The position numbers were made by a program, and so were the translations under genes. Below the pieces are notes generated by a model. That model did no database searches. It saw nothing but the letters and a program-made list of their open reading frames with translations, and was not told the DNA's origin. Source: Synechococcus sp. SynAce01 (GTDB lineage Bacteria; Cyanobacteriota; Cyanobacteriia; PCC-6307; Cyanobiaceae). Taken from it: a stretch of DNA of 64,000 nt. Below are positions 1-64,000 of this stretch, piece after piece. The stretch is from contig NZ_CP018091.1 of assembly GCF_001885215.1 (NCBI RefSeq), positions 2,108,001-2,172,000 on the forward strand, written 5' to 3'. Numbering within the stretch: position 1 is the stretch's first letter; every line of letters begins with the position of its first letter.

Positions 1-216
1 AGCTTTGTGGCCGACGTGGCCCAGTTCACGCCCAAAACGGTGGAAACGGCGGTTGAGCGTCAGAAGCTGTCGTTTCGGATCAAGGCACGGATCGATCCCT
101 CCCTGCTGAAACGCCACATCCGCAGCGTCAAAACGGGCCTGCCAGGCATGGCCTACGTGCGCCTCGACCCCAAAGCCCAATGGCCGGCGCGGTTGGCGGC
201 GAAGGTGCCGGATTGA
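1..216 (+). CDS. HlyD-family membrane fusion protein, C-terminal end (partial)
   Basis: Only the last 71 codons are in the window; the reading frame is open from base 1 and the gene begins outside. The stretch around [16 protein letters not shown], followed by [20 protein letters not shown] and then the short VRLDP tail, resembles the end of YhiI/EmrA-like periplasmic adaptor subunits. These join an inner-membrane ABC exporter to the outer envelope. The next gene overlaps its 3' end (37 bp if the ATG at 180 is used), and HlyD-ABC fusion-permease is the order seen in yhiI-rbbA-yhhJ. The family call rests on this short tail plus the context. Confidence 0.75.
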
Positions 217-2939
217 GCTCAGCAGTGATCAAGCTCCAAGACGTGCGCTTGCGCTTCGGCGCAACCTGCGCCCTGGACGGCATCAGCCTGGATGTGGCCA
301 GCGGCTGCCTCAGCGGCCTGGTAGGCCCGGATGGAGTGGGAAAATCCAGCCTGTTGGCGCTGGTGGCCGGAACCCGCCGGGTGCAGCAGGGCCGAGTGCG
401 CGTCCTCGGCGGCGACATGGCCAACCCTCGCCACCGTCGCCAGGTATGCCCGCGCATCGCCTACATGCCCCAGGGCCTGGGGAACAACCTCTCCCCCACG
501 CTCACGGTCAACGAGAACGTCGATTTTTTCGCGCGCCTGTTCGGCTTGGGCCGCGCCGAGCGCCGCAGCCGCAGCGCTGCCTTGCTGGAGCGCACCGGGC
601 TCGGGGCCTTCGGTGCCCGCCCCGCCGGCCAGCTTTCCGGGGGGATGAAGCAGAAACTCGGGCTGTGCTGCGCCCTGATCCATGCCCCGGACCTGCTGAT
701 TCTGGATGAACCGACCACTGGGGTTGATCCCCTCTCGCGCCGCCAGTTCTGGGACCTGATCGCCAGCATCCGCTGCGATCACCCGACCATGACCGTGCTG
801 GTGGCAACCGCCTCGATGGACGAGGCCGCCAGCTTCGATTGGCTGGTGGCGATGGACGGCGGCCGCGTGCTCAGCAGCGGCACCCCGGCGGAACTGCTCC
901 AGCGCACCGGCGCCAGCACAGCGGAGGCCGTCTTCATTGCCCTGCTGCCCGAGGCGAGGCGCCGGGAGCACCATCCCGTCACGGTGCCACCGCTGCCGCC
1001 GGGTGACGGCCAGCTGGCGATCGAGGCCATTGATCTGAGCAAGCGCTTCGGGGCGTTCCTGGCGGTGGATCAGGTCAACGTGCGCATCGAGCGCGGCGAG
1101 ATCTTCGGCTTCCTCGGCTCCAACGGCTGTGGCAAAACAACGACGATGAAGATGCTGGCGGGTCTGCTGCCGGCTAGCTCCGGCCAGGTGCGTCTGTTCC
1201 ACCAGCCCCTGGACGCGGGTGACCTCACCACCCGGCGCCGGGTTGGGTACATGTCGCAGGCGTTCTCGCTGTATAGCGAGCTGACGGTGCGCCAGAACCT
1301 GGTGCTGCATGCCCGGCTGTTCCAGGTGCCGGAGGCGGAGATCGCCGGGCGTGTGCTGGAACTACAGCAGCAGTTCGGCTTGGAGGGTCTCGAGGGCGCA
1401 CTGCCCGGTGCCCTGCCGTTGGGGGTGCGGCAGCGGCTGTCCCTGGCGGTGGCGCTGGTGCACCGGCCCGAATTGTTGATCCTTGATGAACCCACCTCAG
1501 GGGTCGATCCGATCGCCAGGGACACCTTCTGGCAGAAGCTGATCGACCTGTCGCGCCGCGACCACGTCACGATCTTCCTCTCGACCCACTTCATCAACGA
1601 AGCCCAGCGCTGCGACCGCATCTCTCTGATGCATGCCGGCCGTGTGCTGGTAAGCGACACCCCCGCCGGCCTGGTGAGGCGACGCGACGCGGCCACGCTG
1701 GAGGAGGCCTTCATCGGCTACTTGGAGGAAGCGAGCGGCGCCACCGAGCCCGCTGGTTCTGCGGCCCCCACGGCTGTAGCAACCACAGAGCAATCGCCAT
1801 TGGAAACGGCAGGATTCAGCCTGCAACGGCTGGGCAGCTACACCCGTCGTGAGGCCCTGGAACTGATCCGTGACCCGATCCGCATCACCACGGCCGTGCT
1901 CGGCAGCCTGTTCTTGATGGTGGTGATGGCCTTCGGCATCAGCATGGATGTCGAGAACCTGCCCTATGCCGTGCTCGACCGTGACGACACCACGACGAGC
2001 CGCGACTACGCCCTCAACCTGGCCGGGTCGCGCTATTTCATCGAACATGCGCCGCTGAATGGCGATGGCGACCTTGACCGGCGCATGCGCTCGGGGGAGC
2101 TGAGTGTGGTGATCGAATTTCCGCCGGGCTTAGGGCGTGATCTTGATCGCGGCGACCCGGTGCAGATCGGCGCCTGGATCGATGGATCAATGCCGACGAG
2201 GGCCGAGACGGTGCGCGCCTACATGCAGGGCCTGCATGGCCAGTGGCAGACGGACCGGGCTCGGCGGGCGTTGGGTCAACCCATGCCGCTCCCACCAGCG
2301 ACCATCGAGACCCGCTTTCGCTACAACCCCGACATCCTCAGCCTGGTGGCGATGGTGCCGGCGACGATTCCGATCCTGCTGCTGTTGATCCCGGCGATCC
2401 TGGCGGCACTCTCGGTGGTGCGCGAAAAGGAGCTGGGCACGATCGTCAACTTCTATGCCACCCCCGTGACCCGGCTGGAATTCCTGGTTGGCAAGCAACT
2501 GCCCTACGTCGCCCTGGCGATGGTGAATTACGTCTTGCTCACCTTGATGGCGGTGACCCTGTTCGCCGTACCCCTCAAAGGCAGTGTTATGGCCCAGGCC
2601 AGCGGCGCCCTGATCTATGTGATCTGCGCCACCGGGCTGGGGCTGTTGATCTCGACCCTGGTGCGCACCCAGATCGCCGCGTTGTTCGGCACCGCAGTGC
2701 TAACGATCTTGCCGGCAACCTCTTTCTGCGGGCTGCTTGATCCGGTGGCGTCGTTGCAGGGGGCCGGCGCGGTGATCGGGGCGATCTACCCCACCAGCCA
2801 CGACCTGACCATCTCCACCGGCACCTACCTCAAGGGACTGGGCTTCAGCGATCTGCTTGGCTCCTTCGCCTCACTGCTGCTGGCTGTGCCGGTGCTGCTG
2901 GGGTTGTCCGTTCTTTTGCTCAAGAAACAGGAGACCTGA
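180..2939 (+). CDS. ABC transporter fusion: two ATPase domains plus ABC-2 permease (RbbA-like)
   Basis: The 919-residue protein holds two nucleotide-binding domains followed by an ABC-2 membrane domain, the architecture and length of E. coli RbbA. Domain 1 has Walker [10 protein letters not shown] (about residues 49-57), signature LSGGMKQ and Walker [13 protein letters not shown]. Domain 2 has Walker [10 protein letters not shown] and Walker [13 protein letters not shown], but a degenerate signature (LPLGVRQRL), so the two sites are probably unequal. From about residue 560 there is an inner-membrane permease with a large extracytoplasmic loop and five or six C-terminal helices. Its likely role is export with the HlyD protein upstream and the second permease downstream. 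The start may be the ATG at 180 or, with no upstream overlap, the GTG at 225. Substrate unknown. Confidence 0.9.
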
Positions 2940-2942
2940 GCG

Positions 2943-4064
2943 ATGCGCGCCGCCAATGTTGTCCAGCTGGGCCTCAAGGAGCTGTGGAGTCTGGCCCGCG
3001 ACCCGATCATGCTGCTGCTGATCGTCTTTGTATTCACAGTGTCGGTCTATGCGGGGGCCACGGTGTTGCCGGAATCGCTGCACACAGCCCCGATTGCGAT
3101 CGTGGATGAAGACCACTCGCAGCTCTCAGAGCGCATCATTGATGCGTTCGAGCCGCCCTACTTCCTGCCACCTCAGCTGATTGAGCAGGCGCGGATGGAC
3201 GAGCGGATGGATGCAGGGCTCGACACCTTCGCCCTGGTGATTCCCACCGGCTTCCAGCGCGATGTGCTGGCTGGCCGTTCGCCGGCGGTTCAGCTCAATG
3301 TGGACGCGACCCGCGTGAGCCAGGCCCTCACCGGCAGTGGTTATGTGCAGTCGATCGTGGCAACCGAGGTGCAGACCTTTGCGCAGCGCACGCAGGAGCG
3401 CTCTTTGCCGGCGGCGGAACTGGTGGTACGCATGCGCTTCAACCCCCAGCTCACCAAGACCTGGTTCGGGGCCGTGAACAAAGTGATCGACAACATCACC
3501 CTGCTCTCAATCGTGCTCACCGGTGCGGCCCTGATCCGAGAGCGCGAACGGGGCACGATCGAGCATCTGCTGGTGATGCCGGTGACGCCGTTCGAGATCA
3601 TGGCCAGCAAGGTGTGGTCGATGGGCCTGGTGGTGCTCAGCGCCGGCTTGCTTTCCTTATTGATCGTGGTGCGCGGCTGGCTGGGGGTGCCGCTGGCCGG
3701 CTCGCTGCCGCTGTTTGCAACCGGTGCGGTGCTGTATCTGTTTGCCGCCACCTCGCTGGGGATCTTCCTGGGCACCTTCGCGCGTTCGATGGCCCAGTTC
3801 GGGCTGTTGTTGATGATGGTGCTGCTGCCACTGCAGATGCTCTCAGGCGGTGTCACCCCACGCGAGAGCATGCCCGAACTGGTGCGCACCGTGATGCTGG
3901 CGGCACCGAATACCCACTTCGTGATGCTCGCCCAGGGCATCCTCTTCCGCGGCGCCACGTTCTCGGTGGTGTGGCCCCAGTTTCTCGCCCTGCTGCTGAT
4001 CGGTTCGGTCTTCTTCGGCGTGGCCCATGCACGCTTCCGCAGCTCGATTACGGCGATGGCTTGA
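2943..4064 (+). CDS. ABC-2 type permease (YhhJ-like)
   Basis: This 373-residue membrane protein has one N-terminal helix, a roughly 140-residue extracytoplasmic domain and five or six C-terminal helices, the plan of ABC-2 permeases of the YhhJ/YbhR group. The motif IRERERGTIEHLLVMPVTPFEIM, split by the membrane boundary, is the usual family hallmark. It starts 3 bp after the stop of the ATPase-permease fusion, so the two are almost certainly co-translated and form a heterodimeric export channel working with the HlyD adaptor. Its 3' end overlaps the oppositely oriented gene that follows by 17 bp. Substrate unknown. Confidence 0.9.
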   Translation: MRAANVVQLGLKELWSLARDPIMLLLIVFVFTVSVYAGATVLPESLHTAPIAIVDEDHSQLSERIIDAFEPPYFLPPQLIEQARMDERMDAGLDTFALVIPTGFQRDVLAGRSPAVQLNVDATRVSQALTGSGYVQSIVATEVQTFAQRTQERSLPAAELVVRMRFNPQLTKTWFGAVNKVIDNITLLSIVLTGAALIRERERGTIEHLLVMPVTPFEIMASKVWSMGLVVLSAGLLSLLIVVRGWLGVPLAGSLPLFATGAVLYLFAATSLGIFLGTFARSMAQFGLLLMMVLLPLQMLSGGVTPRESMPELVRTVMLAAPNTHFVMLAQGILFRGATFSVVWPQFLALLLIGSVFFGVAHARFRSSITAMA

Positions 4065-4635
4065 GTGGGGAAGGTGGTTCGCCGTTACCAGAGCGGCGAT
4101 TTACGACTGCCCAACCCATCCCCACCAGGCCAGCGTTTCGCAGCACCGTGCCAAGGGTTTGGAGGAGATCGGGAACTGGGACGAGAGCTAGCAGAAAATT
4201 GAGCACGATCCCGATCAGGAACAAGCGTGCGGTCCACCACGGAAACACTGAGGAACGAGCTGTAGCGAAGCCAAAGCAAAGACCTCCATAGACCATCACG
4301 GCGCCATGCGCTGTGTACACCCACCCGAGGCTTGTCCAGAGTTGCTCGTAGGTGGGAATGTGGGCCGTCAATGCGTAAAGAGTAGTGAAAGCAAAGTAGA
4401 CAAAAGCGAAACCATAAAGGAGTGCCCCTATGAGTCCCCACTTGCCAATCTGGGGGCGCTGAAGGGCGTAGAGGCCAAGCATTATTGCTGGCATCGGTAG
4501 GAAGGCTAGATAGTTCAGCCAGAGTTGCAAGGCTGAAAAGCCACCCTGGAGCCATTCCATACCATCGGTGATGGAGTGGAGGATTGGAAAGACGATTGCT
4601 GCGATTCCCACTAGACGCCCTGTACCGCGATCCAT
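4048..4635 (-). CDS. small multi-pass membrane protein, unknown function
   Basis: The 195-residue protein starts at the ATG at 4635 (MDRGTGRLVG). The frame stays open for another 92 codons upstream, but that part reads through a duplicated gene fragment (4641-4704) and is not membrane-like, so I exclude it. Five or six hydrophobic segments span nearly the whole chain, beginning with VGIAAIVFPILHS and ending with LRNAGLVGMGWAVV. I recognise no catalytic motif. The gene may once have followed a DUF6544-type gene, because the leftover 3' end of such a gene ends 7 bp before its start codon. Real gene likely, function unknown. Confidence 0.65.
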   Translation of the reverse strand: MDRGTGRLVGIAAIVFPILHSITDGMEWLQGGFSALQLWLNYLAFLPMPAIMLGLYALQRPQIGKWGLIGALLYGFAFVYFAFTTLYALTAHIPTYEQLWTSLGWVYTAHGAVMVYGGLCFGFATARSSVFPWWTARLFLIGIVLNFLLALVPVPDLLQTLGTVLRNAGLVGMGWAVVNRRSGNGEPPSPLKPSP

Positions 4636-4640
4636 CACTG

Positions 4641-4704
4641 CCTCAGCGGTATTGGACTGAATGGAGAGTGCAGCGAAAGAACTCGCCTTCGCTGTCGAAG
4701 GCGG
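4641..4704 (-). pseudogene. leftover 3' end of a DUF6544-like gene (copy of 7711-7774)
   Basis: These 64 bases match 7711-7774 at all but one position. At 7711 the same sequence encodes the last residues of the DUF6544-like protein, ending in LHSVQYR and TGA. Here the copy keeps the reading frame (one Glu to Asp change) and the stop codon, but the sequence upstream of it no longer aligns, so only the C-terminal tail of a related gene survives. It sits directly in front of the membrane-protein gene at 4635. Confidence 0.75.
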
Positions 4705-5185
4705 CGGTGACTGCCAGGAAAGATGATGCGCCTGCAGGTGATCAAGCGGCCATGGCCAACGTAGCTGTTTCCTTGGCCAATTCTGGTGGTGGCGGGTTGA
4801 TCCACACCACTTCTTGTTGATGCCAGCAACTAATCTATCAGCCCCAGCGTTGTGGATACTCTTAACGCGCCTGCTCGTACCCATGGGCACGGTGTGTCGG
4901 CAGATCTCCAAAGCGGTAACTTTCAGGGGTACTGGTACGTTTCCTGAGAGGGGGCTCTGACCGCTGCCGGCTTCCTGGGAGTGCTTCGTGAGCAGGATCG
5001 CAAGCTGGAGCTATTGCTGGAGAGGATGCCAGCACCGGCATCCGATCGTTGAGGCTCGTTGAACAACGTGGGGCACTTACAAGCCGGAGCGGCCAGTGAG
5101 CGCTGTCTGACGTCAAGCTCCTTCACCCAAAGCCAACGATGTACTTCGGCAGCAATCATCCTGCACTTCAGAGCCTGGTAGCTGT
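4705..5185. other. intergenic stretch without a convincing gene
   Basis: About 480 bp. Short open frames exist on both strands, but none has a plausible start, composition or recognisable domain. The most protein-like piece is plus-strand 4948-5052, which reads as a short tail containing FLGVLREQDRKLELLLERM before a stop. It could be the end of a lost gene, but it has no start. The stretch separates a compositionally mixed segment (4636-4704) from the oxidoreductase gene. Confidence 0.5.
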
Positions 5186-6349
5186 TCAGGCTTGGCCTCT
5201 TGCTGCGGGTGTGGCCGATCGCGGCCCAGGGGGCAAGGCATAGAGCTCGGCGAAACCCGCCAGGATCCGCTTTTCTGCTTCTGTGTCGAAGCTGGTCGTG
5301 GCGTCGCCATGGGAGTAGGTACCCCCCAGCAGGATTCCCTCGGAGCGTGGATGTAAATACAGAGATCCGGCCGAGAGCGTGTAGCGCAAGTGGGGGTCGG
5401 GGGGGAGCATCGTCAACTGGCCCTTGATCGGCACCAGTTCGTTAGCACCAAACAGCGTGGCGCTACCCAGCCCGGTGCAGTTCACCACCACCGATTCCGG
5501 CAGAGCCGCAATCTGCGCTGGAGCCTCGAAGCGGCGTTGCAGAAACACAACGCCCATGCGGCGGAGATCGCGCTTCATGGCCCGCATGTAGATCGGCATG
5601 TCGATCAACATCCCCGGCACGGCCCCCACATAGGGCGCCTGAAAAGGCAGGTCGCGATCCGAGACGTTCTCAGGCGGTGGGATCAGATCGGCCAGCAGCG
5701 CGTCGACCCAGCCAGGTGAGGGCGGCCGCAGGCCCAGACGGATGTGTGGGATCAAGTCCACGCCATAGCCTCTGCCGATCAGTCGCCGGAAGCGCTGATG
5801 CGAGAACAGCAGCGCTTTGACCAGGTTGGCCTCAATCTCTGGTGTGCGGAACTCGGTATCGAGCAGCTGGGAGGGGAACCAGCGGGCCGCCGCCACATCA
5901 GATGTCGTCGCTGGGGAGAAGCGCTCGGCGTACACCCGCACTGGGCGGCCCCGCTCGCGCAGCAGCCATGCCGTCGCCAGGCCTACCGCCCCTCCACCGA
6001 GCACGGCCACCGCCCCCCGGCCTGGCGCTGCCAGGACCAAATCCACCGCCTGCCGGGCCGTCCCCCAGGACAGGGTGACGCCAGAGCCGCCGTGCCCATA
6101 GTGATGAATCAGCGTCGTGTCGCCGATCGCTTCCACCTCAATCCGTACACCCATCGGCCGGAAGGGCCTCAGACCCACCAGGCGCCGCGCGATGCGCTCG
6201 GGAGCAAGGTCTGGCGCCGCAGCGGTGAAGTCTGTTGGCAGAAGCGACCCTTCCAGAGCGGGTGCCGCAGTGACGGGTCTCCAGGCCCCGGCCAGGACGG
6301 AGCTTGCCAGTGCCGTGGATCCAAGCAGGAACTGACGGCGCGACGCCAT
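5186..6349 (-). CDS. Tat-exported FAD oxidoreductase, D-amino-acid oxidase family, permuted order
   Basis: The 387-residue protein begins with a twin-arginine signal (SRRQFLLGS at 3-11, hydrophobic stretch, cleavage near TAA-AP), so it should act outside the cytoplasm. It carries the D-amino-acid oxidase hallmarks in an unusual order. The pieces normally at the C-terminus, LRPFRP (about 60-65) and HHYGHGGSG (about 82-90, substrate and FAD contact), come first. The dinucleotide fold GGGAVG (118-123), normally at the N-terminus, follows. The substrate domain and GGTYSHGD close the chain. The likely reaction is FAD-dependent oxidation of an amino acid or related amine, substrate unknown. It is monocistronic, with about 250 bp free upstream. 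Confidence 0.82.
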   Translation of the reverse strand: MASRRQFLLGSTALASSVLAGAWRPVTAAPALEGSLLPTDFTAAAPDLAPERIARRLVGLRPFRPMGVRIEVEAIGDTTLIHHYGHGGSGVTLSWGTARQAVDLVLAAPGRGAVAVLGGGAVGLATAWLLRERGRPVRVYAERFSPATTSDVAAARWFPSQLLDTEFRTPEIEANLVKALLFSHQRFRRLIGRGYGVDLIPHIRLGLRPPSPGWVDALLADLIPPPENVSDRDLPFQAPYVGAVPGMLIDMPIYMRAMKRDLRRMGVVFLQRRFEAPAQIAALPESVVVNCTGLGSATLFGANELVPIKGQLTMLPPDPHLRYTLSAGSLYLHPRSEGILLGGTYSHGDATTSFDTEAEKRILAGFAELYALPPGPRSATPAARGQA

Positions 6350-6600
6350 AGGCCTCAGCGCCCTGCTCGTTGAACATCAGGATCGCGCATTCGCTGCTGG
6401 GGGCGTGAGCCTGCTGACGGCCAAGCGGAGTACGAAGAACGTGAGAAGAATCTGTGGGGTTCTCTTTGTTCCTTGGACACCGATCACCGGTTCACAGGGG
6501 TAGTCAGGGGCCGCCCCAAAACACGTTTGACCCTGATCCCCTCAGAGTCCAGGGCCGATCCACTCCTGCTGACCATGGGGAGTTCAACTGTGGCCTGTGC

Positions 6601-7209
6601 TCACTGGGCCACCCAGAAACTGCAGAGGACGCCGATGCGGCCAGCCTCGCTCAGCTGCACACAGGCGGCATGGCTGTTGCGGGGGCGATTCAGAAGAATG
6701 TCGTTGTGAAGGGGCGAGCCGAGCCAGCGGCTGAGCAAACGCTCAGGGTTCCAACGGCCCCTTGCCTCCGGGCAGCCCAGAACCTCGCTCATGGGGCGCA
6801 TCCGAGAGCCGGTAGAGCTGGCCTGGAACGCCTGCCAGGCCGGCAGGTTGTGGTCGCAGGTCTTGGTGGCGATCAGCTGCCGCAGCACGGATTGGGCGTA
6901 GGCGATATTGGCGGCCACCAAGGCGACGGGCAAGAGCTGCAGCGGAGCGCGTCCCTTGCCGGCGCGGGCGCCGTTGATCAGGTTCACCAAGGGATCGTTG
7001 ATCGAGGCCGCTGTCGTGGGGGTGAGTTGGCTCAGGTGCAGGCTGGAGAAGTGGTTGAGACGGCCAGCAGAGCGATTGGAGGTTGAACCAGTGCCTGCAG
7101 GACGGCTGGCCAGAGCCGGGGGAGCCCTCAGTAACGCCAGGACAGGAACCACTGCCCACAGGCCGCGAAGAAGCAAGCGAAATCGCAAGGGTGAAGGCGC
7201 GGTGCTCAC
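6601..7209 (-). CDS. secreted CAP (SCP/PR1-like) domain protein
   Basis: The frame extends further, but the GTG at 7209 puts an Arg-rich n-region (PLRFRLLLRG), a hydrophobic core and an ALA-SR cleavage site at the N-terminus, so I start there (202 aa). After the signal comes a CAP-like domain. It has an N-terminal DPLVNLINGARAGKGRAPL, a helix of the AYAQSVLRQL type, CDHNLP, then WLGSPLHNDILL matching the W-x2-SP-x-H signature, and a terminal GVLCSFWVAQ. CAP proteins are extracytoplasmic, with lipid-binding or other uncertain roles. Four or five Cys may form disulfides. Not recognised beyond the family. Confidence 0.65.
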   Translation of the reverse strand: MSTAPSPLRFRLLLRGLWAVVPVLALLRAPPALASRPAGTGSTSNRSAGRLNHFSSLHLSQLTPTTAASINDPLVNLINGARAGKGRAPLQLLPVALVAANIAYAQSVLRQLIATKTCDHNLPAWQAFQASSTGSRMRPMSEVLGCPEARGRWNPERLLSRWLGSPLHNDILLNRPRNSHAACVQLSEAGRIGVLCSFWVAQ

Positions 7210-7657
7210 TGTGGGCTGCTGGCTCGTGATCTCAGCGCGTCTGGCTGGCTTCCAGAACCTGCAGGCGCCGCTGATGCCGCCAGGACCGCGCCAAATCAGT
7301 GAAGACAGAGACCATCCCGATGACGCTTTGGCCGCAGTCATCGCTCAGACCGTTGACGAGGAGGATGAAGAAACGTTACGGGAGATAAAAAATTAAATCT
7401 GCTCGTTGAGTGGTGGTTTCGATCACACCGAGTGACGTTTTCGCCGTTCCATTGCTCACTTGGCCACGGCGTCGATGCAGTCGTCCTTCCCCCCTTGCCG
7501 GCGGGTCTGAGGATTCGGTCGGTTGACCACCCGAACAGAGCACTGAGCCGCCTGCAGATGGCGAGAGAGTCCAGTCCAGCTAAGTGTGTAGTCCCACCAC
7601 GTTGTTCAGCTGACCAGGGGGCATGAGATGTTCGGCGTTGGAGGTTCAGCGCCAACC
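7210..7657. other. intergenic stretch at the left edge of the cassette region
   Basis: About 450 bp without a gene I can defend. Plus-strand 7273-7396 reads as a 40-residue acidic peptide ending ETLREIKN, but nothing else supports it. A longer minus frame (7338-7655) has the look of chance coding, rich in Arg and Ser. The stretch lies between the GC-rich CAP gene and the hairpin closing the DUF6544-like gene. Confidence 0.5.
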
Positions 7658-7710
7658 AAGCGCACTCCTATCCCAGGCGTACCCATGTTCGCCCCATAGG
7701 AGTGACGCTT
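7658..7710 (-). terminator. bulged hairpin directly after the DUF6544-like gene
   Basis: Minus-strand arms AAGCGTCACTCCTAT (7710-7696) and ATAGGAGTGCGCTT (7671-7658) pair over 14 bp with a single unpaired T and a 24-nt loop. The hairpin begins 2 nt after the stop codon at 7713. It could be a terminator. The one-base bulge in the upstream arm resembles the attC-like elements further along, but the outer RYYYAAC/GTTRRRY boxes are missing, so it may also be a worn cassette end. Confidence 0.5.
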
Positions 7711-7774
7711 CCTCAGCGGTATTGGACTGAATGGAGAGTGCAGCGAAAGAACTCGCCTTCGCTTTCGAAGGCGG
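7711..7774 (-). repeat. 64-bp direct repeat, second copy (3' end of the DUF6544-like gene)
   Basis: Matches 4641-4704 at 63 of 64 positions. Here it is the intact 3' end of the gene at 7713-8489; the other copy is an isolated fragment about 3 kb away. Confidence 0.9.
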
Positions 7775-8489
7775 GCGTACCGAACAGCCAGCCAACACGA
7801 AGACGGATGGGAATGGTCACGCCTGCAAAGGATTGTTCCTGCTCAGCCGCTCCGCCGAATGGGTGGTAGGCGAAAACACCCGTGTTCCTATCGCCCCAGC
7901 GCGAGAGGCAGCAACTCAAAAGCGCGCCTGCTGGGGAAACTTCAAGGTCGAGCTCGGCATGCTCACCATGGGCATCGAAAATCGCGACGGTATGGTCACT
8001 GCCCCGGTCGACCCAGCTGACCTCCTTATCAAGCAGAGCGGCCGGAAGCCAGATGGCCTCCGCATGGAGGCGGCCTGCGGCCGCGCGGGCGATCTCTGCG
8101 CCATCGGCCTTGATGACAGGAAAAAGCCCCAGCAATTTCCAGCGCATGGCCCCCACTCCATCCACCAGCCGATCAAATCCGGTCACGGGAAGCCCGTTCA
8201 CTTTGGCCGTTGCCGCCCATACGAAACCGCGGTCCCAGCGCAGCACCTGTTCAGCTTCAAACTTGCACCAACCTGGCTTGAGCTTGATCGTGCCGGTCAT
8301 GCTCAGCCTTGCGCAGGTGCTGCACTTCGCACCGGGGGCAAGGGCATGCTTCAGGTATCTCTGGGCGACAGGAGGTAGCGAGCTGACTGAATTCGGATCA
8401 AACACATGCTCGCTTGGTGCAGCACTGCTCCAGAGTTCCTCGAGCCTTCTGTCGTGTCGCATGACATGGCCTTTGATAGGACTTGGCAT
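7713..8489 (-). CDS. DUF6544-like protein
   Basis: The 258-residue soluble protein shows the pattern I remember for DUF6544. It has an N-terminal LPPVAQRYLKHAL segment, a beta-rich core with WCKFEAEQVLRWDRGFVWAA, then GFDRLVDGVGAMRWKLLGLFPV, and later EAIWLPAALL and EVSWVDRG. The function of the family is unknown. The ATG at 8489 lies only 7 nt past the attC-like element 8497-8583, as expected for the first codon of a cassette; an internal ATG at 8462 is an alternative start. A 64-bp duplicate of its 3' end survives at 4641-4704. It is followed by a strong hairpin. Its GC is somewhat higher than the other cassette ORFs, so it may be host-derived. Confidence 0.7.
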   Translation of the reverse strand: MPSPIKGHVMRHDRRLEELWSSAAPSEHVFDPNSVSSLPPVAQRYLKHALAPGAKCSTCARLSMTGTIKLKPGWCKFEAEQVLRWDRGFVWAATAKVNGLPVTGFDRLVDGVGAMRWKLLGLFPVIKADGAEIARAAAGRLHAEAIWLPAALLDKEVSWVDRGSDHTVAIFDAHGEHAELDLEVSPAGALLSCCLSRWGDRNTGVFAYHPFGGAAEQEQSFAGVTIPIRLRVGWLFGTPAFESEGEFFRCTLHSVQYR

Positions 8490-8496
8490 TTAGTAC

Positions 8497-8583
8497 GGCT
8501 GACGCTCCAGATCAGAAGCGGGCAAGTGCTTTTGCTGATGAGGATCAGGCCCTAATCCCGCCTTCTGGATCTGGATGTTAGCC
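8497..8583 (-). repeat. attC-like recombination site A
   Basis: This is an 87-bp palindromic element. On the minus strand it starts with R'' GGCTAAC, then an arm containing AGATCCAGAAGGCGGG, a variable centre, the complementary arm CCCGCTTCTGATCT, and the R' box GTCAGCC. One extra C in the first arm leaves an unpaired base, the usual asymmetry of attC sites. It begins 3 nt after the stop of the ORF at 8587 and ends 7 nt before the start of the ORF at 8489. R' departs from GTTRRRY by one base. Confidence 0.75.
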
Positions 8584-8586
8584 AGC

Positions 8587-9153
8587 TCATGAGTCTGTGC
8601 CAATTCCAGGATTGAGCCATGTGGCTGGTGACACATAGAGTTTATCGACCTTGCTGAGAACCCTTTCACGAAGCTTTTCATTGGTATCCAAGCTACCAAT
8701 AAAGCTGACTCCGGCCTGCTTCGTCTCCGCGATTAAGGTATCCAACTGAACAACAATATACAGACCAGGGTGTCGGCGAGCTAGCTCATGTAATGGCGCG
8801 GAGTCTGCGTTTCCATAGTAGTAAAGAATATGTTTTGCCTCCCCCTTCTCGCTCATGGATGACTCGGCCGACCATGTGTGAAGTACAGCACATCGGGCCC
8901 CATAGAGATCGCACGCTTTACAATTCAGCCTCCCACGCGAAAGCATCCAGTCAGAAACCCAACGTTCAAATCTTGGGCGAACCCTACTTTCTGTTTCGTC
9001 TGCAGCTAGATAAGCCATGTTATCGATGAAGCCGTAAGTGAGCGTGAGAGCTGGTAGTACCCACTCGCTTTCCAGCGTCTTCTCCATTGCCCGCCAACTG
9101 TGGTCGACGGCACTGGCCAGGATTGTGAATCTCCAAATCTCCTCTTCGTCCAT
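8587..9153 (-). CDS. cassette protein of unknown function with an Rx4H (HEPN-like) motif
   Basis: This 188-residue soluble protein has no signal peptide. The central segment CDLYGARCAVLHTWSAES (81-98) is reminiscent of a family of small helical proteins I have seen in accessory DNA. Within it R87-x4-H92 fits the R-x4-6-H signature of HEPN ribonucleases, and the flanks are predicted helical by composition. HEPN proteins often serve as toxins or abortive-infection effectors, but no antitoxin partner is evident here. The ORF starts 11 nt after attC-like element 9165-9252 and ends 3 nt before element 8497-8583, so it fills its cassette. The HEPN assignment is inference from one motif. Confidence 0.7.
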   Translation of the reverse strand: MDEEEIWRFTILASAVDHSWRAMEKTLESEWVLPALTLTYGFIDNMAYLAADETESRVRPRFERWVSDWMLSRGRLNCKACDLYGARCAVLHTWSAESSMSEKGEAKHILYYYGNADSAPLHELARRHPGLYIVVQLDTLIAETKQAGVSFIGSLDTNEKLRERVLSKVDKLYVSPATWLNPGIGTDS

Positions 9154-9164
9154 GTCCTATGTCT

Positions 9165-9252
9165 GGCTAATACTGCCCCTGAGTGGCAGGCTAGGAGCCT
9201 AGGTTGCACAGCAAGATGGTTGGCGCCTGTCCACACAAGGGGCTTGTTATAC
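9165..9252 (-). repeat. attC-like recombination site E
   Basis: This is an 88-bp element. On the minus strand R'' is GTATAAC, the arms are AAGCCCCTTGTGTGGACAGG and CCTGCCACTCAGGGGC, and R' is ATTAGCC (expected GTTAGCC). The first arm carries the extra bases, as in the other sites. It stands between the secreted-protein ORF (stop at 9381) and the Rx4H ORF (start at 9153). Both outer boxes are imperfect, so it may be partly decayed. Confidence 0.6.
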
Positions 9253-9380
9253 GTCCCTTCATAGCGAGGAACTTCTTTGCAATGCCTTATTAAAAAAGCT
9301 TGATCAGACTCTTGTTCTCTGCGGCTGAATACATTGACAGGAGTGTCTGATCATAGACAGTCTTGGGAAAGAGAGCAGTC

Positions 9381-9701
9381 TCATCGTACTGGAAGCGGAT
9401 GATTCTTCTGAAACTCTGGATACAAATCGGAGCAGTTCTCTTTCAGGGCAAACACCGATTTATACTGCACAGTTGCAGTTTGCTCTGAGGGGTATGCTGA
9501 ATAGGCATCGCCTCCAAGTTGGTACGCTTGCCGATAAAGGCGACAAGCAGCCCGTCTGTCACCGTTAACCTCAAGTGCGTACTGTGCCTCACCTCTTACC
9601 AGCTCCTCTTGAGCGAGAAGTGAAGCAGCTTTTTCTAAAGGAATAGCCACTGCAGGCGCTGAAAACAGTAAAATAGTGATAGCAGCGAGCGTACGCGTCA
9701 T
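9381..9701 (-). CDS. small secreted protein, unknown function
   Basis: The 106-residue protein has a typical Sec signal peptide (MTRTLAAITILLFSAPAVA, cleavage after VA). The mature part, about 85 residues, is charged, with two Cys (CRLYRQAY and NCSDLYPEF) that could form a disulfide once exported. I recognise no domain. Its start is 60 nt beyond attC-like element 9762-9848. The element that closes its cassette, 9165-9252, lies about 130 nt after its stop, an unusually long 3' gap that may contain lost coding sequence. Confidence 0.65.
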   Translation of the reverse strand: MTRTLAAITILLFSAPAVAIPLEKAASLLAQEELVRGEAQYALEVNGDRRAACRLYRQAYQLGGDAYSAYPSEQTATVQYKSVFALKENCSDLYPEFQKNHPLPVR

Positions 9702-9761
9702 GGGTCTTCAGTGTGCAATAGATAGGATGCCTCGGTGGGCGGGTGTTGGTTAAGCCTGTGC

Positions 9762-9848
9762 GGATAACGCTCAAGATCAGCGGCGGGGAGGATTCTTGCA
9801 GCTTTAACAGCCTTCAGCGCTCCCGCCCGCTGGATCTTGATGTTAGAT
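9762..9848 (-). repeat. attC-like recombination site B
   Basis: This is an 87-bp element. On the minus strand it reads R'' ATCTAAC, then ATCAAGATCCAGCGG, a centre that includes GGGAG, then the complementary CTCCCCGCCGCTGATCTT and R' GTTATCC. The outer arms match element 12194-12279 exactly for 22 nt on one side and 19 nt on the other, while the centres differ. One extra C in the first arm gives the unpaired base typical of attC. It lies 64 nt after the small ORF at 9913 and 60 nt before the secreted-protein ORF. Confidence 0.82.
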
Positions 9849-9912
9849 GCCGAAACTTGAGCAATGGCACTAACCAAATCTGACGAAGACGTTAAAGTCA
9901 TCCCATGCCAGC

Positions 9913-10143
9913 TTAAGTGCACCACGAAAAATTGGCCTTGCCGCGACCGTTGGCCAAGGCCGACGCCAGCGAGGACATGAGTCTCAATCGGTGCTTCCAG
10001 GGTAAACCGGTATTTTTCGAGGTGCCCTTAAGAATACCTGCCTCAATCTCTCGGTCAATTGACTTTTGAATCTTCTTTTCTGGACTCTGATCGTGGAAAA
10101 GATAATAGACAAAGTCAAAGACATCGCACAGAGTATGAATCAT
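9913..10143 (-). CDS. small cassette ORF, unknown, possibly truncated
   Basis: The 76-residue frame starts at the ATG at 10143. The first 40 residues (MIHTLCDVFDFVYYLF, then a charged EKKIQKSIDREIEAG helix) look protein-like. The C-terminal part, WKHRLRLMSSLASALANGRGK, looks less natural, so the frame may have been shifted. It has the right strand and position for a cassette gene: element 9762-9848 follows its stop by 64 nt. No family recognised. Confidence 0.4.
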   Translation of the reverse strand: MIHTLCDVFDFVYYLFHDQSPEKKIQKSIDREIEAGILKGTSKNTGLPWKHRLRLMSSLASALANGRGKANFSWCT

Positions 10144-10454
10144 TGACTGGCCAATTCCGCGTTTAATGCTTGACCCATTCGGGCTCTAAGCGTATTGGAT
10201 TGCGACGAGATAAATATCCGTGATTATGAAATCAGGATAGTGACATTAATGCAGAACAGCATAGGCTGTGAGGCCCTCCCTCAAGCTTCAACATCTATCG
10301 GCCCCCACCGCCGGCACTGGAGCACACCCGGCCATGGTGAGTGGCTTCCACCCCGAGGATGCTAGCTATGCCGTTTAGGGCTGATTTGAAAAAACAAGTT
10401 CTCATGATTGGTCTTGGGCGCGCAATTCTTGACAATAACAACCATAAGAAGTGA
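10144..10454. other. noncoding stretch inside the cassette region
   Basis: About 310 bp without a plausible gene on either strand. It has local GC-rich inverted segments (around 10300-10350) inside AT-rich sequence. It may include the promoter of the small ORF at 10143 or the remains of a degraded cassette. Confidence 0.45.
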
Positions 10455-10541
10455 TTACATCAGCGCAGCCAAAAGCTACATCTCTCAGTGAAACAATTAA
10501 CACATGAAGCAAGCCAATGCGGTGGCACTAGTGAGTTAGAT
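10455..10541 (-). repeat. possible decayed attC-like site F
   Basis: On the minus strand a perfect R'' box ATCTAAC (10541-10535), identical to those of sites B and C, starts 3 nt after the stop codon of the ORF at 10545, just as in site A. A matching second half is poor: an arm containing GGCTGCGCTGAT, then GTAATC near 10455, gives the right overall length, but the inner arms pair badly. The left boundary is a guess. Confidence 0.35.
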
Positions 10542-10544
10542 GAT

Positions 10545-11993
10545 CTATTTTGTATCCACTCTAATGCCATCCTTATCCCAGTTTTCAAATGCCCCTAGAT
10601 AAGGGGGATTGTGGCACCAGTCCATAACGTCACGCCTGCCATTTTGAATATAGGTGCCAGCTTCCTCATTCATTTTTTTTGTAATTTCTCTAGCCTTGTG
10701 CGACTCCTCGATCTTAAATCTTGCCAAAAGGGCAGCATCGTGGGCTGTTCTTTTGGCTTTTTTAATTTTTTCTTCGAGGTTGGCTGTTGAGCACCAATTG
10801 GCTAGATAGGCATCTTTATCTCTGGAATACAATAAGTAAATGGTGTATTTGTCTGGTCTTTCTAATGACTGTGCAGGCCTATGAGTATCTTCTTGAAACT
10901 TATTTTCTACTTTTTCGGGAGCAGTAAAGTAGGGCTTGCCAGATGGTCTAACCTTGATCCATTCATGAATTCCAGCGTATCTCCCCGTAATTCCATGGTA
11001 CTTGTAATTCTTATATTTCTCAAAAACTTCTTGCTCTTTGTCAAATGCTTTTTGTCTTGACGTAAATACTGCGGTTCCCACAAGTTTAACATCAGGAACA
11101 CTCTCTCTAATTGCCTTGATCCTATCTCCGAGTTTTTCAGGCTCTCTTACTCCAACCTTGTACGCACTGTGCTGGTCGGAATACAGTAGGTAAAGCACAT
11201 GGCCGCTTGGCCCACATCCTGTCAGGCGCTGATACATCCCTGGCCCATCAAGCTCAGCTATTCCCGTATTGAATGTTGGGTGTCTCGATGTATTGCTACG
11301 CCTGGTAGTGTTACCACCCTTCAAGTTCGGGATAGGCAAGACCGGGTCAGCTCCATTCCACGCTTGTTTTTCAGGGGAAGGAATTGGGTTGCTGGACTCG
11401 GCAAGGGGCTGGGCAGCAATGGGGACCGCTGGGACGGCCATGGTTGCCGGATTGGCCTCCTCCAGAACAAGCTGGCGGGGGCTCCCCAGGGTCGTGGCCA
11501 CCGCCTTCTCCAGCAGGGGAAGACGGCTCTGCACCATCGCCATCCAGGTGGTCGCCACCCGCACCACGGCCCGTTGACCATCCAGCCGCACCAGCTCGGC
11601 CTGCTGGGAGAGCAACATGCGTGCTGAAGGCAGCTCCAGGGCCGCCAGCATCTGTTGCCAGAGCTCGCTCAGCGGGATCTCACCCTTCGCCAGAGAAGTG
11701 GTTGAAAGGGTCGGGACTGGCAGGTGTTCCTGCTCGACCTGTGTCACCGGTGCCGCTGTCACAGATGCAACTGGTGCAGGTGTTGGACAAGGGCTAGGTA
11801 CAGGTGTTGGCCTAGATGCATGTGCAGGTATTGACCTTTGTGCAGGATTGAATACTTCTTTGGCTAATGTACTTCGATTAACTTTGTCTGCGATCTCTTT
11901 CGCCACTGGGGCGTGTGATCTTTGTGACCGCGACAATTTTCGAAGCAAATAATATATGACTACAGCAATTAGAATACTCAGCAGTAATTCCAT
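10545..11993 (-). CDS. chimeric membrane-anchored protein: DnaX-like segment plus GIY-YIG (T5orf172-type) domains
   Basis: The 482-residue protein has an N-terminal membrane helix (2-18), then a Pro/Thr-rich linker (about 55-100). Residues 105-180 resemble the C-terminal region of cyanobacterial DNA polymerase III tau (DnaX), including LELPSARMLLSQQAELVRL and WMAMVQSRLPLLEKAV. A second linker leads to a GIY-YIG domain of T5orf172/MUG113 type at 264-348 (VLYLLYSDQHSAYKVGV, later RYAGIHEWIKV). A second, weaker repeat of the same fold starts at 383 (YTIYLLYSRDKDAYLANW). The DnaX-like part is GC-rich like the host genome, while the rest is AT-rich, so the gene looks assembled. A possible attC site follows the stop by 3 nt. 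Confidence 0.75.
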   Translation of the reverse strand: MELLLSILIAVVIYYLLRKLSRSQRSHAPVAKEIADKVNRSTLAKEVFNPAQRSIPAHASRPTPVPSPCPTPAPVASVTAAPVTQVEQEHLPVPTLSTTSLAKGEIPLSELWQQMLAALELPSARMLLSQQAELVRLDGQRAVVRVATTWMAMVQSRLPLLEKAVATTLGSPRQLVLEEANPATMAVPAVPIAAQPLAESSNPIPSPEKQAWNGADPVLPIPNLKGGNTTRRSNTSRHPTFNTGIAELDGPGMYQRLTGCGPSGHVLYLLYSDQHSAYKVGVREPEKLGDRIKAIRESVPDVKLVGTAVFTSRQKAFDKEQEVFEKYKNYKYHGITGRYAGIHEWIKVRPSGKPYFTAPEKVENKFQEDTHRPAQSLERPDKYTIYLLYSRDKDAYLANWCSTANLEEKIKKAKRTAHDAALLARFKIEESHKAREITKKMNEEAGTYIQNGRRDVMDWCHNPPYLGAFENWDKDGIRVDTK

Positions 11994-12193
11994 GACATTA
12001 GAAAACTAATTTTATGCTATTAATGCTGGCTGAAGTCGCTTTCGTTTCACTCAAGTGCTTCTTTTGATTGCGACCTTCCGTCTTTCTCTTCATGTCAGCT
12101 AGTTGATCTGATCGTGATTATACATCCCATTCACGCCGTGGCTGCCAGGGCAGCACCTCTACGTTCCCGCCTGCTCAGGAAGCTCACTCGTGC

Positions 12194-12279
12194 ATCTAAC
12201 GCTCAAGATCAGCGGGGGGTAGTGACTTTTGCGGCATCAGCTCCTCCTAGCCCCCCTCCGCTGGATCTTGATGTTAGAT
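12194..12279 (-). repeat. attC-like recombination site C (best example)
   Basis: This is an 86-bp element whose outer boxes fit the consensus exactly: minus-strand R'' ATCTAAC and R' GTTAGAT. The inner arms AAGATCCAGCGG and CCGCTGATCTT pair with one unpaired C, and the stem continues through a G6/C6 stretch to a variable centre. Its outer arms are identical to those of site B. It begins 11 nt after the stop of the JAB-domain ORF (12291). About 200 nt without a gene separate it from the start of the next ORF at 11993. Confidence 0.85.
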
Positions 12280-12290
12280 GTCCCTCTGCG

Positions 12291-13088
12291 TTATAACTCT
12301 AGAGAAAGTTGACCAGACGGATGGGCTTCGCATTCGTTTGAAGCATCAAATTCATGACTCATCCAATATTTGCCATTCGCTGCATACTCAAGTAGCTTCC
12401 ACTCTTGATGAGGATTCCAGAAGATTATCAGGCTTTTGAGTTTGTTTGACTGAGCCCCAAGAAGGTTCTGAATCATTCCTGAAGTTCTTATGTCTGTCAA
12501 TGATGGTTTAGTAGACCCATTATGAACTGGATGATTGTGATATTGACGGAGCTCGGTGCATCTTAGCTTGCTCAAGTAAAAACTCCATTTCTTAGGATTA
12601 TCGGATGCAGAGCATTTATACGGCGAGCCAATCGAGGCCGTTATCCTGACTGCAATTCCATTACGCATGAATGCGGCAACAAATACTTCCCGTTTTTCGT
12701 GAAACATTCCGACTGCAAGCGCTTCTTCAAGATCTTTCTGACTTCGGCCTTGCAAGGAATATGCTTTCTTAAACGTCTCGCCCTTTTCCCTTGCGTCATA
12801 TTTTTGAAAAACATGGTCAATATTTCTCCGAAGACGAGAAATCTCGCTACATATCTTAGATCTCTTTTTATTTCGTTTTTGCTGAGGCTCCCAAGCATTG
12901 TTAAATATCCAACTAATTGCAGGCGCTAGCAACATACAGGCAACCAAGTAGATAGCCCAGCTCATTACTTGGCTCAATACAAATAGTAGCAGGCAAAAAT
13001 AGACAAGCGCAAACAGCCTGAAACTGGCACTAGAGGATCCTCGATCTATCTCCTCTAATTCAAGGTGTAAGGTTTCTAGCCTTGTCAC
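12291..13088 (-). CDS. membrane-anchored JAB/JAMM-motif protein
   Basis: The 265-residue protein starts at a GTG preceded by AAGGAG at 4-nt spacing. Two hydrophobic helices (about 24-42 and 44-63) form a hairpin anchor, followed by a basic, coiled-coil-like segment (70-125). The C-terminal domain has REVFVAAF (E134), then YHNHP (H184, H186) and PSLTD (S196, D199). This is the E...HxH...SxxD metal site of JAB/MPN+ isopeptidases, with a slightly longer gap than usual between the His pair and Ser. Such domains cleave ubiquitin-like conjugates in some bacterial defence systems. No E1, E2 or ubiquitin-like partner lies nearby. Cassette gene between sites D and C. Confidence 0.72.
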   Translation of the reverse strand: MTRLETLHLELEEIDRGSSSASFRLFALVYFCLLLFVLSQVMSWAIYLVACMLLAPAISWIFNNAWEPQQKRNKKRSKICSEISRLRRNIDHVFQKYDAREKGETFKKAYSLQGRSQKDLEEALAVGMFHEKREVFVAAFMRNGIAVRITASIGSPYKCSASDNPKKWSFYLSKLRCTELRQYHNHPVHNGSTKPSLTDIRTSGMIQNLLGAQSNKLKSLIIFWNPHQEWKLLEYAANGKYWMSHEFDASNECEAHPSGQLSLEL

Positions 13089-13165
13089 CCTGCTCCTTAA
13101 CTTCGGAAACGCTAGCAGTGGAACGGTCTGCCCCTATCCCTGCTTAAACTTGTTTCTGTTGGTGC

Positions 13166-13251
13166 ATCTAATGACGGAGCTGAGCCGCACCGCCGTTCTA
13201 CCGAACGACGTTCGGCTAGCAGACGGTGTCGGCTCCAGCGAAGTGTTGCTT
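13166..13251 (-). repeat. attC-like recombination site D (diverged)
   Basis: This is an 86-bp element. On the minus strand the arms GCTGGAGCCGACACCG and CGGTGCGGCTCAGC pair with extra bases on the first side only. R' is ATTAGAT (expected GTTAGAT), followed by GCACC like the sequence after site C. R'' (AAGCAAC) is imperfect. The centre holds a perfect 7-bp palindrome CCGAACG-A-CGTTCGG. It lies 47 nt after the end of the broken ORF and 77 nt before the JAB gene. Confidence 0.6.
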
Positions 13252-13298
13252 ATGCCGCGCAAGTATTCTACGCACTTAGAACAACCGTAGAAACGCGG

Positions 13299-13612
13299 TC
13301 AAAGCAACAGTATTTCGGCGGGTCCGGTATCCACCCACTGTCCCGGCGGTATGTCCGCATAAAATGCAACCGGGCTTGTTGCTCCTGGGCTGAGAACCTT
13401 TCCAGCATAAGGCCGTTGTCGCAATTGGCCAATAGGCGAGGGGAACTTAGGCGGGTCCGAGAACCACATGTTCCAAGCATTACGGATGGTCTGCTGCGCT
13501 CGTTAACGGCCCAACCGTAGGTGCTCCCTTTTGTTACATGCAATTCGATGATTGTGGCTTTGCCCTGCAAGTCCCGAATGCTGCCGTTGTTTGCCTTCCC
13601 TCCAGACTAAGG
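13299..13612 (-). pseudogene. frameshifted remnant of an unrecognised cassette ORF
   Basis: Two frames on the minus strand together read as one plausible protein. The first (from about 13612, no start codon) ends near KGSTYGWAVNE. The second continues from about 13503 with QQTIRNAWNMWFSDPPKF, then SPGATSPVAFYADIPPGQW, and stops at the TGA at 13299. The join needs one frameshift around 13490-13503, and the N-terminus is missing. I do not recognise the family. Its end lies 47 nt before attC-like site D, the spacing expected of a cassette ORF. Confidence 0.5.
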
Positions 13613-13647
13613 ATGCAATAGCTCCCACTGAAACTGCCCCCGCTTGC

Positions 13648-14499
13648 CTACGCGGTGCGCGGCCTGCGCAAGCTGAGCAACGTGGCCATCAACACCAGAA
13701 CGGCCGCCATCAAGGTGCCTGGAGCCACTAACTCCCCGAACCAGAGCACGCCCCACAGGGCGGCCAGCGGCACCTGCACGTAGCTCACGGCGGTGGCGCG
13801 GGCGGCCGGTAGGGCCATCAGGCCGCGGGTGAGGGCGAGCTGGCCCAGTTGGGTGAACAGTCCCACCGCCAGCAGCCAGCCCAGCTCCACGGCGGTGGGC
13901 AGCACCGGATCGATCCAGAGCACCGGCAGGCTCAGCGGCAAGGCCACCAGGGGGAAATAGAACACGATCACCAGCGGGTGCTCGCTGCGGCCCAAGGCGC
14001 GCACACTCACGTAAGCAAGGGCGGAGAACAGGGCGCCGGCCAGGCCGATCAGCAGCGGCAGCAGCGGCAGCCCCGCTTCGTTGCCGGCGAAGCTGGAGCC
14101 CAGCAGGGCCGGATCGGCCAGCAGCACCACCCCCAGCCAGCCCAGCGCGGCTGCCAGCAGCACCCGACCGTTCAGGCGCTCACCCAGCAGGGGCCAGGCC
14201 AGCAGGGCTGTGAAGGTGGGATGGAGGTATTGCACCACCGTGGCGGCGGCCAACGGCAGGCCTGCCAAGGCGCTGTAGACGCAATAGAGCCCCGCGCTGC
14301 CGAGCAGGCCGCGGCCGAGCAGCAGGCCGCGGCGTTCGCCCCAGGGGGAGACGCCGGCGGCGCGCAGCATCCAGACGCTGATCGTCAGGCTCACCACGGC
14401 CCGGGCCAGCATCACCTCGCCCACCGGCAGGCGACCCACGGCCTTGACGCACACGCCCATCAGGCTGAAGGCCAGGGCGCTGGTGAGCATCCACAGCAC
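13648..14499 (-). CDS. EamA/DMT-family membrane transporter
   Basis: The protein is 283 residues from the GTG at 14499; the longer frame upstream runs into dnaG and is rejected. It has ten hydrophobic helices in two homologous EamA halves: the first starts LWMLTSALAFSLMGVCVKAVGRLP, split by the first loop, and the second contains GALFSALAYVSVRALG. Such proteins export metabolites, often amino acids or purines, across the inner membrane. The motif QYLHPTFTALLAWPLLGERL is typical of the family. The gene is divergent from dnaG with an 80-bp gap, and marks the return to GC-rich core sequence at the right edge of the cassette array. Substrate unknown. Confidence 0.88.
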   Translation of the reverse strand: MLWMLTSALAFSLMGVCVKAVGRLPVGEVMLARAVVSLTISVWMLRAAGVSPWGERRGLLLGRGLLGSAGLYCVYSALAGLPLAAATVVQYLHPTFTALLAWPLLGERLNGRVLLAAALGWLGVVLLADPALLGSSFAGNEAGLPLLPLLIGLAGALFSALAYVSVRALGRSEHPLVIVFYFPLVALPLSLPVLWIDPVLPTAVELGWLLAVGLFTQLGQLALTRGLMALPAARATAVSYVQVPLAALWGVLWFGELVAPGTLMAAVLVLMATLLSLRRPRTA

Positions 14500-14578
14500 T
14501 CCCCATCTCTGGTGTTCTCCGTCAGAATGGGATCCTGCCGGACTCCACCGGTAGTGTCCTGGTGCCTGCCTCCATCCC

Positions 14579-16681
14579 TTGAGCCAGCCGACGCTCCAAC
14601 CTCGCCTCCACCCCCGCACGATCGAGGCCGTCAAGGAGCGCGCGGACATTGTTGATGTGGTCGGCGAGCACGTGGTGCTCAAGAAGAAGGGCCGGGAATT
14701 CGTGGGGATCTGCCCCTTCCACGACGACAAATCGCCGTCGATGACGGTGTCACCGGCCAAGCAGTTCTACTACTGCTTCTCCTGTGGCGCCGGTGGCAAC
14801 GCCATCAAGTTCCTGATGGAACACCAGCGCCTCAGCTTCAGCGAGGTGGTGCTGGAGCTGGCCCGCAAATACCAGCTGCCGGTCGAAACCGTTGATGGGC
14901 CCCAGCAGGAGCGCCTGCGCCGCCAGCTCTCCCATCGCGAGGCCCTGCTGCGTGCCCTCGCCCTGGCCGCCGGTTGGTTTCGCAGCCAGCTGCGCAGCCC
15001 CGCCGGCGCCCCAGCCCTCGCCTACCTCAAAGACCAGCGCGGCCTCAGCGAAAGCACCCTCGAGAGCTTCGAGATCGGCTACGCCCCCGATCGCTGGGAC
15101 GGCCTGCTCGGCCATCTCACCCAGGTGGAAGGCCTCTCGCCCGAGCTGCTCGAAGCCGCCGGCCTGGTGGTCTCACGCAAGGGCGGCGAAGGCGTCTACG
15201 ACCGCTTCCGGCATCGGGTGATGGTGCCGATCCACGACCGCCAGGGCCGGGTGATCGGCTTCGGCGGGCGCAGCCTCGATGGCGGTGAACCCAAATACCT
15301 CAACTCCCCGGAAACCGAGGTGTTCGAGAAGGGCAAGCACCTCTTCGGCCTGGATCGCGCCACCTCCGCCATCCGCAAGGACGACCAGGCGGTGGTGGTG
15401 GAGGGCTACTTCGATGTGATCGCCCTCCACGCCGCCGGCCTCACCAATGCGGTGGCCTCGCTCGGCACGGCCCTGAGCAGCCAGCAGATCACCCAGCTCT
15501 GCCGCTGCTGCGAAAGCCGCCGGCTCGTGCTCAATTTCGACACCGATGGCGCCGGCGTGCGTGCCGCCCAGCGGGCGATCGGCGAGGTGGAGCAGCTGGC
15601 CCTGCAGGGCCAGCTCGAATTGCGGGTGCTGCACCTGCCCGCCGGCAAAGACCCCGACGACTTCCTCAAGGAACACGGCGCCGGTGAATACCGCGCCCTG
15701 CTGGAGCAAGCGCCGCTCTGGCTGGACTGGCAGATCGAGCAGGCGCTGGAAGGCAAGGATCTGGCCCGCTCCGACCAGTTCCAGCAGGCCGTTTCGGCCC
15801 TGGTGGCACTGCTGGGCAAGCTGCCCCAGAGCGCCGTGCGCAGCCACTACCTCCAGCAGGTGGCCGAACGTCTCTCCGGCGGTCAGGCCCGCCTCGCCCA
15901 GAAACTCGAGGAAGACCTGCGCCTGCAGGTGAAGGGCGAGCGCTGGCATGGCCGCTCGGCGCGCTGGGAGAAGCCCGGCGATGGCAGCCTGCGCGAGCGG
16001 GCCGAGGCTGAGCTGTTGCGGCTCTATCTGCACGCCGCCCGCCACCGCGGCGCCATTCGGCGTGAGCTGCGCCTGCGCGAACTCGACGATTTCGCCCTTC
16101 AGCACCATCGCCTGCTCTGGGCAGCGATCAGCGAACGGGAAGAGGACAACCTCGGTGCCGGCCGGCTTGAAGCCATCAACCGCGGCGACGACCCCGGCGA
16201 TGACCTCGCCGATCTCGATCTGCCCCGGCTCCTCGCCGATCAGTTGCTGGTGGAGCAGAGCGAGTTGCTCGATCGCCTCACCCCCCTGCTGGAGCCCACC
16301 GAACTCCAGACCATGACCCTCTCCGCCCCGCTGCTGCAGTTGCGTGGAACCACAGCCGTGCTGGAGCGCCAGCGTTGCCTCAAGCGTTGCCGCCACCTGC
16401 TCGATGCCTGGAGCGGTCAGCGGCTGGAAACGCTCGAGCGCTGCATTGCCCTGCTGCTGGAGGAGGAGCGAACGGAGGTTGCGGCAGCAGAGGCCAGTTC
16501 CACCCAGGTCGTCACGCCTGTCTCCATCAACATGGAAACCCGCATCGACAACCTGTTCGCCGATCTCAACAAAGACGCCCTGCGTTTTCAGGAGCTCTAT
16601 TACAACGAGCGCAAACACATCGGCCACCTCGACCAGCAGCGCTGCGCCGGCCTGGCTGAAACGCTCGTGGCGGTGGCCTGA
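14579..16681 (+). CDS. dnaG: DNA primase
   Basis: The 700-residue protein makes RNA primers for replication and should bind DnaB. It has an N-terminal CHC2 zinc ribbon (C45-x2-H48, C66-x2-C69), then a catalytic core with the Toprim motifs VVVEGYFDVIALHAAG and NFDTDGAG in the middle third. A helical C-terminal region follows for the helicase contact, longer than in E. coli, as is usual in cyanobacteria. The start is the TTG at 14579; no in-frame ATG or GTG lies before the conserved HPRTIEAVKERADIVDVV. It is transcribed away from the EamA gene and followed at 38 bp by the Rieske oxygenase gene. Confidence 0.96.
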   Translation: MSQPTLQPRLHPRTIEAVKERADIVDVVGEHVVLKKKGREFVGICPFHDDKSPSMTVSPAKQFYYCFSCGAGGNAIKFLMEHQRLSFSEVVLELARKYQLPVETVDGPQQERLRRQLSHREALLRALALAAGWFRSQLRSPAGAPALAYLKDQRGLSESTLESFEIGYAPDRWDGLLGHLTQVEGLSPELLEAAGLVVSRKGGEGVYDRFRHRVMVPIHDRQGRVIGFGGRSLDGGEPKYLNSPETEVFEKGKHLFGLDRATSAIRKDDQAVVVEGYFDVIALHAAGLTNAVASLGTALSSQQITQLCRCCESRRLVLNFDTDGAGVRAAQRAIGEVEQLALQGQLELRVLHLPAGKDPDDFLKEHGAGEYRALLEQAPLWLDWQIEQALEGKDLARSDQFQQAVSALVALLGKLPQSAVRSHYLQQVAERLSGGQARLAQKLEEDLRLQVKGERWHGRSARWEKPGDGSLRERAEAELLRLYLHAARHRGAIRRELRLRELDDFALQHHRLLWAAISEREEDNLGAGRLEAINRGDDPGDDLADLDLPRLLADQLLVEQSELLDRLTPLLEPTELQTMTLSAPLLQLRGTTAVLERQRCLKRCRHLLDAWSGQRLETLERCIALLLEEERTEVAAAEASSTQVVTPVSINMETRIDNLFADLNKDALRFQELYYNERKHIGHLDQQRCAGLAETLVAVA

Positions 16682-16719
16682 GCCTGCCAGCATCGGCCAC
16701 ACCATTCCCGCTTCCATCG

Positions 16720-18042
16720 ATGCCCCCTGCCAGCGAGACCACCCCCTGGCGCCGCAGCTGGTACCCGGTCGCCTACCTCAAAGACCTTGAGCCCGGCCGC
16801 CCCACCCCCTTCACCCTGCTCGGCGATGACCTGGTGCTCTGGTACGACCAGCCCGCCAGCCAGTGGCGCGCTTTTGCCGATCTCTGTCCCCACCGGCTCG
16901 TGCCCCTCTCCCAGGGGCGGCTGAACGAACGCGGTGAGCTGGAGTGCCCATATCACGGCTGGAGTTTTGATGGCGCCGGCCACTGCACCGCCATCCCCCA
17001 GGCCGATGCCGGCGCCACGATCGACACGCCGCGCAGCCGCTGCCACGCCTACGCCACCGTCGCGGCTCAGGGGATGCTTTTCGTTTTTGCCGGTGATCCA
17101 GCCGAAGCCGCCGCCAGTCCCCTGCCGCTGCTGCCCGTGCTGGAGGAGGAGCCGGAGCTCTGGAGCGTGCAGGACACCTTCCGCGATCTCCCCTACGACG
17201 CCCTGACCCTGCTGGAGAACGTGCTCGATGTCAGTCATGTGCCCTTCACCCACCACGCCACCGTCGGCAAGCGCGACACCGCCGGCCCCGTGAACCTGCA
17301 ACTGACCAGCAGCGGGCCGGAAGGCTTCACCGGCCTCTGGCCTGAGGGGCCCCGTCGCGGCACGCTCGGCAGCCAATACACCACCTTCCTGGCGCCGTCG
17401 TTGATGTGGCACGACCTCACCGCCAAGGGCTTTGCCCGCATCCTCACGGTGGTGTACGCCACCCCGATCCGGCCGGGTGAATGCCGCCTGTTTGCCCGCT
17501 TCCCGTTCCGCTTTAAGTCGGCCCTGCCCCGCCGGCTGTTGAAGCTGCGGCCCGAGTGGTTGCAGCACCTCTCCAACCATGTGGTGCTCGAAGACGACCA
17601 GGCCTTCCTGCACTGGCAGGAGCGGGCGTTGCGGGCCCGCGGCGGCAGCGCGGCCCTCGCCCAGGCCTGCCACCTGGCCACCAGCTCCGATCTCTATGTG
17701 CGCGCCCTGCACGACTGGGTCGGTCGCGGTGGCGGCCAGCCGTTCGATGCCGAAGCCCTGCCCGGGCGCTTAGGGGAAGGGCCCCTGCTGGAGCGCTACG
17801 ACAGCCATACCCGCCACTGCCGCAGCTGCCGCGGCGCTGATCGGCGCCTGAAGCAGCTGCAGCCCCTGCTCGCTGGCCTGGTGCTGCTGGCCCTGGCGGC
17901 GGCGGCCTGGTGGGGTGCCTCGCTGGCGGCGGCCGTCGCGCTGCTGCTGGCTGCCGCGGCGGCGGCGCTGTACTGGCAAACCAACCGCTGGCGGAGTCAG
18001 TTGCGCTCGGGTCAGCCGGTGCCGCCGCGTAATCGCTCCTGA
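16720..18042 (+). CDS. Rieske non-heme iron oxygenase, PaO/TIC55-type
   Basis: The 440-residue protein has a Rieske [2Fe-2S] centre (C56-x-H58 in DLCPHR, C76-x2-H79 in CPYHGW) and a mononuclear iron motif LLENVLDVSHVPFTHH (near 168-183). The pheophorbide-oxygenase-type C-terminal half ends in a C-x2-C (HCRSCRG, near 366) and two membrane helices. This is the plan of PaO, TIC55 and PTC52, which act on tetrapyrroles or related substrates using reduced ferredoxin. It starts with an ATG 38 bp after dnaG. In a picocyanobacterium the substrate is not settled; a chlorophyll-derived compound is an inference. Confidence 0.9.
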   Translation: MPPASETTPWRRSWYPVAYLKDLEPGRPTPFTLLGDDLVLWYDQPASQWRAFADLCPHRLVPLSQGRLNERGELECPYHGWSFDGAGHCTAIPQADAGATIDTPRSRCHAYATVAAQGMLFVFAGDPAEAAASPLPLLPVLEEEPELWSVQDTFRDLPYDALTLLENVLDVSHVPFTHHATVGKRDTAGPVNLQLTSSGPEGFTGLWPEGPRRGTLGSQYTTFLAPSLMWHDLTAKGFARILTVVYATPIRPGECRLFARFPFRFKSALPRRLLKLRPEWLQHLSNHVVLEDDQAFLHWQERALRARGGSAALAQACHLATSSDLYVRALHDWVGRGGGQPFDAEALPGRLGEGPLLERYDSHTRHCRSCRGADRRLKQLQPLLAGLVLLALAAAAWWGASLAAAVALLLAAAAAALYWQTNRWRSQLRSGQPVPPRNRS

Positions 18043-18067
18043 CGACGGCCGCGCCTTTGGCGCCCGT

Positions 18068-19345
18068 TCAGGCCTGCACCACCGGGATGTCATCCAGCCG
18101 GGTGGTGGCGGCGCGGGAGAGGCGCTCCCGCTTCATCGCCCAGGCCGGCCGCAGGCCACAGGAGGCCCACTGGACGGTGCCACGGCCATAGCGGCGATTG
18201 AGCCCATCGACCGTGGCCATCAAGGCCTCGCGGCGACGCTGCTGGTCGGGCGGCAGGGGGGCAAACAGGTGGTGCTGCAGCCGCTCCTCGGGCTGCAGGT
18301 TCTGCAGCAGCACACCCGCCTTCTGCAGTGGTTTGTGGGGCCGCAGCAACCGTTCGGCCAGGGGCAGGGCGGCGGCGAGCAGCACGGCCGTGTCGTTGCT
18401 GGCCAGCGGCAGGGTGACGGTGGCGGCCTTGCTGTAAAAACTGGTGCCGTTGAACGGGCTGCTGCGCACGAACACCGTGATCGTGTCGCTGCGCTGGTGC
18501 TGGCGGCGCAGCTTCTCGGCGGCGCGGCTGATGTAGGTGGCGATCGCCTCACGCAACTGGGGCAGCTCGCGGATCGGTTCGCTGAAGCTGCGGCTGACGC
18601 AGGTTTCCTGCTTGGCGGGCGGCACCGCCACCAGCGGCAGGCAGCTGCGGCCGCGCAATTCCTGCTGCAGGCGCAACCCCACCACACCGGCCTTGGCCCG
18701 CAGCTCACCGCTGGCCAGCTCGCGCAGCTGCAGCGCATTGGCCACGCCGCGCAGGCGGCACCAGCGCGAGAGCTTGCGGCCGATGCCCCAGACGTCTTCG
18801 ATCGCCACGGCGGCCAGCCAGGGGTCGGGATCGGCCACGGCTCCGAGATCGAACACGCCGCCATGGCAGGGATCCTGCTTGGCCAGCTTGTTGGCCAGCT
18901 TGGCGAGCACCTTGGAGGGGGCAATGCCCACCGCCACCGGCAGCCCCAGGTGGCGCCGCACCTGCCGGCGCAGGGCCAGGCCCCAGGCGCTGAGATCGCT
19001 ACTGGCCGCCCGGTGCAGGCGGCCGAAGGCCTCGTCGATCGAATAGACCTCCAGCTCCTCCACCCAGGGTTCGAGGGTGGCCATCAGCCGCTGGCTCATG
19101 TCGGCGTAGAGGGCGTAGTTGGAGCTGCGCACCACCACGCCGAGACGTTCGAGTTCGCGGCGCACCTGGAAGTAGGGCGTGCCCATGGCGATGCCCAGGG
19201 CGCGGGCTTCGGCGCTTCTGGCCACGATGCAGCCGTCGTTGTTGGAGAGCACCACCAGCGGCCGGCCGATCAAGGAGGGATCGAGCGCCGCCTCGCAGGA
19301 GGCATAGAAGTTGTTGCCGTCGATCAGCACGGTGGCCCAGGTCAT
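18068..19345 (-). CDS. umuC: Y-family DNA polymerase V catalytic subunit UmuC
   Basis: The 425-residue translesion polymerase has the palm-domain metal ligands in place: D9 in LIDGNNFYASCE and D104-E105 in YSIDEAF. The thumb contains AVGIAPSKVLAKLANKLAK, the little-finger region follows, and the C-terminal UmuC-specific tail is complete. It lies 8 bp after umuD on the same strand, so the pair forms an operon. The LexA-type operator upstream of umuD should make both DNA-damage inducible. It converges on the Rieske gene with a 25-bp gap. Confidence 0.96.
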   Translation of the reverse strand: MTWATVLIDGNNFYASCEAALDPSLIGRPLVVLSNNDGCIVARSAEARALGIAMGTPYFQVRRELERLGVVVRSSNYALYADMSQRLMATLEPWVEELEVYSIDEAFGRLHRAASSDLSAWGLALRRQVRRHLGLPVAVGIAPSKVLAKLANKLAKQDPCHGGVFDLGAVADPDPWLAAVAIEDVWGIGRKLSRWCRLRGVANALQLRELASGELRAKAGVVGLRLQQELRGRSCLPLVAVPPAKQETCVSRSFSEPIRELPQLREAIATYISRAAEKLRRQHQRSDTITVFVRSSPFNGTSFYSKAATVTLPLASNDTAVLLAAALPLAERLLRPHKPLQKAGVLLQNLQPEERLQHHLFAPLPPDQQRRREALMATVDGLNRRYGRGTVQWASCGLRPAWAMKRERLSRAATTRLDDIPVVQA

Positions 19346-19353
19346 CGGCGCGC

Positions 19354-19815
19354 TCAGAGCGGGTGGATGGCGTGGATGGCCACGCCCCAGAGGCGGAGGT
19401 CGTCGGCATCGCTGAGCTCCAGTGGCGGATAGGCCGGGTGGGCGGCCTCCAGCCGCAACCGGCCCCGGTGCAGCGCCAGGCGCTTGAGCGTGAAGGCCCC
19501 CTCCAGCACCGCCACCACGATCCGGCCCGGGCGGGGCTCGACGCTGCGATCGACGATCAGCAGATCGCCGTGGTGGATGCCGGCGCCGGTCATCGAGTCA
19601 CCGCTGACGCGCAGGAAGAAGGTGCTGCTGGGGTGGCGGATCAGCTGCTCGTTGAGGTCGATGCCCACCTCCACATAGTCGTCGGCCGGCGAGGGAAAAC
19701 CAGCCGCCACCGACTCCACCGCCAGGGGCAGCGCCAGGCCGCGGCGAGCGGGCCGCAGCGGGCCGAGCAGCTCCAGCGGGTCAGCAGCGGAGTCGGGGCG
19801 GGGCTCAACCGACAT
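19354..19815 (-). CDS. umuD: UmuD-type protein, self-cleaving polymerase V subunit
   Basis: The 153-residue protein, counted from the ATG at 19815, is an S24 peptidase-fold protein. The self-cleavage site is A38-G39 (VAAGFPSPADDY). The catalytic Ser is S74 in SGDSM and the catalytic Lys is K111 in FTLKRL, the usual spacing. After RecA-stimulated cleavage, UmuD' pairs with UmuC to form polymerase V. I prefer this ATG to an upstream TTG (19839), because that would place the start only 4 nt from the operator at 19844-19857. First gene of the umuDC operon. Confidence 0.93.
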   Translation of the reverse strand: MSVEPRPDSAADPLELLGPLRPARRGLALPLAVESVAAGFPSPADDYVEVGIDLNEQLIRHPSSTFFLRVSGDSMTGAGIHHGDLLIVDRSVEPRPGRIVVAVLEGAFTLKRLALHRGRLRLEAAHPAYPPLELSDADDLRLWGVAIHAIHPL

Positions 19816-19843
19816 GGGCAGGCAGAGGCGGGCTCCCAACCTT

Positions 19844-19857
19844 AGTGCGTTTGTACT
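19844..19857 (-). promoter_or_regulatory. LexA-type SOS operator upstream of umuDC
   Basis: On the minus strand the sequence AGTACAAACGCACT lies 28 nt before the umuD ATG. It fits the palindrome AGTAC-N4-GTACT with one mismatch (GCACT for GTACT), the form I remember for cyanobacterial LexA sites. Its position before an SOS gene pair supports the call. Confidence 0.65.
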
Positions 19858-19923
19858 ATTCGCTTATCGAGCTGTGGTCGCTGCGGGCGGATCAGTCCTT
19901 GCCCCCTTCAGTCCTTGTCCCCT

Positions 19924-20331
19924 TCAGTCATCGTCGCCTTCAAGCAGCAGCTGATGGAATTCGCTGTACAGCTCCTGTTGCTCGCCGCTGGCCGCCCGCA
20001 GGCTGCGCAGCGGTCCCTGCCGCTTGGTGGTCGCCGCTGGGCCTGCCGGGCCGGCTGCAGGGGCCACGCCCCGTTCGCGGCGCTGCTGCTCCTGGCGGTT
20101 GCCCTCCAGTTCCTGCAGGCGCTGCAGCAGGTGGGGGGGCACCGTGCCATCGGGGCTGGCCCGGATCAGCTCACGGAACAGCTGATCGGGATCCTGCTCG
20201 GATTCGATCGGGTGGAGCCGCGCGGCCGCGCGGCCGGTTGGTTTGGCCTTGGCGGGCGGCGCCGGCAGCGGTTGGGGCAACTGCCGGCCCAGTTGCTGGA
20301 GGCGCTCCAGGCTGCGCGAATCGAAGCTCAT
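19924..20331 (-). CDS. conserved-type hypothetical protein
   Basis: The 135-residue soluble protein is rich in Gln, Arg and Ala. It starts with SFDSRSLERLQQLGRQLPQP, followed by a Pro/Ala/Lys linker, then a helical DPDQLFRELIRASPDG segment and a terminal EFHQLLLEGDDD. No catalytic motif is visible. Its ATG overlaps the stop of the pentapeptide gene by 4 bp (ATGA), so it is translationally coupled to it. I recognise it only as the kind of small hypothetical protein common in picocyanobacteria. Confidence 0.7.
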   Translation of the reverse strand: MSFDSRSLERLQQLGRQLPQPLPAPPAKAKPTGRAAARLHPIESEQDPDQLFRELIRASPDGTVPPHLLQRLQELEGNRQEQQRRERGVAPAAGPAGPAATTKRQGPLRSLRAASGEQQELYSEFHQLLLEGDDD

Positions 20332-20810
20332 TCAGGGCAGTCCAGCGTGTCGCGGGTGACGCGGCCGGTGACGGGATTGGTGCCGGTGGCGCTGGCGCAG
20401 AGCTTCTTGAGCACATCGGCCCGCAAGGGCACGTTGGTGAAGTCGGCGCCGTCGATCGCCACTTGATCGAACTTGGTGTTGAAGGCGAAGGCATCTTCCA
20501 GCACGGCATCGCGCAGGTCGGTGCCTTCCAGCACCGCCGAATCGAGCGTGGCCTGGCGCAGGTCGGCGCCGCGCAGGTTGGCGTCCTGCAACTTGGCGCC
20601 GAACAGGCTGGCGCCGCGCAGGTCAGAGCCGGAGAGATTGGCCTCGCGCAGGTTGGTGAGGTTGAAGGTCACCCCGTTCAGGTCGCTGTCGTGGAAATCG
20701 GCGCCGATCAGCACCTGTTTGGCGTAATCCATCGCCGCGTCAGCGGGGGCCAGCGGCCAGCCCACTAGCAGCAACAGGCCCAGGACCAACGAACCCAGCA
20801 AGGCGGCCAT
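20328..20810 (-). CDS. exported pentapeptide-repeat protein, probably thylakoid lumen
   Basis: The 160-residue protein has a signal peptide (MAALLGSLVLGLLLLVGWPL, cleavage near ADAAMD). It is followed by about 14 pentapeptide repeats of the A(D/N)LxX type (ADFHDSDLNG, ANLSGSDLRGASLFG and so on), which fold as a right-handed beta helix. The C-terminal region has two Cys (KLCASAT and LDCPE), placed as in lumenal pentapeptide proteins such as cyanobacterial homologues of plant TL15/TL17. Function is unknown; a lumenal location is inferred from the signal and family. First gene of a two-gene unit. Confidence 0.85.
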   Translation of the reverse strand: MAALLGSLVLGLLLLVGWPLAPADAAMDYAKQVLIGADFHDSDLNGVTFNLTNLREANLSGSDLRGASLFGAKLQDANLRGADLRQATLDSAVLEGTDLRDAVLEDAFAFNTKFDQVAIDGADFTNVPLRADVLKKLCASATGTNPVTGRVTRDTLDCPE

Positions 20811-20863
20811 GGCAACGGTGAGACAGAGAAGGGAACTCTAGAAAGAAGAGGTCAGACCATTCC

Positions 20864-21256
20864 ATGGGAGCGCTCACGCCGCAACAGTCGAAGAATCGGC
20901 GGCGGATTCCGGGCCAGTGGGCCGAGCAGCGCGCCCTGCGCCTGTTGCGCAGCCGCGGCTGGCAGCTGTTGGCGCGGCGCTGGCCCTGTCGCTGGGGTGA
21001 ACTCGATCTGGTGGTCGCCAAGCCGGGACGCCTGCTGCTGGTGGAGGTCAAGGGCCGGCGGCGTTGCGGTGCCGACGGCTGGGGTGTGGCGGCCCTGGGT
21101 CCGCGCAAGCGAGCCCGGCTGGCCCGCGCCTGGGCCTGCTGGCTGGCGGCCCATCCACAGCGCGACACCGAGACCCTCGAAGTGGTGTTCGCCCTGGTGC
21201 CCCTGCCACCGGCGCGCGGAGCGGTGCGCTGGTTGCGGCTGGATCAATGGTCGTGA
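20864..21256 (+). CDS. YraN/UPF0102 family nuclease-fold protein
   Basis: The 130-residue protein has the restriction-endonuclease-like core of the family: GQWAEQRALRLLRSRGW, GELDLVVAKPGRLLLVEVKGRRR (the D/E-x-K metal site) and a terminal RWLRLDQW. The role is unknown but probably concerns nucleic acid. It starts at an ATG 53 bp from the divergent pentapeptide gene and opens the long plus-strand run through ksgA, ispE, pdhB and secDF. Confidence 0.85.
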   Translation: MGALTPQQSKNRRRIPGQWAEQRALRLLRSRGWQLLARRWPCRWGELDLVVAKPGRLLLVEVKGRRRCGADGWGVAALGPRKRARLARAWACWLAAHPQRDTETLEVVFALVPLPPARGAVRWLRLDQWS

Positions 21257-21298
21257 GCGACCAGGCGGCACTCTGGAGGTGTTGCCCCGCCCGCTGCC

Positions 21299-22126
21299 AT
21301 GACCTTCGCGGCCCACCGAGCCCGCAAGCGCTTCGGCCAGCACTGGCTTAACGATGCGGCCGTGCTGCGACGCATCGTGGCCGCCGCCGACCTGCAGCCG
21401 GGCGAGTCGGTGCTGGAGGTGGGGCCCGGCCGCGGCGCCCTGACCGAACAGTTGCTGGCCTCACCGGCGGCGCTGGTGCAGGCGGTGGAGCTCGACCGCG
21501 ACTTGGTGGTGGGCCTGGCCCAGCGCTTTGGCGTTGATCCCCGTTTCAGCCTGCTCGAGGGCGACGCGCTGGCGGTGCCCCTGCCCGCCGCCACCAAGGT
21601 GGTGGCCAACATTCCGTACAACATCACCGGCCCGCTGCTGGAGCGTCTGGTCGGTCGCCTCGAGAAGCCCATCGCCGTTCCCTACCAGCGGCTGGTGCTG
21701 CTGGTGCAGCAGGAGGTGGGCCAGCGCATCCGGGCCCGGCCGGGCAGCAGCGCCTTCAGTGCCCTGAGCGTGCGGATGCAGCTGCTGGCCCATTGCCGCA
21801 CGGTCTGTCCGGTGCCGCCCCGCTGCTTTCAACCGCCACCGAAGGTGCACTCGGAGGTGATCGTGATCGAGCCGCTGCCGCCGGCGCAACGGCTCGATCC
21901 AGGCCTCGCCGCCGCGGTGGACAGGCTGCTGCGGCGTTGCTTCACCAGCCGCCGCAAGATGCTGCGCAACAGCCTGGCCGGCCTGCTGCCGCCCGAGGAG
22001 CTGCTGGCCGTGGCGCTGGAGGCGGGCATTGATCTGCAGCTGCGTCCCCAGGACCTGGCCCCGGAGCGCTGGGTGGCCCTGGCCCGCCAGCTGGCTGATG
22101 GAGGCCCTGGCCCATCTCCTCACTGA
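21299..22126 (+). CDS. ksgA: 16S rRNA dimethyladenosine transferase KsgA/RsmA
   Basis: The 275-residue SAM-dependent enzyme dimethylates the two adenines near the 3' end of 16S rRNA during 30S maturation. It has N-terminal RKRFGQHWLND, motif I LEVGPGRGALTEQLL, the acidic motif II AVELDRDL and the catalytic NIPYNITGPL (N-x-P-Y). The C-terminal helical domain contains RCFTSRRKMLRNSL. The start is the ATG at 21299, 42 bp after the yraN stop. The neighbours (ispE downstream) are the common cyanobacterial arrangement. Confidence 0.97.
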   Translation: MTFAAHRARKRFGQHWLNDAAVLRRIVAAADLQPGESVLEVGPGRGALTEQLLASPAALVQAVELDRDLVVGLAQRFGVDPRFSLLEGDALAVPLPAATKVVANIPYNITGPLLERLVGRLEKPIAVPYQRLVLLVQQEVGQRIRARPGSSAFSALSVRMQLLAHCRTVCPVPPRCFQPPPKVHSEVIVIEPLPPAQRLDPGLAAAVDRLLRRCFTSRRKMLRNSLAGLLPPEELLAVALEAGIDLQLRPQDLAPERWVALARQLADGGPGPSPH

Positions 22127-22209
22127 CGCCGGCGCCAGGACAACAGGTGGTTGTGCTCATGGGCTCCGAGATCACCGTTCCTAGGTTGAGATCACAAGGG
22201 AGAGATCCC

Positions 22210-22437
22210 ATGACGACACGAACCAACAGCGCCCCTGGCCAGGGGGTGATGGCCCTCAAGCAGGTCCGGGAGCTGGCCGGCGCCGACCCCCGCTTCGCGG
22301 AGGCCCTGGCCCATGCCCATTCCCCCCAGGAGGCGGCTGAGCTGGCAGCGGCGCAGGGCGTCACTGTCACGCCGAACGCCCTCTGGCGTAACCGGGGGCG
22401 GTTGCTGGACGGCGGACTGCCCACCTGGCGCGGCTGA
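22210..22437 (+). CDS. Nif11-type small protein
   Basis: This is a 75-residue protein from the ATG at 22210, which has a good ribosome binding site (GGGAGAG, 5 nt before it); a longer frame from 22147 lacks one. The segment MALKQVRELAGADPRF followed by the PQEAAELAAAQGVTVT helix-turn matches the Nif11 domain, found in RiPP precursor leaders and in many stand-alone picocyanobacterial proteins. The end, GGLPTWRG, is not a GG-type cleavage site with a Cys-rich core, so it is probably not a lantipeptide precursor. It lies between ksgA and ispE. Function unknown. Confidence 0.7.
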   Translation: MTTRTNSAPGQGVMALKQVRELAGADPRFAEALAHAHSPQEAAELAAAQGVTVTPNALWRNRGRLLDGGLPTWRG

Positions 22438-22510
22438 GCCCATCGCTTGACTGACGCCGGGGCCGGCGGGCTTGAATCGGGCGATACCCGCCCCAGCCCG
22501 CGCGCCACCG

Positions 22511-23485
22511 ATGGCCGATCTGCACGTTCAGGCCCCGGCCAAGATCAACCTGCACCTGGAAGTGCTCGGCCTGCGGCCCGACGGTTTCCACGAGCTGGCG
22601 ATGGTGATGCAGAGCCTGGATCTGGCCGATGAGTTGGCCCTGAGCGCCCGCACAGATGGGCTGCTCCACCTGGTCTGCGACCAGCCCGCCCTGCCGACGG
22701 ATGGCAGCAACCTGATCCTGCGGGCCGCCGAAGCCCTGCGCCGCCGGGTGCAACGGCCCGAGCTGGGGGCCGATCTGGCCCTGGTCAAGCGCATTCCGGT
22801 GGGCGCCGGCCTGGCGGGGGGCTCCAGCGATGCCGCCGCCACCCTGCTGGGCCTGAACCAGTTATGGGATCTGGCGCTGACTGGCGACGACCTGCAGGCC
22901 CTGGCGCAGGAACTCGGCTCCGATGTGCCCTTCTGTCTGGCTGGCGGCACCCAGCTCTGCTTCGGGCGGGGCGAGCGACTGGAGCCCTTCAGCTCTGCGG
23001 ACCTGCCCAACTCCGCTGTGCCCAACTCGGCCCTGTTCAACTGGAGTGTGCTGCTGATCAAGGACCCCACGGCGAGCGTCTCCACCCCCTGGGCCTATGG
23101 CCGTTGCCGCGAACTGCGCGGCGACTTCTACCTGGAGCGCGAGCTGGATTTCGAAGAACGCCGCCAGAGCCTGCGCCAGGGTCCCTTGCTGGCCGCCCTG
23201 GCCGGGGAGCGACCATTGCCGCCCCTGCGCAACGATCTGCAGTCGGTGGTGGAGCCGGAGCAGGCCAGCGTGCGCCAGGGCCTGGCCCTGCTGCGCCAGG
23301 CCGATGGCGCGCTGGGGGTGGCGATGAGCGGCTCGGGGCCCAGTCTCTTTGCCCTGTTTGCGGATCCAGCGGCGGCCGAAGCGGCCCGGGCCCAGCTGGC
23401 CGGAGCACTCCAGGCCGAGGGGTTCGAAAGCTGGTGTTGCCGCTGCAGCAGCATGGGAGTCCGCCTTGATCGCGACGCCGCCTGA
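22511..23485 (+). CDS. ispE: 4-diphosphocytidyl-2-C-methyl-D-erythritol kinase
   Basis: The 324-residue GHMP kinase is the fourth step of the MEP isoprenoid pathway, feeding carotenoids, phytol and quinones. Motif 1 is [13 protein letters not shown], motif 2 is [15 protein letters not shown] (ATP-binding loop) and motif 3 is [12 protein letters not shown]. The chosen ATG at 22511 begins [13 protein letters not shown]; the frame is open further upstream but without family-like sequence. A small repeat ([10 protein letters not shown]) lengthens the region before [10 protein letters not shown]. It is 2 bp from the DUF3082 gene and thus co-transcribed. Confidence 0.97.
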
Positions 23486-23487
23486 CG

Positions 23488-23877
23488 ATGAGCGATTCAC
23501 GCCCCTCCCCAGCTACCCCAGAAAGCCTGGCTGAGCCCGCAGAGAGCGGCGAGGTCAAAAACCGACCGCGCAAGGGGCCGCTCAGCTTTCTCTCCGGAGC
23601 GCTCACCAGTGGCCTGTTGGCCTGGGTGTCATTGCAGCTCAGCCAGCGGGTCGTGGTTTATTACGCCCTGCATCCGCCCCAGTTCAGCAAGCCCTTTGCC
23701 CAGAGCATCGCCACGGCGATGAAAACCCTGGTGGTGGGGATGAGCTTCCTGGCCACCTTCACCTTTGCCTTTGTCGGCCTCGGACTTTTGGCGGTGTTCA
23801 TTCGCAGCTTCACGCCGGCTGGTCGGCAGGAGGCTTCCCTAAGGTCCACAGAAGAGCAACGCTCAGGATCCGCATGA
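23488..23877 (+). CDS. DUF3082 family membrane protein
   Basis: The 129-residue protein has a charged N-terminal tail of about 35 residues and two hydrophobic helices: LSGALTSGLLAWVSLQLS, and a longer one starting VGMSFLATFTFAFVGLGLL. The intervening loop contains YYALHPPQFSKPFAQSIATAMKTL. This is the cyanobacterial DUF3082 pattern, commonly found beside ispE. No function is known. Its stop overlaps the start of a 31-residue peptide gene (ATGA). Confidence 0.85.
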   Translation: MSDSRPSPATPESLAEPAESGEVKNRPRKGPLSFLSGALTSGLLAWVSLQLSQRVVVYYALHPPQFSKPFAQSIATAMKTLVVGMSFLATFTFAFVGLGLLAVFIRSFTPAGRQEASLRSTEEQRSGSA

Positions 23878-23969
23878 CCCCCCACGACCTCGGTCTGCTC
23901 GCGCTGCTGCTCTCGCCGGGGATGCTGCTGTCGGTTCTGCTGCTCGCCACCTTTGCGGCCGGGGGCTGA
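23874..23969 (+). CDS. 31-residue single-helix membrane peptide
   Basis: The ATG overlaps the stop of the DUF3082 gene (ATGA). It is followed by a 31-codon frame starting MTPHDLGLLALLLSPGM and continuing as one hydrophobic helix to a Gly-Gly end and TGA. The length and single helix recall small thylakoid subunits, but the sequence matches none of PetG, PetL, PetM, PetN, PsbM or PsaM that I know. Evidence is the coupling, composition and placement before pdhB. Confidence 0.5.
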   Translation: MTPHDLGLLALLLSPGMLLSVLLLATFAAGG

Positions 23970-24047
23970 ACGGCTCCCGGCGCCGGTGCTACTGGCCTGA
24001 GATAAGTTGGCCGCTCCACCGGCAATCGCCGGGTCCGCACCCTCCCC

Positions 24048-25031
24048 GTGGCTGAGACGCTCCTCTTCAACGCCCTGCGCGATGCCATCGACGAGGAGAT
24101 GGCGCGTGATGACACCGTCTGTGTGTTCGGCGAGGACGTCGGCGAGTACGGCGGTTCCTACAAAGTCACCAAGGACCTCTACGAGAAATACGGCCAGTGG
24201 CGGGTGCTCGACACCCCGATCGCCGAGAACAGCTTCACCGGCATGGCCGTCGGCGCCGCCATGACCGGCCTGCGGCCGATCGTGGAAGGCATGAACATGG
24301 GCTTCCTGTTGCTCGCCTTCAACCAGATCTCCAACAACATGGGGATGCTGCGCTACACCAGCGGCGGCAACTACACGATCCCCACGGTGGTGCGAGGCCC
24401 CGGCGGCGTGGGCCGCCAGCTCGGGGCGGAGCACAGCCAGCGCCTGGAGGCCTATTTCCACGCCGTGCCCGGCATCAAAATCGTGGCGGTGAGCACCCCC
24501 ACCAACGCCAAGGGGCTGATGAAGGCCGCCATCCGCGACAACAACCCCGTGCTCTTCTTCGAGCATGTGCTGCTCTACAACCTCAGCGAGGAACTGCCCG
24601 AGGGTGATTACATCTGCGCCCTCGACCAGGCGGAGGTGGTGCGCGAAGGCCGCGACGTCACGATCCTCACCTACTCGCGCATGCGTCACCACTGCCTCAA
24701 GGCCGTCCAGCAGCTCGAAGCCGAGGGCGTCGATGTGGAGCTGATCGACCTGATCAGCCTCAAGCCATTCGATCTCGAGACGATCACGCGCTCGATCCGC
24801 AAGACCCACAAGGTGATGGTGGTGGAGGAATGTATGAAAACCGGCGGCATCGGTGCTGAGCTGATCGCCCTGATCACCGAGCACTGTTTCGATGATCTCG
24901 ATGCCAAGCCCCTGCGGCTCTCCAGCCAGGACATCCCTACCCCCTACAACGGCGCCTTGGAGAATTTGACGATTATCCAGCCCCATCAGATCGTTAAGGC
25001 CGCCACCCAGCTCAAGACCGGCGTTTTCTGA
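24048..25031 (+). CDS. pdhB: pyruvate dehydrogenase E1 component, beta subunit
   Basis: The 327-residue transketolase-like subunit, with the alpha subunit (not in the window), decarboxylates pyruvate to acetyl-CoA. It has the N-terminal [36 protein letters not shown], the region around [20 protein letters not shown], and the C-terminal domain with [15 protein letters not shown]. The start is the GTG at 24048; a GTG suits the homologous N-terminus [14 protein letters not shown]. secD begins 1 bp after its stop. Confidence 0.97.
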
Positions 25032-25032
25032 G

Positions 25033-26538
25033 ATGGCACGCCCACAGGGGTGGTTCGCCCTGATCCTGGCCCTGGCCATTGCCGCTGCTGCGGTGCTGGC
25101 CTCCTTCCCGCTCCAACTGGGCCTCGACCTGCGCGGCGGCAGCCAGCTCACCTTGCAGGTGATGCCGGCCGGCGCCATCACCCGGGTGGAACGGGAGCAG
25201 CTCGAAGCCGTGCAGCTGGTGCTCGACCGGCGGGTCAACGGACTGGGTGTGGCCGAATCCACCCTCCAGACCGTCGGAGACGACCAGCTGCTGCTGCAAC
25301 TCCCCGGTGAGCAGGACCCCACCCGGGCCGCCAAGGTTCTCGGCAGCACCGCTCTGCTGGAATTCCGTGCCCAGCGGCCAGGCACCGAGCAGGAGATGCA
25401 GGGGCTGCTACCGCTCAAGCGCCAGGCCGAGGCGGTTCTGGCGCGCCTCGAGGGCCGAGGCCGCCAGGATCCAGCCCCGGCTTCTCCGCCGGGACAGGAG
25501 CCTCCACCGGCTCCCGCCTTTCCCAGCGAAGAGCTCGGTGCCGCCCTGACCAGCCTCGGGGTGAGCGTCCCCGAAGGAGCCAGTGAGGCCGAGCAACTCA
25601 CGGTCCTGCTCGATGAGGTGAACCGCCGGGTCGTGGCTCTCTATGAACCGGCGGCCCTCACCGGCAAGGATCTGGTTACCGCCGGCCGCCAGCAACGCAC
25701 CAATGGCCCCGGCTGGGACGTCACCCTGGGCTTCAACCAGCAGGGCGGTGAAGCCTTCGCCCGACTCACCCAGACCATTGCCGGCAGTGGCCGCCTGCTG
25801 GGCATCGTGCTGGACGGTCGCTCGATCAGCGAGGCCAGCGTCGGCCAGGAATTTGCTGCTGCCGGCATCGCCGGCGGAGCGGCCAGCATCACCGGCAACT
25901 TCAGCGCCGAAGAGGCCCGCGACCTCGAAGTGCAGCTGCGGGGAGGCTCGCTTCCCCTGCCGGTCCGGATCATCGAGGTCCGCACCGTCGGGCCCACCCT
26001 CGGGGCTGAGAACGTGCGCCGCAGCCTGATCGCGGCCCTCTCCGGCCTGGCCATGGTGGCGGTGTTCATGGTGGTGGTCTTCCGGCTGCCAGGTGTGGTG
26101 GCGGTGATCGCGCTCGCCCTCTACGCCCTGTTCAACCTGGCGATCTACGCGCTGATCCCGGTCACGCTCACCCTGCCGGGGATCGCCGGTTTCATCTTGA
26201 GTGTGGGCATGGCGGTGGATGCCAACGTGCTGATCTTTGAGCGGGTGAAGGAGGAGCTACGGCGGGGCAACACCTTGATCCGCTCGATCGACACCGGTTT
26301 CTCCCTGGCCTTCAGTTCGATTCTCGACGGCCACCTCACCACCTTGATCAGTTGCGCGGCCCTGTTCGGTCTCGGCACCGGCCTGGTCAAAGGGTTTGCC
26401 GTCACCCTGGCGATCGGCGTGCTGCTCAGCCTGTTCACCGCCCTCACGGTGACCCGCTCCCTGTTGCGGCTGCTGATGACCTACCCCTCGCTCAGGCGCC
26501 CGACCTACTTCGTACCCGCTGGCCAGCTTCCGGCCTGA
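25033..26538 (+). CDS. secD: protein translocase subunit SecD
   Basis: This is a 501-residue membrane component of the SecDF complex that uses the proton gradient to assist protein export across plasma and thylakoid membranes. There is an N-terminal helix, then LGLDLRGGSQLTLQV. A large periplasmic P1 domain contains a Pro-rich insertion near residue 150, and five C-terminal helices carry the conserved GFILSVGMAVDANVLIFERVKEE, broken here by family numbering. Directly followed by secF. Confidence 0.97.
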   Translation: MARPQGWFALILALAIAAAAVLASFPLQLGLDLRGGSQLTLQVMPAGAITRVEREQLEAVQLVLDRRVNGLGVAESTLQTVGDDQLLLQLPGEQDPTRAAKVLGSTALLEFRAQRPGTEQEMQGLLPLKRQAEAVLARLEGRGRQDPAPASPPGQEPPPAPAFPSEELGAALTSLGVSVPEGASEAEQLTVLLDEVNRRVVALYEPAALTGKDLVTAGRQQRTNGPGWDVTLGFNQQGGEAFARLTQTIAGSGRLLGIVLDGRSISEASVGQEFAAAGIAGGAASITGNFSAEEARDLEVQLRGGSLPLPVRIIEVRTVGPTLGAENVRRSLIAALSGLAMVAVFMVVVFRLPGVVAVIALALYALFNLAIYALIPVTLTLPGIAGFILSVGMAVDANVLIFERVKEELRRGNTLIRSIDTGFSLAFSSILDGHLTTLISCAALFGLGTGLVKGFAVTLAIGVLLSLFTALTVTRSLLRLLMTYPSLRRPTYFVPAGQLPA

Positions 26539-26553
26539 CCGTTCCTTCCCCCA

Positions 26554-27534
26554 ATGGCGCTGACTGGCCCCTTGTTTCGCATCAACCGCTATCGCCGCCT
26601 CGCCTGGTCGGTGTCCTCCGGGTTGTGCCTGCTCAGCCTGCTGGGTCTGACGCTCTCCTGGCTCAACCCGGCGATCGGGGCGCCCTTGCGTCCTGGCCTT
26701 GACTTCACCGGCGGCACCCAGATCCAGTTGCAGCGCAGCTGCGAAGCCGCCTGCAGCACGATCGAGCCCGATCAGCTGGCCCAGGCGCTCAGGGAACTGA
26801 GCCTGCCGGCTGAGGACTCCGTCCGCTCGCCCAACCTGGATTCCGCCGCCATCCAGCTGCTCGATGAGAACCGCACGGTGGTGCTGCGCCTGCCGGTGCT
26901 CTCTCCGGCCCAGACCCAGGCCCTGATCGACGGCCTCGGCGGCGTGCTCGGTCCCCTCCAGACCAGCGGCACCGAGGTGAACACGATCGGCCCCAGCCTG
27001 GGCCGGCAACTGCTCAACGCCAGCATCGCCTCGTTGCTGGTCAGCTTCACCGGCATCGCCCTCTACATCAGCTTTCGCTACAGCCGCCTCTACGCCTTTC
27101 TGGCCCTGCTCTGCCTCGCCCACGACGTGCTGATCACCACCGGTCTGTTCGCCTGGCTGGGACTGCTCAGTGGCCTGCAGGTCGACAGCCTCTTCGCCGT
27201 CGCCCTGCTGACGGTGGCCGGCTACTCGGTCAACGACACCGTGGTGGTCTTCGACCGGATCCGTGAACGTCAGCGCGACCTGGCGGCGCTCTCGGTCGAG
27301 GACCAGGTGGATGATGCCGTCGCCGTCACTCTCACCCGCTCGGCCTACACCACGCTCACCACCCTGTTGCCCTTGCTCGCCCTGATTTTCTTCGGTGGCA
27401 GCACCCTGTTCTGGTTCGCGATCGCCCTGTCGGTGGGCATCAGCGTGGGCAGCTGGTCGAGCATCGCCATTGCTCCCACCCTGCTCGCGGTGATCAGCGG
27501 CGGCCCAGCGGTGCCCGAGCGGAGCCCCGGATGA
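26554..27534 (+). CDS. secF: protein translocase subunit SecF
   Basis: This is the 326-residue partner of SecD. The first helix is followed by GLDFTGGTQIQLQ, a short periplasmic domain with two Cys (RSCEAACST), then five helices including VAGYSVNDTVVVFDRIRE, the SecF counterpart of the SecD transmembrane motif. It starts 15 bp after secD. Its stop overlaps the start of a 63-residue membrane protein by 4 bp. Confidence 0.97.
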   Translation: MALTGPLFRINRYRRLAWSVSSGLCLLSLLGLTLSWLNPAIGAPLRPGLDFTGGTQIQLQRSCEAACSTIEPDQLAQALRELSLPAEDSVRSPNLDSAAIQLLDENRTVVLRLPVLSPAQTQALIDGLGGVLGPLQTSGTEVNTIGPSLGRQLLNASIASLLVSFTGIALYISFRYSRLYAFLALLCLAHDVLITTGLFAWLGLLSGLQVDSLFAVALLTVAGYSVNDTVVVFDRIRERQRDLAALSVEDQVDDAVAVTLTRSAYTTLTTLLPLLALIFFGGSTLFWFAIALSVGISVGSWSSIAIAPTLLAVISGGPAVPERSPG

Positions 27535-27722
27535 GGCCCAGGCCCCTCATCCCCGTTCTGCTTGTGGCCCTGGCGTTTTGGGATCTGCGCCTGGAGTTGC
27601 GCCTGCTTGGCGATCACTTCACCTGGACGAGCCTGGGTGCGGCCATGGGTCAGCATCCCCTGGCCATCGCGGTGCTGCTGCTGGCTCCGGCACTCTGGCG
27701 CCGCCACGCGCTTCCTAGGTGA
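27531..27722 (+). CDS. 63-residue membrane protein coupled to secF
   Basis: The ATG overlaps the secF stop (ATGA). The peptide has two hydrophobic segments, LIPVLLVALAFWDLRLE and PLAIAVLLLAPALWRR, separated by a short loop with FTWTSLGAAMGQH. Coupling and the membrane character make it a believable gene. No family recognised. It ends 10 bp before the convergent AI-2E transporter gene. Confidence 0.65.
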   Translation: MRPRPLIPVLLVALAFWDLRLELRLLGDHFTWTSLGAAMGQHPLAIAVLLLAPALWRRHALPR

Positions 27723-27732
27723 TCCCTAATCC

Positions 27733-28746
27733 CTAGCCGCCGGGCTGGCTCCAGCGATCCATCACCTGCTCCACCAGCACCCGCTGGCAGATCACCTGCA
27801 GCACCACGGTCAGCGGCAGGGCCAGCAGCACGCCGGGCAAGCCGAGCAGGGCTCCGAGACTGAGCTGGGCCATCAGGGCCACCGTTGGCAGCAGGTTGAC
27901 GGTGCGGCGCAGTAGCAGTGGGGTGAGCACGAACGCTTCGAAGTTCTGTAGCAGCAGCCGCAGGATCAGCACCTGCACCAGCTTGGCCGGTGAAATCAGC
28001 AGGGCCACCGCCAGCGGCAACAGGGTGGCGGCTGTGGGGCCAATGGTGGGAACGAAGGTGAGCAGGCCGCAGACCAGGCCGCTGAGCAGGGCCAGGGGCA
28101 GCTGCAACAACGCCAGACCGGCCCAGGTGAGGGCGAACACCACCAGGGCGGAGATCGTCATGCCGCCAAGCCAGCCGCCCACGGCCTGGCGGCAGTCATG
28201 CAGCAGCCGCTGCAGGTCAGGCCGGCAGAAGCGGGGGCAAGCGGCGATCAACAACTGCTGATGGCTGCGGGGATCGAGGGCCAGCAGCAGGGCCAGCAGA
28301 CCCATCAGCACCATCTGGACCGTCGTGTTCGCCGTGCTGCCGGCCACGCCGAGCAACTGGGAGCCCAGGGGCTGGAGCCGCTCCCAGCGGCCCGGATCGA
28401 GCAACAGCTGCTCCAGGTTCTGCAGGCCACGGAACTGGCCGGCCAGCTCGCCCAGCCGCTGCAGCAGCACGGGCACCAGCTGGGTGAACTCATTGGCCTG
28501 CTGCACCAGTTCGGGAAGCAGCAGTTCCGACACCTTCCAGCCGATCAGGCCCAGCACCGTCAGCACCAGGGCGAGGGCGGCGGGCCGGTTGAGGGGCAGC
28601 CGGCGGCGCAGCAGCGTCACCGGCACATCGAGGGCCACGGCCAGCACCACGGCCCCGAACAGAATCAGTAGCACCCAGCGCAGTTCCCAGAGCAGCAGCC
28701 CCAGCACCACCAAGGCCATCACCCCCAGCAGGGCGCGGCTGTTCAT
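27733..28746 (-). CDS. AI-2E family (UPF0118) transporter, second of a tandem pair
   Basis: The 337-residue protein has about seven hydrophobic helices. These include a glycine/leucine-rich C-terminal half with GLVCGLLTFVPTIGPTAAT and LTPLLLRRTVNLLPTVAL, the signature of the AI-2E/PerM/UPF0118 family. Members have been linked to autoinducer-2 or ion export, so the substrate cannot be assigned. Its start overlaps the stop of the upstream paralogue by 4 bp, and the two are part of a unit with psb28. Confidence 0.9.
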   Translation of the reverse strand: MNSRALLGVMALVVLGLLLWELRWVLLILFGAVVLAVALDVPVTLLRRRLPLNRPAALALVLTVLGLIGWKVSELLLPELVQQANEFTQLVPVLLQRLGELAGQFRGLQNLEQLLLDPGRWERLQPLGSQLLGVAGSTANTTVQMVLMGLLALLLALDPRSHQQLLIAACPRFCRPDLQRLLHDCRQAVGGWLGGMTISALVVFALTWAGLALLQLPLALLSGLVCGLLTFVPTIGPTAATLLPLAVALLISPAKLVQVLILRLLLQNFEAFVLTPLLLRRTVNLLPTVALMAQLSLGALLGLPGVLLALPLTVVLQVICQRVLVEQVMDRWSQPGG

Positions 28747-29822
28747 GCGCTCAACCGCTGCCGTTTCCAGGGATCGAGCACGTCATGGATCAGCACCTCC
28801 CGGACCACCACCTGCAGGCAGACCGCCAGGGGCAGGGCCAGCAGCAGACCCAGGGGTCCGAACAACACCGTGAACAGGAACTGGGCCGAGAGGGTCAGGC
28901 CGGGGAGAAGCTTGAGCTGGTGCTGCATCACCGAGGGGGTGATCACGTAGCTCTCGAGATGCTGGATCACGATGTAGAGCCCCAGCACCGCCAGGGCCTT
29001 CCATGGGGCATCGAGCAGGGCCACGGAGATCGGAAACACCGTGCTCAAGGTGGGCCCGACGTTGGGAATGACGTTGAGCAGACCGGCCAGCAGGGCATTG
29101 GCCACCACCAGCTTCACCCCCAGCAGCATCAGGCCGATGCCTGAGAGCAGAGCCACGCAGCAGGAACTGATCAGCACGCCCACCATCCAGTTGCTGAGGG
29201 CAGAGCCGCAGAGATCGAGCACCCGCCTGAAGCGGCGCCGATAGAACGACGGAACCAGCAGCACAGCCACATCCCGGTAGGCCGTGGGCTGCACGGCCAC
29301 CATCAGGCTCACCGCCACCACGAACAAGAGCTGGATCAGGCCACCGCCGAGGTTGCCGGCCAGGCCCAGCAGGCGGCTCAGGCCGCCACCCAAGCCGCTG
29401 GCCAGGGCGGCGGTGCCCTCACTGCTGCCCGGCAGCAGCTGCTGCAGCCAGCTCAGATCCAAGGCGGCGTTCTGACTGCCGTAAAGCATCTGGGCGCCAT
29501 GCCTGAGCGCCCCGCGGCCCATCTCAAGCAACAGCGCCGCCGCTGCCGGCACCTTGGTGATCAACTCACCGAACTGGGCGGCGAAGGGGGGGATCAATAC
29601 GGTGACAGCCAGCACCAGCAGCACCAGCAGGCCACTCAGGCTGAGCAGCAGGGCGATCTGGCGGCTGCAGCGCAACTGCTGGCCCACGAAGCCCACCAGG
29701 GTGCAGATCGCCATCGCCAGGATGATGGCGGCGAACACCTGGACCACCACATCGCGCAGGCTCCAGAGCAAGGCGATGGCGGCAATCGTGCCGGCCAGTC
29801 CCAACCAGTTGCCGAATTTCAA
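28743..29822 (-). CDS. AI-2E family (UPF0118) transporter, first of a tandem pair
   Basis: The 359-residue protein is a paralogue of the next gene with the same layout: N-terminal helices, a cytoplasmic helical insert, and a C-terminal half containing [19 protein letters not shown] and [18 protein letters not shown]. The start overlaps the psb28 stop (ATGA), and its stop overlaps the second paralogue in the same way. Three genes are thus translationally coupled. Transported substrate unknown. Confidence 0.9.
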
Positions 29823-30217
29823 GCCCCTTCTTGCTCCGCCTCCTCTGCGGGCGCCTCGGTGGCTGATTCGCCGGCTGATTCCTCTTGCCCGGCGAAGCCG
29901 AGGCCGTGGCCGGCCGCGTAGCGATCGGCGAAGCGCATGAACCGAGCGAAATCGTCTTCGGTTTTCCAGGTGAAGGTGGCTTCGATGGCGCTGGCTTTGC
30001 CGTTCACGAACCGTGCATTGACCTCGCGGGTCACCAGTTCGCCTTCCTCATCGAGCAGGAACATGCCGGTGATGTCACCCATCGCCTCCGGTGCCAGGGC
30101 CTCGGGTTCCTCGAAGACAAACAGGGCCTGGCCGGTCCGTCCATCGCGGGAGCGGGTCAGGCGGATATCGGGAACAACGGGCTCATCCACGCCACGAAAG
30201 AACTGAATCGCAGTCAT
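29819..30217 (-). CDS. psb28: photosystem II assembly factor Psb28
   Basis: The 132-residue soluble protein, counted from the ATG that begins MTAIQFFRG, binds the cytoplasmic side of PSII assembly intermediates during biogenesis. It has the family block [51 protein letters not shown] and [16 protein letters not shown]. An acidic, Glu/Ala-rich tail follows, somewhat longer than usual. A start 5 codons upstream (30232) is possible. It is followed by the coupled transporter pair and preceded at 24 bp by the selU gene. Confidence 0.95.
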
Positions 30218-30241
30218 CGGAGGTGGCAGCAAAGGCTGATC

Positions 30242-31297
30242 CTAAGCAGCGCCACTGATCTGGCCCTTCTGCAGCAACAGCTCGGCGGCCTCAGGTTCGC
30301 AAAGCGTCATCAGATCCAGCGACTCGCCAGCCATAGCCTGTTGTTTGGCGGCTTCGTGATCGTAACAACGGTCGTAATAGTCCAGCATCTGGCGGCAGGC
30401 GGCGGCCCAGTCCTCCGCCGCAATCGCCTCCAGGGCCAACCGGGTCCGCTCCGGTCCCAGCCGCCGGGCGATCCGGGTCGTGGCCTCGGCCAGGGCGGCG
30501 CCGTTCTGGCTGCCGTACACCGCCACGAGCCGCCGCACGCGCTCGTCGAGGGGGCGGCGCAGCTCCAGCCGCGGTGCTGCCTGCATCTGCCGCCAGAGGC
30601 CGGCGGGGATCCGGCAGCGACCCACCTGAACACTCTCGGCCTCAAGCCAGATTGGGCCGGCAGCCACGAGGCCAACGAGCCTGGCGGCCAGGCGATTTTC
30701 GAAGTGTTCGGTGCTCGGCTGGGGCGGCAGGCCGAGGCCGCCGAAGCTGCTGCCACGGTGATGGGCCAGGCCCTCGAGATCCACCACGCCGACGCCGCGG
30801 CGCTCCAACTCCAGCAGCAGGTCGGTCTTGCCGGTGCCGGTGCGTCCGCCCAGCAGCCGCAAGGGCCAGGCTTGCTCGAATTGGGCCAGCACCCAGTGGC
30901 GATACACCTTGTAGCCCCCTTCCAGGAGCAGAACCGGCAGGTCGATGGTCTCGGCCAGCCAGGCGAGGCTCGCTGAACGCAGGCCACCGCGCCAGCAATG
31001 GAGGCGCAACGCAGCGCCCGTTCCGGCCTCGCCCGCGGCACCGGCCTGGAGGGCCCTTAGGCTTTCGCCCAGGTCGGCCAGGCGCGGACCCACCCGGGCC
31101 AGTCCCAGCATCACGGCCTGCTGACGACCCCGTTGCTTGTAGAGCGTGCCGATCTCGGCCCGCTCATCGTCGCTGAACAGGGGCAGGTTGTGGGCGCCGG
31201 GGATGTGGCCACGGGCGTACTCGGCGGGGCTGCGGGCATCAACGATGGGGCCGGCCGCGGCCAGGAAGGGCTCGATCGCCAGCCGCTCCGCCACCAC
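30242..31297 (-). CDS. mnmH: tRNA 2-selenouridine synthase (SelU/MnmH)
   Basis: The 351-residue protein has two domains. The N-terminal rhodanese domain has VDARSPAEYARGHIPGAHN and an active-site Cys in LHCWRGGLRS. The C-terminal P-loop domain has GGRTGTGKTDLLLELE. This is the SelU/MnmH layout, which converts 2-thiouridine at the tRNA wobble position to 2-selenouridine, probably through a geranylated intermediate. The start is the GTG at 31297, 68 bp from the divergent GUN4 gene. It leads the psb28 unit. Confidence 0.92.
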   Translation of the reverse strand: MVAERLAIEPFLAAAGPIVDARSPAEYARGHIPGAHNLPLFSDDERAEIGTLYKQRGRQQAVMLGLARVGPRLADLGESLRALQAGAAGEAGTGAALRLHCWRGGLRSASLAWLAETIDLPVLLLEGGYKVYRHWVLAQFEQAWPLRLLGGRTGTGKTDLLLELERRGVGVVDLEGLAHHRGSSFGGLGLPPQPSTEHFENRLAARLVGLVAAGPIWLEAESVQVGRCRIPAGLWRQMQAAPRLELRRPLDERVRRLVAVYGSQNGAALAEATTRIARRLGPERTRLALEAIAAEDWAAACRQMLDYYDRCYDHEAAKQQAMAGESLDLMTLCEPEAAELLLQKGQISGAA

Positions 31298-31365
31298 CCG
31301 ACCCCGGACCGTCCTGCCCTGACATAGTGGGCCAGCGCCAGCCCCGATCCAGCCGGCTGAACGTC

Positions 31366-32088
31366 ATGATCTCAGGACCCTCCGCCACCAGCACTGTCAG
31401 TGCCGAACAGTTGTTGGAGCGGTTTTTGGCCGGCTCCAACAGGCAGCGCCGCAGCCTTCTGCCCCAGCTCGAAGGGCGAGCTGGGGAGGTGCGACCGCTG
31501 CTGCTTGATGGCCTTGGTGGTCTCGATGCCACCGGCGACGACTGGGCCGCTGGCGCCCTGATCCAGCTGTTGCTGCGCGATAACGACAGCCTGGCAGCGG
31601 CATTCCTCTCCCGCTATCCCCAGGGCTGGCTGGAGGTGCCGAGTGCCGAGGGCATCGATTACGAGCCCCTGCAAAGCGCCCTGATCCAGCAACGCTTCGA
31701 GGAAGCCGATCGACTCACCAGTGCCCTGCTCCGCCGCCTCGCCGGCCCAGCTGCGGAGCAGCGGGGCTATGTCTATTTCAGCGAAGTGCCGGCGATCAGT
31801 GCGGTCGATCTGGTCAGCCTCGACCGGCTCTGGGTCTGTTATTCGCTGGGACGCTTCGGTTTTTCGGTGCAGGCACGCCTGTTGCGCAGCGTCGGCGGGC
31901 GCTGGCCCCTGCTCTGGCCGAAGCTGGGCTGGAAAACCGGCGGCACCTGGACCCGCTATCCCTCCGGGTTCACCTGGTCGCTGCAGGCCCCTGAAGGCCA
32001 CATGCCGCTGATCAACCAGCTGCGCGGGGTGCGCCTGATCGATGCGTTGCTCTGCCATCCAGGTTTGCAACAGCGCCAACCCAGTTGA
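31366..32088 (+). CDS. GUN4 domain protein
   Basis: The 240-residue protein, counted from the ATG at 31366, has an N-terminal helical bundle (HEAT-like, SNRQRRSLLPQLEGR) and a C-terminal GUN4 core: IDYEPLQSALIQQRFEEADRLT, split by helices, then SLDRLWVCYSLGRFGFSVQARLL and GWKTGGTWTRYPSGFTW. GUN4 binds protoporphyrin IX/Mg-protoporphyrin and stimulates Mg-chelatase. The family has several members in cyanobacteria, so I do not assign the gun4 symbol with certainty. It is divergent from selU. Confidence 0.9.
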   Translation: MISGPSATSTVSAEQLLERFLAGSNRQRRSLLPQLEGRAGEVRPLLLDGLGGLDATGDDWAAGALIQLLLRDNDSLAAAFLSRYPQGWLEVPSAEGIDYEPLQSALIQQRFEEADRLTSALLRRLAGPAAEQRGYVYFSEVPAISAVDLVSLDRLWVCYSLGRFGFSVQARLLRSVGGRWPLLWPKLGWKTGGTWTRYPSGFTWSLQAPEGHMPLINQLRGVRLIDALLCHPGLQQRQPS

Positions 32089-32130
32089 AGCCTGAGTTGT
32101 TAGGTTCAACTTCAGTGATCAAAGCAGTGA

Positions 32131-32547
32131 ATGCCCCGGCGTTTGATCACCCCCCCACCAGTTCGCTGGACCGATTTCATCATTCCCTCCACCCTCCAGC
32201 TCGGCCCCCTGCTGGAGTTGCTGCTGGAGCCCATGGCCAAGTCAGCGAATCTGGCGGATCTGCATCTGGGCCTGCAGGAGGCCCTGGTGAATGCCGTGCG
32301 CCATGGCAATGGCAACGACCCCAACAAATGCCTGCGCATTCGCCGGATCCTCTCGCCCCGTTGGATCATCTGGCAGATCCAGGATGAAGGCCTCGGCGTT
32401 CCGCTTGATCGCCGCTGCGCCGACCTTCCAGCCAGCCCGGAAGCCTGTTGCGGCCGGGGTTTTTTCCTGATTCACCACTGTTTTGATGATGTGCGCTGGA
32501 GCGGCCGTGGCAACCGCTTGCAGCTCGCCTGCCAGCGCCGCCGTTAA
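32131..32547 (+). CDS. anti-sigma-factor type serine kinase (RsbW-like HATPase)
   Basis: The 138-residue protein is a GHKL ATPase domain of the RsbW/SpoIIAB group. The N box is LGLQEALVNAVRHGN, the G1 region is IQDEGLGVPLDRR, and CCGRGFFLIHHCFDDV is the G2-like segment. Such proteins bind sigma factors and phosphorylate an anti-anti-sigma partner. No STAS partner is next to it. It starts 42 bp after the GUN4 gene. The stop codon is inside an inverted repeat that probably ends transcription. Confidence 0.85.
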   Translation: MPRRLITPPPVRWTDFIIPSTLQLGPLLELLLEPMAKSANLADLHLGLQEALVNAVRHGNGNDPNKCLRIRRILSPRWIIWQIQDEGLGVPLDRRCADLPASPEACCGRGFFLIHHCFDDVRWSGRGNRLQLACQRRR

Positions 32548-32567
32548 CAACAGCGGGTTTTAACGGC
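32540..32567. terminator. inverted repeat between convergent genes, probable bidirectional terminator
   Basis: Perfect 8-bp arms GCCGTTAA (32540-32547) and TTAACGGC (32560-32567) with a 12-nt loop. The left arm includes the stop codon of the anti-sigma kinase, and the element ends 5 bp before the stop of the convergent DUF6439-like gene. A T4 run lies in the loop rather than after the stem. Confidence 0.5.
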
Positions 32568-32572
32568 TGGTC

Positions 32573-32920
32573 TCAACGGCCGTGGCTGGGGCAGCCCGGG
32601 TCCTTGAGATCCCCCTTCAGCCAGGCCAGACCATGTTCAAGCAGGGCGATGCTCCGCGCCTGCCCGTCACCGGCCAGTCGGTTAGGGGAGCTGTCGGCGC
32701 TGAGCAGTTGCACCAAGGCCGCCGCGATCTGCTCGGCGCCACGGCGCGGTTTCTGAGCTTTGAGCGCATGCCAATCGCGCTCCTCGATCGCCAGCAGCCT
32801 GTGCAGCTCCTCGGCCAGCTCCCGGCTGCCCTCGGGCCAGGGCCGGTTGGCTGGGGCGACGGCTGGAGGGGAGGTTTCAGGGAGGAGCGTCACTGGACGC
32901 GGGGGGGCAAGGGGATCCAT
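32573..32920 (-). CDS. DUF6439-like small cyanobacterial protein
   Basis: This is a 115-residue protein from the ATG at 32920 (MDPLAPPRPV). The frame continues upstream, but that part lies over the opposite gene and looks unnatural. The conserved-looking core is SRELAEELHRLLAIEERDWH followed by KAQKPRRGAEQIAAALVQLL, a helical domain I associate with the cyanobacterial DUF6439 family. Role unknown. Its start is 9 bp from the start of a divergent small gene, so one of the two starts may be wrong. Confidence 0.65.
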   Translation of the reverse strand: MDPLAPPRPVTLLPETSPPAVAPANRPWPEGSRELAEELHRLLAIEERDWHALKAQKPRRGAEQIAAALVQLLSADSSPNRLAGDGQARSIALLEHGLAWLKGDLKDPGCPSHGR

Positions 32921-32929
32921 CCTGGCGCC

Positions 32930-33214
32930 ATGCCCCATGGTTTGCGCACCCGAACCCGGCTCAACCGTCCCGATGGCTGGTTGCACAGCCTCGCGTCCCT
33001 GCTGGCGGTGGTGGCCCGTGGCGAAAGGCTCGGGCCTCGCGACACCAGCAGTGCGGCCCGCCGACTGCGTCAACGTCTGGAGCTGGGCCAGCGGTTGCTG
33101 GATCCCCTGCCTCAGCCGCTTCGCAGCGGTTTGCGCGAGGGGCAGGCCTTCTGGAAAGCCCTGCGTTGGGGCGGCGGCGGCATGCTGCTGGCCTGGTGGC
33201 TGCTCGGTCGCTGA
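32930..33214 (+). CDS. small protein with C-terminal membrane helix
   Basis: The 94-residue frame starts at the ATG at 32930. It is basic and helical (WLHSLASLLAVVARGERLG, RRLRQRLELGQRLLDPL) and ends with a short hydrophobic segment (GGGGMLLAWWLLGR), like a tail anchor. I recognise no family. The frame is opposite to its neighbours and ends 20 bp before the stop of the convergent methyltransferase gene. Coding is likely from composition and placement. Confidence 0.5.
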   Translation: MPHGLRTRTRLNRPDGWLHSLASLLAVVARGERLGPRDTSSAARRLRQRLELGQRLLDPLPQPLRSGLREGQAFWKALRWGGGGMLLAWWLLGR

Positions 33215-33234
33215 AATCCTGGGCCGCTGGCCGA

Positions 33235-34296
33235 TCAGGCGGCGGCTTTGCTCGCTCTCCAGACCCGGGTCATGAAGTGGGTTTCGGCGCGAATGGCCCC
33301 GAAGCCGGCCTGCTCGAGCCGCCCCTCGATCCGATCACCGATGTAATCGCGGTAGTAGGGCTCGTGGAACATCCGCCGGAAGTTCTCCATCGCCGGCATG
33401 AAGTCAGGGGAGTCGGCCATCTGCACCGAATCGGCCAGCACCAGGGTGCCGCCGGGTTCGAGCACGCGGAAACATTCGTCTATCACGTTCTGGCGGGCCT
33501 CGCCGGGCAGCTCGTGCAGCAGGAAAATGCAGCTCACCGCCCGGAAGCTGCCGTCGGCGAAGGGCATGGTCTCGGCATTGCCCTGCACCAGTTGGGGCAG
33601 TTCATCGGGCAGCTGGGACAGGCAGCGGTTCGCCTCGCGCAGGTAGGCGGTGGAGAGATCCAGGCCCACCAGCTGAACACCAGGCAGGGCGGCGCGCAGC
33701 TGGCGCAGGGTACGGCCGGTGCCGGTGGCCACATCCAGCACCCGCAACTGGCCGGGGCTGCGGCCGCTGAAGGCGCGCAGACCCCGCTGCAACGGCGCCA
33801 GCAGACGGCGGCGCATCGGATCGGCCGTGCCGTTGAACAGGATTTCCACCTGCAGGTCGTAGAGGGCGGCGGAGCGATCGCTCAGGTAGCCGTCGGTCTG
33901 ATGGTGGAAGTTCTGGAGGTAGTAACTGGGGAAGTCAGCAGGATCGATCGTCTCGGGCAGGTCGCGCACATCGCGCTGGCTGCGGCGGTTCCAGATGTTG
34001 GGCAGATCCAGCCAGACCAGCGGGTAGCGGGTCGCCCAGTCAAGCCAGGGGGCATCAAAGAGCAGGGAGGAGGGGTAGATGCCGCGCTCGGCGTCCTGCC
34101 AGTCGACCTCCAGCAGCCGCTCCATCGAGCTGCGGAACTGGTCGAGCAGGCCCGGTGGCAGTGGAATTGTCTGGGGAACGCTCTGGGGCGCCATCAACTG
34201 CAGCAGCTGGCTGCTGGCTTCCTTATGGGCCAGGCCCACCAGGCTTTTGCCCTGCTGCAGCGCCTGGTAGGCGAATTTGCTGACCGGATCGGACAT
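33235..34296 (-). CDS. class I SAM-dependent methyltransferase
   Basis: The 353-residue protein has a long N-terminal region of about 175 residues (YPLVWLDLPNIWNRRSQRDV, DFPSYYLQNFHHQTDGYLSD). It is followed by a Rossmann methyltransferase: motif I VLDVATGTGRTLRQL, acidic loop LVGLDLS, motif II around GSFRAVSCIFLLHELP and motif III VLEPGGTLVLAD. This architecture matches a cyanobacterial and plastid methyltransferase group of UbiE/MenG appearance, but the substrate is not known to me. It is preceded by about 100 bp free of genes and then glnA. Confidence 0.85.
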   Translation of the reverse strand: MSDPVSKFAYQALQQGKSLVGLAHKEASSQLLQLMAPQSVPQTIPLPPGLLDQFRSSMERLLEVDWQDAERGIYPSSLLFDAPWLDWATRYPLVWLDLPNIWNRRSQRDVRDLPETIDPADFPSYYLQNFHHQTDGYLSDRSAALYDLQVEILFNGTADPMRRRLLAPLQRGLRAFSGRSPGQLRVLDVATGTGRTLRQLRAALPGVQLVGLDLSTAYLREANRCLSQLPDELPQLVQGNAETMPFADGSFRAVSCIFLLHELPGEARQNVIDECFRVLEPGGTLVLADSVQMADSPDFMPAMENFRRMFHEPYYRDYIGDRIEGRLEQAGFGAIRAETHFMTRVWRASKAAA

Positions 34297-34401
34297 CGGC
34301 TGGATCGGAGGCCTGAACCTGAATGGGCGTCATCCATTCCAACGGATCGCAACCGGTGCCGCGAGGGTCAGACTTTCTAGAAGGCGAGACGTTGTAGGGG
34401 G

Positions 34402-35823
34402 CTAGGCGTCGTAGTAGAGCCTGAATTCGTGGGGGTGGGGCCGCTGGCGCAGCTCCTGGACCTCTTCTGATTTAAGTGCGATCCAGTGCTCCAGGAAGGA
34501 GGCCTCGAACACACCGCCATCGAGCAAGTAGGCGTTATCGGCCGAGAGAGCCTCCAGGGCCGCTTCAAGTGAAACCGGCACGGTGGGAATCCCGGCCCGC
34601 TGCTCGGCTGTGAGCTCAAACAGATCCTGGTCGATGGCCTCGCCCGGGTCGATCTGCTGGCGAATGCCGTCGAGGCCGGCCAGCAGCAGGGCGCTGAAGG
34701 CCAGGTAGGGATTGGCCAGGGCATCACCGCTGCGGAATTCGAGGCGTTTTGCCGCCGGTTGGCTGCCGCTCAGCGGGATGCGCACGGCGGCGGAGCGGTT
34801 GCCCTGGGAATACACCAGGTTCACCGGCGCTTCGAAGCCCGGCACCAGGCGCTTGTAGCTGTTGGTGGCGGGGTTGGTGAAGGCCAGAAAGGAGGGGGCA
34901 TGCTTCAGCAGCCCGCCGATGTACCAGCGGGCTGTCTGGGAGAGGTTGGCGTAGGTCCCTTCGCCGAAGAACAGCGGTTGGCCGCCCTTCCAGAGGCTTT
35001 GGTGCACGTGCATGCCGCTGCCGTTGTCGCCGAACACCGGCTTGGGCATGAAGGTGGCGGTGCGGCCATATTTTCTGGCCACGTTGCGCACCACGTATTT
35101 GTAGGTCTGGACGTTGTCGGCCGCTGTGATCAGCTCGGCGAAGCGAAAACCCAGTTCCTGCTGGCCGGCGGCGCCCACCTCATGGTGGTGCTTTTCGATC
35201 GGCAGCCCCAGCTGGGCCATGGTCAGCAGCATTTCACTGCGGATGTCCTGGAAGGTGTCGTTGGGAGCGACCGGGAAATAACCCTCCTTGCTGAGGATTT
35301 TGTTGGCCAGGTTGCCGCCTTCCTCGAGTCGGCCTGAGTTCCAGCCCGCTTCGATTGAATCCACGCTGTAGAAGCAGCCACTGGCGCTGGAGTCGTAACG
35401 GACGTCGTCGAACAAAAAGAATTCCGGCTCCGGGCCGAAGAAGGCCGTATCAGCCAGGCCGGTTGCATCCAGGCAGGCCAGGGCCTTGCGGGCGATCGAA
35501 CGGGGGCAGCGCCCATAGGGCTCGCCGGTGCGCGGGTCCTGGATGGAGCAGATCAGGCTGAGGGTGCGGTGCCGGCAGAAGGGATCGATCCAGGCCGTCG
35601 CTGGATCCGGCACCATCGCCATATCAGATTCGTGGATCGACTTCCAGCCCCGGATCGAAGAGCCATCGAAGGCGATGCCGGCCGTGAAGCTGGCGGCATC
35701 CAGCAGGTCAGGGGCAATGGTGAGGTGCTGCCACTTGCCGTGCAGATCGCTGAATTTGAGATCGATCAGCTCGATCCCTCCCTCCCGCACCTGGGCAAGA
35801 ACGTCGCTGCTGGAGCTGGGCAT
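34402..35823 (-). CDS. glnA: glutamine synthetase type I
   Basis: The 473-residue GSI-type enzyme forms glutamine from glutamate and ammonia, the entry point of nitrogen in the GS-GOGAT cycle. It has the N-terminal beta-grasp ([16 protein letters not shown]), [13 protein letters not shown], the catalytic block [17 protein letters not shown] with neighbouring [21 protein letters not shown], and [14 protein letters not shown]. Near the C-terminus the site of the adenylylated Tyr in enteric GS reads DLFELTAEQ, with Phe, so AMP control is unlikely; cyanobacteria use inactivating factors instead. About 195 bp separate it from the divergent apcF; I see no perfect NtcA box there. Confidence 0.97.
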
Positions 35824-36020
35824 GGCAGGGGAAGGGGCGAGCGGGGGTGTTGGCCTGCGGTCATTGTGAAGACCACCGGACGGGGGGCGTCAATCCGGGG
35901 AAATCAGGCCGAAGGGGCTGCGTAACCCTTTCTGTCAGGTTCTTGAAATCCCATGGCTGGACAGGGTTCTGGGCAATCCCAGATGCTAGTTTCCGTGCAA
36001 GGTCTATCGATCTCCCTGTC

Positions 36021-36539
36021 ATGCGCGACGCCATTACCGGCCTGATTGGTCGGTATGACCAGCTGGGGCGCTACTTCGATCGCGATGCGATCGAGCGGAT
36101 CTCCGGCTATTTCTCCGAGGCTCAGGCGCGCCTGGCGGCCGCCGAGATGATCAACCGTGAGGCCGCCGAAATCGTCCGCGAAGCCAGCCAGCGGCTGTTC
36201 GCCCAGGATCCCGAGCTGTTGCTGCCCGGCGGCAACGCCTACACCACCCGCCGGCTGTCCGCTTGCCTGCGCGACATGGACTACTTCCTGCGCTACGCCA
36301 GCTACGCGCTGGTGGCCGGGGACCCCACCATCCTCGATGAACGGGTGCTCAACGGCCTAGACGACACCTACAAGAGCCTGGGTGTGCCCACCGGCCCCAC
36401 CGTGCGCAGCATCTCCCTGCTCGCCGATGTGGTCAGCGAGCGGCTGGCCGAGGAGGGCCTCGGCGATGCCGATCTCGCGCGCATCCCCTTCAACCACATG
36501 GCCCGCGGTCTTGCCGTGGTCAACGTTCGGGCTCGCTAG
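36021..36539 (+). CDS. apcF: allophycocyanin beta-18 subunit
   Basis: The 172-residue phycobiliprotein is a minor beta-type allophycocyanin subunit in the terminal emitter trimer of the phycobilisome core. It has GRYFDRDAIERISGYF, PGGNAYTTRR and the chromophore-binding Cys in SACLRDMDYFLRYASYALV, then VLNGLDDTYKSLGVP and GPTVRSI. Sequence and the N-terminus MRDAITGLI favour ApcF over ApcB. Unlike apcABC it stands alone. The pigment reaches it from PcyA, encoded at 47812. Confidence 0.94.
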   Translation: MRDAITGLIGRYDQLGRYFDRDAIERISGYFSEAQARLAAAEMINREAAEIVREASQRLFAQDPELLLPGGNAYTTRRLSACLRDMDYFLRYASYALVAGDPTILDERVLNGLDDTYKSLGVPTGPTVRSISLLADVVSERLAEEGLGDADLARIPFNHMARGLAVVNVRAR

Positions 36540-36621
36540 GGCCTGCAACGGCTGAATGCCGCCCATCCGCCCTTGCCTGGCTGGGTAGTCTTCAACTTCT
36601 CTTCCATTCGCGCCGCTGGCC

Positions 36622-37830
36622 TTGGTCTCCCAGTCCCCCTCCGCCCCCGTCAGCGACCGTCATCGCCTCTCGGTCGGACCGATCGCCACCCCGGAACGGC
36701 TGCTGCTGGGTCCAGGCCCTTCCAATGCCCATCCCACCGTGCTGGCCGCCCTGGCGCGCAGCCCGATCGGTCACCTCGATCCGCTCTACATCGAGCTGAT
36801 GGGCGAGGTGCAGGAGCTGCTGCGCTACGCCTGGCAGACCGACAACCGCCTCACCATTCCGATGAGTGGCACCGGCAGTGCGGCGATGGAGGCCACCCTG
36901 GCCAACACCGTTGAACCTGGCGACAGCGTTCTTGTTGCCGTCAAGGGCTACTTCGGTCTGCGCCTGGTGGACATGGCCCAGCGCTACCGGGCCGAGGTTC
37001 ACACCATCGAGCGGCCCTGGGGGGAGGCCTTCACCCTGGCGGAAATCGAAGCGGCGCTGCTGCGCCACCAGCCGAAGATCCTGGCCATCGTCCATGCCGA
37101 AACCTCCACGGGCGTCTGCCAGCCGATGGAGGGCATCGGCGAGCTCTGCCGTCGCCACAACTGCCTGCTGCTGCTCGACACCGTCACCTCGCTCGGCGCT
37201 GTGCCGGTGTATCTCGATGCCTGGGGCGTCGACCTGGCCTACAGCTGCAGCCAGAAAGGCCTCAGTTGCCCCCCCGGCCTCGGACCCTTCAGCATGGGGC
37301 CCCGCGCCGAGGCCAAGCTGGCGGAGCGCCAGGGCAAGGTGCCCAACTGGTACCTCGATGTCTCCCTGCTCAACCAATACTGGGGCAGTAACCGGGTCTA
37401 TCACCACACGGCGCCGGTCAACATGAACTTCGGCATGCGCGAAGCCCTGCGTCTGCTGGCGGAAGAGGGCCTGGAGAACGCCTGGGCCCGCCATCGTCAG
37501 AATGCCGAGCGGCTCTGGGCAGGGCTTGAGCGGCTGGGGCTGGAGTTGCATGTTCCCGAGCCCCTGCGCCTGCCCACGCTCACCACGGTGCGCATCCCTG
37601 AAGGCATCGACGGCAAGGCCTTCAGCCTTCACCTGCTCAACCGCCACGGCATCGAGGTGGGTGGCGGCCTGGGCACCCTGGCCGGCAAGGTCTGGCGCAT
37701 CGGCCTGATGGGTTACAACAGCCGCGCCGAGAACGTGGATCTGCTGCTCAATCTGCTGGAAACGGAGTTGCCCGGTTTTCGCTCCTCCCAGCCGAGCGAT
37801 CAAGGCGCTGTTGCCGTCGCCGCCGCCTGA
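36622..37830 (+). CDS. class V aminotransferase (alanine/serine-glyoxylate type)
   Basis: The 402-residue PLP enzyme has LLLGPGPSNAHPTVLAAL at the N-terminus, SGTGSAAMEATLAN and HAETSTGVCQPMEGI. The aspartate that binds the PLP nitrogen is in LLLLDTVTSLGAVP, and the PLP Lys in SCSQKGLSCPPGLGP. These fit the AGXT family, which transfers amino groups to glyoxylate, probably in photorespiratory 2-phosphoglycolate metabolism. The start is the TTG at 36622; no ATG or GTG precedes the conserved part. The 3' end overlaps the convergent tadA by 83 bp. Confidence 0.92.
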   Translation: MVSQSPSAPVSDRHRLSVGPIATPERLLLGPGPSNAHPTVLAALARSPIGHLDPLYIELMGEVQELLRYAWQTDNRLTIPMSGTGSAAMEATLANTVEPGDSVLVAVKGYFGLRLVDMAQRYRAEVHTIERPWGEAFTLAEIEAALLRHQPKILAIVHAETSTGVCQPMEGIGELCRRHNCLLLLDTVTSLGAVPVYLDAWGVDLAYSCSQKGLSCPPGLGPFSMGPRAEAKLAERQGKVPNWYLDVSLLNQYWGSNRVYHHTAPVNMNFGMREALRLLAEEGLENAWARHRQNAERLWAGLERLGLELHVPEPLRLPTLTTVRIPEGIDGKAFSLHLLNRHGIEVGGGLGTLAGKVWRIGLMGYNSRAENVDLLLNLLETELPGFRSSQPSDQGAVAVAAA

Positions 37831-38302
37831 ACCAGCCTTCCAGCAGCGTGGCGGCTTCAGCGCCGAGCAGCCCGCCCTGCACCGCCATGGTGTGGTGGGC
37901 GCTGGGGTCTGTCGCCAGGTTGAGGCAGCCGCCGAGCCCCCCACGTTTGGGGTCGGCCGCGGCAAACAGCACGGTTCCCATGCGGGCCTGGATCAAGGCG
38001 CCGGCGCACATCGGGCAAGGCTCCAGGGTCACCAGCAGGGTGCAGCCGTTGAAGCGCCAGTCGCCGCGCAGCAGGGCCGCCTGGCGCAGGGCCACCAGTT
38101 CGGCGTGCCCGAGCGGGTCCTGGCGGGTCTGGCGTTGGTTGGTTCCCCAGCCCAGGCAACGGCTGCTGCCATCGAGCACCGCCGCCGCCACCGGGATCTC
38201 GCCCCGTTCACCGGCCAGCGCCGCCAGCCGCAGCAGTCGCTCCATCCAGAGCTGCCGCCATCCCGTGCCGAATTGAGTGGGAGTGAGCACGGTCTGGAGC
38301 AC
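37748..38302 (-). CDS. tadA: tRNA-specific adenosine deaminase
   Basis: The 184-residue zinc enzyme converts adenosine to inosine at the wobble position of tRNA-Arg. Zinc and proton-shuttle residues are in GHAELVALRQA (H, E) and TLEPCPMCAGALIQARM (C-x2-C). The C-terminal tail is rich in Arg and lies opposite the 3' end of the aminotransferase gene for 83 bp. An alternative start at 38245 would remove 19 residues. The divergent decarboxylase starts 85 bp away. Confidence 0.93.
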   Translation of the reverse strand: MLQTVLTPTQFGTGWRQLWMERLLRLAALAGERGEIPVAAAVLDGSSRCLGWGTNQRQTRQDPLGHAELVALRQAALLRGDWRFNGCTLLVTLEPCPMCAGALIQARMGTVLFAAADPKRGGLGGCLNLATDPSAHHTMAVQGGLLGAEAATLLEGWFRRRRRQQRLDRSAGRSENRATPFPAD

Positions 38303-38387
38303 GCCGGTGCACGGGCCCGTTCAGGCTGGCATTTCGCCAGAGTGCGCTCTCGCTTCGGCCAGGATTCCTGCCGCGCCGACCAGCAGA

Positions 38388-39923
38388 ATGAAATCCCAAT
38401 CCGCCCTGCCCTTGGCTGTGACGCCTGATTTAGGTCGGGTGCTGGACCCCCTTCCCTTCGCCTCGCCCGGTGCGTTCGATCCCGGCCTGGAAGCCTTCCT
38501 GCAGGAGGCCGCCCACCACCTCTGCCGCTGGTTGGGAACGGCGGCTGATCGTCCGCCCCTACCGGGGCTCAGCCTGCTGCCGGAGGTGGAGCCGCAGCTG
38601 CTTGGCGTTAGTGGCGAGCGGCTGCTGGCAGATCTGCAGCTGCTGATGGAGGGCTCCTACAACCCCGGCCATCCCGGTGCCCTGGCCCACCTCGATCCGC
38701 CGCCGCTGACCTCCTCGCTGGTGGCGGATCTGGTCTGCGCCGGCCTCAACAACAACCTGCTGGCGGAGGAGCTGTCGCCAACCCTGAGCCGGCTGGAGCG
38801 CAGCCTCTGCGGCTGGCTGGCCCGCCGGGTCGGCCTGGGCGATGGCGCTAGCGGTGTCCCGGCCAGCGGCGGCAGCCTCAGCAACCTGATGGCCCTGGTC
38901 ACCGCCCGCCACAGCCGCGGCCTGCAGACCTGCGGTGAGGCCGTGGTGATCGGCAGTGCCGATCTCCACGTGTCGATCGACAAGGCGCTGGTGGTGATGG
39001 GCCTGGCTCCCGAGGCCTTGCGCCGCCTGCCTGTGGACGCGGCGGGCCGGCTCGATCCCGGCCAGCTTGAGCGCGAACTGATCGAACTGGAGCGGCGGGG
39101 CAGGCCGGTGATCGCCGTGGTGGCCAGCGCCGGTACCACCGTGCGCGGGGCGGTCGATCCCCTGACTGCCATCGCTGCGGTCTGCCGCCGGCACGGGGTC
39201 TGGCTGCACGTGGATGGGGCGATCGGTGGGGTGCTGGCGCTGAGCGAGCGGCACCGCGAGCGGGTGGAGGGAATCGGCCTGGCCGATTCGATCACTTTGA
39301 ACCCCCAGAAGCTGCTGGGAATCACCAAGACCTCGTCGCTGCTGTTGCTCGCCGATCCCGGCCTGCTGCCGGCCACCTTCGCCACCGGGCTGCCCTACAT
39401 GGAGCCGAGCTGGGGCCCCTGCCATGGAGGCGAATCAGGGCTGCAGGGCAGCCGCAGCGCCGAGATTCTCAAGCTCTGGCTTGGGCTGCGCCAGCTGGGT
39501 CTTGAAGGCATCGACCGGCTGATCGAAGCGGCGATCGGCCGGCGCCGGCGGCTGCGCAGCGCGCTGGAAACCGCCCTTCCCCAGGGGGCCCTCAGCCTGC
39601 TGAGCGGGCCTCTCCACCTGCTGGCCTTCCGGCCCGCTGGCTTGGACGCCAGTGCCAGCGCTAGCTGGTCGGCCCAGTGCCGCGCCGATCTGATGGCGGA
39701 GCAGCTGATGCTCTCGCGCCCGCTGTATCACGGCCATCACCACCTCAAGGCCGTGCTGGGCAATCCCCACACTGGAGAGGCTGAACTGGAGATGCTGGTG
39801 GCCGTGGTGAAGCGATCCCTGCCGACGATCGCCGCTCCGAACGCCGCTCCGAACGCCGGCATCGGGGCTGCCAGCCTGGGTGCGGTTGGAAACGACAACG
39901 GCGCGAGGGTTTCCCATGGTTGA
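38388..39923 (+). CDS. PLP-dependent decarboxylase, group II (glutamate/diaminobutyrate-decarboxylase-like)
   Basis: The 511-residue protein has the group II decarboxylase pattern. GSYNPGHPGALAHLDPP lies near the N-terminus, with PASGGSLSNLMALVTARH, WLHVDGAIGGVLALSERH (the Asp that pairs with PLP) and SITLNPQKLLGITKTSS, where the Lys forms the Schiff base. The substrate (L-aspartate, glutamate or 2,4-diaminobutyrate) cannot be read from sequence. The chosen ATG at 38388 follows a long open stretch without family-like sequence. Its last 8 bp overlap the following small gene. Confidence 0.88.
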   Translation: MKSQSALPLAVTPDLGRVLDPLPFASPGAFDPGLEAFLQEAAHHLCRWLGTAADRPPLPGLSLLPEVEPQLLGVSGERLLADLQLLMEGSYNPGHPGALAHLDPPPLTSSLVADLVCAGLNNNLLAEELSPTLSRLERSLCGWLARRVGLGDGASGVPASGGSLSNLMALVTARHSRGLQTCGEAVVIGSADLHVSIDKALVVMGLAPEALRRLPVDAAGRLDPGQLERELIELERRGRPVIAVVASAGTTVRGAVDPLTAIAAVCRRHGVWLHVDGAIGGVLALSERHRERVEGIGLADSITLNPQKLLGITKTSSLLLLADPGLLPATFATGLPYMEPSWGPCHGGESGLQGSRSAEILKLWLGLRQLGLEGIDRLIEAAIGRRRRLRSALETALPQGALSLLSGPLHLLAFRPAGLDASASASWSAQCRADLMAEQLMLSRPLYHGHHHLKAVLGNPHTGEAELEMLVAVVKRSLPTIAAPNAAPNAGIGAASLGAVGNDNGARVSHG

Positions 39924-40158
39924 ACCGAATGTCAGGGGCCGCTGGGTGGCGATCCTGACCGGAGCGATCTCGATCCTGATCGGGGTGCTCTACCTCGGGC
40001 TGATCACCGTGCTCGACGCCCGCGGCCCGCTCCTGCCCCCCCCTCCCGAGGCCCTGGGCGTGGTGGCAGCTGCGGATCCTTCCGCCGTTGCAACGGCTCC
40101 ACCACCCGCTGATAAGCCGCTTCCAGAAAGCTCTTCAGGGCTCCCTCCCGCCGGTTGA
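39916..40158 (+). CDS. small single-helix membrane protein
   Basis: This is an 80-residue frame from the ATG at 39916, overlapping the decarboxylase stop by 8 bp. After a short tail (MVEPNVRGRW) comes one membrane helix (VAILTGAISILIGVLYLGLI), then a Pro/Ala-rich cytoplasmic or lumenal tail. The helix region is convincing. The tail lies opposite the end of the GTPase gene for 155 bp and may be partly fortuitous. I recognise it as the kind of small conserved gene found here in picocyanobacteria, no more. Confidence 0.6.
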   Translation: MVEPNVRGRWVAILTGAISILIGVLYLGLITVLDARGPLLPPPPEALGVVAAADPSAVATAPPPADKPLPESSSGLPPAG

Positions 40159-41596
40159 GGTCGTACTGGCGGCGCACCACCTCCTGCAGACCGCCGTCTC
40201 CCCAGTCCTGGTCCTGCTCGAAATAGGTCAGCACGCTCTGGCCGGCGATACGGGTCAGCCAGGCGGCACTCACCCCCTGGACCACCTTGCTGAGGGCCAA
40301 CGCCGGCAGGTTCAGCGTCAACGCTGAGCCGATCAGGCCCAGCCCTCCCTTGATCACGCCGAGGCCGGCCAGGCTGCGGCCCACCGAAAGGGCCAGCTCC
40401 TGGCCACTGGCGCGGGAGATCTCAACGCCGTAGACCCGGCCGATTTCCATCACCATCTGGGCGTTCACCGCCGCGGTGCCAAGCAGGTCGACGACCGGCA
40501 GGGGCGTGACCACCAGCACCCCGGCGCCGATCCACATGTAGCGCTCGATCAGCGTTTCGCTATCCCGCCGCCGTTGGCGCGACAGCATCTCTCGGCTCGC
40601 ATCACCGAGGCGCCTGCTCTGCAGCAGGATGTTGTCGGCGATCAGCTCCTCGCCGTCCTGTTTGAGCACCGTGGCCAGACGCTGCAGCAGAGCTTCGATC
40701 TCCGGAGCGGGCTGGAGCGGTTGACCGCCGGGCCTCGGCACCGATTGGGGCGCGGCACTGGCGGGGATCACGTCCCCCGCCTCGATCCGGCCGGCGGTTC
40801 GTTGGCGCAGCAGCTGCAGCAGGCGGCGCTCTTCCTCGTCGCCGCGCAGATCACATTTGTTGAGCACGAGGATCAGCCGCTTGCCCAGGCCGGCGAGGGC
40901 CTCGAACACCTCCAGTTCCGTGGCCCGCAGATCCCCGTCCACCACCAGGATCAGCAGGTCGGCCCGGGCGGCCCGCTGGCGGGCATTGGTTTCGCGTTGG
41001 CGGCCATCTGCGCCTGCTTCGAGAATGCCCGGCGTGTCCACCAGTTGCAGCCCGCGGCGCAGACCCTTCAGCCGCAGCTGGTAGCTGTGGCAATCGGCCG
41101 TTGAGCCCATCGGCGCCCCCACCTCCCCCACCACTTCGTTGAGCAGGGCGCGGATCAAGGAGGTCTTGCCGGATGAGCCTGCGCCGAACAGCACCAGCAC
41201 CAGGTCGCCGCGGGCCAGGTCGGCTTCCACCTGCTCCCGTTCCTGGCGCAGGACTTCCTTGGCGACGTCGTCGCGGACGCGCTCCAGCATCTGGTCGATG
41301 GCCTGCAGGTTGCGCTCCGCCGCCTCCTGGCGGCTGGCGAGCGGTTCACGTAGCGCTTGGGATGACACGTTCCGGCGGCGCGGCCCGCGCCAGGCCAGCA
41401 GCCACGGCCAGGCCAGCCGCAGGGCCAGCAGGCCGCCAGCTCCGATGATCAGCAGCAGCACCGGACCCACCAGCCAGGCGGGCAGCAGGACGTTGAGCTG
41501 CCAGAGCAAGGTGTTGACGGCCTGCAGCAGCAGGGAGAGAGCCACCACCGCCAGCAGGGCGGCTCCGAACCACAGCCAGGGACGCAAGCGCCGCAT
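40004..41596 (-). CDS. membrane GTPase with DUF697-type C-terminus
   Basis: The 530-residue protein has two N-terminal helices (about 9-30 and 38-62) and a charged linker. A TrmE/Era-type G domain follows, with G1 GAGSSGKTS, G3 VDTPG and G4 NKCDL. The C-terminal DUF697-like membrane region contains YMWIGAGVLVVTPLPVVDLLGT and the helix-rich GVIKGGLGLIGSALTL. Cyanobacterial members are of unknown role; membrane remodelling or stress are guesses. The start codon overlaps the PBP stop (TGATG). The Arg/Gly-rich C-terminal end lies opposite the preceding small gene. Confidence 0.85.
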   Translation of the reverse strand: MRRLRPWLWFGAALLAVVALSLLLQAVNTLLWQLNVLLPAWLVGPVLLLIIGAGGLLALRLAWPWLLAWRGPRRRNVSSQALREPLASRQEAAERNLQAIDQMLERVRDDVAKEVLRQEREQVEADLARGDLVLVLFGAGSSGKTSLIRALLNEVVGEVGAPMGSTADCHSYQLRLKGLRRGLQLVDTPGILEAGADGRQRETNARQRAARADLLILVVDGDLRATELEVFEALAGLGKRLILVLNKCDLRGDEEERRLLQLLRQRTAGRIEAGDVIPASAAPQSVPRPGGQPLQPAPEIEALLQRLATVLKQDGEELIADNILLQSRRLGDASREMLSRQRRRDSETLIERYMWIGAGVLVVTPLPVVDLLGTAAVNAQMVMEIGRVYGVEISRASGQELALSVGRSLAGLGVIKGGLGLIGSALTLNLPALALSKVVQGVSAAWLTRIAGQSVLTYFEQDQDWGDGGLQEVVRRQYDLNRREGALKSFLEAAYQRVVEPLQRRKDPQLPPRPGPREGGAGAGRGRRAR

Positions 41597-43797
41597 CAGG
41601 GTCCGGCCGCCTTGGCCTTCAACGCGCTAGCCGGCACCGGGCCGGAGGCGCGGATGATGTCGCTCCATAGCGCGGCAGCCACGGCGCTGGAGCCAGCGGT
41701 GGGCTTGTTCTGATCATTGCCCAGCCAGATGCCCATCACCCAGTGGCGCCTGGGCTCATAACCCACATAGACCAGATCGCGCCCTTCGTTGGTGGTGCCG
41801 GTCTTGCCGCCCTCCTCCCCGCCGAGGGAGGCGCCGCCGCCGGTGCCCGCGCGCACGACGCTGCGCAGCAACCCCTGCATCTGCTTGGCATGCTCGGGTT
41901 TGAGCACGGGCCTGGCCGGGCTGATCACCCGATCAGGGGCCTCCTGGCGCTCAAGGCAGCGGGCACTCTCGAGGCCGCCGCAGGTTTCGGCGTCGGTGAG
42001 GCGGCGGATTGTGCTGGGGGCATGCCAGATTCCGCCATTGGCGACGGCCCCGTAGGCGGCGGTGAGCTCGATCAAGCGCACCTCGCTCTGACCGAGGGCC
42101 AGGCCGGGAACCGCCTCAAGCGGCGTGCGGATGCCCAGGTCTTCGGCCATCTGCTTCACCTTTTCGAGCCCCACCTGCTGGGCCAGGCGTAAGGCCGCGG
42201 TGTTGCTGCTGACCGCGAAGGCCTGGCGCAGGCTGAGGTTGCCCCGGCAGGAACTGGTGAATGTCTGACCTGCCCAGGTGAGGGCATCGCAGCGAATGCC
42301 GCTGCCGGGCGCCTGGCCTTTCTGCAGTGCGGCCAGGTAGGTGAACAGTTTGAAGGTGCTACCCGGCTGGCGCAGAGCCATGCTGGCCCGGTTGAACTGG
42401 CTGCGGCGGTAGTCGCGGCCGCCGGCGATCGCCAGCACCCCGCCGCTGCGCGAATCGAGCACCACCACCGCCCCCTCGTCGACGCCGGCCGGGGCGCCGG
42501 AGTCGAGCCTGCGCCGCAACCGTTGTTCCACCACCTGCTGCAGCGCGGGGTCGAGATGGGTTTCGACCAGGAAGTTGCCTTCGGCGGCCACATCGGCTCC
42601 CAGCAGATCCTCCAGGTCGGCGCGCACCTGATCGGTATAGAAGGGCGCCGGTCGGCTGCGGCCGGCCCGGCAGGCGTTGGCCCCGAGCTGAACCGGCTGG
42701 CGCCGGGCCTGGCGGGCACGGTCGGCGCTGATGCGCCCGGTATCAGCCATTTTCAGCAACACCCCATTACGGGCTTTGAGCGCGGCCTGGGGGTTGCTGC
42801 AGGGATCGTTGCCGTTGGGAGAAGGCAGCAGGCCCACCAGCAGGGCGGCCTCCTCCAAACTGAGCTTGGCGGCAGGCTTTTCAAAAAACGAGCGGGCGGC
42901 ATCTTCGAAGCCCCAGCCCACCCCCAGATAGACCCGGTTGAGATAACTCAGCAGCAGGTCTGCCTTGCTGAAACGCGCCTCCAGCTGCAGGGCCACGAGC
43001 AATTCCCGCCATTTGCGCACCAGGGTTTCCCCCTGGCCCACCTGTTCGGGATAAAGGCTGCGGGCCAGCTGCTGGGTAAGCGTGCTGCCCCCCTCCAGCA
43101 CCCTGCCGCCCAGCACGTTGGTGACCAGGGCCCGGGCCGTCCCGATCGGGTCGACGCCGGGATGCCACCAGAAGCGACTGTCCTCACTGGCCAGCAAGGC
43201 CTCCACCAGCACGCTCGGATAGCCGCTCAGGGTCTTGTTTTCGCGGTGTTCGCTGGATTCAGGGGAATTGAGCGGGCGGTTCTGCCGGTCGTAGAGGGCC
43301 AGCGGGCCGCGCACGGGCGCCAGGCTGCCGCGCACCGGCACCCGCAGCAGGGAGAGCCCCAGCAGGCCGACCCCGGCGATGGCGGCGGCAGCGGCCGCCA
43401 GGCTGGCGCTCGCCGCGAGTCGCAGCAGGCGCGGCCTTGATCGGCTCTGGAAAACCAGCTCCGGCAGGCCCGGCTCGGAGGGGGGGCCAAAACGCAGCGC
43501 ATCACCGTCGCGCAGCAGCAGTTGCCGGATGGGCCGGCCCTGCCAGTAGAGGCCATTGGTGGAGCTGTCGTCACGGATCAGCCAGTCCTGGCCGACCTGC
43601 TCAAGCAGGGCGTGGCGCTTGCTCACCGCCGGGTGATCGATGCGGATCTCCAGCTGGCTGTCGCGGCCGATGCGGTAGAGGCCGCCGTGAAGGCTGATCC
43701 GGCGGCTGGCCCGGCCCGGCTGGAACACGTCGAGCAAGGCCTCGCTCGGCGGGGCCGCCGCTGGCAGGCCCTTGTTCAACCTCTCAACGCCCAGCAC
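41596..43797 (-). CDS. class A penicillin-binding protein with N-terminal FHA domain
   Basis: The 733-residue protein starts at the GTG at 43797, overlapping the lspA end by 14 bp. Residues about 38-95 form an FHA domain ([34 protein letters not shown]). A membrane anchor (about 125-155) follows, then a GT51 glycosyltransferase domain with [13 protein letters not shown] and [15 protein letters not shown]. The transpeptidase has the active Ser in [10 protein letters not shown] (S-x2-K), then SSNTA and KTGTTNE. It polymerises and cross-links peptidoglycan. The FHA domain suggests control by Ser/Thr phosphorylation, an inference. Lies between lspA and the GTPase gene in a tight unit. Confidence 0.93.
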
Positions 43798-44263
43798 GGC
43801 GCTGGCCCTCCCAGAAATCGAGGGCCAGGAAGAGCACCGCCAGGTTGATGGCCACATCGGCCAGGTTGAACACCGGGAACCGGATCGGCACCAGATCGAG
43901 AAAATCCACCACCCCGCCCAGCCGCCAGCGATCGAGGCCATTGCCCAGGGCGCCGCCCAGCAGGCAGCCCACTCCCAGCGCCTGCCAGCGCCGCAGGGCA
44001 CTCTGGCGTTGGATCCAGATCACCAGGCCGACCGCCACCACAAAGCTCACCAGCCCCAGCACGGCGGTGGCCTGGCTGAACAGGCTGAAGGCGGCGCCGG
44101 TGTTGAACAACAACCGCAGGCGCAACACCCCGGGGATGAAGTCTCTGGGGACCGCCTCACTGAGCGCGTCCACGGCCCAGAGCTTGCTGAGCTGATCGAG
44201 CAGCACAACGACCACGGCCGCCAGCCAGGCGATGCGTCGGCCTCGGTTGGGGCTGGCTGTCAT
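43784..44263 (-). CDS. lspA: lipoprotein signal peptidase (signal peptidase II)
   Basis: The 159-residue inner-membrane aspartyl protease removes signal peptides from prolipoproteins. It has four membrane helices and the family motifs [44 protein letters not shown] and FNLADVAIN, holding the two catalytic Asp residues. The start is an ATG. The downstream PBP gene overlaps its last codons by 14 bp, and bioY lies 33 bp upstream in the same direction. Confidence 0.96.
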
Positions 44264-44296
44264 TAGGGGATGGCTGTCATCAGGGAATAGCTGGCT

Positions 44297-44872
44297 TCAT
44301 GATTCGACCAGAAGGAGTTTGCGCAAGGGCACCGCCAGCACGGCCACGGCACAGCAGAGCAGTGCCTGGGGCAGGAGTGGTCCGAGGCTGTAGCCGATCA
44401 GCAGATCGCCCAGGCTGTCACCCCAGCGGCCGGCCAGCCCACCGATCAGCAGGTTGGCGATGCCAGAGAGCTGAATCACCAGCAGGCCCATCAGGGCCGC
44501 CCCCAGCAGGCGCAACAGATCGCCCATCCCCTCCTGGCGGGCGAGGCGGCCGGTCAGCCAGCCCGCTGGAACGAAGCCAGCCAGATAGCCGAAGCCTGGA
44601 TCCAGCAGATAGGCCAGGCCGCCACCGCTTTGAAAGACCGGCATCAACAGCAGCCCCAGGCTGAGGTAGGCCACCGCTGCCAGCAGGGCGGGCCGTGGGC
44701 CGCAGACCAGGGCAGTGAGCAGCAGGGCTGGCACCTGGGCGGTGACGGGCAATTCCTGAAAGATGACGCCACCCCCTGAGGCCGGCAGCGGAATGAAGGT
44801 CTGAATCAGACCTCCACTGATGATCAGCAGCAATCCGACAACGGCGCCGCTCCAGTTGGCTAAGGCCCGCAC
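44297..44872 (-). CDS. bioY: biotin transporter BioY
   Basis: The 191-residue protein has six hydrophobic helices and the BioY features: FIPLPASGGGVIFQELPVTAQ, YLSLGLLLMPVFQSGGG and the DPGFGYLAGFVPAGWLTG block. BioY is the substrate-binding S component of biotin ECF transporters and can act alone or with AT units, none of which is nearby. The upstream region holds a GATAAT sequence that could be a -10 element for this gene or for the divergent sipA. Confidence 0.9.
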   Translation of the reverse strand: MRALANWSGAVVGLLLIISGGLIQTFIPLPASGGGVIFQELPVTAQVPALLLTALVCGPRPALLAAVAYLSLGLLLMPVFQSGGGLAYLLDPGFGYLAGFVPAGWLTGRLARQEGMGDLLRLLGAALMGLLVIQLSGIANLLIGGLAGRWGDSLGDLLIGYSLGPLLPQALLCCAVAVLAVPLRKLLLVES

Positions 44873-44930
44873 ACGCAGAGATAATGGTTCTCTCCATCCT
44901 GCTGTAGTGGAGAGTCACGGAGCGTTTTTG

Positions 44931-45191
44931 ATGATGGCTTCTGCGGATCTTGAGCACCCCACCCCCCTGAGCATCGGCGCCAGGGTGCGTTTGAAGCTGC
45001 CTCCCGACTACCTCAAAACCGCCGATTCCAGGCCGATGCTGCGGCCTCCCGACCTGGTGGATGTCGGTGAGATCGGCCAGGTGACGGCCCTCAAGTCGGG
45101 CAACGAGCTGGCCGTTCGCTTCCGCCGCGGCACCTTCCTGCTGCGGGCCGATCAGCTCAGCGTCGCCGAGACCGAAGAGCTCAGCGGATGA
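44931..45191 (+). CDS. sipA: SipA-type regulator (DUF3148)
   Basis: This is an 86-residue protein from the ATG at 44931, or 85 from the second ATG at 44934. The core SIGARVRLKLPPDYLKTADSR, then MLRPPDLVDVGEIGQV and FRRGTFLLRADQLS, matches SipA (DUF3148), an SH3-like protein. It binds the histidine kinase NblS and enhances its activity in the control of photosynthesis and stress genes. The last 40 bp overlap the convergent M16 peptidase gene. Confidence 0.85.
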   Translation: MMASADLEHPTPLSIGARVRLKLPPDYLKTADSRPMLRPPDLVDVGEIGQVTALKSGNELAVRFRRGTFLLRADQLSVAETEELSG

Positions 45192-46465
45192 GCGGACCAG
45201 ACCCGCTCGGCGGCTGAGAGGGCCGAAGTTGGACCACAGAGACTGAGGCTGGGCCCAGCCAGCAGGCTGCGGGCGCAGGTCCAGAGATCGCCTGGGGTCA
45301 GCTTCTCGGCGCGGCGACTGGCCTCATCCGGGTAGGTCCACTCCAGACCGTGACCCAGCACCAGAACTTGGCGATCGGCAATCTGACCGCAGGTCTGACG
45401 GCCCGCGGCGACCAGACCCCGGTATTTGGCCAGAGCCAGCTGCCATTCCGTGTCGCTCAGCGGTTGATCCAGCAGCCGTTGCCATTCCTGCAGCAACTGA
45501 CTGGTGGCTTCAGCGGCTCGCTCCGCCGAGCTGGAGAGATGGAAGACAAAGGGGGCCCCGCCGCGTCGCGCCGGCAGGTGAACGCCGACGTCGTAGGCCA
45601 GGCCCTGCTCTTCGCGCAGGGACACGAACAGGCGACTCGACATGCCGATGCCCAGATGGCACTGGAGCAAGCGCAGGGCCAGTGAGCGGGGATCGCCGAG
45701 CGGAACCGTGACGGCTCCCAGCATCAGCACCAACTGTTCGGTGTCCTGGGCCTCACAGGCCAGGGAGGCGACGCTGCGCCCGGCAGGCCCGGGTGCCATC
45801 GCCGGAGCAGTGGTGGGCCAGCCATCTCCGCTGGGCTCGAGAAGGGCCCGCAGCTGGGTTGGCGGCTGACCGGCGATCACCAGCACCGCTCCCTGGCGGC
45901 CGAGTTGGTCGGCGGCCTCCAGCAACTGGGGTCGCCCCAGGGCGGCCAATTCCTGGTCCACCCCGAGGGGGTCATGGCCATAGGGACCGTCGCCATAGAG
46001 CTGGTGGCGCAGCAGATCATGGGCCTGCTGGAAGGGGTCCTCCCGCTGGCGATTGAGGGCCTGGAGGTTGAGCTGGCGCTCCAGGCTGATCTGGTCGTTG
46101 GCCAGCCAGGGGTTGCGCACCATCGTCTGCAGCAGGGGCAGCAGGGCCGGGCTGTCGGCACTGGCGCACTTGAGGCTGATCAGCAGGCCGTCTTCCGACG
46201 CCTCGCAGCGCAGCTCATCGCCCAGACCTTCAACCAGATCGGCCAGGGCCTCACCACTGAGGTCACCGCAGCCCCGGCTGAGCAGTCCGGCCAGCAACTG
46301 GGCGCGCCCCCGTTGTCCGGCGGGGTCTCCAGAGCTGCCGCCCCGGATCAGGAGCTTGACGGACACGATCGCCGGGCCGGGCCTTTGAATCACCCAGACC
46401 GGGCAGCCGCCTTTCAGCGTGAAGCTCTCCGGCTCCGGCAAGCGGGGGGTGGGGGCATGGCTCAT
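45152..46465 (-). CDS. M16 peptidase-like protein lacking the zinc motif
   Basis: The 437-residue protein has the M16 fold: N-terminal strand ESFTLKGGCPVWVIQRPGPA, and later LFVSLREEQGLAYDVGVHLP, the conserved C-terminal substrate-contact block. Where H-x2-E-H should be, it reads RAQLLAGLLSRG, so the zinc site is missing. It overlaps the catalytic M16 gene by 4 bp. A heterodimer of one active and one inactive subunit, as in other paired M16 proteins, is likely. Location cannot be told. Confidence 0.9.
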   Translation of the reverse strand: MSHAPTPRLPEPESFTLKGGCPVWVIQRPGPAIVSVKLLIRGGSSGDPAGQRGRAQLLAGLLSRGCGDLSGEALADLVEGLGDELRCEASEDGLLISLKCASADSPALLPLLQTMVRNPWLANDQISLERQLNLQALNRQREDPFQQAHDLLRHQLYGDGPYGHDPLGVDQELAALGRPQLLEAADQLGRQGAVLVIAGQPPTQLRALLEPSGDGWPTTAPAMAPGPAGRSVASLACEAQDTEQLVLMLGAVTVPLGDPRSLALRLLQCHLGIGMSSRLFVSLREEQGLAYDVGVHLPARRGGAPFVFHLSSSAERAAEATSQLLQEWQRLLDQPLSDTEWQLALAKYRGLVAAGRQTCGQIADRQVLVLGHGLEWTYPDEASRRAEKLTPGDLWTCARSLLAGPSLSLCGPTSALSAAERVWSAHPLSSSVSATLS

Positions 46466-47775
46466 GCCGGCAAGACAAGCAGACGGCAGGCCAGGTCGGG
46501 ATCCAGTCGCGGCAGCATCTGCTCCTTGAGCCGCTCCACGCTCCAGCCGGCGAGTAGCTCAAGTGGATGGTTCAGCGGAGTCAGCCGCCCCCAGAGGCCC
46601 TGGTGGCCGGTCAGGCCAGCCACCGAGGAGGCCGATTCCAGGCCGAAGCGATAACCGTTGGAAACCAGGCGCCGCGCGCGCTCCAGTTCCTGCTCGGTGG
46701 GGAGCTGATCGGCGAGCTCACGCAGCACCTTGGCGATCTCGGCTTCAACCTGGTCGGCCTGCTCCGCCTCAAAGACGGCTTCGAGCATGGCCAGGCTGCC
46801 GGCCTCCAGCACGTTGAGATCCAGGTCGATGCTCTCGACGATCCTGAGGTCTTCCCGCAGCCGTTGCACCAGCCGACTGCGCTTGCCCTCAGCCAGCAGG
46901 GTGGTGAGCAGGTCGGCGCCGGCAATGGCGTCGAGATCGGCTGCAGCCGGAAACTCCCAGACCATCAACAGGCGGGCAGCCTCAAGCCGTGGTAGACGCA
47001 GGTCGTGGCGGCCGCTTTGCAGGTGCAGGCTTGGAAAGGGTGCACCGCCCGGATCCTCGATCAGATCGTTGGCGGCGGGCAGAGTGACCAAGGCACTGGC
47101 GGCCACATGGCGCTCCAGCTCCAGCGCCCCGACCGCACCGGCCATCGCCAGGCTGCAGTTCTCGGCCCGGTAGCGCCGCCGATGGAACTGGGCCATCCGT
47201 TGCGGGTCATGGTCGAGCAGGGCCTGGCGGTCGCCGAGGATCGGACGGCCATAGGGATGGCCGGGACAGGCCAGGGCCAGCAGCCGCTGAAACGCCACCT
47301 CTTCAGGCTGGTCTTCGCTCTGGGCCAATTCCTCCAGCACCACCTGCTTCTCCATGCCGAAGTCGTCGGCATGGAGGCGGGGATCAAGCACCAGATCCAG
47401 CAGCAGGTCGAGGGCTTCGTGGGCCGCTTCCGGTGGAATCAGCACGTGATAGTGCACATCGTCGAAGCCGGTGGCGGCGTTGCTGCTGCCACCGAGGGCC
47501 TCGATGCGCCGATCGAATTCACCGGCGGCGAGCTGGCCGCTTCCCTTGAACACCATGTGCTCAAGGAAGTGGGCGATCCCCGACTCCTCAGCTGTTTCGG
47601 TGCGGCTTCCTGCCGCACACCAGAAATCCAGGCAGACCACCGGCGCCTGCTCCTGGTCGACGCTCACCACACGCACCCCGTTGGCAAGGTTGGAGCTGTG
47701 GGGCGCCGGGAAGATCTCGGGCGATTCGGCTGGAAGCGGCAAGTGGGGAACTGTGCAGGCAGAACCTGCAGGCAT
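46462..47775 (-). CDS. M16 zinc metallopeptidase, catalytic
   Basis: This is a 437-residue protein from the ATG at 47775 ([10 protein letters not shown]); an open frame before it is not family-like. The zinc motif is [13 protein letters not shown] (H-x2-E-H) with the downstream Glu in the expected helix. Its substrate could be small peptides such as targeting peptides. The next gene encodes an inactive partner. pcyA begins 36 bp away on the opposite strand, so the promoters must lie within or beyond the coding ends. Confidence 0.93.
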
Positions 47776-47811
47776 GGGAGGATCTGCATTCTGCTGGCTG
47801 AAGCAGCGTTC

Positions 47812-48582
47812 GTGACCAGAACCGCTCCCCACGCCGGAAGCATCCACCCCTTGGTGGATGCCCTGGCTGACCAAATCCGCGAGAGCTGGAGCAGCCTGCC
47901 GGGGTTAGCTCCCCTGCCGATCGCTCCAGACCTCGAAGCGATCAGCGGCAGCCTCGATGGCGAGAAGTTGTTCATCCGCAACGAGTTGAAGCAGTGCCGG
48001 GGCCTGCGCAAACTTCACCTCGAAACAGCCCGGCTCGGTGCCGGTCTGCAAATCCTTCACTGCGTGTTTTTCCCGGATCCCCGCTTCGATCTACCGGTGT
48101 TCGGTGCCGACATCGTCGCGGGCCCGGCCGGTGTCTCCGCCGCCATCGCCGATCTTTCGCCCACCGGTGCCACCCTGCCTGCCGGCATCGTCACTGGCCT
48201 GGAGGCGTTGCCGGTCCACCCGTTCAGCCAGCCGCGCGAGCTGCCGGCCTGGGGCACGATCTTCTCCCCTTTCGTGCGCTTCGTGCGGCCGGTGACCCCC
48301 GCCGAAGAGGGCTGGTTCATCGAGGAGGTCAAGGGGCTCCTGGCCGTGCTCGGCAAGGCCGTGATTGAAGGCAGCGAGCAGCCCCCAGACCACGCCGCTA
48401 GCCTGAATCGCTATCACGGGCAGCTGTCGTATTGCCAGCAACAGAAACGCAACGACAAGACACGACGGGTTCTGGAGAAGGCGTTCAACCCAACCTGGGC
48501 GAACCGTTACATCGAGGAACTCCTGTTCGACGACCCGAGCCCGCCGCCGTCCCTGGGGCCTGGTGGCAGCGTCGCTGGCTGA
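47812..48582 (+). CDS. pcyA: phycocyanobilin:ferredoxin oxidoreductase
   Basis: This is a 256-residue protein from the GTG at 47812. It reduces biliverdin IXalpha to phycocyanobilin, the chromophore of phycocyanin and allophycocyanin. Key features are [19 protein letters not shown], split by the active-site Glu, [24 protein letters not shown] (the His and Asp proton donors) and [21 protein letters not shown]. It serves the phycobilisome together with apcF in this window. Its last 151 bp overlap the start of the devB-like gene in another frame. Confidence 0.95.
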
Positions 48583-49466
48583 TCGCTCTTGTTGGGCTAC
48601 TCGTGCTCGGCGGCGCTGGGGCCCTGGTCTGGAAGCTGGGCCAGCCATCGGCCCCGCCTGCGCAGGCGGCCCTGCCCAAGCAGGTGGTTCCAGCCGAAGC
48701 CGTTTCGGCCCTCGGCCGGCTTGAGCCAGCCGGAGATGTGCGCAAGCTCGCCGCCCCGATCACCGGCATCGGCGGCAGTCCCCGGATCACCGCGTTGCTG
48801 GTGCAGGAAGGCGATCGGGTTGTGCCCGGCCAGCTGCTGGCCCGCTTTGATAACGGCCCTCCGTTGCAGGCGGAACAACAGTTGCTGCGCAGCCGCATTG
48901 AGAACCTCAGCCGCCAGTTGGTGGTGATCGAGCGTGACATCAACCGCTATCGCCAGTTGGCCAAGGCAGGCGCTACGGCCGCGGCGGATCTGGAGAACCG
49001 CGAGCTGCGCTTGATCGAAGTGCAGGGAAGCCTGCGGGAAGCCCGCGACGAGCTCGTCAAGGTGGAGGCCGATCTGGTCAACACCGTGCTGACGGCCCCG
49101 ATCGCCGGCACCGTGCTGCGGCTGCAGGCCAGGGTCGGCGAACGGCCCGGCGATGCCGGCATCCTTGAGCTCGGCGCCGGCGACCGGATGGAAGCGGTGG
49201 CTGAGGTTTATGAAAGTGACATCAACCGGATCCAGGTGGGTCAACCGGCCACAATCACCAGTGAGAACGGCGGTTTCAGCGGCACCCTCAACGCCAAGGT
49301 GATCCGCATCAGCCCCCAGGTGCGTCAACGGGACGTGCTCTCCACCGACCCCACCGGCGACGCCGACGCCCGGGTGGTGGAAGTGCGGCTGAGCCTCGAT
49401 CCAGAGGATTCCAACCGGGTGCGCAACCTGGTGGGAATGAAAACGATCACCCGTTTTCTGCCGTGA
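48432..49466 (+). CDS. devB: DevB-like membrane fusion protein of an ABC exporter
   Basis: The 344-residue HlyD-type adaptor has a short cytoplasmic tail, one membrane helix (about 47-68), a biotinyl-lipoyl-like [16 protein letters not shown], an alpha-hairpin with [15 protein letters not shown], and beta-barrel segments ending [15 protein letters not shown]. With DevC and DevA it exports glycolipids in heterocystous cyanobacteria; here the substrate is unknown. The only usable start is the TTG at 48432, which gives a 151-bp overlap with pcyA; the true start may lie closer to the helix. devC overlaps its stop. Confidence 0.85.
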
Positions 49467-50650
49467 GCGGGCGGGGCTGTTGGGGCCGGCTCTGGGGGGC
49501 GCGGGCGATTCCGCTGGCCTGGCTGCTGCTCACCCGCCAACCGGTGCGGCTGGCGGTGGCGCTGGCGGGCATCAGCTTCGCCGGCATCTTGATGTTCATG
49601 CAGCTGGGCTTCCGCGACGGGCTGTTCGATGCCAGCGTCACGATCCACAAGGAGTTCGACGCCGATCTGGTGCTGATCAGCCCGCGCACGATCAGCTCGG
49701 TCAGCATGTCCGGCTTTCCGAGGCGGCGGCTGGTGCAGAGCCTCGCCGATTCCGAGGTGGCAGGGATCACGCCGGTGAACTGGAACCTGATGATCTGGCG
49801 CAACCCAGAAAACCGCAGCACCCGCTCGATTCTGGCGATCGGCTTTGAGCCCAACGATCCGCTGTTTCTCGACCCGGAGCTGAAGATCAAGGCCCAGGCG
49901 CTCACCCAGCAGGGCCGGGTTCTCTTCGATGAGCAGTCAAGGGAGGAATTCGGTCCGGTGGGCGAGTGGTTCCGCGAAGGCCGCACCGTTGAAACCGAGG
50001 TGGACGGCAAACGGGTGCGCGTGGCCGGGCTGGTGGGCCTGGGCCCCTCGTTTGGTGCCGACGGCAACCTGATCACCAGCCGCGAAACCTTTCTGCGCCT
50101 GAGGCCCGGCACGCCGCCCGGGAGCATCGAGGTGGGCCTGATCCGGGTGACCCCCGGGGCTGATCCGGTCGCCGTGCAGGCGCGCTTGCAGGCCCTGCTG
50201 CCCCAGGACGTGTCGGTGCTGACCAAGAGCGAATTCGAAGAAGCCGAGAAGGACTACTGGCGCAGCAGCACGGCGATCGGTTTCATCTTCACCCTTGGCG
50301 CTGGCATGGGCTTTGTGGTCGGCTGCGTGATCGTCTATCAGATCCTCTACAGCGACGTCAGCGACCACCTGCCGGAGTACGCCACCTTGATGGCGATGGG
50401 TTATCCGCTCCGTTCCCTGCTGGGGGTGGTGGCCCGGGAAGGCCTGCTGCTGGCGATGCTCGGCTATCTGCCGGCCTATGGCGTGGGCCAGGGGCTCTAT
50501 GCCCTGGTGCGTGCCGCCACCAAATTGCCGGTCGAGATGAACACCACCCGAGCGGTGGTGGTGTTCAGCCTGATTCTGGTGATGTGCATGGGCTCAGCCA
50601 CGATGGCGATGCGCCGCCTGGCCGACGCCGATCCAGCCGAGATCTTCTGA
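49463..50650 (+). CDS. devC: DevC-like permease of an ABC exporter
   Basis: The 395-residue MacB/FtsX-type permease has an N-terminal helix (AVALAGISFAGILMFMQLG), a large periplasmic domain (about 60-270) and three C-terminal helices starting AIGFIFTLGAGMGFVVGCVIVY, followed by LPEYATLMAMGYPLRSLLGVV, the coupling segment. The GTG start overlaps the devB stop by 4 bp. The end MAMRRLADADPAEIF is typical of DevC. Part of the devBCA unit. Confidence 0.93.
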   Translation: MSGRGCWGRLWGARAIPLAWLLLTRQPVRLAVALAGISFAGILMFMQLGFRDGLFDASVTIHKEFDADLVLISPRTISSVSMSGFPRRRLVQSLADSEVAGITPVNWNLMIWRNPENRSTRSILAIGFEPNDPLFLDPELKIKAQALTQQGRVLFDEQSREEFGPVGEWFREGRTVETEVDGKRVRVAGLVGLGPSFGADGNLITSRETFLRLRPGTPPGSIEVGLIRVTPGADPVAVQARLQALLPQDVSVLTKSEFEEAEKDYWRSSTAIGFIFTLGAGMGFVVGCVIVYQILYSDVSDHLPEYATLMAMGYPLRSLLGVVAREGLLLAMLGYLPAYGVGQGLYALVRAATKLPVEMNTTRAVVVFSLILVMCMGSATMAMRRLADADPAEIF

Positions 50651-50697
50651 TCGGCCCAGAGCTTCAGAACCCATCGCGGCCCCCAACCCTTCAGCCC

Positions 50698-51468
50698 ATG
50701 GCCTCCTCCACTCACCGCAATGGATCCCAGGCCAATGGATCAAATTCCGACGGATCCCAGCCCCCGGCGACGGTGGAGGTTCGTGGCCTTTGTCATTGGT
50801 ATGGCGAAGGGGAGATGCGCCGCCAGGTTCTCGCGGACGTCGATCTCTCCATCCACCCGGGCGAGGTGGTGCTGCTCACGGGCCCATCGGGATGCGGCAA
50901 GACCACCCTGCTCACCCTGGTGGGGGGATTGCGTCAGGTTCAGCAGGGCCAAGTGCGGGTGCTGGGGCAGGCCCTGAAGGGATCGAGCCGGGGCCAGCGC
51001 CAGCGCCTGCGCCGCCAGATCGGCATGATTTTCCAGGGCCACAACCTGCTGCGTTGTCTCAGCGCCGAGCAGAACGTGCAGATGGGCTCCGACCTGCTGC
51101 CGGGTCTGAGCTACCGGGCCCGGCGTGATCAGGCGCGCGAATGGCTGCGGGCGGTTGGGCTGGGCGACCACCTGGCCAAGGCCCCCCACGACCTCTCCGG
51201 TGGCCAGAAGCAGCGGGTGGCGATCGCCCGGGCGCTGGCCGCCCACCCGAGGCTGCTGCTGGCCGATGAACCCACCGCCGCCCTTGACAGCCGCAGTGGC
51301 CGGGATGTGGTGGATCTGCTCAAAGGTCTGGCCCGCGAGCAGGGCTGCGCCGTGCTGCTGGTGACCCACGACCCGCGCATCCTCGATGTGGCTGATCGGT
51401 TGGTGGAAATGGAGGATGGCCGCCTCCGGCTCTCTCCCTCGTCTGCTCCACTGGTGGCCCTGGCCTGA
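50698..51468 (+). CDS. devA: DevA-like ATPase of an ABC exporter
   Basis: This is a 256-residue ATP-binding protein from the ATG at 50698. It has a polar N-terminal tail (NGSQANGSNSDGSQ), then Walker A LLTGPSGCGKTT, the Q-loop IFQGHNLLRCLSAEQN, signature LSGGQKQRVAIARAL, Walker B LLLADEPTAALD and the H-loop VTHDPR. This is the LolD/MacB-type ATPase that drives DevBC. It begins 47 bp after devC. Confidence 0.94.
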   Translation: MASSTHRNGSQANGSNSDGSQPPATVEVRGLCHWYGEGEMRRQVLADVDLSIHPGEVVLLTGPSGCGKTTLLTLVGGLRQVQQGQVRVLGQALKGSSRGQRQRLRRQIGMIFQGHNLLRCLSAEQNVQMGSDLLPGLSYRARRDQAREWLRAVGLGDHLAKAPHDLSGGQKQRVAIARALAAHPRLLLADEPTAALDSRSGRDVVDLLKGLAREQGCAVLLVTHDPRILDVADRLVEMEDGRLRLSPSSAPLVALA

Positions 51469-51516
51469 TGGCCAGGAGTAGGATGGTTTTTCTATCCCCA
51501 AGAACAACGGTTCTCG

Positions 51517-51672
51517 ATGTCGAAACGCAGGAATCTGAAGAAGGAAAAGCAGGAACGCAACCGCTCCTACGCCCGTAAGTTCAAGAAGCGCAAGTTGCGC
51601 AACGACGGTCGCGGTGAAGGCGCTGGCAACGGCGTCACCGGCACGGCCAACAACGGCGGCGCCGCCGACTGA
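51517..51672 (+). CDS. small basic protein, 51 aa
   Basis: The ATG at 51517 opens a 51-codon frame. The N-terminal half MSKRRNLKKEKQERNRSY and KFKKRKL is extremely basic, then the tail becomes Gly/Asn/Thr-rich (GEGAGNGVTGTANNGG). Small basic proteins beginning like this are conserved in marine Synechococcus and Prochlorococcus as I remember, possibly ribosome- or RNA-associated, though no role is known. It is followed 11 bp later by the glycosyltransferase gene. A GTAGGAT sequence upstream (51477) could be a -10 element. Confidence 0.7.
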   Translation: MSKRRNLKKEKQERNRSYARKFKKRKLRNDGRGEGAGNGVTGTANNGGAAD

Positions 51673-51683
51673 CCCGCAGACGC

Positions 51684-52616
51684 ATGTTTCCAAGCGTCGT
51701 CATCCCCACCTACAACCGGCGACCGATCCTCGAGAAGTGTCTGCGCGCCCTGGAGAACCAGGACCCGGCCGCTTCGGTTGATCGTTATGAGGTCGTCGTC
51801 GTTGACGACGGCTCCACCGATGGCACCGCCGAGTGGCTGCGCCAGGAGGCAGCCAGTTTTCCCCATGTGCGCCTGATCGAGCAGGACCATGGCGGTGCCG
51901 CTGCCGGGCGCAATCGCGGTGTGGATGAAGCCCGCGGAGACGTGATCGTTTTCATCGACAGCGATCTGGTGGTGACGGCCGGCTTCCTTGCCGCCCATGC
52001 CACAGCCCTGGAGCGCCACTGGCGCCAGAGCGGTAACAAACTGTGCTTCACCTACGGCGCGGTGATCAACACCAGTAACTTCGCCGATCCCAGCAGCGAG
52101 CCCCACAAGCTCAGCGATCACTCCTGGGCCTATTTCGCCACCGGCAATGTGGCCATCGACCGCGACCTGCTGGAGCGCTCCGGCCTGTTTGACACGGGCT
52201 TCCGGCTCTATGGCTGGGAAGACCTGGAACTGGGTGAACGGCTGCGGCGGATGGGCGTGGTGCTGGTGCGTTGCCCGCAGGCCCCCGGCTATCACTGGCA
52301 CCCGGCCCTGAGCCTGGAGCAGGTTCCCGATCTGGTGCGCCTGGAGCAGGAACGGGCCCGGATGGGTCTGGTTTTTTACCGGAAACACCCCACCCGTCGG
52401 GTGCGCTTCATCATCCAGTTCACCTGGCTGCATCGGCTGCTCTGGGAACTGCTCACCGCCGGTGGCCTGCTCAATGAGCGCAGCCTCAGGCCCTTGCTGG
52501 CCTGGCTGCTGCGCCGTGGCCATTCCGACCTGGCGATGGAACTGCTGCGCCTGCCGCTCAACCGCATCGGTGTGCGCGCCCTCTTCCGCGAAGCCCGCGC
52601 CGCTGGGCTCAGCTGA
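51684..52616 (+). CDS. family 2 glycosyltransferase
   Basis: The 310-residue GT-A protein starts with VVIPTYNRRPILEKCLRALE. It has VVVVDDGSTDGTAEWL, the DxD-like metal motif IVFIDSDLVV, and the acceptor-side LYGWEDLELGERLRRMG (ED base). A C-terminal extension of about 90 residues (LVFYRKHPTRRVRFIIQFTW) may contact the membrane. It probably transfers a sugar to a surface glycan or lipid; donor and acceptor unknown. It precedes rpsB by 184 bp, an untranslated leader without a recognised riboswitch. Confidence 0.92.
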   Translation: MFPSVVIPTYNRRPILEKCLRALENQDPAASVDRYEVVVVDDGSTDGTAEWLRQEAASFPHVRLIEQDHGGAAAGRNRGVDEARGDVIVFIDSDLVVTAGFLAAHATALERHWRQSGNKLCFTYGAVINTSNFADPSSEPHKLSDHSWAYFATGNVAIDRDLLERSGLFDTGFRLYGWEDLELGERLRRMGVVLVRCPQAPGYHWHPALSLEQVPDLVRLEQERARMGLVFYRKHPTRRVRFIIQFTWLHRLLWELLTAGGLLNERSLRPLLAWLLRRGHSDLAMELLRLPLNRIGVRALFREARAAGLS

Positions 52617-52800
52617 AAATCAGCCCAGCAAGCGCTTTGGTAGCTTGGGTAGTCCCTAAAAACACCGCACACCTGTCCGTTTCGGGTGCTCAGGCGAATC
52701 CCGGCCGCTCCTATCCCCACTCCCACTGGAGCTGGCGATAGAGCTGCTCCGCTCTGATCCCTGGCAGGTGGAGGCGAACCCGAAACCCCACCCCTTAACC

Positions 52801-53523
52801 ATGGCTGTCGTAACCCTCTCCGAAATGATGGAGGCGGGTGCCCACTTTGGGCACCAAACCCGTCGTTGGAACCCCAAGATGTCGCGCTACATCTATTGCG
52901 CGCGCAACGGAGTTCACATCATCGATCTCGTGCAGACCGCCATCTGCATGAACAACGCCTACAAATGGACCCGCAGTGCCTCCCGCGCTGGCAAGCGTTT
53001 TTTGTTCGTCGGCACCAAGAAGCAGGCCTCCGAGGTGATCGCCCTTGAAGCGGCCCGCTGCGGTGCCTCCTACGTGAACCAGCGCTGGCTGGGCGGCATG
53101 CTCACCAACTGGAGCACGATGCGCGCCCGCATCGATCGGCTCAAGGATCTTGAGCGGATGGAATCGTCTGGCGCCATCGCCATGCGCCCCAAGAAAGAAG
53201 CCGCTGTGCTGCGGCGCGAACTGGACCGTCTGCAGAAGTATCTGGGCGGTCTCAAGAACATGCGCCGCCTGCCCGATGTGGTGATCCTCGTCGACCAGCG
53301 CCGCGAATCCAACGCGGTTCTGGAATGCCGCAAGCTCGATATCCCCCTGGTGTCGATGCTGGACACCAACTGCGATCCCGATCTCACCGACGTGCCGATT
53401 CCCTGCAACGACGACGCGGTGCGCTCCGTTCAGCTCGTGCTCGGTCGCCTCGCCGACGCGATCAATGAGGGCCGCCACGGCGACTCCACCGATCAACGGG
53501 CCAGCGAAGACGAGGAGGGCTGA
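52801..53523 (+). CDS. rpsB: 30S ribosomal protein S2
   Basis: The 240-residue protein has [26 protein letters not shown] at the N-terminus, broken across the first helix, then [28 protein letters not shown] and [18 protein letters not shown]. The [21 protein letters not shown] block is followed by [20 protein letters not shown]. It binds the 30S platform and is the last protein added. A longer in-frame start at 52768 exists but lacks homology. tsf follows at 87 bp, the usual bacterial pair, after a pyrimidine-rich spacer. Confidence 0.98.
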
Positions 53524-53610
53524 GGCCCCGGGGCCGTCCGCCTGGCCGGCCCTCCCTCACCCATCCCATTCCAGCTCTCCTCCCCCTTTCTCTCTTCTCC
53601 TTTTCTCCCC

Positions 53611-54273
53611 ATGGCTGAGATTTCAGCAAAGCTCGTCAAGGAACTGCGCGACAAGACCGGCGCAGGAATGATGAACTGCAAGAAGGCGCTCCAGGAAGCC
53701 AATGGCGACATGACCAAGGCGACCGAGTGGTTGCGTCAGAAGGGGATCGCCACCGCCGAGAAGAAGGCGGGTCGCACCGCTGCTGAAGGCTCGATCGGCA
53801 GCTACATCCACACCGGTGCCCGGGTGGGCGTGCTTTTGGAGCTGAACTGCGAAACCGATTTCGTCGCCCGCGGTGATGTCTTCCAGGATCTGCTGCGCAA
53901 CGTGGCGATGCAGATCGCCGCCTGCCCCAGCATCGAATACGTCAGCACCGATCAGATTCCAGCGGAGATCGTTGAGCGCGAGAAGGTGATCGAAATGGGC
54001 CGCGACGACCTCGCCGGTAAGCCCGACAAGATGAAGGAAAAGATTGTCGACGGGCGCATCGGCAAGCGACTCAAGGAGCTGGCCCTGCTGGATCAACCCT
54101 TCATCAAGGACAGCTCGATCACGGTGGCCGAACTCGTCAAGCAGGTGGCCGGCCAACTCGGTGAAAACATCCAGGTTCGGCGTTACACCCGCTACACCCT
54201 CGGCGAAGGCATTGAGGTCGAGCAGAGCGACTTTGCTGCCGAAGTGGCTTCAATGGGCGTCGGCACCGCCTGA
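53611..54273 (+). CDS. tsf: elongation factor Ts
   Basis: The 220-residue nucleotide exchange factor for EF-Tu has [21 protein letters not shown], where the [12 protein letters not shown] motif contacts EF-Tu, then [20 protein letters not shown] and [15 protein letters not shown]. The C-terminal half is the short cyanobacterial type, ending at [10 protein letters not shown]. It lies 87 bp after rpsB. Confidence 0.98.
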
Positions 54274-54343
54274 GCACCTCCTGAGCTCCATCGCGCCTGA
54301 GCACCTTCGCCTGAGCCCTGCCCAGCCCTCTCCTCCTCCCCCC

Positions 54344-55615
54344 ATGGCCTTGGATTCCAGAGCCACTGCATTGACGGAGGCCACCGACCAGCTTGAGCGG
54401 CTTTCCCAGCGGCTGCTGGAAGGCAACGGGGCTTTGTACAGGGATCTGGCCCTCTACCTGCAGGTGCTCAGGGAAGGCCTGCCGATGGCGGTGCAGCAGG
54501 CCACCTTCCATGTGGCCACCCAGCTGGTTCCAGAGCGTTATGGTGCCCTGGCTGAAGGCCGGCGTCAGGAGCTGCAGCAGCGCTTGGCTGAGCTGGTGAA
54601 GCGCTGCGGTTGCTTGCTCACCCTGGAGCAACTGGTGGTGCTCGGCCAGCAAGTGCGACGGGAGCGGAGGCGCCAGCAGCGGCGGGAGCAACAGCGGCTG
54701 ATGGCGTCGATGCTGGACGGGGGCGATTCAGAGACGGCTTCCTCGCCTGCGGCCCAGGCTCCCTTGCCACCGGGTTCGGTGCGGCTCGGCCTTGATCTGC
54801 CCCTCTCCGCTGAGTTGTTCGCCTCGGGCCTGCCGGGGCTGGCGGGTCTCACCGACCTGGCCACCCTGGTGGGACCGATAGGTGCCTCAGAGGCCAGTCG
54901 CTCCAGGGCGGACGTTGCCGTTGACGACAGCGACGACGAGGGCCTAGGCGACGAAGACAATGACGACTCAGGCGATGACGATGAAGACGGTTCTGACGAC
55001 GACGACTCTGAAGATGACGACTCAGACGTGGTTGAAGTCCTAACCGCCGAACTGCTGGGAGAAACGGAGGCTGAGCTCGAAGGACAAGCGGAGAGGAAGG
55101 CTGACGATCAGGAAGGAACGCCAGGGAATGGGGAGACCACCGAAGCGATCGAGCCCTCGCTTGTGCCCCGGCAACCGCTTGAGCTGCTCAAGTGGTGGGA
55201 CTCCCTCGATCGGGCCCTGGAGCGGCGGCTGCGCAACCTCTCCCATGCGATCAATCTCGACCTGCTTCGCCTCGGTCTGACCCGCAGCTTGCTGCCGATC
55301 AATCTTCTCGACGCCGTGCTGGCCGGTCAGGTTGAGGCGATGCCTGCCCCAGCCAACCTGTTGCGGCTGTCGTTGCCCTTTGGCCCTGACGGCATGGCCG
55401 GCCAACTGGAGGCGATCGGTTTGCTGTTGCGCAGTGCTGATCTGGAGTTCGATCAGGCCCGTCTGCGCACCTGCCGCCGCCGGTTGGAGCGCAGACGGCA
55501 AGATGTGAGCAAAATGGCCCGGCAGTATCGCCACTGGCAGCGGCGGGCCCGGTCGCTTGAGGCGGAGCAGCAGTGGTTGGAAGACAGCCAAACCAACCTG
55601 CCGACTCCTCCCTGA
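54344..55615 (+). CDS. hypothetical protein with a long Asp/Glu-rich segment
   Basis: The 423-residue protein, from the ATG at 54344, has three parts. The N-terminal helical region (1-125) contains EATDQLERLSQRLLEGN and an Arg/Gln-rich RREQQRLMASML helix. A linker leads to a highly acidic tract (about 185-230) made mostly of Asp, Glu and Ser. The C-terminal helical domain (about 280-423) has LELLKWWDSLDRALERRL and DVSKMARQYRHWQRRARSLEAEQ. I recognise no catalytic motif. Its end overlaps the chosen recG start by 43 bp. Such proteins sit between tsf and recG in picocyanobacteria as I remember. Confidence 0.75.
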   Translation: MALDSRATALTEATDQLERLSQRLLEGNGALYRDLALYLQVLREGLPMAVQQATFHVATQLVPERYGALAEGRRQELQQRLAELVKRCGCLLTLEQLVVLGQQVRRERRRQQRREQQRLMASMLDGGDSETASSPAAQAPLPPGSVRLGLDLPLSAELFASGLPGLAGLTDLATLVGPIGASEASRSRADVAVDDSDDEGLGDEDNDDSGDDDEDGSDDDDSEDDDSDVVEVLTAELLGETEAELEGQAERKADDQEGTPGNGETTEAIEPSLVPRQPLELLKWWDSLDRALERRLRNLSHAINLDLLRLGLTRSLLPINLLDAVLAGQVEAMPAPANLLRLSLPFGPDGMAGQLEAIGLLLRSADLEFDQARLRTCRRRLERRRQDVSKMARQYRHWQRRARSLEAEQQWLEDSQTNLPTPP

Positions 55616-58110
55616 GCCGCTCCCCCCAGCCTGGGGCCGACCAGCCTCTGGCAGGCAGGATCGCGACCTTGCAGAAGGCCCTGGAGCTGGAAGCCGCGCG
55701 CGGTTTCGCAGATCTCGAAGGCCGGCGGGAGCGCTTCAGCAGCTTCCTGTCGCGCAGCTGCCACGAGCTGGCCGCAAGGCCTGCTTCACCCAGCCTTGAT
55801 GCTGCCCTGGCCGCCCTGGCGGCGGAATTCAGCGCCTACGCCAAGCTGAGCCTCAGCGCCCGGCAGAACCTGGTGCGGCGCTGCCGCGAGCGGCTGCATG
55901 GCCTGCGCCGCAGCCTGGAGCCGGCAACCCCCTTCGCCCCGCCGCGCCTGCGCCTGGCTGCGAGCCAGACCGTGAGCCAGACCAGAGCCACCCCGCTGGC
56001 CGCGCCGATCGGGCCGGACACCCCCTTGGCCGCAATTGCCGGCATCGGCCCCAAGACCGCCACACGGCTGGCTGGCCTTGGCCTGTTGCTGGCCCGCGAC
56101 CTGCTGCGCCATTACCCCCGTGACTACCTCGACTACGCCCATTTGCTGCGCATCGATGCCCTGGTGCCGGGTGAGACCGCCACGATCGTGGCCACGGTGC
56201 GGCGCTGCCATGCCTTTGCCAGTCCGCGCAATCCCAACCTCTCGATCTTGGAACTGCAGCTCCAGGACATCACCGGACGGCTGCGGATCAGCAAATTTTT
56301 CGCCGGCAAGCGTTTCACCTCCACGGGCTGGCTGAGGTCCCAGGGACGCCTGTACCCGCTGGGCTGCACCCTGGCGGCCAGTGGGTTGGTCAAGGAAACG
56401 CCTTACGGTCCCAGCCTGCAGGACCCCTTGATCGAAGTGCTCGAAGCCCCCAATGCGCCGGTGCGCTCCAGCCAGATCGGTCGTCTGCTGCCTGTGTATG
56501 GGCTCACCGAGGGCCTCACCGCCGATCGCCTACGCCAGGCGGTGGCAGCGGTGCTGCCGGCCGCCGGCCCCTGGGGCGATCCCCTGCCCGCTGCCCTGCG
56601 CCAGCGGCTCGAGTTGATCGATCGCCCGCAGGCCTTGCAGGGAATCCATGCGCCCACAGACCGGCAGCAGCTCAGGGCCAGCCGGCACCGCCTGGTGTTC
56701 GATGAGCTGCTGTTGCTGCAGCTGAACCTGCTGCAACGGCGCCAGCAACAGATCAGCCGTCCCACCCAGCCCCTGGTGCTGCCAGCGAGCCAGGGAAGCC
56801 TGGTGGCGGCCTTCCTGGACCTGCTTCCCTTTCCGCTCACATCGGCCCAGCAGCGGGTGCTCGCTGAGATCCGCGCCGACCTCCGTCAGGAGCAGGCCAT
56901 GGCCCGTTTGCTGCAAGGCGACGTCGGCAGCGGCAAGACCGTGGTGGCGATCGCGGCCCTGCTCACCGCCATCGAGGCGGGTTGCCAGGGTGCCCTGATG
57001 GCTCCCACCGAGGTGCTGGCCCAGCAGCACGCCCGCAAGCTGGGCGAATGGCTGCCCCAGATGCACATCAGCACCGCCCTGCTCACCGGCTCCACACCGC
57101 GGCCGCGCCGCCAGGAACTGCTGCAGGATCTGGCCAACGGTCAGTTGAAGCTGCTGGTCGGCACCCACGCCTTGCTCGAAGACCCGGTGCAGTTCGCCCG
57201 GCTTGGCCTGGTGGTGGTCGATGAACAGCACCGCTTCGGCGTGCGCCAGCGCAACCGCCTGCTTGGCAAGGGACTCCAGCCCCATCTGCTCACGATGACG
57301 GCCACCCCGATTCCGCGCACCCTGGCCCTCTCCGTGCATGGCGATCTGGAGGTGAGTCAGATCGACGAACTGCCCCCCGGTCGCACGCCGGTGTGTACCC
57401 AACTGCTGCGGGGAAGTCAACGGCAGCAGGCCTACCAGCTGATTCGCCAGCAGGTGGCCCTGGGTCTGCGGGCTTATGTGGTCTTGCCCCTGGTGGAGGA
57501 ATCGGAAACCCTGGACCTGCGCTCAGCGGTGGAGGTTCACAACCAGCTCAGCGGCGAGGTGCTCGCCGACCTGCGTGTCGGCCTGCTGCATGGCCGCATG
57601 GACAGCCACGACAAGCAGGCGGCGATCACCGCCTTCGCTGGCGGCGCCACCGATGTGCTCGTGTCCACCACGGTGGTGGAAGTGGGCGTGGATGTGCCCG
57701 AGGCCAGCGTGATGGTGATTGAGCATGCCGATCGCTTCGGCCTGGCCCAGCTGCACCAGCTGCGCGGCCGGGTGGGCCGGGGTGCGGCGGTCTCCCACTG
57801 CCTGTTGATCAATGACAGCCGAAATCCTCTGGCCCGCCAGCGCCTGGAGCTGTTGGTGCGCTCCGCCGACGGCTTTGAGATCGCCGAGATGGACCTGCGT
57901 CTGCGCGGTCCTGGTCAGGTGCTTGGCACACGCCAGTCCGGCCTGCCGGATCTGGCCCTGGCCAGCCTCAGCGATGACGGCGAGGTGCTCGAGCAGGCCC
58001 GCCAGGTGGCCAAGGAGATCCTGGCGGGCGACCCTGAGCTGGCGGTCCATCCGGGCCTGCGCCAGGCCTTGAGCGAACAGCGCCAGGCCGACGCCGCCCG
58101 CTTGAATTGA
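55573..58110 (+). CDS. recG: ATP-dependent DNA helicase RecG
   Basis: The 845-residue helicase remodels stalled replication forks and Holliday junctions. An N-terminal helical extension (about 1-140) is typical of cyanobacteria and plants. It is followed by a wedge/OB domain with AAIAGIGPKTATRLAGLGL and FFAGKRF. Helicase domain 1 has GDVGSGKTVVAIAAL and VVVDEQHRFG (DEQH box); domain 2 has LVSTTVVEVGVDVPEA and GRVGRG, ending near RLRGPGQVLGTRQSGLPD. The GTG at 55573 overlaps the preceding gene; a later start is possible. Confidence 0.95.
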   Translation: MVGRQPNQPADSSLSRSPQPGADQPLAGRIATLQKALELEAARGFADLEGRRERFSSFLSRSCHELAARPASPSLDAALAALAAEFSAYAKLSLSARQNLVRRCRERLHGLRRSLEPATPFAPPRLRLAASQTVSQTRATPLAAPIGPDTPLAAIAGIGPKTATRLAGLGLLLARDLLRHYPRDYLDYAHLLRIDALVPGETATIVATVRRCHAFASPRNPNLSILELQLQDITGRLRISKFFAGKRFTSTGWLRSQGRLYPLGCTLAASGLVKETPYGPSLQDPLIEVLEAPNAPVRSSQIGRLLPVYGLTEGLTADRLRQAVAAVLPAAGPWGDPLPAALRQRLELIDRPQALQGIHAPTDRQQLRASRHRLVFDELLLLQLNLLQRRQQQISRPTQPLVLPASQGSLVAAFLDLLPFPLTSAQQRVLAEIRADLRQEQAMARLLQGDVGSGKTVVAIAALLTAIEAGCQGALMAPTEVLAQQHARKLGEWLPQMHISTALLTGSTPRPRRQELLQDLANGQLKLLVGTHALLEDPVQFARLGLVVVDEQHRFGVRQRNRLLGKGLQPHLLTMTATPIPRTLALSVHGDLEVSQIDELPPGRTPVCTQLLRGSQRQQAYQLIRQQVALGLRAYVVLPLVEESETLDLRSAVEVHNQLSGEVLADLRVGLLHGRMDSHDKQAAITAFAGGATDVLVSTTVVEVGVDVPEASVMVIEHADRFGLAQLHQLRGRVGRGAAVSHCLLINDSRNPLARQRLELLVRSADGFEIAEMDLRLRGPGQVLGTRQSGLPDLALASLSDDGEVLEQARQVAKEILAGDPELAVHPGLRQALSEQRQADAARLN

Positions 58111-58146
58111 GCGTTCATCGTCTGCGGCGACCCGCCAGCTGATCCC

Positions 58147-58854
58147 TTGCCACGTCCCTGGAGCACGGTCGCGATCGACGACAACGGCGAAACGCTGATC
58201 CCCCTGCCGGCCAGCCTGCATCGCCTTGAGCCCCATCCGTATCAGAGCCTCGGAGCCCCCTATGGCAACGGCGGTTGTCCCTTCCGGCTGCGCCAGGGCG
58301 TGGTGGAGCGCCTGTTGATCGCCCAGGCCCAGCTGCAGCGCCAGGATCCAGCCCTGCGGCTGGCGATCTTCGATGCCTGGCGGCCGGTGGCGGTCCAGGC
58401 CTTCATGGTGGAGCACGCCCTGGCCAGTGAATGGGCCCTCCGGGGCGTGGCGGCTGAGACGGCCAGTGCCGAGCGGGAGGCCATCCGCGAGCGGGTGAGC
58501 CGCTTCTGGGCGCCACCCAGTGAGGATCCAGCCACGCCGCCGCCGCACAGCACCGGCGCGGCCGTTGACCTCACCCTGGCTGAGGCCAGCGGTTCCCCCC
58601 TGGCGATGGGCGGCGAGATCGATGCGATCGCTGCGGTTTCAGAGCCGGATCACTACGCCGAAGCGGCGCGCGATCCCAGCAGCCAAGCCGCCCTCTGGCA
58701 CCATCGCCGCTGCCTGCTGGCCGAGGCGATGGCCGTGGCGGGATTCAGCCAGCATCCCTACGAGTGGTGGCATTTCAGCTATGGCGACCAGCTCTGGGCC
58801 TGGCGTTCCCGGCAGCCAACCGCCTGTTACGGCCGCTGGCTAGCCGAGGGTTGA
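58147..58854 (+). CDS. D-alanyl-D-alanine dipeptidase (VanX/DdpX-like)
   Basis: The 235-residue M15-family zinc peptidase has a substrate Arg and core in AIFDAWRPVAVQ, the zinc ligands in PPHSTGAAVDLTL (S-x-H-x2-G-x-A-x-D) and EWWHF (E-x2-H). VanX-type enzymes split D-Ala-D-Ala, usually for peptidoglycan recycling when no resistance genes are near, as here. The start is the TTG at 58147, 36 bp after recG; no ATG precedes the conserved region. The last 28 bp overlap the convergent secreted-protein gene. Confidence 0.9.
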   Translation: MPRPWSTVAIDDNGETLIPLPASLHRLEPHPYQSLGAPYGNGGCPFRLRQGVVERLLIAQAQLQRQDPALRLAIFDAWRPVAVQAFMVEHALASEWALRGVAAETASAEREAIRERVSRFWAPPSEDPATPPPHSTGAAVDLTLAEASGSPLAMGGEIDAIAAVSEPDHYAEAARDPSSQAALWHHRRCLLAEAMAVAGFSQHPYEWWHFSYGDQLWAWRSRQPTACYGRWLAEG

Positions 58855-59234
58855 GGCAAGGGCATCGCCTGGAGCTCACGCCAGATCCGGTCGGCCTCAT
58901 CGCGGCTGAGCAGGTTCTGGCTGGCACAGTCCTTCAGGCTCGCCTCAGCCATTTCAAGCTGCACCTGGCGCAGCCGGAGCAGAACCTTGGTGGATTGGCC
59001 AGCGAACTGCTGCAGCTGGCGCCGGTAGGCGCCGAGCATGTTGTCGCTCTGGCAGGTGGCTTGATCGGGACGGTAGGTCGTGACCGGGGCCGCTGGCGGC
59101 GGCGGCATCGAACGGCCCTGGGCCAGGGCGGCGCCGGCGGCAAAGGCGGCGATCGGGCCGATCAAACCGAACAGTAACTTTCTCAACGGCAGTCCTTTGA
59201 ACGGCAGCCTTTTCAACAGCAGGCGACCGATCAT
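58827..59234 (-). CDS. secreted or anchored hypothetical protein coupled to sir
   Basis: The 135-residue protein has a basic N-terminus (MIGRLLLKRLPFKGLPLRKL) and a hydrophobic core with a likely cleavage after ALA-QG. The mature part is Pro-rich, then helical with two Cys (ATCQSDNMLG and KDCASQN). Its start overlaps the sir stop (TGATG), so it is translationally coupled. I do not recognise the family. The mature form would be lumenal or periplasmic. Confidence 0.7.
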   Translation of the reverse strand: MIGRLLLKRLPFKGLPLRKLLFGLIGPIAAFAAGAALAQGRSMPPPPAAPVTTYRPDQATCQSDNMLGAYRRQLQQFAGQSTKVLLRLRQVQLEMAEASLKDCASQNLLSRDEADRIWRELQAMPLPQPSASQRP

Positions 59235-60970
59235 CAGTTGGTGGGCAACAGGGCCCGCACCGCTTCAGGACCGAGCTTGCCGACGAAGTCACCAAAGCTG
59301 CGCGGCCGGCCCCCGTTTTGGGTCGATTTCCATTCGCACAGCAGGGGCTCCAGGGTGCACTCCAGATCGCTCAGCGGCATCCGCTCCAGGTAGGGGGTGG
59401 CCAGGCAGGTGAGGTTCGGTGTGCCGCCCAGCCAGAGCTGGTATTGCTCCACCCCACTGCCCACCAGACCGACTTCGGCCATGTAGGGGCGTGAGCAGCC
59501 ATTGGGGCAGCCGGTCATGCGCACCAGCAGCGGTTGCTCGATCTCCAGCCGCTGCAGCAGTACTTCGAGGCGATCGAGCACGGCCGGCAGGATCCGCTCC
59601 GCTTCGGTGATGGCCAGCCCGCAGGTGGGCAGCGCTGGGCAGGCCAGGGCATGGCGCGCGAGAAGACCCGGTGCTTCCGGTGCGGCAAAGCCCAGGGCAA
59701 TCAGGGCCGCCCGCAGGCTGGAGCGCTGGGAGGTGCCGATGTTGCAGAGCAACAGGTCTTGATTCGGGGTGAGGCGCACATCGAGCTGGTAGGTCTCAAC
59801 GAGGCGCCGCAAGCCCTGTTTGACCGTTCCCTCCAGGCGCCCGCAGAGCAGGGGCAGGCCGACGAACCAGAGGCCGCTGCTCTGGCGATGCCAACCGAGA
59901 TAGTCGGTGAGCTTGGCCTTGGGTTCCGGCCGCAGGCTTTTGAGCGGATGGGGGAAGTAGCGGAGCAGCTCGCCTTTGAACCAGGCGATGCCCCGGTCAT
60001 GGATCAGGTATTTCATCCGGGCGTGGCGGCGCAGCTCCCGGTCGCCGTGGTCGCGCTGCAGGGCGGCGACCGCCTGGACGAGATCGAGAATGTGCTCGGC
60101 GGCCACGTAGCCGAGCGGATCGGCCGTGCGGGCGAAGGTGTCCTCCTTGTTGTGGGTCCGCCCCATGCCGCCGCCCACATACACGTTGCAGCCGCGCAGC
60201 CGTCCGCCCGGATCGGTGAACACCACCAGGCCGATGTCCTGGGTGAGCAGATCAACGGAGTTGTCGCCTGGCACCGTGACGGCCACCTTGAACTTGCGCG
60301 GCAGGTAGGTGCCCCCGTAGAGGGGCTCGCTGGCATCGCCGCTGAACAGGGCCCCCTGCTGCTGCCGGGCCCGTGCCTTGTTCACCTCAGGGGCAGGGCG
60401 GAAGCGATAACTGTGGTCGCCATCCACCCAGAGATCGAGGTAGGAGCCTTCGGCGGCCTGGGGAGCGAGCAGATCGGCGATCTGCTCGGCGAGGGCGCGC
60501 GCGGCGGGATAGCCCCCCTTCTCGAAGGGCGCTGCCGGCGCCATCACATTGCGGTTGATGTCACCACAGGCGGCCAGGGTGGAGCCCATGGCGCGCACGA
60601 TGGTGCCGATCACCTCCTGCAGGTCGGCCTTGGCGATGCCATGCATCTGGAACGCCTGGCGGGTCGTTACCCGCAGGGTGCCGTTGCCGAGTCGGTCGGC
60701 CAGATCATCCATGGCCAGGTAGAGCGGCACGGGAATCAGGCCGGCGGGGCTGCGCAGGCGCAGCATCATCTGCCAGTCCTTCTCCTGGCCTTTCTGGCGA
60801 TGGTCGCGGTTGTCCTGCTGGTAGCTGCCGTGGAACTTCAGGATCTGGACCGCCCCATCGGTGAAGAACGGCTTCTCGTTCTTCAGCTCGGTGGCCAGGG
60901 GTTCCTTGAGGTGGTCACTGCTCGCCTTGAGCTGCTCGAACTTGCTCGGAGGCGTCGGGGAAAGGGTCAC
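59234..60970 (-). CDS. sir: ferredoxin-dependent sulfite reductase
   Basis: This is a 578-residue protein from the GTG at 60970; the frame extends further but then lies over glyS. It reduces sulfite to sulfide with reduced ferredoxin during sulfate assimilation. It has LKFHGSYQQDNRDHR and RLRSPAGLIPVPLYLAMDD, split by the substrate loop, and the block around RVTTRQAFQMHGI. The siroheme/[4Fe-4S] cysteines lie in CPALPTCGLA and TGCPNGCSRPYMAEVGLVG. The sequence follows picocyanobacterial Sir throughout. It is divergent from glyS. Confidence 0.96.
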   Translation of the reverse strand: MTLSPTPPSKFEQLKASSDHLKEPLATELKNEKPFFTDGAVQILKFHGSYQQDNRDHRQKGQEKDWQMMLRLRSPAGLIPVPLYLAMDDLADRLGNGTLRVTTRQAFQMHGIAKADLQEVIGTIVRAMGSTLAACGDINRNVMAPAAPFEKGGYPAARALAEQIADLLAPQAAEGSYLDLWVDGDHSYRFRPAPEVNKARARQQQGALFSGDASEPLYGGTYLPRKFKVAVTVPGDNSVDLLTQDIGLVVFTDPGGRLRGCNVYVGGGMGRTHNKEDTFARTADPLGYVAAEHILDLVQAVAALQRDHGDRELRRHARMKYLIHDRGIAWFKGELLRYFPHPLKSLRPEPKAKLTDYLGWHRQSSGLWFVGLPLLCGRLEGTVKQGLRRLVETYQLDVRLTPNQDLLLCNIGTSQRSSLRAALIALGFAAPEAPGLLARHALACPALPTCGLAITEAERILPAVLDRLEVLLQRLEIEQPLLVRMTGCPNGCSRPYMAEVGLVGSGVEQYQLWLGGTPNLTCLATPYLERMPLSDLECTLEPLLCEWKSTQNGGRPRSFGDFVGKLGPEAVRALLPTN

Positions 60971-61058
60971 AACAACGGCGCCGTCATCCACAGAAGGTAG
61001 CGAAGCAAGGGGCGCTCCAAAGGCGTTCAATACAGTCAGGGGCTCCCGAGAGGCAACC

Positions 61059-63227
61059 GTGGCCACATTCCTGCTGGAGATCGGCACCGAGGATTTGCCA
61101 GCGGATTTTGTCCGCCTTGCGATCCCCCAGCTGGAGCGGCAGGTGCGCGAGGCGCTGGCTGGCTTGCGCCTCGACCATGGGCTCGTCCATGGCACCGGTA
61201 CCCCGCGGCGCCTGGCGATCAGCGTTGCAGGGCTGGCGGAGCGCCAGAGCGATCTCGAAGAGGAGCGCAAGGGACCGCCTGCTGCCCAGGCTTTCAGCGA
61301 GGGCGTGGCCACCGCGGCGGCCATCGGTTTTGCGCGCCGCTGTGGCGTGGCGCCCGAAGCCCTCGAGGTGCGCGAGACGGCCAAGGGACCGTTCGTGTTT
61401 GCCCGCAGCCTTCAGCTCGGCCAGCCCACCCTCTCGGTGCTGGCCGAGCAGATCCCGGGCTGGGTGAGCGCCCTGCAGGGCCGGCGGTTCATGCGCTGGG
61501 GCACGGGCGAGCGCCGCTTCAGCCGGCCGGTGCGCTGGCTGGTGGCCCTGCTCGATGACCAACTGATTCCAGTGGCCCTGAGCGGCTGTGATCCGGCTGT
61601 CGAGAGCGGGCGCCTCAGCCGCGGCCATCGCCTCAGCGCCGAAGCGGTGACGATCCCAAGCGCATCAACCTATGCGGCCACCCTGGCGGCGGCCGGCGTG
61701 CAGGTGGAACGGCAGCAGCGAGCTGACTGGATCCACAGCCAGCTGCAACGGGCTGCCGGGGAGTTGTCGGCCAGCCCCGACCTTCCAGACGAGCTGTTTG
61801 ATGAGCTCGTTGACCTGGTCGAGTCGCCCACGTTGATCCAAGGACGGCTCGACGAACGCTTTCTTGCCCTGCCGCCGGAAGTGCTCAGCACGGTGATGCG
61901 CTCCCACCAGCGCTATGTGCCCCTGGTGCGCGCCGAGGCCGAGTCCGACCCGCTGGCCTTGAGCGCCACGGCCACACTGCTGCCCGCCTTCCTCTGCATC
62001 GGCAACGGCCGGCCGGAGGCCCAAGCCACGGTGCAGCGCGGCAACGAACGGGTGCTCAGGGCCCGCTTGGCCGATGCGGAGTTCTTCCTGGCGGCAGATC
62101 GGGCCATCCCCAGCGCGCAACGCCGCTTGCAGCTGGCCAGCGTCACCTTCGCCGAAGGGTTGGGCAGCCTGCTGGAGCGGGCCGAGCGACTGGAGTGGCT
62201 GGCTGGGTTGCTGCTCGAGCATCTCGCCCTGGCGGAGCCCGAAACGGCAGCGGCACGGCGGGCCGCCCACCTCTGCAAGCACGACCTCGTCAGCCAGATG
62301 GTGGGCGAATTCCCCGAACTCCAGGGCGTGATGGGGGCCAAATACCTGCTGGCTGAAGGCGAATCCCGGCCGGTGGCCCTGGCCGTGCTGGAGCATTACC
62401 TGCCGCGGGGAGCCGGTGATGCCTTACCCAGCTCCGAGGCCGGCGCCGTCGTCGCGCTTGCCGAGCGGCTTGAGTTGTTGCTCAGTGTCTATGCCAAGGG
62501 TGATCGGCCCAGTGGCTCCTCCGATCCCTACGCCCTGCGGCGGGCAGGAAACGGGCTGGTGCAGATTCTCTGGGAGCGGGGCTGGGCCCTGGATCTGATC
62601 GCGGTGTTGCGTCAGGCCACCGTGCAATGGCAGCAGCTGTTGCCGGCGCTGGGGATCGAGCCGGCGGCCCTGGCCACGGAGCTGGCTGAATTTCTGCGGT
62701 TGCGGCTGATCAGCTTGCTCGAGGAGCGCGGTTTTGACGCCGACTTGGTCCAGGCCGTGGCCGGCAGCAGCGTGGCGGCCGAGCGCCTGCTGGCTGACCC
62801 TGCCGATGCCCGCCAGCGGGTGGAACTGCTGGCCGAGCTCCGGGCCAGCGGGGCCCTGGCGCCAGTGCAGGCCGTGGTGCAGCGGGCCACTCGCCTGGCC
62901 GAGCAGGCAGATCTGGCTGCAGGAATCCTCAGCCCTGCGGGTGTGGTCGACCCCAGCCTGTTCAGCGCCAGCAGTGAGCAGGCCATGCTGACGGTCCTCC
63001 AGACCCTGGAGCCCCTGGCCAATAGCTCCAGCTACGAAGCCCTGGCTTCCAGCCTGGCGGCAAGCTCAGGAGCCCTGGCGGCCTTCTTCGATGGCGACAG
63101 CAGCGTGATGGTGATGGCCGATGACCCGGCCATCCGCAGCAATCGTCTCAACCTGCTGGCCCTGCTGCGCAACCAGGCCCTGGTGCTCGCCGATTTCAGC
63201 CAACTGGCCAGCAAAGCCGGCAATTGA
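61059..63227 (+). CDS. glyS: glycyl-tRNA synthetase beta subunit
   Basis: The 722-residue subunit of the bacterial alpha2-beta2 enzyme starts at the GTG at 61059 with ATFLLEIGTEDLPADFV. It has RRFMRWGTGERRFSRPVRWLVAL, broken by the beta-subunit core, EVLSTVMRSHQRYVPLV, LCKHDLVSQMVGEFPELQGVMG and the C-terminal anticodon-binding-like region with VMVMADDPAIRSNRLNLL. The alpha subunit (glyQ) is elsewhere. Its last codons form the left arm of a perfect inverted repeat shared with the space before chlP. Confidence 0.96.
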   Translation: MATFLLEIGTEDLPADFVRLAIPQLERQVREALAGLRLDHGLVHGTGTPRRLAISVAGLAERQSDLEEERKGPPAAQAFSEGVATAAAIGFARRCGVAPEALEVRETAKGPFVFARSLQLGQPTLSVLAEQIPGWVSALQGRRFMRWGTGERRFSRPVRWLVALLDDQLIPVALSGCDPAVESGRLSRGHRLSAEAVTIPSASTYAATLAAAGVQVERQQRADWIHSQLQRAAGELSASPDLPDELFDELVDLVESPTLIQGRLDERFLALPPEVLSTVMRSHQRYVPLVRAEAESDPLALSATATLLPAFLCIGNGRPEAQATVQRGNERVLRARLADAEFFLAADRAIPSAQRRLQLASVTFAEGLGSLLERAERLEWLAGLLLEHLALAEPETAAARRAAHLCKHDLVSQMVGEFPELQGVMGAKYLLAEGESRPVALAVLEHYLPRGAGDALPSSEAGAVVALAERLELLLSVYAKGDRPSGSSDPYALRRAGNGLVQILWERGWALDLIAVLRQATVQWQQLLPALGIEPAALATELAEFLRLRLISLLEERGFDADLVQAVAGSSVAAERLLADPADARQRVELLAELRASGALAPVQAVVQRATRLAEQADLAAGILSPAGVVDPSLFSASSEQAMLTVLQTLEPLANSSSYEALASSLAASSGALAAFFDGDSSVMVMADDPAIRSNRLNLLALLRNQALVLADFSQLASKAGN

Positions 63228-63250
63228 GCCGGCTTTGCTGGCCAGTTGGC
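63199..63250. terminator. perfect 23-bp inverted repeat at the glyS/chlP convergent junction
   Basis: The left arm 63199-63221 starts GCCAACTGGCC and lies within the last codons of glyS. A 6-nt loop, 63222-63227, includes the glyS stop. The right arm 63228-63250 is the exact reverse complement. chlP's stop follows at once (63251). It should end transcripts from both sides. No T-tract follows either arm. Confidence 0.75.
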
Positions 63251-64000
63251 TCAGGGCTTGCTCGCCAGGGCCGGTTCGCGCACCTGTTTGGTCATGTCCA
63301 CGGCTGATCCGGCTTTTGAATGGCCGGCAGCGGAGTTGCCGTTGGCAGTGGAGTGCACCTCGGGAGCATCAGCTGTGCCGGTGGCTGTGCCCGCGGCATT
63401 GGAGAGATGGAGCCGCTGGGCAGCCATCTCCTCCTCGGTTCTGACCGCGCTGGGCACGGGTTTATAGCCCTGGGGAGCGAGGGCGTGGCCACGCAGTACG
63501 GAAGCGAAGGTGAGCAGCGTCAGCTTGATCTGCTGCCAGGGATTCATCATCACCACCCGCTTGTAGAGGTAGCTGTCGAAGGTGAGGCGTTGAACATCCT
63601 TGTCATCGCACATCTCGACGAAGGCTTCTCTGGCGGCGTCGTTGCGATAAAAAATGTTCTGGAGAATTTCCAACACCTTGTAGGTGGCGCCGTACTGGCG
63701 ATCCCACTTCTTGATATAAACCTTGAGATCTTTCTCCGTAGGGATTGTGTTGCCGTTGGCGCTGGCCGCAACGATCTGCTCGGCGCACATCCGCCCACTC
63801 TTAGCGGCGAAATAAATGCCTTCCCCGGAGCTCTTGGTGACGTAGCCGGCGGCATCGCCCACCAACGCCATCCGGCCCACCACCCGCCGCGGACGGGGAT
63901 GCTCGGGAATCGGGTGCGCTTCCACCTTGATCACCTCGCCACCGAGCAAACGGTCGCTGGCCCTGGCGCGAACGCCCTTCTGCAGGCCCTTGATCAGGGA
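63251..64000 (-). CDS. chlP: geranylgeranyl reductase ChlP, C-terminal part (partial)
   Basis: The gene enters from the right edge, and only about 249 residues of its C-terminal half are present. The FAD-family block MALVGDAAGYVTKSSGEGIYFAAKSG, broken by a strand turn, then SYLYKRVVMMNPWQQIKLTLLT identify geranylgeranyl diphosphate/chlorophyllide reductase. It makes phytyl chains for chlorophyll and tocopherol. A low-complexity Ala/Ser/Thr tail of about 60 residues (SNAAGTATGTADAPEV) follows the usual end. Transcription converges on glyS over the inverted repeat. Confidence 0.94.
   Translation of the reverse strand, partial: SLIKGLQKGVRARASDRLLGGEVIKVEAHPIPEHPRPRRVVGRMALVGDAAGYVTKSSGEGIYFAAKSGRMCAEQIVAASANGNTIPTEKDLKVYIKKWDRQYGATYKVLEILQNIFYRNDAAREAFVEMCDDKDVQRLTFDSYLYKRVVMMNPWQQIKLTLLTFASVLRGHALAPQGYKPVPSAVRTEEEMAAQRLHLSNAAGTATGTADAPEVHSTANGNSAAGHSKAGSAVDMTKQVREPALASKP

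What the first reader, a model, noticed from the sequence alone, without database searches (positions are those of the whole stretch)
7658..13612. Integron-type cassette array without integrase in a picocyanobacterial chromosome
Five palindromic elements of 86-88 bp (8497, 9165, 9762, 12194, 13166) separate minus-strand ORFs. On the minus strand each follows a stop codon and precedes the next start. Outer boxes fit or nearly fit RYYYAAC and GTTRRRY, inner arms are complementary, and the extra unpaired base is always in the same (first) arm, as the polarity of attC requires. The centres differ. Constant length, fixed orientation and ORF spacing argue against chance hairpins or terminators. I do not recall such an array being described for this lineage.
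Basis: partly seen in the sequence, partly recalled or inferred. Interest (0 to 1): 0.93.

Follow-up and report, generated by a model that had tools for sequence, protein, structure and literature searches.

The report
Integrase-less integron array headed by attI
A small cyanobacterium carries a real integron gene-cassette array here, with its docking site still in place but its integrase gene gone; it is one of about eleven such docking sites in the genome, which suggests these bacteria run many cassette docks with one or few integrases.

Summary
All five elements are attC sites. A covariance model trained only on attCs from other loci that carry intI finds exactly these five in 64 kb: four at E<=3e-14, the fifth at 0.0015, nothing else at E<=10. 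Relatives show cassette-unit movement with base-exact boundaries at the G|TT crossover.

'Without integrase' is true only locally. The genome has a distant intI, in frame but lacking 22 residues of the IntI-specific helix, plus broken copies. 25 attCs lie in seven clusters, all headed by attI-like sites. 'Not described for this lineage' is wrong: cyanobacterial integrons are known.

So the array is a new member of a known kind (CALIN / chromosomal integron). What looks new is the architecture. Seven complete Cyanobiaceae genomes hold about 57 attI-like sites, at least 35 with no intI remnant; 43 of 58 hits have a same-strand attC within 6 kb. Thirty integron-free relatives gave one hit. At one orphan attI shared by two species, content diverges exactly at the crossover. 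This fits dispersed attI docks served in trans. No recombination was assayed.

The parts
13484..13503 (-). fossil of the extreme 3' end of intI (last ~20 bp including the former stop region); the rest of intI is gone
   Evidence: nhmmer profile of 44 intI-tail+attI sequences: single window hit 13502-13247(-), E=6e-29, starting 20 bp before the intI stop position; R3 model hit 13503-13306, positions 4-200. Further upstream similarity to the IntI C-terminus is only suggestive.
13306..13481 (-). attI site: distal repeat ATGTGGTTCTCGGACCCGCC, middle repeat TTATGCGGA, proximal repeat GGGTGGATACCGGACCCGCCGAAATACTG|TT; crossover between G13308 and T13307
   Evidence: 70% identical over 212 bp to the region downstream of intI in Synechococcus sp. 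BSA11S, continuous with the intI 3' end there; profile hit E=6e-29
13172..13307 (-). cassette a, 136 bp, no convincing ORF, ends in attC5
   Evidence: same block 81-87% identical next to attI in G131, G121, G207, G099, G048 and at own C1:53.9 kb; in G005 and at the G207 intI locus homology starts exactly at 13308, the crossover
13166..13250 (-). attC5 (weakest; R' core ATT)
   Evidence: R2 E=0.0015; R1 53.3 bits
12291..13088 (-). ORF of cassette b (265 aa): membrane segment plus RadC/JAB-like domain with HNHPVHNGSTKPSLTD motif
   Evidence: RadC matches below cut-off, Pfam E=0.03, NCBIfam E=0.005
12194..12279 (-). attC4 (canonical, R' GTTAGAT)
   Evidence: R2 E=2.6e-14; fold z=-4.6
10545..11993 (-). 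main ORF of cassette c (482 aa): membrane anchor, DnaX (pol III gamma/tau) domain fragment, GIY-YIG-like endonuclease region
   Evidence: NCBIfam PRK14948 E=1e-20 over residues 26-198; PHROG endonuclease E=1.7e-4 over 266-357; ~200 bp about 75-85% identical to a conserved locus in most relatives
9762..9848 (-). attC3 (canonical, R' GTTATCC)
   Evidence: R2 E=3.4e-16
9381..9701 (-). ORF of cassette d (106 aa), apparent signal peptide, no family
9165..9251 (-). attC2 (R' core ATT)
   Evidence: R2 E=3.9e-15
8503..9170 (-). cassette e as an exact unit, ORF 8587-9153 (188 aa, unknown)
   Evidence: 82% identical unit in G234 with both ends at the crossover base; PHROG 18591 E=8e-4, unknown function
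8497..8583 (-). attC1 (R' core GTC)
   Evidence: R2 E=9.2e-16
7713..8489 (-). terminal gene, DUF6544/DUF6920 family, no attC after it; conserved at the same place in sister genome G108 behind the 3' half of a different attC
   Evidence: Pfam E=1.7e-48; 94% identity to G108 from 7705 to 8506

Best explanation
Minus-strand 13503-7713 is a chromosomal integron cassette array: an attI site, then five attC sites ending five cassettes, then a conserved terminal gene. Its own intI is gone except for the last ~20 bp. The cassettes were laid down one at a time by an integron integrase that recombines the folded bottom strand of attC with attI at G|TT. This happened either before intI was lost here or in trans from an intI elsewhere in the genome. 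In this strain the array is probably frozen: the only in-frame IntI lacks 22 residues that include the IntI-specific alpha-I2 segment, and three of the five attC core triplets are mutated. Shown by sequence: attC, attI, loss of intI, exact cassette boundaries, cassette difference from relatives. Inferred: catalysis by IntI, order of events, present inactivity.
For: Independent covariance model finds exactly these five sites. A model built from the window's five sites finds intI-adjacent attCs in the main array (E 8e-12 to 2e-7) and in relatives. attI plus intI tail profile, one window hit, E=6e-29. Cassette e recurs in G234 with identity starting at TTAGCCAGACATAGG directly after attI ...AAATGCTG| and ending at ...GGAGCG|T. 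G048 shares the start of cassette c from the attC4 crossover. G108 shares the terminal gene up to the attC1 R' box, but carries the 3' half of a different attC type there. In G083 the genes on either side (window 4064 and 13733) are adjacent, an empty site. IntI elsewhere in the genome; 22-residue in-frame deletion against 89% identical Synechococcus CS-1329 IntI and intact sister G108 IntI. Deletion matches VchIntIA residues 195-217, which contain K209 and Y210, contacts to the second extrahelical base (PMC3053210); the domain is reported necessary for activity (Messier and Roy 2001, cited in PMC7784347).
Against: No recombination has been shown for any of these sites. attC5 is weak against the independent model (0.0015). 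Cassette c is unusually long (2.4 kb) and contains a chromosomal dnaX fragment, so part of it may have arrived another way. The intI fossil is only ~20 bp beyond doubt, so an array formed at a pre-existing orphan attI is not separated from loss of a local intI. One stray attI-like hit shows a low but non-zero background.
Confidence: 0.92

Rival explanations
1. Distributed docking. The array sits on an orphan attI, one of several discrete ~180-bp attI copies scattered over the chromosome. A single IntI encoded elsewhere inserts cassettes at all of them in trans, so intI may never have been needed locally for the cassettes now present.
For: 11 attI-like sites in this 2.75-Mb genome heading 7 of 7 attC clusters; 58 hits in seven complete genomes, 43 with a same-strand attC within 6 kb against ~0.65 expected at random. 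35 orphans examined have no intI: homology starts at profile position 104 or later (intI stop = 123) and never between 39 and 103. Their internal repeats co-vary within a site as in intI-linked attI (1 of 5000 permutations reaches the value). Orphan attI shared by G207 and G090 with ~93% identical flank carries different content starting exactly after the crossover TT. 30 integron-free relatives: one hit in all.
Against: The window copy retains ~20 bp of intI, which fits local loss. Five other sites keep 28-52 codons of intI. Orphan attI between G207 and G090 is ~80% identical against ~93% for the flank, so it is not conserved above its surroundings. No trans reaction has been assayed; the G090 side has no recognisable attC.
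Confidence: 0.45
2. Graveyard of whole integrons. Many complete integrons were acquired or duplicated and each lost intI, leaving attI plus cassettes as dead relics; nothing acts in trans.
For: Graded series in one genome: in-frame intI with a deletion, truncated and frameshifted intI, 28-52-codon intI tails, ~20 bp tail, none. intI pseudogenes are common in general (PMC2426708).
Against: Start points of orphan attI are bimodal, not spread over the intI tail. Content change at a shared orphan attI after species divergence. Repeat co-variation retained in orphans.
Confidence: 0.45
3. CALIN by off-target insertion: cassettes inserted by IntI at a non-attI genomic site.
For: Off-target insertion is one proposed origin of CALINs (PMC8618304); the intI is far away.
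Against: An attI site with its crossover lies at the head of the array.
Confidence: 0.03
4. Chance hairpins, terminators or a MITE-like repeat family.
For: Elements are palindromic and of constant length.
Against: Match an attC model trained elsewhere, fixed polarity, cassette-unit movement with exact ends, attI at the head. No Rfam match. Centres differ, unlike a MITE family.
Confidence: 0.01

Closest known systems
CALIN (cluster of attC sites lacking an integron-integrase; Cury et al. definition, as used in PMC8618304, PMC9024848, PMC12444791)
   Same: At least two attC sites, within 4 kb of each other, same orientation, no neighbouring intI; intI present elsewhere in the genome
   Different: An attI site heads the array. 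attI outside class 1 is poorly described and not detected by IntegronFinder (PMC9024848), so such arrays would be filed as plain CALINs.
Sedentary chromosomal integron, inverted-integrase layout (intI, attI and cassettes on one strand)
   Same: In this genome and relatives attI lies just downstream of the intI stop and the cassettes follow on the same strand; attCs of one genome are similar to each other
   Different: At the window locus intI is absent; the genome has about eleven attI-like sites rather than one
Integrons with inactivated intI and stable arrays in Xanthomonas (PMC12444791) and intI pseudogenes in general (PMC2426708)
   Same: Loss of intI with retention of cassettes; additional CALINs elsewhere in the genome
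   Different: Here the remaining in-frame IntI has lost part of the additional domain by an in-frame 22-residue deletion rather than a frameshift or stop; dispersed attI copies

Membership tests
Integron cassette array / CALIN | two or more attC sites, same orientation, under 4 kb apart | tested here: met
   Five sites, gaps 0.5-2.4 kb, all minus strand
Integron cassette array / CALIN | attC architecture: R''-L''-L'-R', two extrahelical bases on one arm of the bottom strand | tested here: met
   Folds and model alignments; outer box non-standard in elements 1, 2 and 5
Integron cassette array / CALIN | no intI next to the array | tested here: met
   tblastn with IntI finds none at the window locus; only the last ~20 bp of an intI
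Integron cassette array / CALIN | cassettes are mobile units bounded by the crossover point | tested here: met
   G234 unit exact at both ends, G048 and G108 exact or within 4 bases at one end
Complete integron | intI with the IntI additional domain adjacent to attI | tested here: not met
   attI present, intI absent at the locus; the nearest-to-intact IntI is at C1:183-184 kb and lacks 22 residues of the domain
Complete integron | attI recombination site | tested here: met
   Profile E=6e-29; crossover G|TT at 13308|13307
Complete integron | cassette promoter Pc | not tested
   Cyanobacterial Pc is not characterised; not scanned
Functional recombination | attC x attI recombination by IntI | not testable with these tools
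   Needs a recombination assay

The most novel reading that the evidence does not exclude
Picocyanobacteria of the family Cyanobiaceae run a many-attI integron: dispersed orphan attI sites, without intI, act as cassette docks served in trans by one or few IntI proteins, and the window array is one such dock.
Probability: 0.45. Interest if true: 0.75.

Novelty: new variant of a known kind. Interest (0 to 1): 0.52.

Why it matters
The array alone adds one member to a known class. The wider pattern matters more. If orphan attI sites are live docks, one genome can store and express cassettes at about ten separate places, which changes how cassette order and expression are understood. It also suggests that part of the arrays now called CALINs are attI-headed and simply unrecognised because attI is not searched for outside class 1. 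The attI and attC models made here make this directly testable in cultured Synechococcus and Cyanobium strains.

Tried and rejected
Rfam: no match in the window. tRNA-site island: no tRNA. Off-target CALIN: rejected because attI is present. Known defence cargo: no useful PADLOC, NCBIfam or PHROG family for most cassette ORFs. 'Genome lacks integrase': rejected. I first took the leading ORF 13268-13570 as a cassette gene; it overlaps attI and the intI fossil and is not a credible gene. Fold energies alone were not decisive for element 2. TIGR02249 as a presence test was too loose: all 14 control genomes ring below cut-off. The Cury 2016 paper was not held. I considered a recurrent loss of the IntI helix in this family as a finding, but the loci were picked by a score that favours such deletions, so no rate is claimed.
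Full report
What was checked. To avoid circularity I built a first covariance model (R1) from the five, used it to find attCs at loci that carry an intI gene in this genome and in relatives, and built a second model (R2) from 32 of those only. R2 on the whole 64-kb window returns exactly the five elements and nothing else at E<=10. Bottom-strand folds show two extrahelical bases, about five nucleotides apart, on one arm, as attC requires (PMC3053210).

Genome context. The window is C1:2108001-2172000 of a complete 2.75-Mb, single-contig genome. IntI relatives named in the search are Cyanobium, Synechococcus and Vulcanococcus, so I place it in the Cyanobiaceae; the genome itself is unnamed. It has an intI with a long open frame at C1:183-184 kb (TIGR02249 400.8 bits, cut-off 265), next to a photolyase-like gene and followed by attI, two copies of an IS91-like element and an array of attCs on the same strand. 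A second intI at 1244.8 kb is truncated and frameshifted. A third, more distant copy at 329 kb is interrupted. In total R2 finds 25 attCs in seven clusters.

The integrase is damaged. Against Synechococcus sp. CS-1329 (89% identical) and the sister genome G108, the in-frame IntI lacks exactly 22 residues, WGRVILPHALGRKYPNAAVEWG or equivalent, between two GW motifs. In VchIntIA this is residues 195-217, which hold K209 and Y210 of the alpha-I2 contact to the second extrahelical base (PMC3053210). The additional domain is reported as necessary (Messier and Roy 2001, as cited in PMC7784347; I did not read that paper itself). I infer that this strain has no active IntI. That is not shown.

The array has an attI. 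The sequence upstream of element 5 aligns with the region downstream of intI in relatives, continuous with the 3' end of intI itself in BSA11S. A profile from 44 intI tails plus downstream DNA gives one window hit, E=6e-29, starting 20 bp inside intI and running through the attI to beyond the crossover. So the locus is attI plus five attCs, with intI gone. Three attC cores carry changes at the G-TT triplet.

Cassettes move as units. Cassette e (9170-8503) occurs in G234 with homology starting at the base after the crossover, there directly behind an attI-like sequence, and stopping at the crossover of its own attC. The start of cassette c occurs in G048 from the attC4 crossover. The ORF-less first cassette occurs behind attI in several genera, and in G005 and at the G207 intI locus its homology starts exactly at the crossover. 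In the sister genome G108 the terminal DUF6544 gene is 94% identical up to the R' box of attC1, but behind it stands the 3' half of an attC of the other family, cut by an IS fragment. In G083 the two outer flanks are joined without any of this.

Dispersed attI sites. A sequence model of attI (R3) finds 11 sites in this genome and 2-10 in each of 14 relatives, against one hit in 30 relatives without attC or intI. In seven complete genomes 43 of 58 hits have an attC on the same strand within 6 kb downstream (about 0.65 expected for random placement) and 42 of 57 attC clusters have an attI at the head; in the window's genome it is 7 of 7. I inspected 35 sites with no recognisable intI. Their similarity starts around the former stop codon and never inside positions 39-103 of the intI tail, while sites with intI or intI fragments start at 38 or earlier. 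The distal and proximal repeats of a site match each other more than those of other sites, in orphans as in intI-linked attI. At one orphan attI shared by G207 and G090 with ~93% identical flank, content differs from the base after the crossover TT onward. This points to use in trans, but no reaction was assayed, and the orphan attI is less conserved than its flank.

Distribution. In 300 Cyanobiaceae genomes attC sites are found in 81 and intI (E<=1e-40) in 72. Comparing the two lists by hand, 65 genomes have both and 16 have attC only. Those with neither include the small-genome members.

What is known. Integrons in Cyanobacteria, and an intI in a Synechococcus, are in the literature (PMC8618304, PMC2426708, PMC9668308, PMC3108266, PMC3607928); a Cyanobacteria attC class exists (PMC12444791). 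I found no paper in the held library on multiple attI sites per genome, but most subscription papers are not held. IntegronFinder 2.0 states that integrons typically have one attI near the integrase and that attI outside class 1 is not detected (PMC9024848). Hence my split: the array is a new member of a known kind; the many-attI architecture looks like a new variant, and I score novelty on that.

Noticed in passing
L009:8050-9036(-) (genome C1:183-184 kb); also L041, L043, L103/L042, L048, L049: In-frame deletions of 13-31 residues in or beside the IntI additional domain, apparently independent, in several Cyanobiaceae IntI genes. The sampling favours such alleles, so no rate can be given.
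   Followed up: partly
window 11459-11666 within ORF 10545-11993(-): A cassette ORF carries a DnaX (pol III gamma/tau) domain fragment fused to a membrane anchor and a GIY-YIG-like nuclease region; about 75-85% DNA identity to a conserved locus in most relatives, presumably dnaX.
   Followed up: partly
window 4638-4704 and 7708-7774: 67 bp of the 3' end of the DUF6544 gene is repeated at 97% identity 3 kb away, next to a small membrane-protein ORF; both copies match the single G108 gene end.
   Followed up: no
L009:3211-7698: Two identical copies of an IS91-like element (tyrosine recombinase plus transposase) sit at the attI-proximal end of the main integron array; another copy of its recombinase lies in L012.
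   Followed up: no
window 13172-13307(-); L192, L193, L194, L195, L198, L199, L202: An ORF-less 136-bp cassette recurs in first or second position behind attI in several genera.
   Followed up: partly
window 7658-7700: An inverted repeat CACTCCTAT...ATAGGAGTG just after the terminal DUF6544 gene; probably a terminator-like hairpin, not an attC (neither model matches it).
   Followed up: no
L245, L246, L247 (G121, G099, G139): Three species have attI sites in the same place beside an 84-89% identical flank, yet the attI sequences are only about 70% identical or do not align by blastn.
   Followed up: partly

Follow-up and report, generated by a model that had tools for sequence, protein, structure and literature searches.

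What does a JAMM protease cut without ubiquitin? The question is raised by a small protein family, one member of which is encoded in a 64,000-nucleotide stretch of the genome of Synechococcus sp. SynAce01 that was analysed here as a whole (the window). Prokaryotic JAB genes with E1 and ubiquitin-like partners have long been described, as set out in excerpts of PMC1779556, and an isopeptidase role is given for Cap3 in the available portion of PMC10097602. A preliminary description of the window had proposed a cassette gene for a 265-residue protein in which a two-helix membrane anchor and a coiled coil are joined to a JAMM motif, in a place devoid of E1, E2 or ubiquitin-like (Ubl) partner genes. 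The open reading frame was found exactly as described, with a GTG start (Table 1), and this start point was common to the window protein and all five complete relatives from other bacteria.

Table 1 Features of the JAMM cassette and of related sites in the window; residue numbers refer to the 265-residue protein
Feature	Position	Strand	Basis or remark
CDS, membrane-anchored JAMM/MPN protein, 265 aa	12291..13088	(-)	GTG start, TAA stop
Shine-Dalgarno-like AAGGAG, 4 nt before GTG	13093..13098	(-)	inference from sequence reading
Hydrophobic helical hairpin anchor, residues 22-64, then K/R-rich stretch	12897..13025	(-)	AlphaFold helices, hydropathy
Long charged helix, residues 67-96 (putative coiled coil)	12801..12890	(-)	AlphaFold model
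Family signature GxxFKKAYxLxG, residues 103-114	12747..12782	(-)	invariant in 7/7 members
MPN (JAMM) domain, residues 115-250	12339..12746	(-)	predicted structure
E134, predicted general acid-base glutamate	12687..12689	(-)	alignment
H184-N185-H186, predicted zinc ligands	12531..12539	(-)	alignment
S196-x-x-D199, predicted oxyanion serine and zinc ligand	12492..12503	(-)	alignment
attC of the JAMM cassette	12194..12279	(-)	de novo inverted-repeat scan
ATTAGATGCAC, probable upstream cassette junction	13162..13172	(-)	sequence reading and hairpin fold
Related attC, neighbouring cassette	9758..9849	(-)	80 % identical to the JAMM-cassette attC; fold z -2.34
Related attC, neighbouring cassette	8493..8584	(-)	fold z -3.83

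The N-terminal part of the full-length AlphaFold model consisted of helices at residues 3-39 and 44-65, followed by the helix 67-96. The first two bear out the two-helix anchor, and hydropathy supported an anchor in 6/6 full-length family members. Two separate hydrophobic segments exceeded the threshold in only three of the six; the window protein and its relative L025 had one merged stretch, L021 the second segment only. An excess of lysine and arginine followed the second hydrophobic segment in all six, which by the positive-inside rule would place this stretch on the cytosolic side. The coiled coil is putative, a label derived from the long helix 67-96 of the model.

Profile searches directed the assignment of the C-terminal part to RadC at scores below the curated cut-offs: the Pfam RadC profile matched the window protein with E 0.031 (14.7 bits, cut-off 22.1) and the NCBIfam RadC profile with E 0.0046 (score 16.6, cut-off 180). 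RadC was matched by six of the seven family members and Prok-JAB by one, all matches of the window protein remaining below cut-off. The family profile retrieved only noise from the PDB sequences (E >= 0.56). Compared with 74 phage RadC domains (left from 80 loci, 76 of them with a usable domain, once near-duplicates had been removed), it reached a probability of 96.7 %, an E-value of 4.6e-10 and a score of 60.9; two protein searches for further phage RadC yielded one self-match and no match, respectively. As both profile sets had been fetched by motif, shuffle controls were run. With the motif kept and the other columns shuffled, 0/100 shuffles reached 60.9 (maximum 43.9). Masking of the motif left a score of 27.0 in an unchanged register, again reached by none of 100 shuffles (maximum 16.2). 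The RadC profile match is beyond chance.

The predicted structures agreed with this assignment. The full-length model, computed from the family alignment alone, had a mean pLDDT of 68.6 and a weak C-terminal half (pLDDT in the 50s). In its alpha/beta domain, strand three (179-185) enters the HxH and helix 197-216 starts at the SxxD, and the top Foldseek match in the PDB was RadC 2qlc (E 2.7e-3, probability 0.99). The top VIA matches of this model, Smc5/6 and TRPML, were set aside as long-helix matches to the anchor; RadC had a Z of 4.1 there. A domain model computed with RadC rows had a pLDDT of 86.5 and a pTM of 0.82. Foldseek ranked RadC (E 7.4e-6) before BubCD (7.2e-4) and PfJAMM1 (1.1e-3), and VIA, in which rows within 1 Z count as tied, listed RadC 2qlc (Z 11.1, rmsd 3.6, 114 aligned), PfJAMM1 5lda (10.6), Caldiarchaeum Rpn11 6fnn (10.3) and BubCD 9ea4 (10.0), then BRCC36 and AMSH. 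The domain model leans to the RadC fold because it was built with 45 RadC-like rows; the full-length model was free of them. The catalytic domain is, in these predictions, an MPN fold as proposed in the preliminary description and not another fold, with RadC as the nearest structure.

The proposed JAMM motif was recovered throughout the family: E134, H184, H186, S196 and D199 were invariant in 7/7 members, as were N185, P187, P195, E121, E131, C159, C177, W224 and N225, among others. In an alignment of the seven with 45 RadC-like rows (44 of the 74 phage RadC domains and the phage protein of L012), E134, H184, H186 and D199 were common to all 52 rows and S196 to 51, the RadC-like rows presenting S in 44 cases and T in one. 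The motif spacing, HxH-x9-SxxD, is two residues longer than the canonical x7. For the canonical motif, excerpts of PMC300881 describe two histidines and an aspartate that hold zinc, a glutamate as acid-base and a stabilising serine. From their alignment with known JAMM sites, E134, H184, H186 and D199 are predicted to cluster as a metal site. Judged by its sequence, the window protein falls outside canonical RadC. The RadC-like rows had D (45/45) and H (43/45) following the SxxD helix; the family had S in 7/7 (S219), then L or F, and an invariant W-N. RadC has an N-terminal helix-hairpin-helix region; no Pfam match to such a region was obtained for the window protein, whose N-terminus is the hydrophobic hairpin. 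A canonical RadC was not detected at E <= 1 in the window's genome, which is 99.85 % complete, and a RadC above cut-off was also present in 6/6 other genomes with a family member (partial in G731). Synechococcus elongatus, among the controls for the RadC search, has a RadC match.

Relatives were sought in 84,980 species genomes with the motif pattern [YF]HNHP-x7-P[S/T]xxD. Six of the 15 loci obtained proved to be genuine relatives (blastp E 3e-39 to 2e-82 against the window protein, 30-57 % identity); the other nine, with E no better than 0.006, were rejected. The relatives belong to Deltaproteobacteria (L025), Pseudomonadota (L019), Gammaproteobacteria (L020), Spiribacter (L021), Ectothiorhodospiraceae (L022, cut by a contig end) and Hydrogenedentes (L031). 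All five full-length relatives shared a layout of VS-x-Y-[ED] start, hydrophobic hairpin, charged helix, GxxFKKAYxLxG and catalytic domain. The window protein as query found nothing usable in viral contigs, phages and PDB sequences, and two chance matches (E 3) in plasmids; tblastn with the L025 relative gave no match in plasmids or phages. In the window's own order, 3/399 genomes matched at E <= 0.01, one being the window's own; L002 and L003 from this order were rejected as short matches with stop codons over the anchor. The only match among 386 genomes of the phylum was the window's genome itself. Profile searches added no genome in the class of G729 (1/369 matched), the window's own family (1/251), the order of G727 (2/196), the order of G731 (1/41) or viral contigs (0), and the gene occurred in none of the 250 further genomes examined from the window's family. 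The number of known members of the protein family is a minimum since the scan required [YF]HNHP and an exact spacing and missed divergent relatives. The rare, scattered occurrence among unrelated bacteria suggests a horizontal spread. The sister copies L019 and L020 gave a dN/dS (NG86) of 0.043/0.575 in the JAB part and of 0.216/0.734 in the anchor, indicating strong purifying selection on the catalytic part, while the anchor mainly keeps its hydrophobicity. Neither a membrane-anchored RadC-like JAMM protein nor a JAB integron cassette was found in the open-access literature, and this bacterial family has apparently not been described before.

The gene was correctly read as a cassette gene. 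Its attC lies directly 3' in the right orientation and folds as a single strand with -21.9 kcal/mol (z -5.42; 0/200 shuffles as good), and an integron integrase and the same attC type are present in the genome. The upstream junction is degenerate, reading ATTAGATGC at 13172 with A where GTTRRRY has G, and adjoins a hairpin at 13164-13256 (z -2.48; 3/200 shuffles as good). The GC content of the gene is 0.421, that of the window 0.656. The integrase is encoded at C1:183055-183924 (338 aa in the open frame, above the family cut-off) on the one contig of 2.75 Mb that makes up the genome, with further partial integron-integrase matches elsewhere. Sites like the JAMM-cassette attC were located near the integrase (C1:175097-175179, 177405-177486 and 167056), others near the integrase fragments. 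A DRT4-type defence reverse transcriptase (L014 5482-7071 (-), equal to C1:173482-175071; PADLOC E 2.5e-190) starts directly behind one of the sites near the integrase, so at least one cassette of this integron is probably anti-phage. Several other elements were observed in the genome. In the window, the neighbouring cassette at 10545-11993 (-) encodes a 482-aa protein with an N-terminal hydrophobic helix, a match of residues 26-198 to DNA polymerase III gamma/tau (NF011510, E 9.7e-21) and a part resembling GIY-YIG (E 1.7e-4 to the endonuclease phrog_681); by these matches it seems to be a piece of a clamp-loader gene captured in a cassette. A 67-nt direct repeat (97 % identical) occupies window positions 4638-4704 and 7708-7774, one copy lying at the 3' end of the DUF6920/DUF6544 gene and the other, 3 kb away, resembling a duplicated gene end. 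Two near-identical pairs of Y2 (IS91-like) transposase and tyrosine recombinase adjoin the integron integrase (L014 10210-14697).

Gene neighbours were surveyed in flanks of 4-20 kb, the contigs of G728 and G730 having about 4 kb; nine neighbours were compared with Pfam, the rest were judged by eye, and names like recQ or comM were assigned by eye from translations. For all seven copies, the flanking genes included no recognised E1, E2 or Ubl partner, in accordance with the preliminary description. The relative of G727 lies between the isocitrate dehydrogenase gene and recQ, with the same order in its sister G728. In G729, a histidine phosphatase and a methyltransferase are encoded nearby, and in G730 the copy lies at contig ends. 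The G732 copy follows an Eco29kI restriction-modification pair that reads the same way. In G731, the gene is preceded by comM and followed by the gene of a 155-aa protein, and a Panacea antitoxin-like ORF is located some 3 kb upstream. No neighbour recurred except in the sister pair. The ORF for the 155-aa protein (L042 10653-11120 (+)) starts 9 nt after the JAMM relative and encodes one likely membrane helix as judged by eye; it had no Pfam match and is a possible partner in G731 only. A 5'-nucleotidase (PF06189; PADLOC PDC-S08) is encoded near integron-like sites in the window's genome (L017 3706-4728 (-)), and a similar ORF occurs 5 kb from the JAMM relative of G729 (L043 15893-16900 (+)), probably a coincidence. 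As to homologues in cassette arrays or defence islands, the restriction-modification pair of G732 and the Panacea antitoxin-like ORF of G731 were the only recognisable defence neighbours in other genomes, and a scan around the relatives (L041-L047) detected no attC, a weak negative as the same scan missed the two degenerate sites of the window. A special link to ubiquitin-like anti-phage operons was not borne out, RadC and not Cap3 or BilC being nearest by sequence and fold; for the window protein, PADLOC gave nothing at E <= 1. BilD had been named as a JAB protein for comparison, but in BilABCD the JAB/JAMM protein is BilC, and BilD is the E1, according to excerpts of PMC11354881.

We regard it as rather probable that the gene encodes a stand-alone, membrane-tethered JAMM/MPN+ zinc peptidase with a RadC-like catalytic domain, borne as an integron cassette. 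The hairpin would be embedded in the inner membrane, its two ends cytosolic, and the helix 67-96 would space or oligomerise the enzyme, the MPN domain facing the cytosol. H184, H186 and D199 would hold the zinc, E134 activate water and S196 stabilise the intermediate. The enzyme may hydrolyse a protein coming near the membrane at a peptide or isopeptide bond, a cleavage that would proceed without a dedicated E1/E2/Ubl system. The selected benefit, by analogy to other mobile single genes, can be guessed to be protection from phages or from other stress. A part in phage defence would be plausible in view of the DRT4 cassette in the same integron, the restriction-modification pair beside one relative and the patchy spread. 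The common icd-recQ position in G727 and G728 counts against a purely defence role and fits a housekeeping-type role as well. We give little credence to the bolder idea of a single-gene, membrane-anchored JAMM protease that provides its own phage defence at the inner membrane, free of any ubiquitin-like system, on a cassette traded between phyla; if it were true, a phage or host protein would be cut at the inner membrane.

Other readings of the gene start from the same observations. The near tie in fold between RadC and the Ubl-processing enzymes PfJAMM1 and Rpn11, with BubCD close behind, would suit a deconjugase that removes a ubiquitin-like modifier supplied by a phage or by a system encoded at another locus of the host, much as Cap3 and BilC serve the systems they belong to; we consider this unlikely, the copies having no recognised E1, E2 or Ubl neighbours, the sequences being nearer to RadC than to Prok-JAB and the window protein being without a PADLOC match. 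The proximity to RadC in sequence and fold and the lack of a RadC in the window's genome could equally be taken for a membrane-anchored paralogue that performs RadC's role near DNA, e.g., at membrane-bound sites of DNA uptake or replication. This is just as doubtful: RadC's conserved D and H after the SxxD helix are replaced by S and L/F in all seven members, the scores stay below the curated cut-offs, and the six other genomes have a RadC beside the family member. Finally, the cassette copy may be a passive passenger that was captured, is perhaps silent and has no role in the host. Cassette genes away from a promoter are often silent, and the deviating GC content and the absence from the other genomes examined of the host's family agree with this reading, but the reading frame with its start, the ribosome site and all catalytic residues are intact, and we hold it to be very unlikely.

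In the present picture, bacterial JAMM enzymes mostly have E1, E2 or ubiquitin-like partners or, as RadC, no known activity. With its intact metal site, its anchor and no recognised partner, the small family offers a compact protein for testing the activity of the RadC branch. To our knowledge, RadC itself has no established enzymatic function. Pyrococcus JAMM1 and Caldiarchaeum Rpn11 (5lda, 6fnn; VIA Z 10.3-10.6) have the same MPN+ fold with the JAMM residues; they were solved in complex with SAMP2 or ubiquitin, whereas no such partner was found for the window protein. The JAB part of Citrobacter BubCD (9ea4, Z 10.0), CBASS Cap3 and BilC are bacterial JAB/JAMM domains as well, but are encoded with E1/E2 (and Ubl) genes, none of which was recognised next to the gene of the window protein, itself unmatched in PADLOC. 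We know of no membrane anchor in the BubCD JAB part, Cap3 or BilC. RadC (PF04002, NF000642; 2qlc of Chlorobium tepidum) has in common with the window protein the MPN fold, the E...HNHP...PSxxD site and the order of strands and helices. The window protein differs from RadC by the membrane anchor in place of the N-terminal RadC region, by the HxH-x9-S loop instead of x7, by S219 for the invariant Asp, by its own invariant W224-N225 and FKKAY, and by scores below the curated cut-offs. A RadC-like MPN domain in a new architecture is likewise described for the RadC-like DinG in the available text of PMC11981726; there the domain belongs to a helicase fusion, while in the window protein it is fused to a membrane hairpin.
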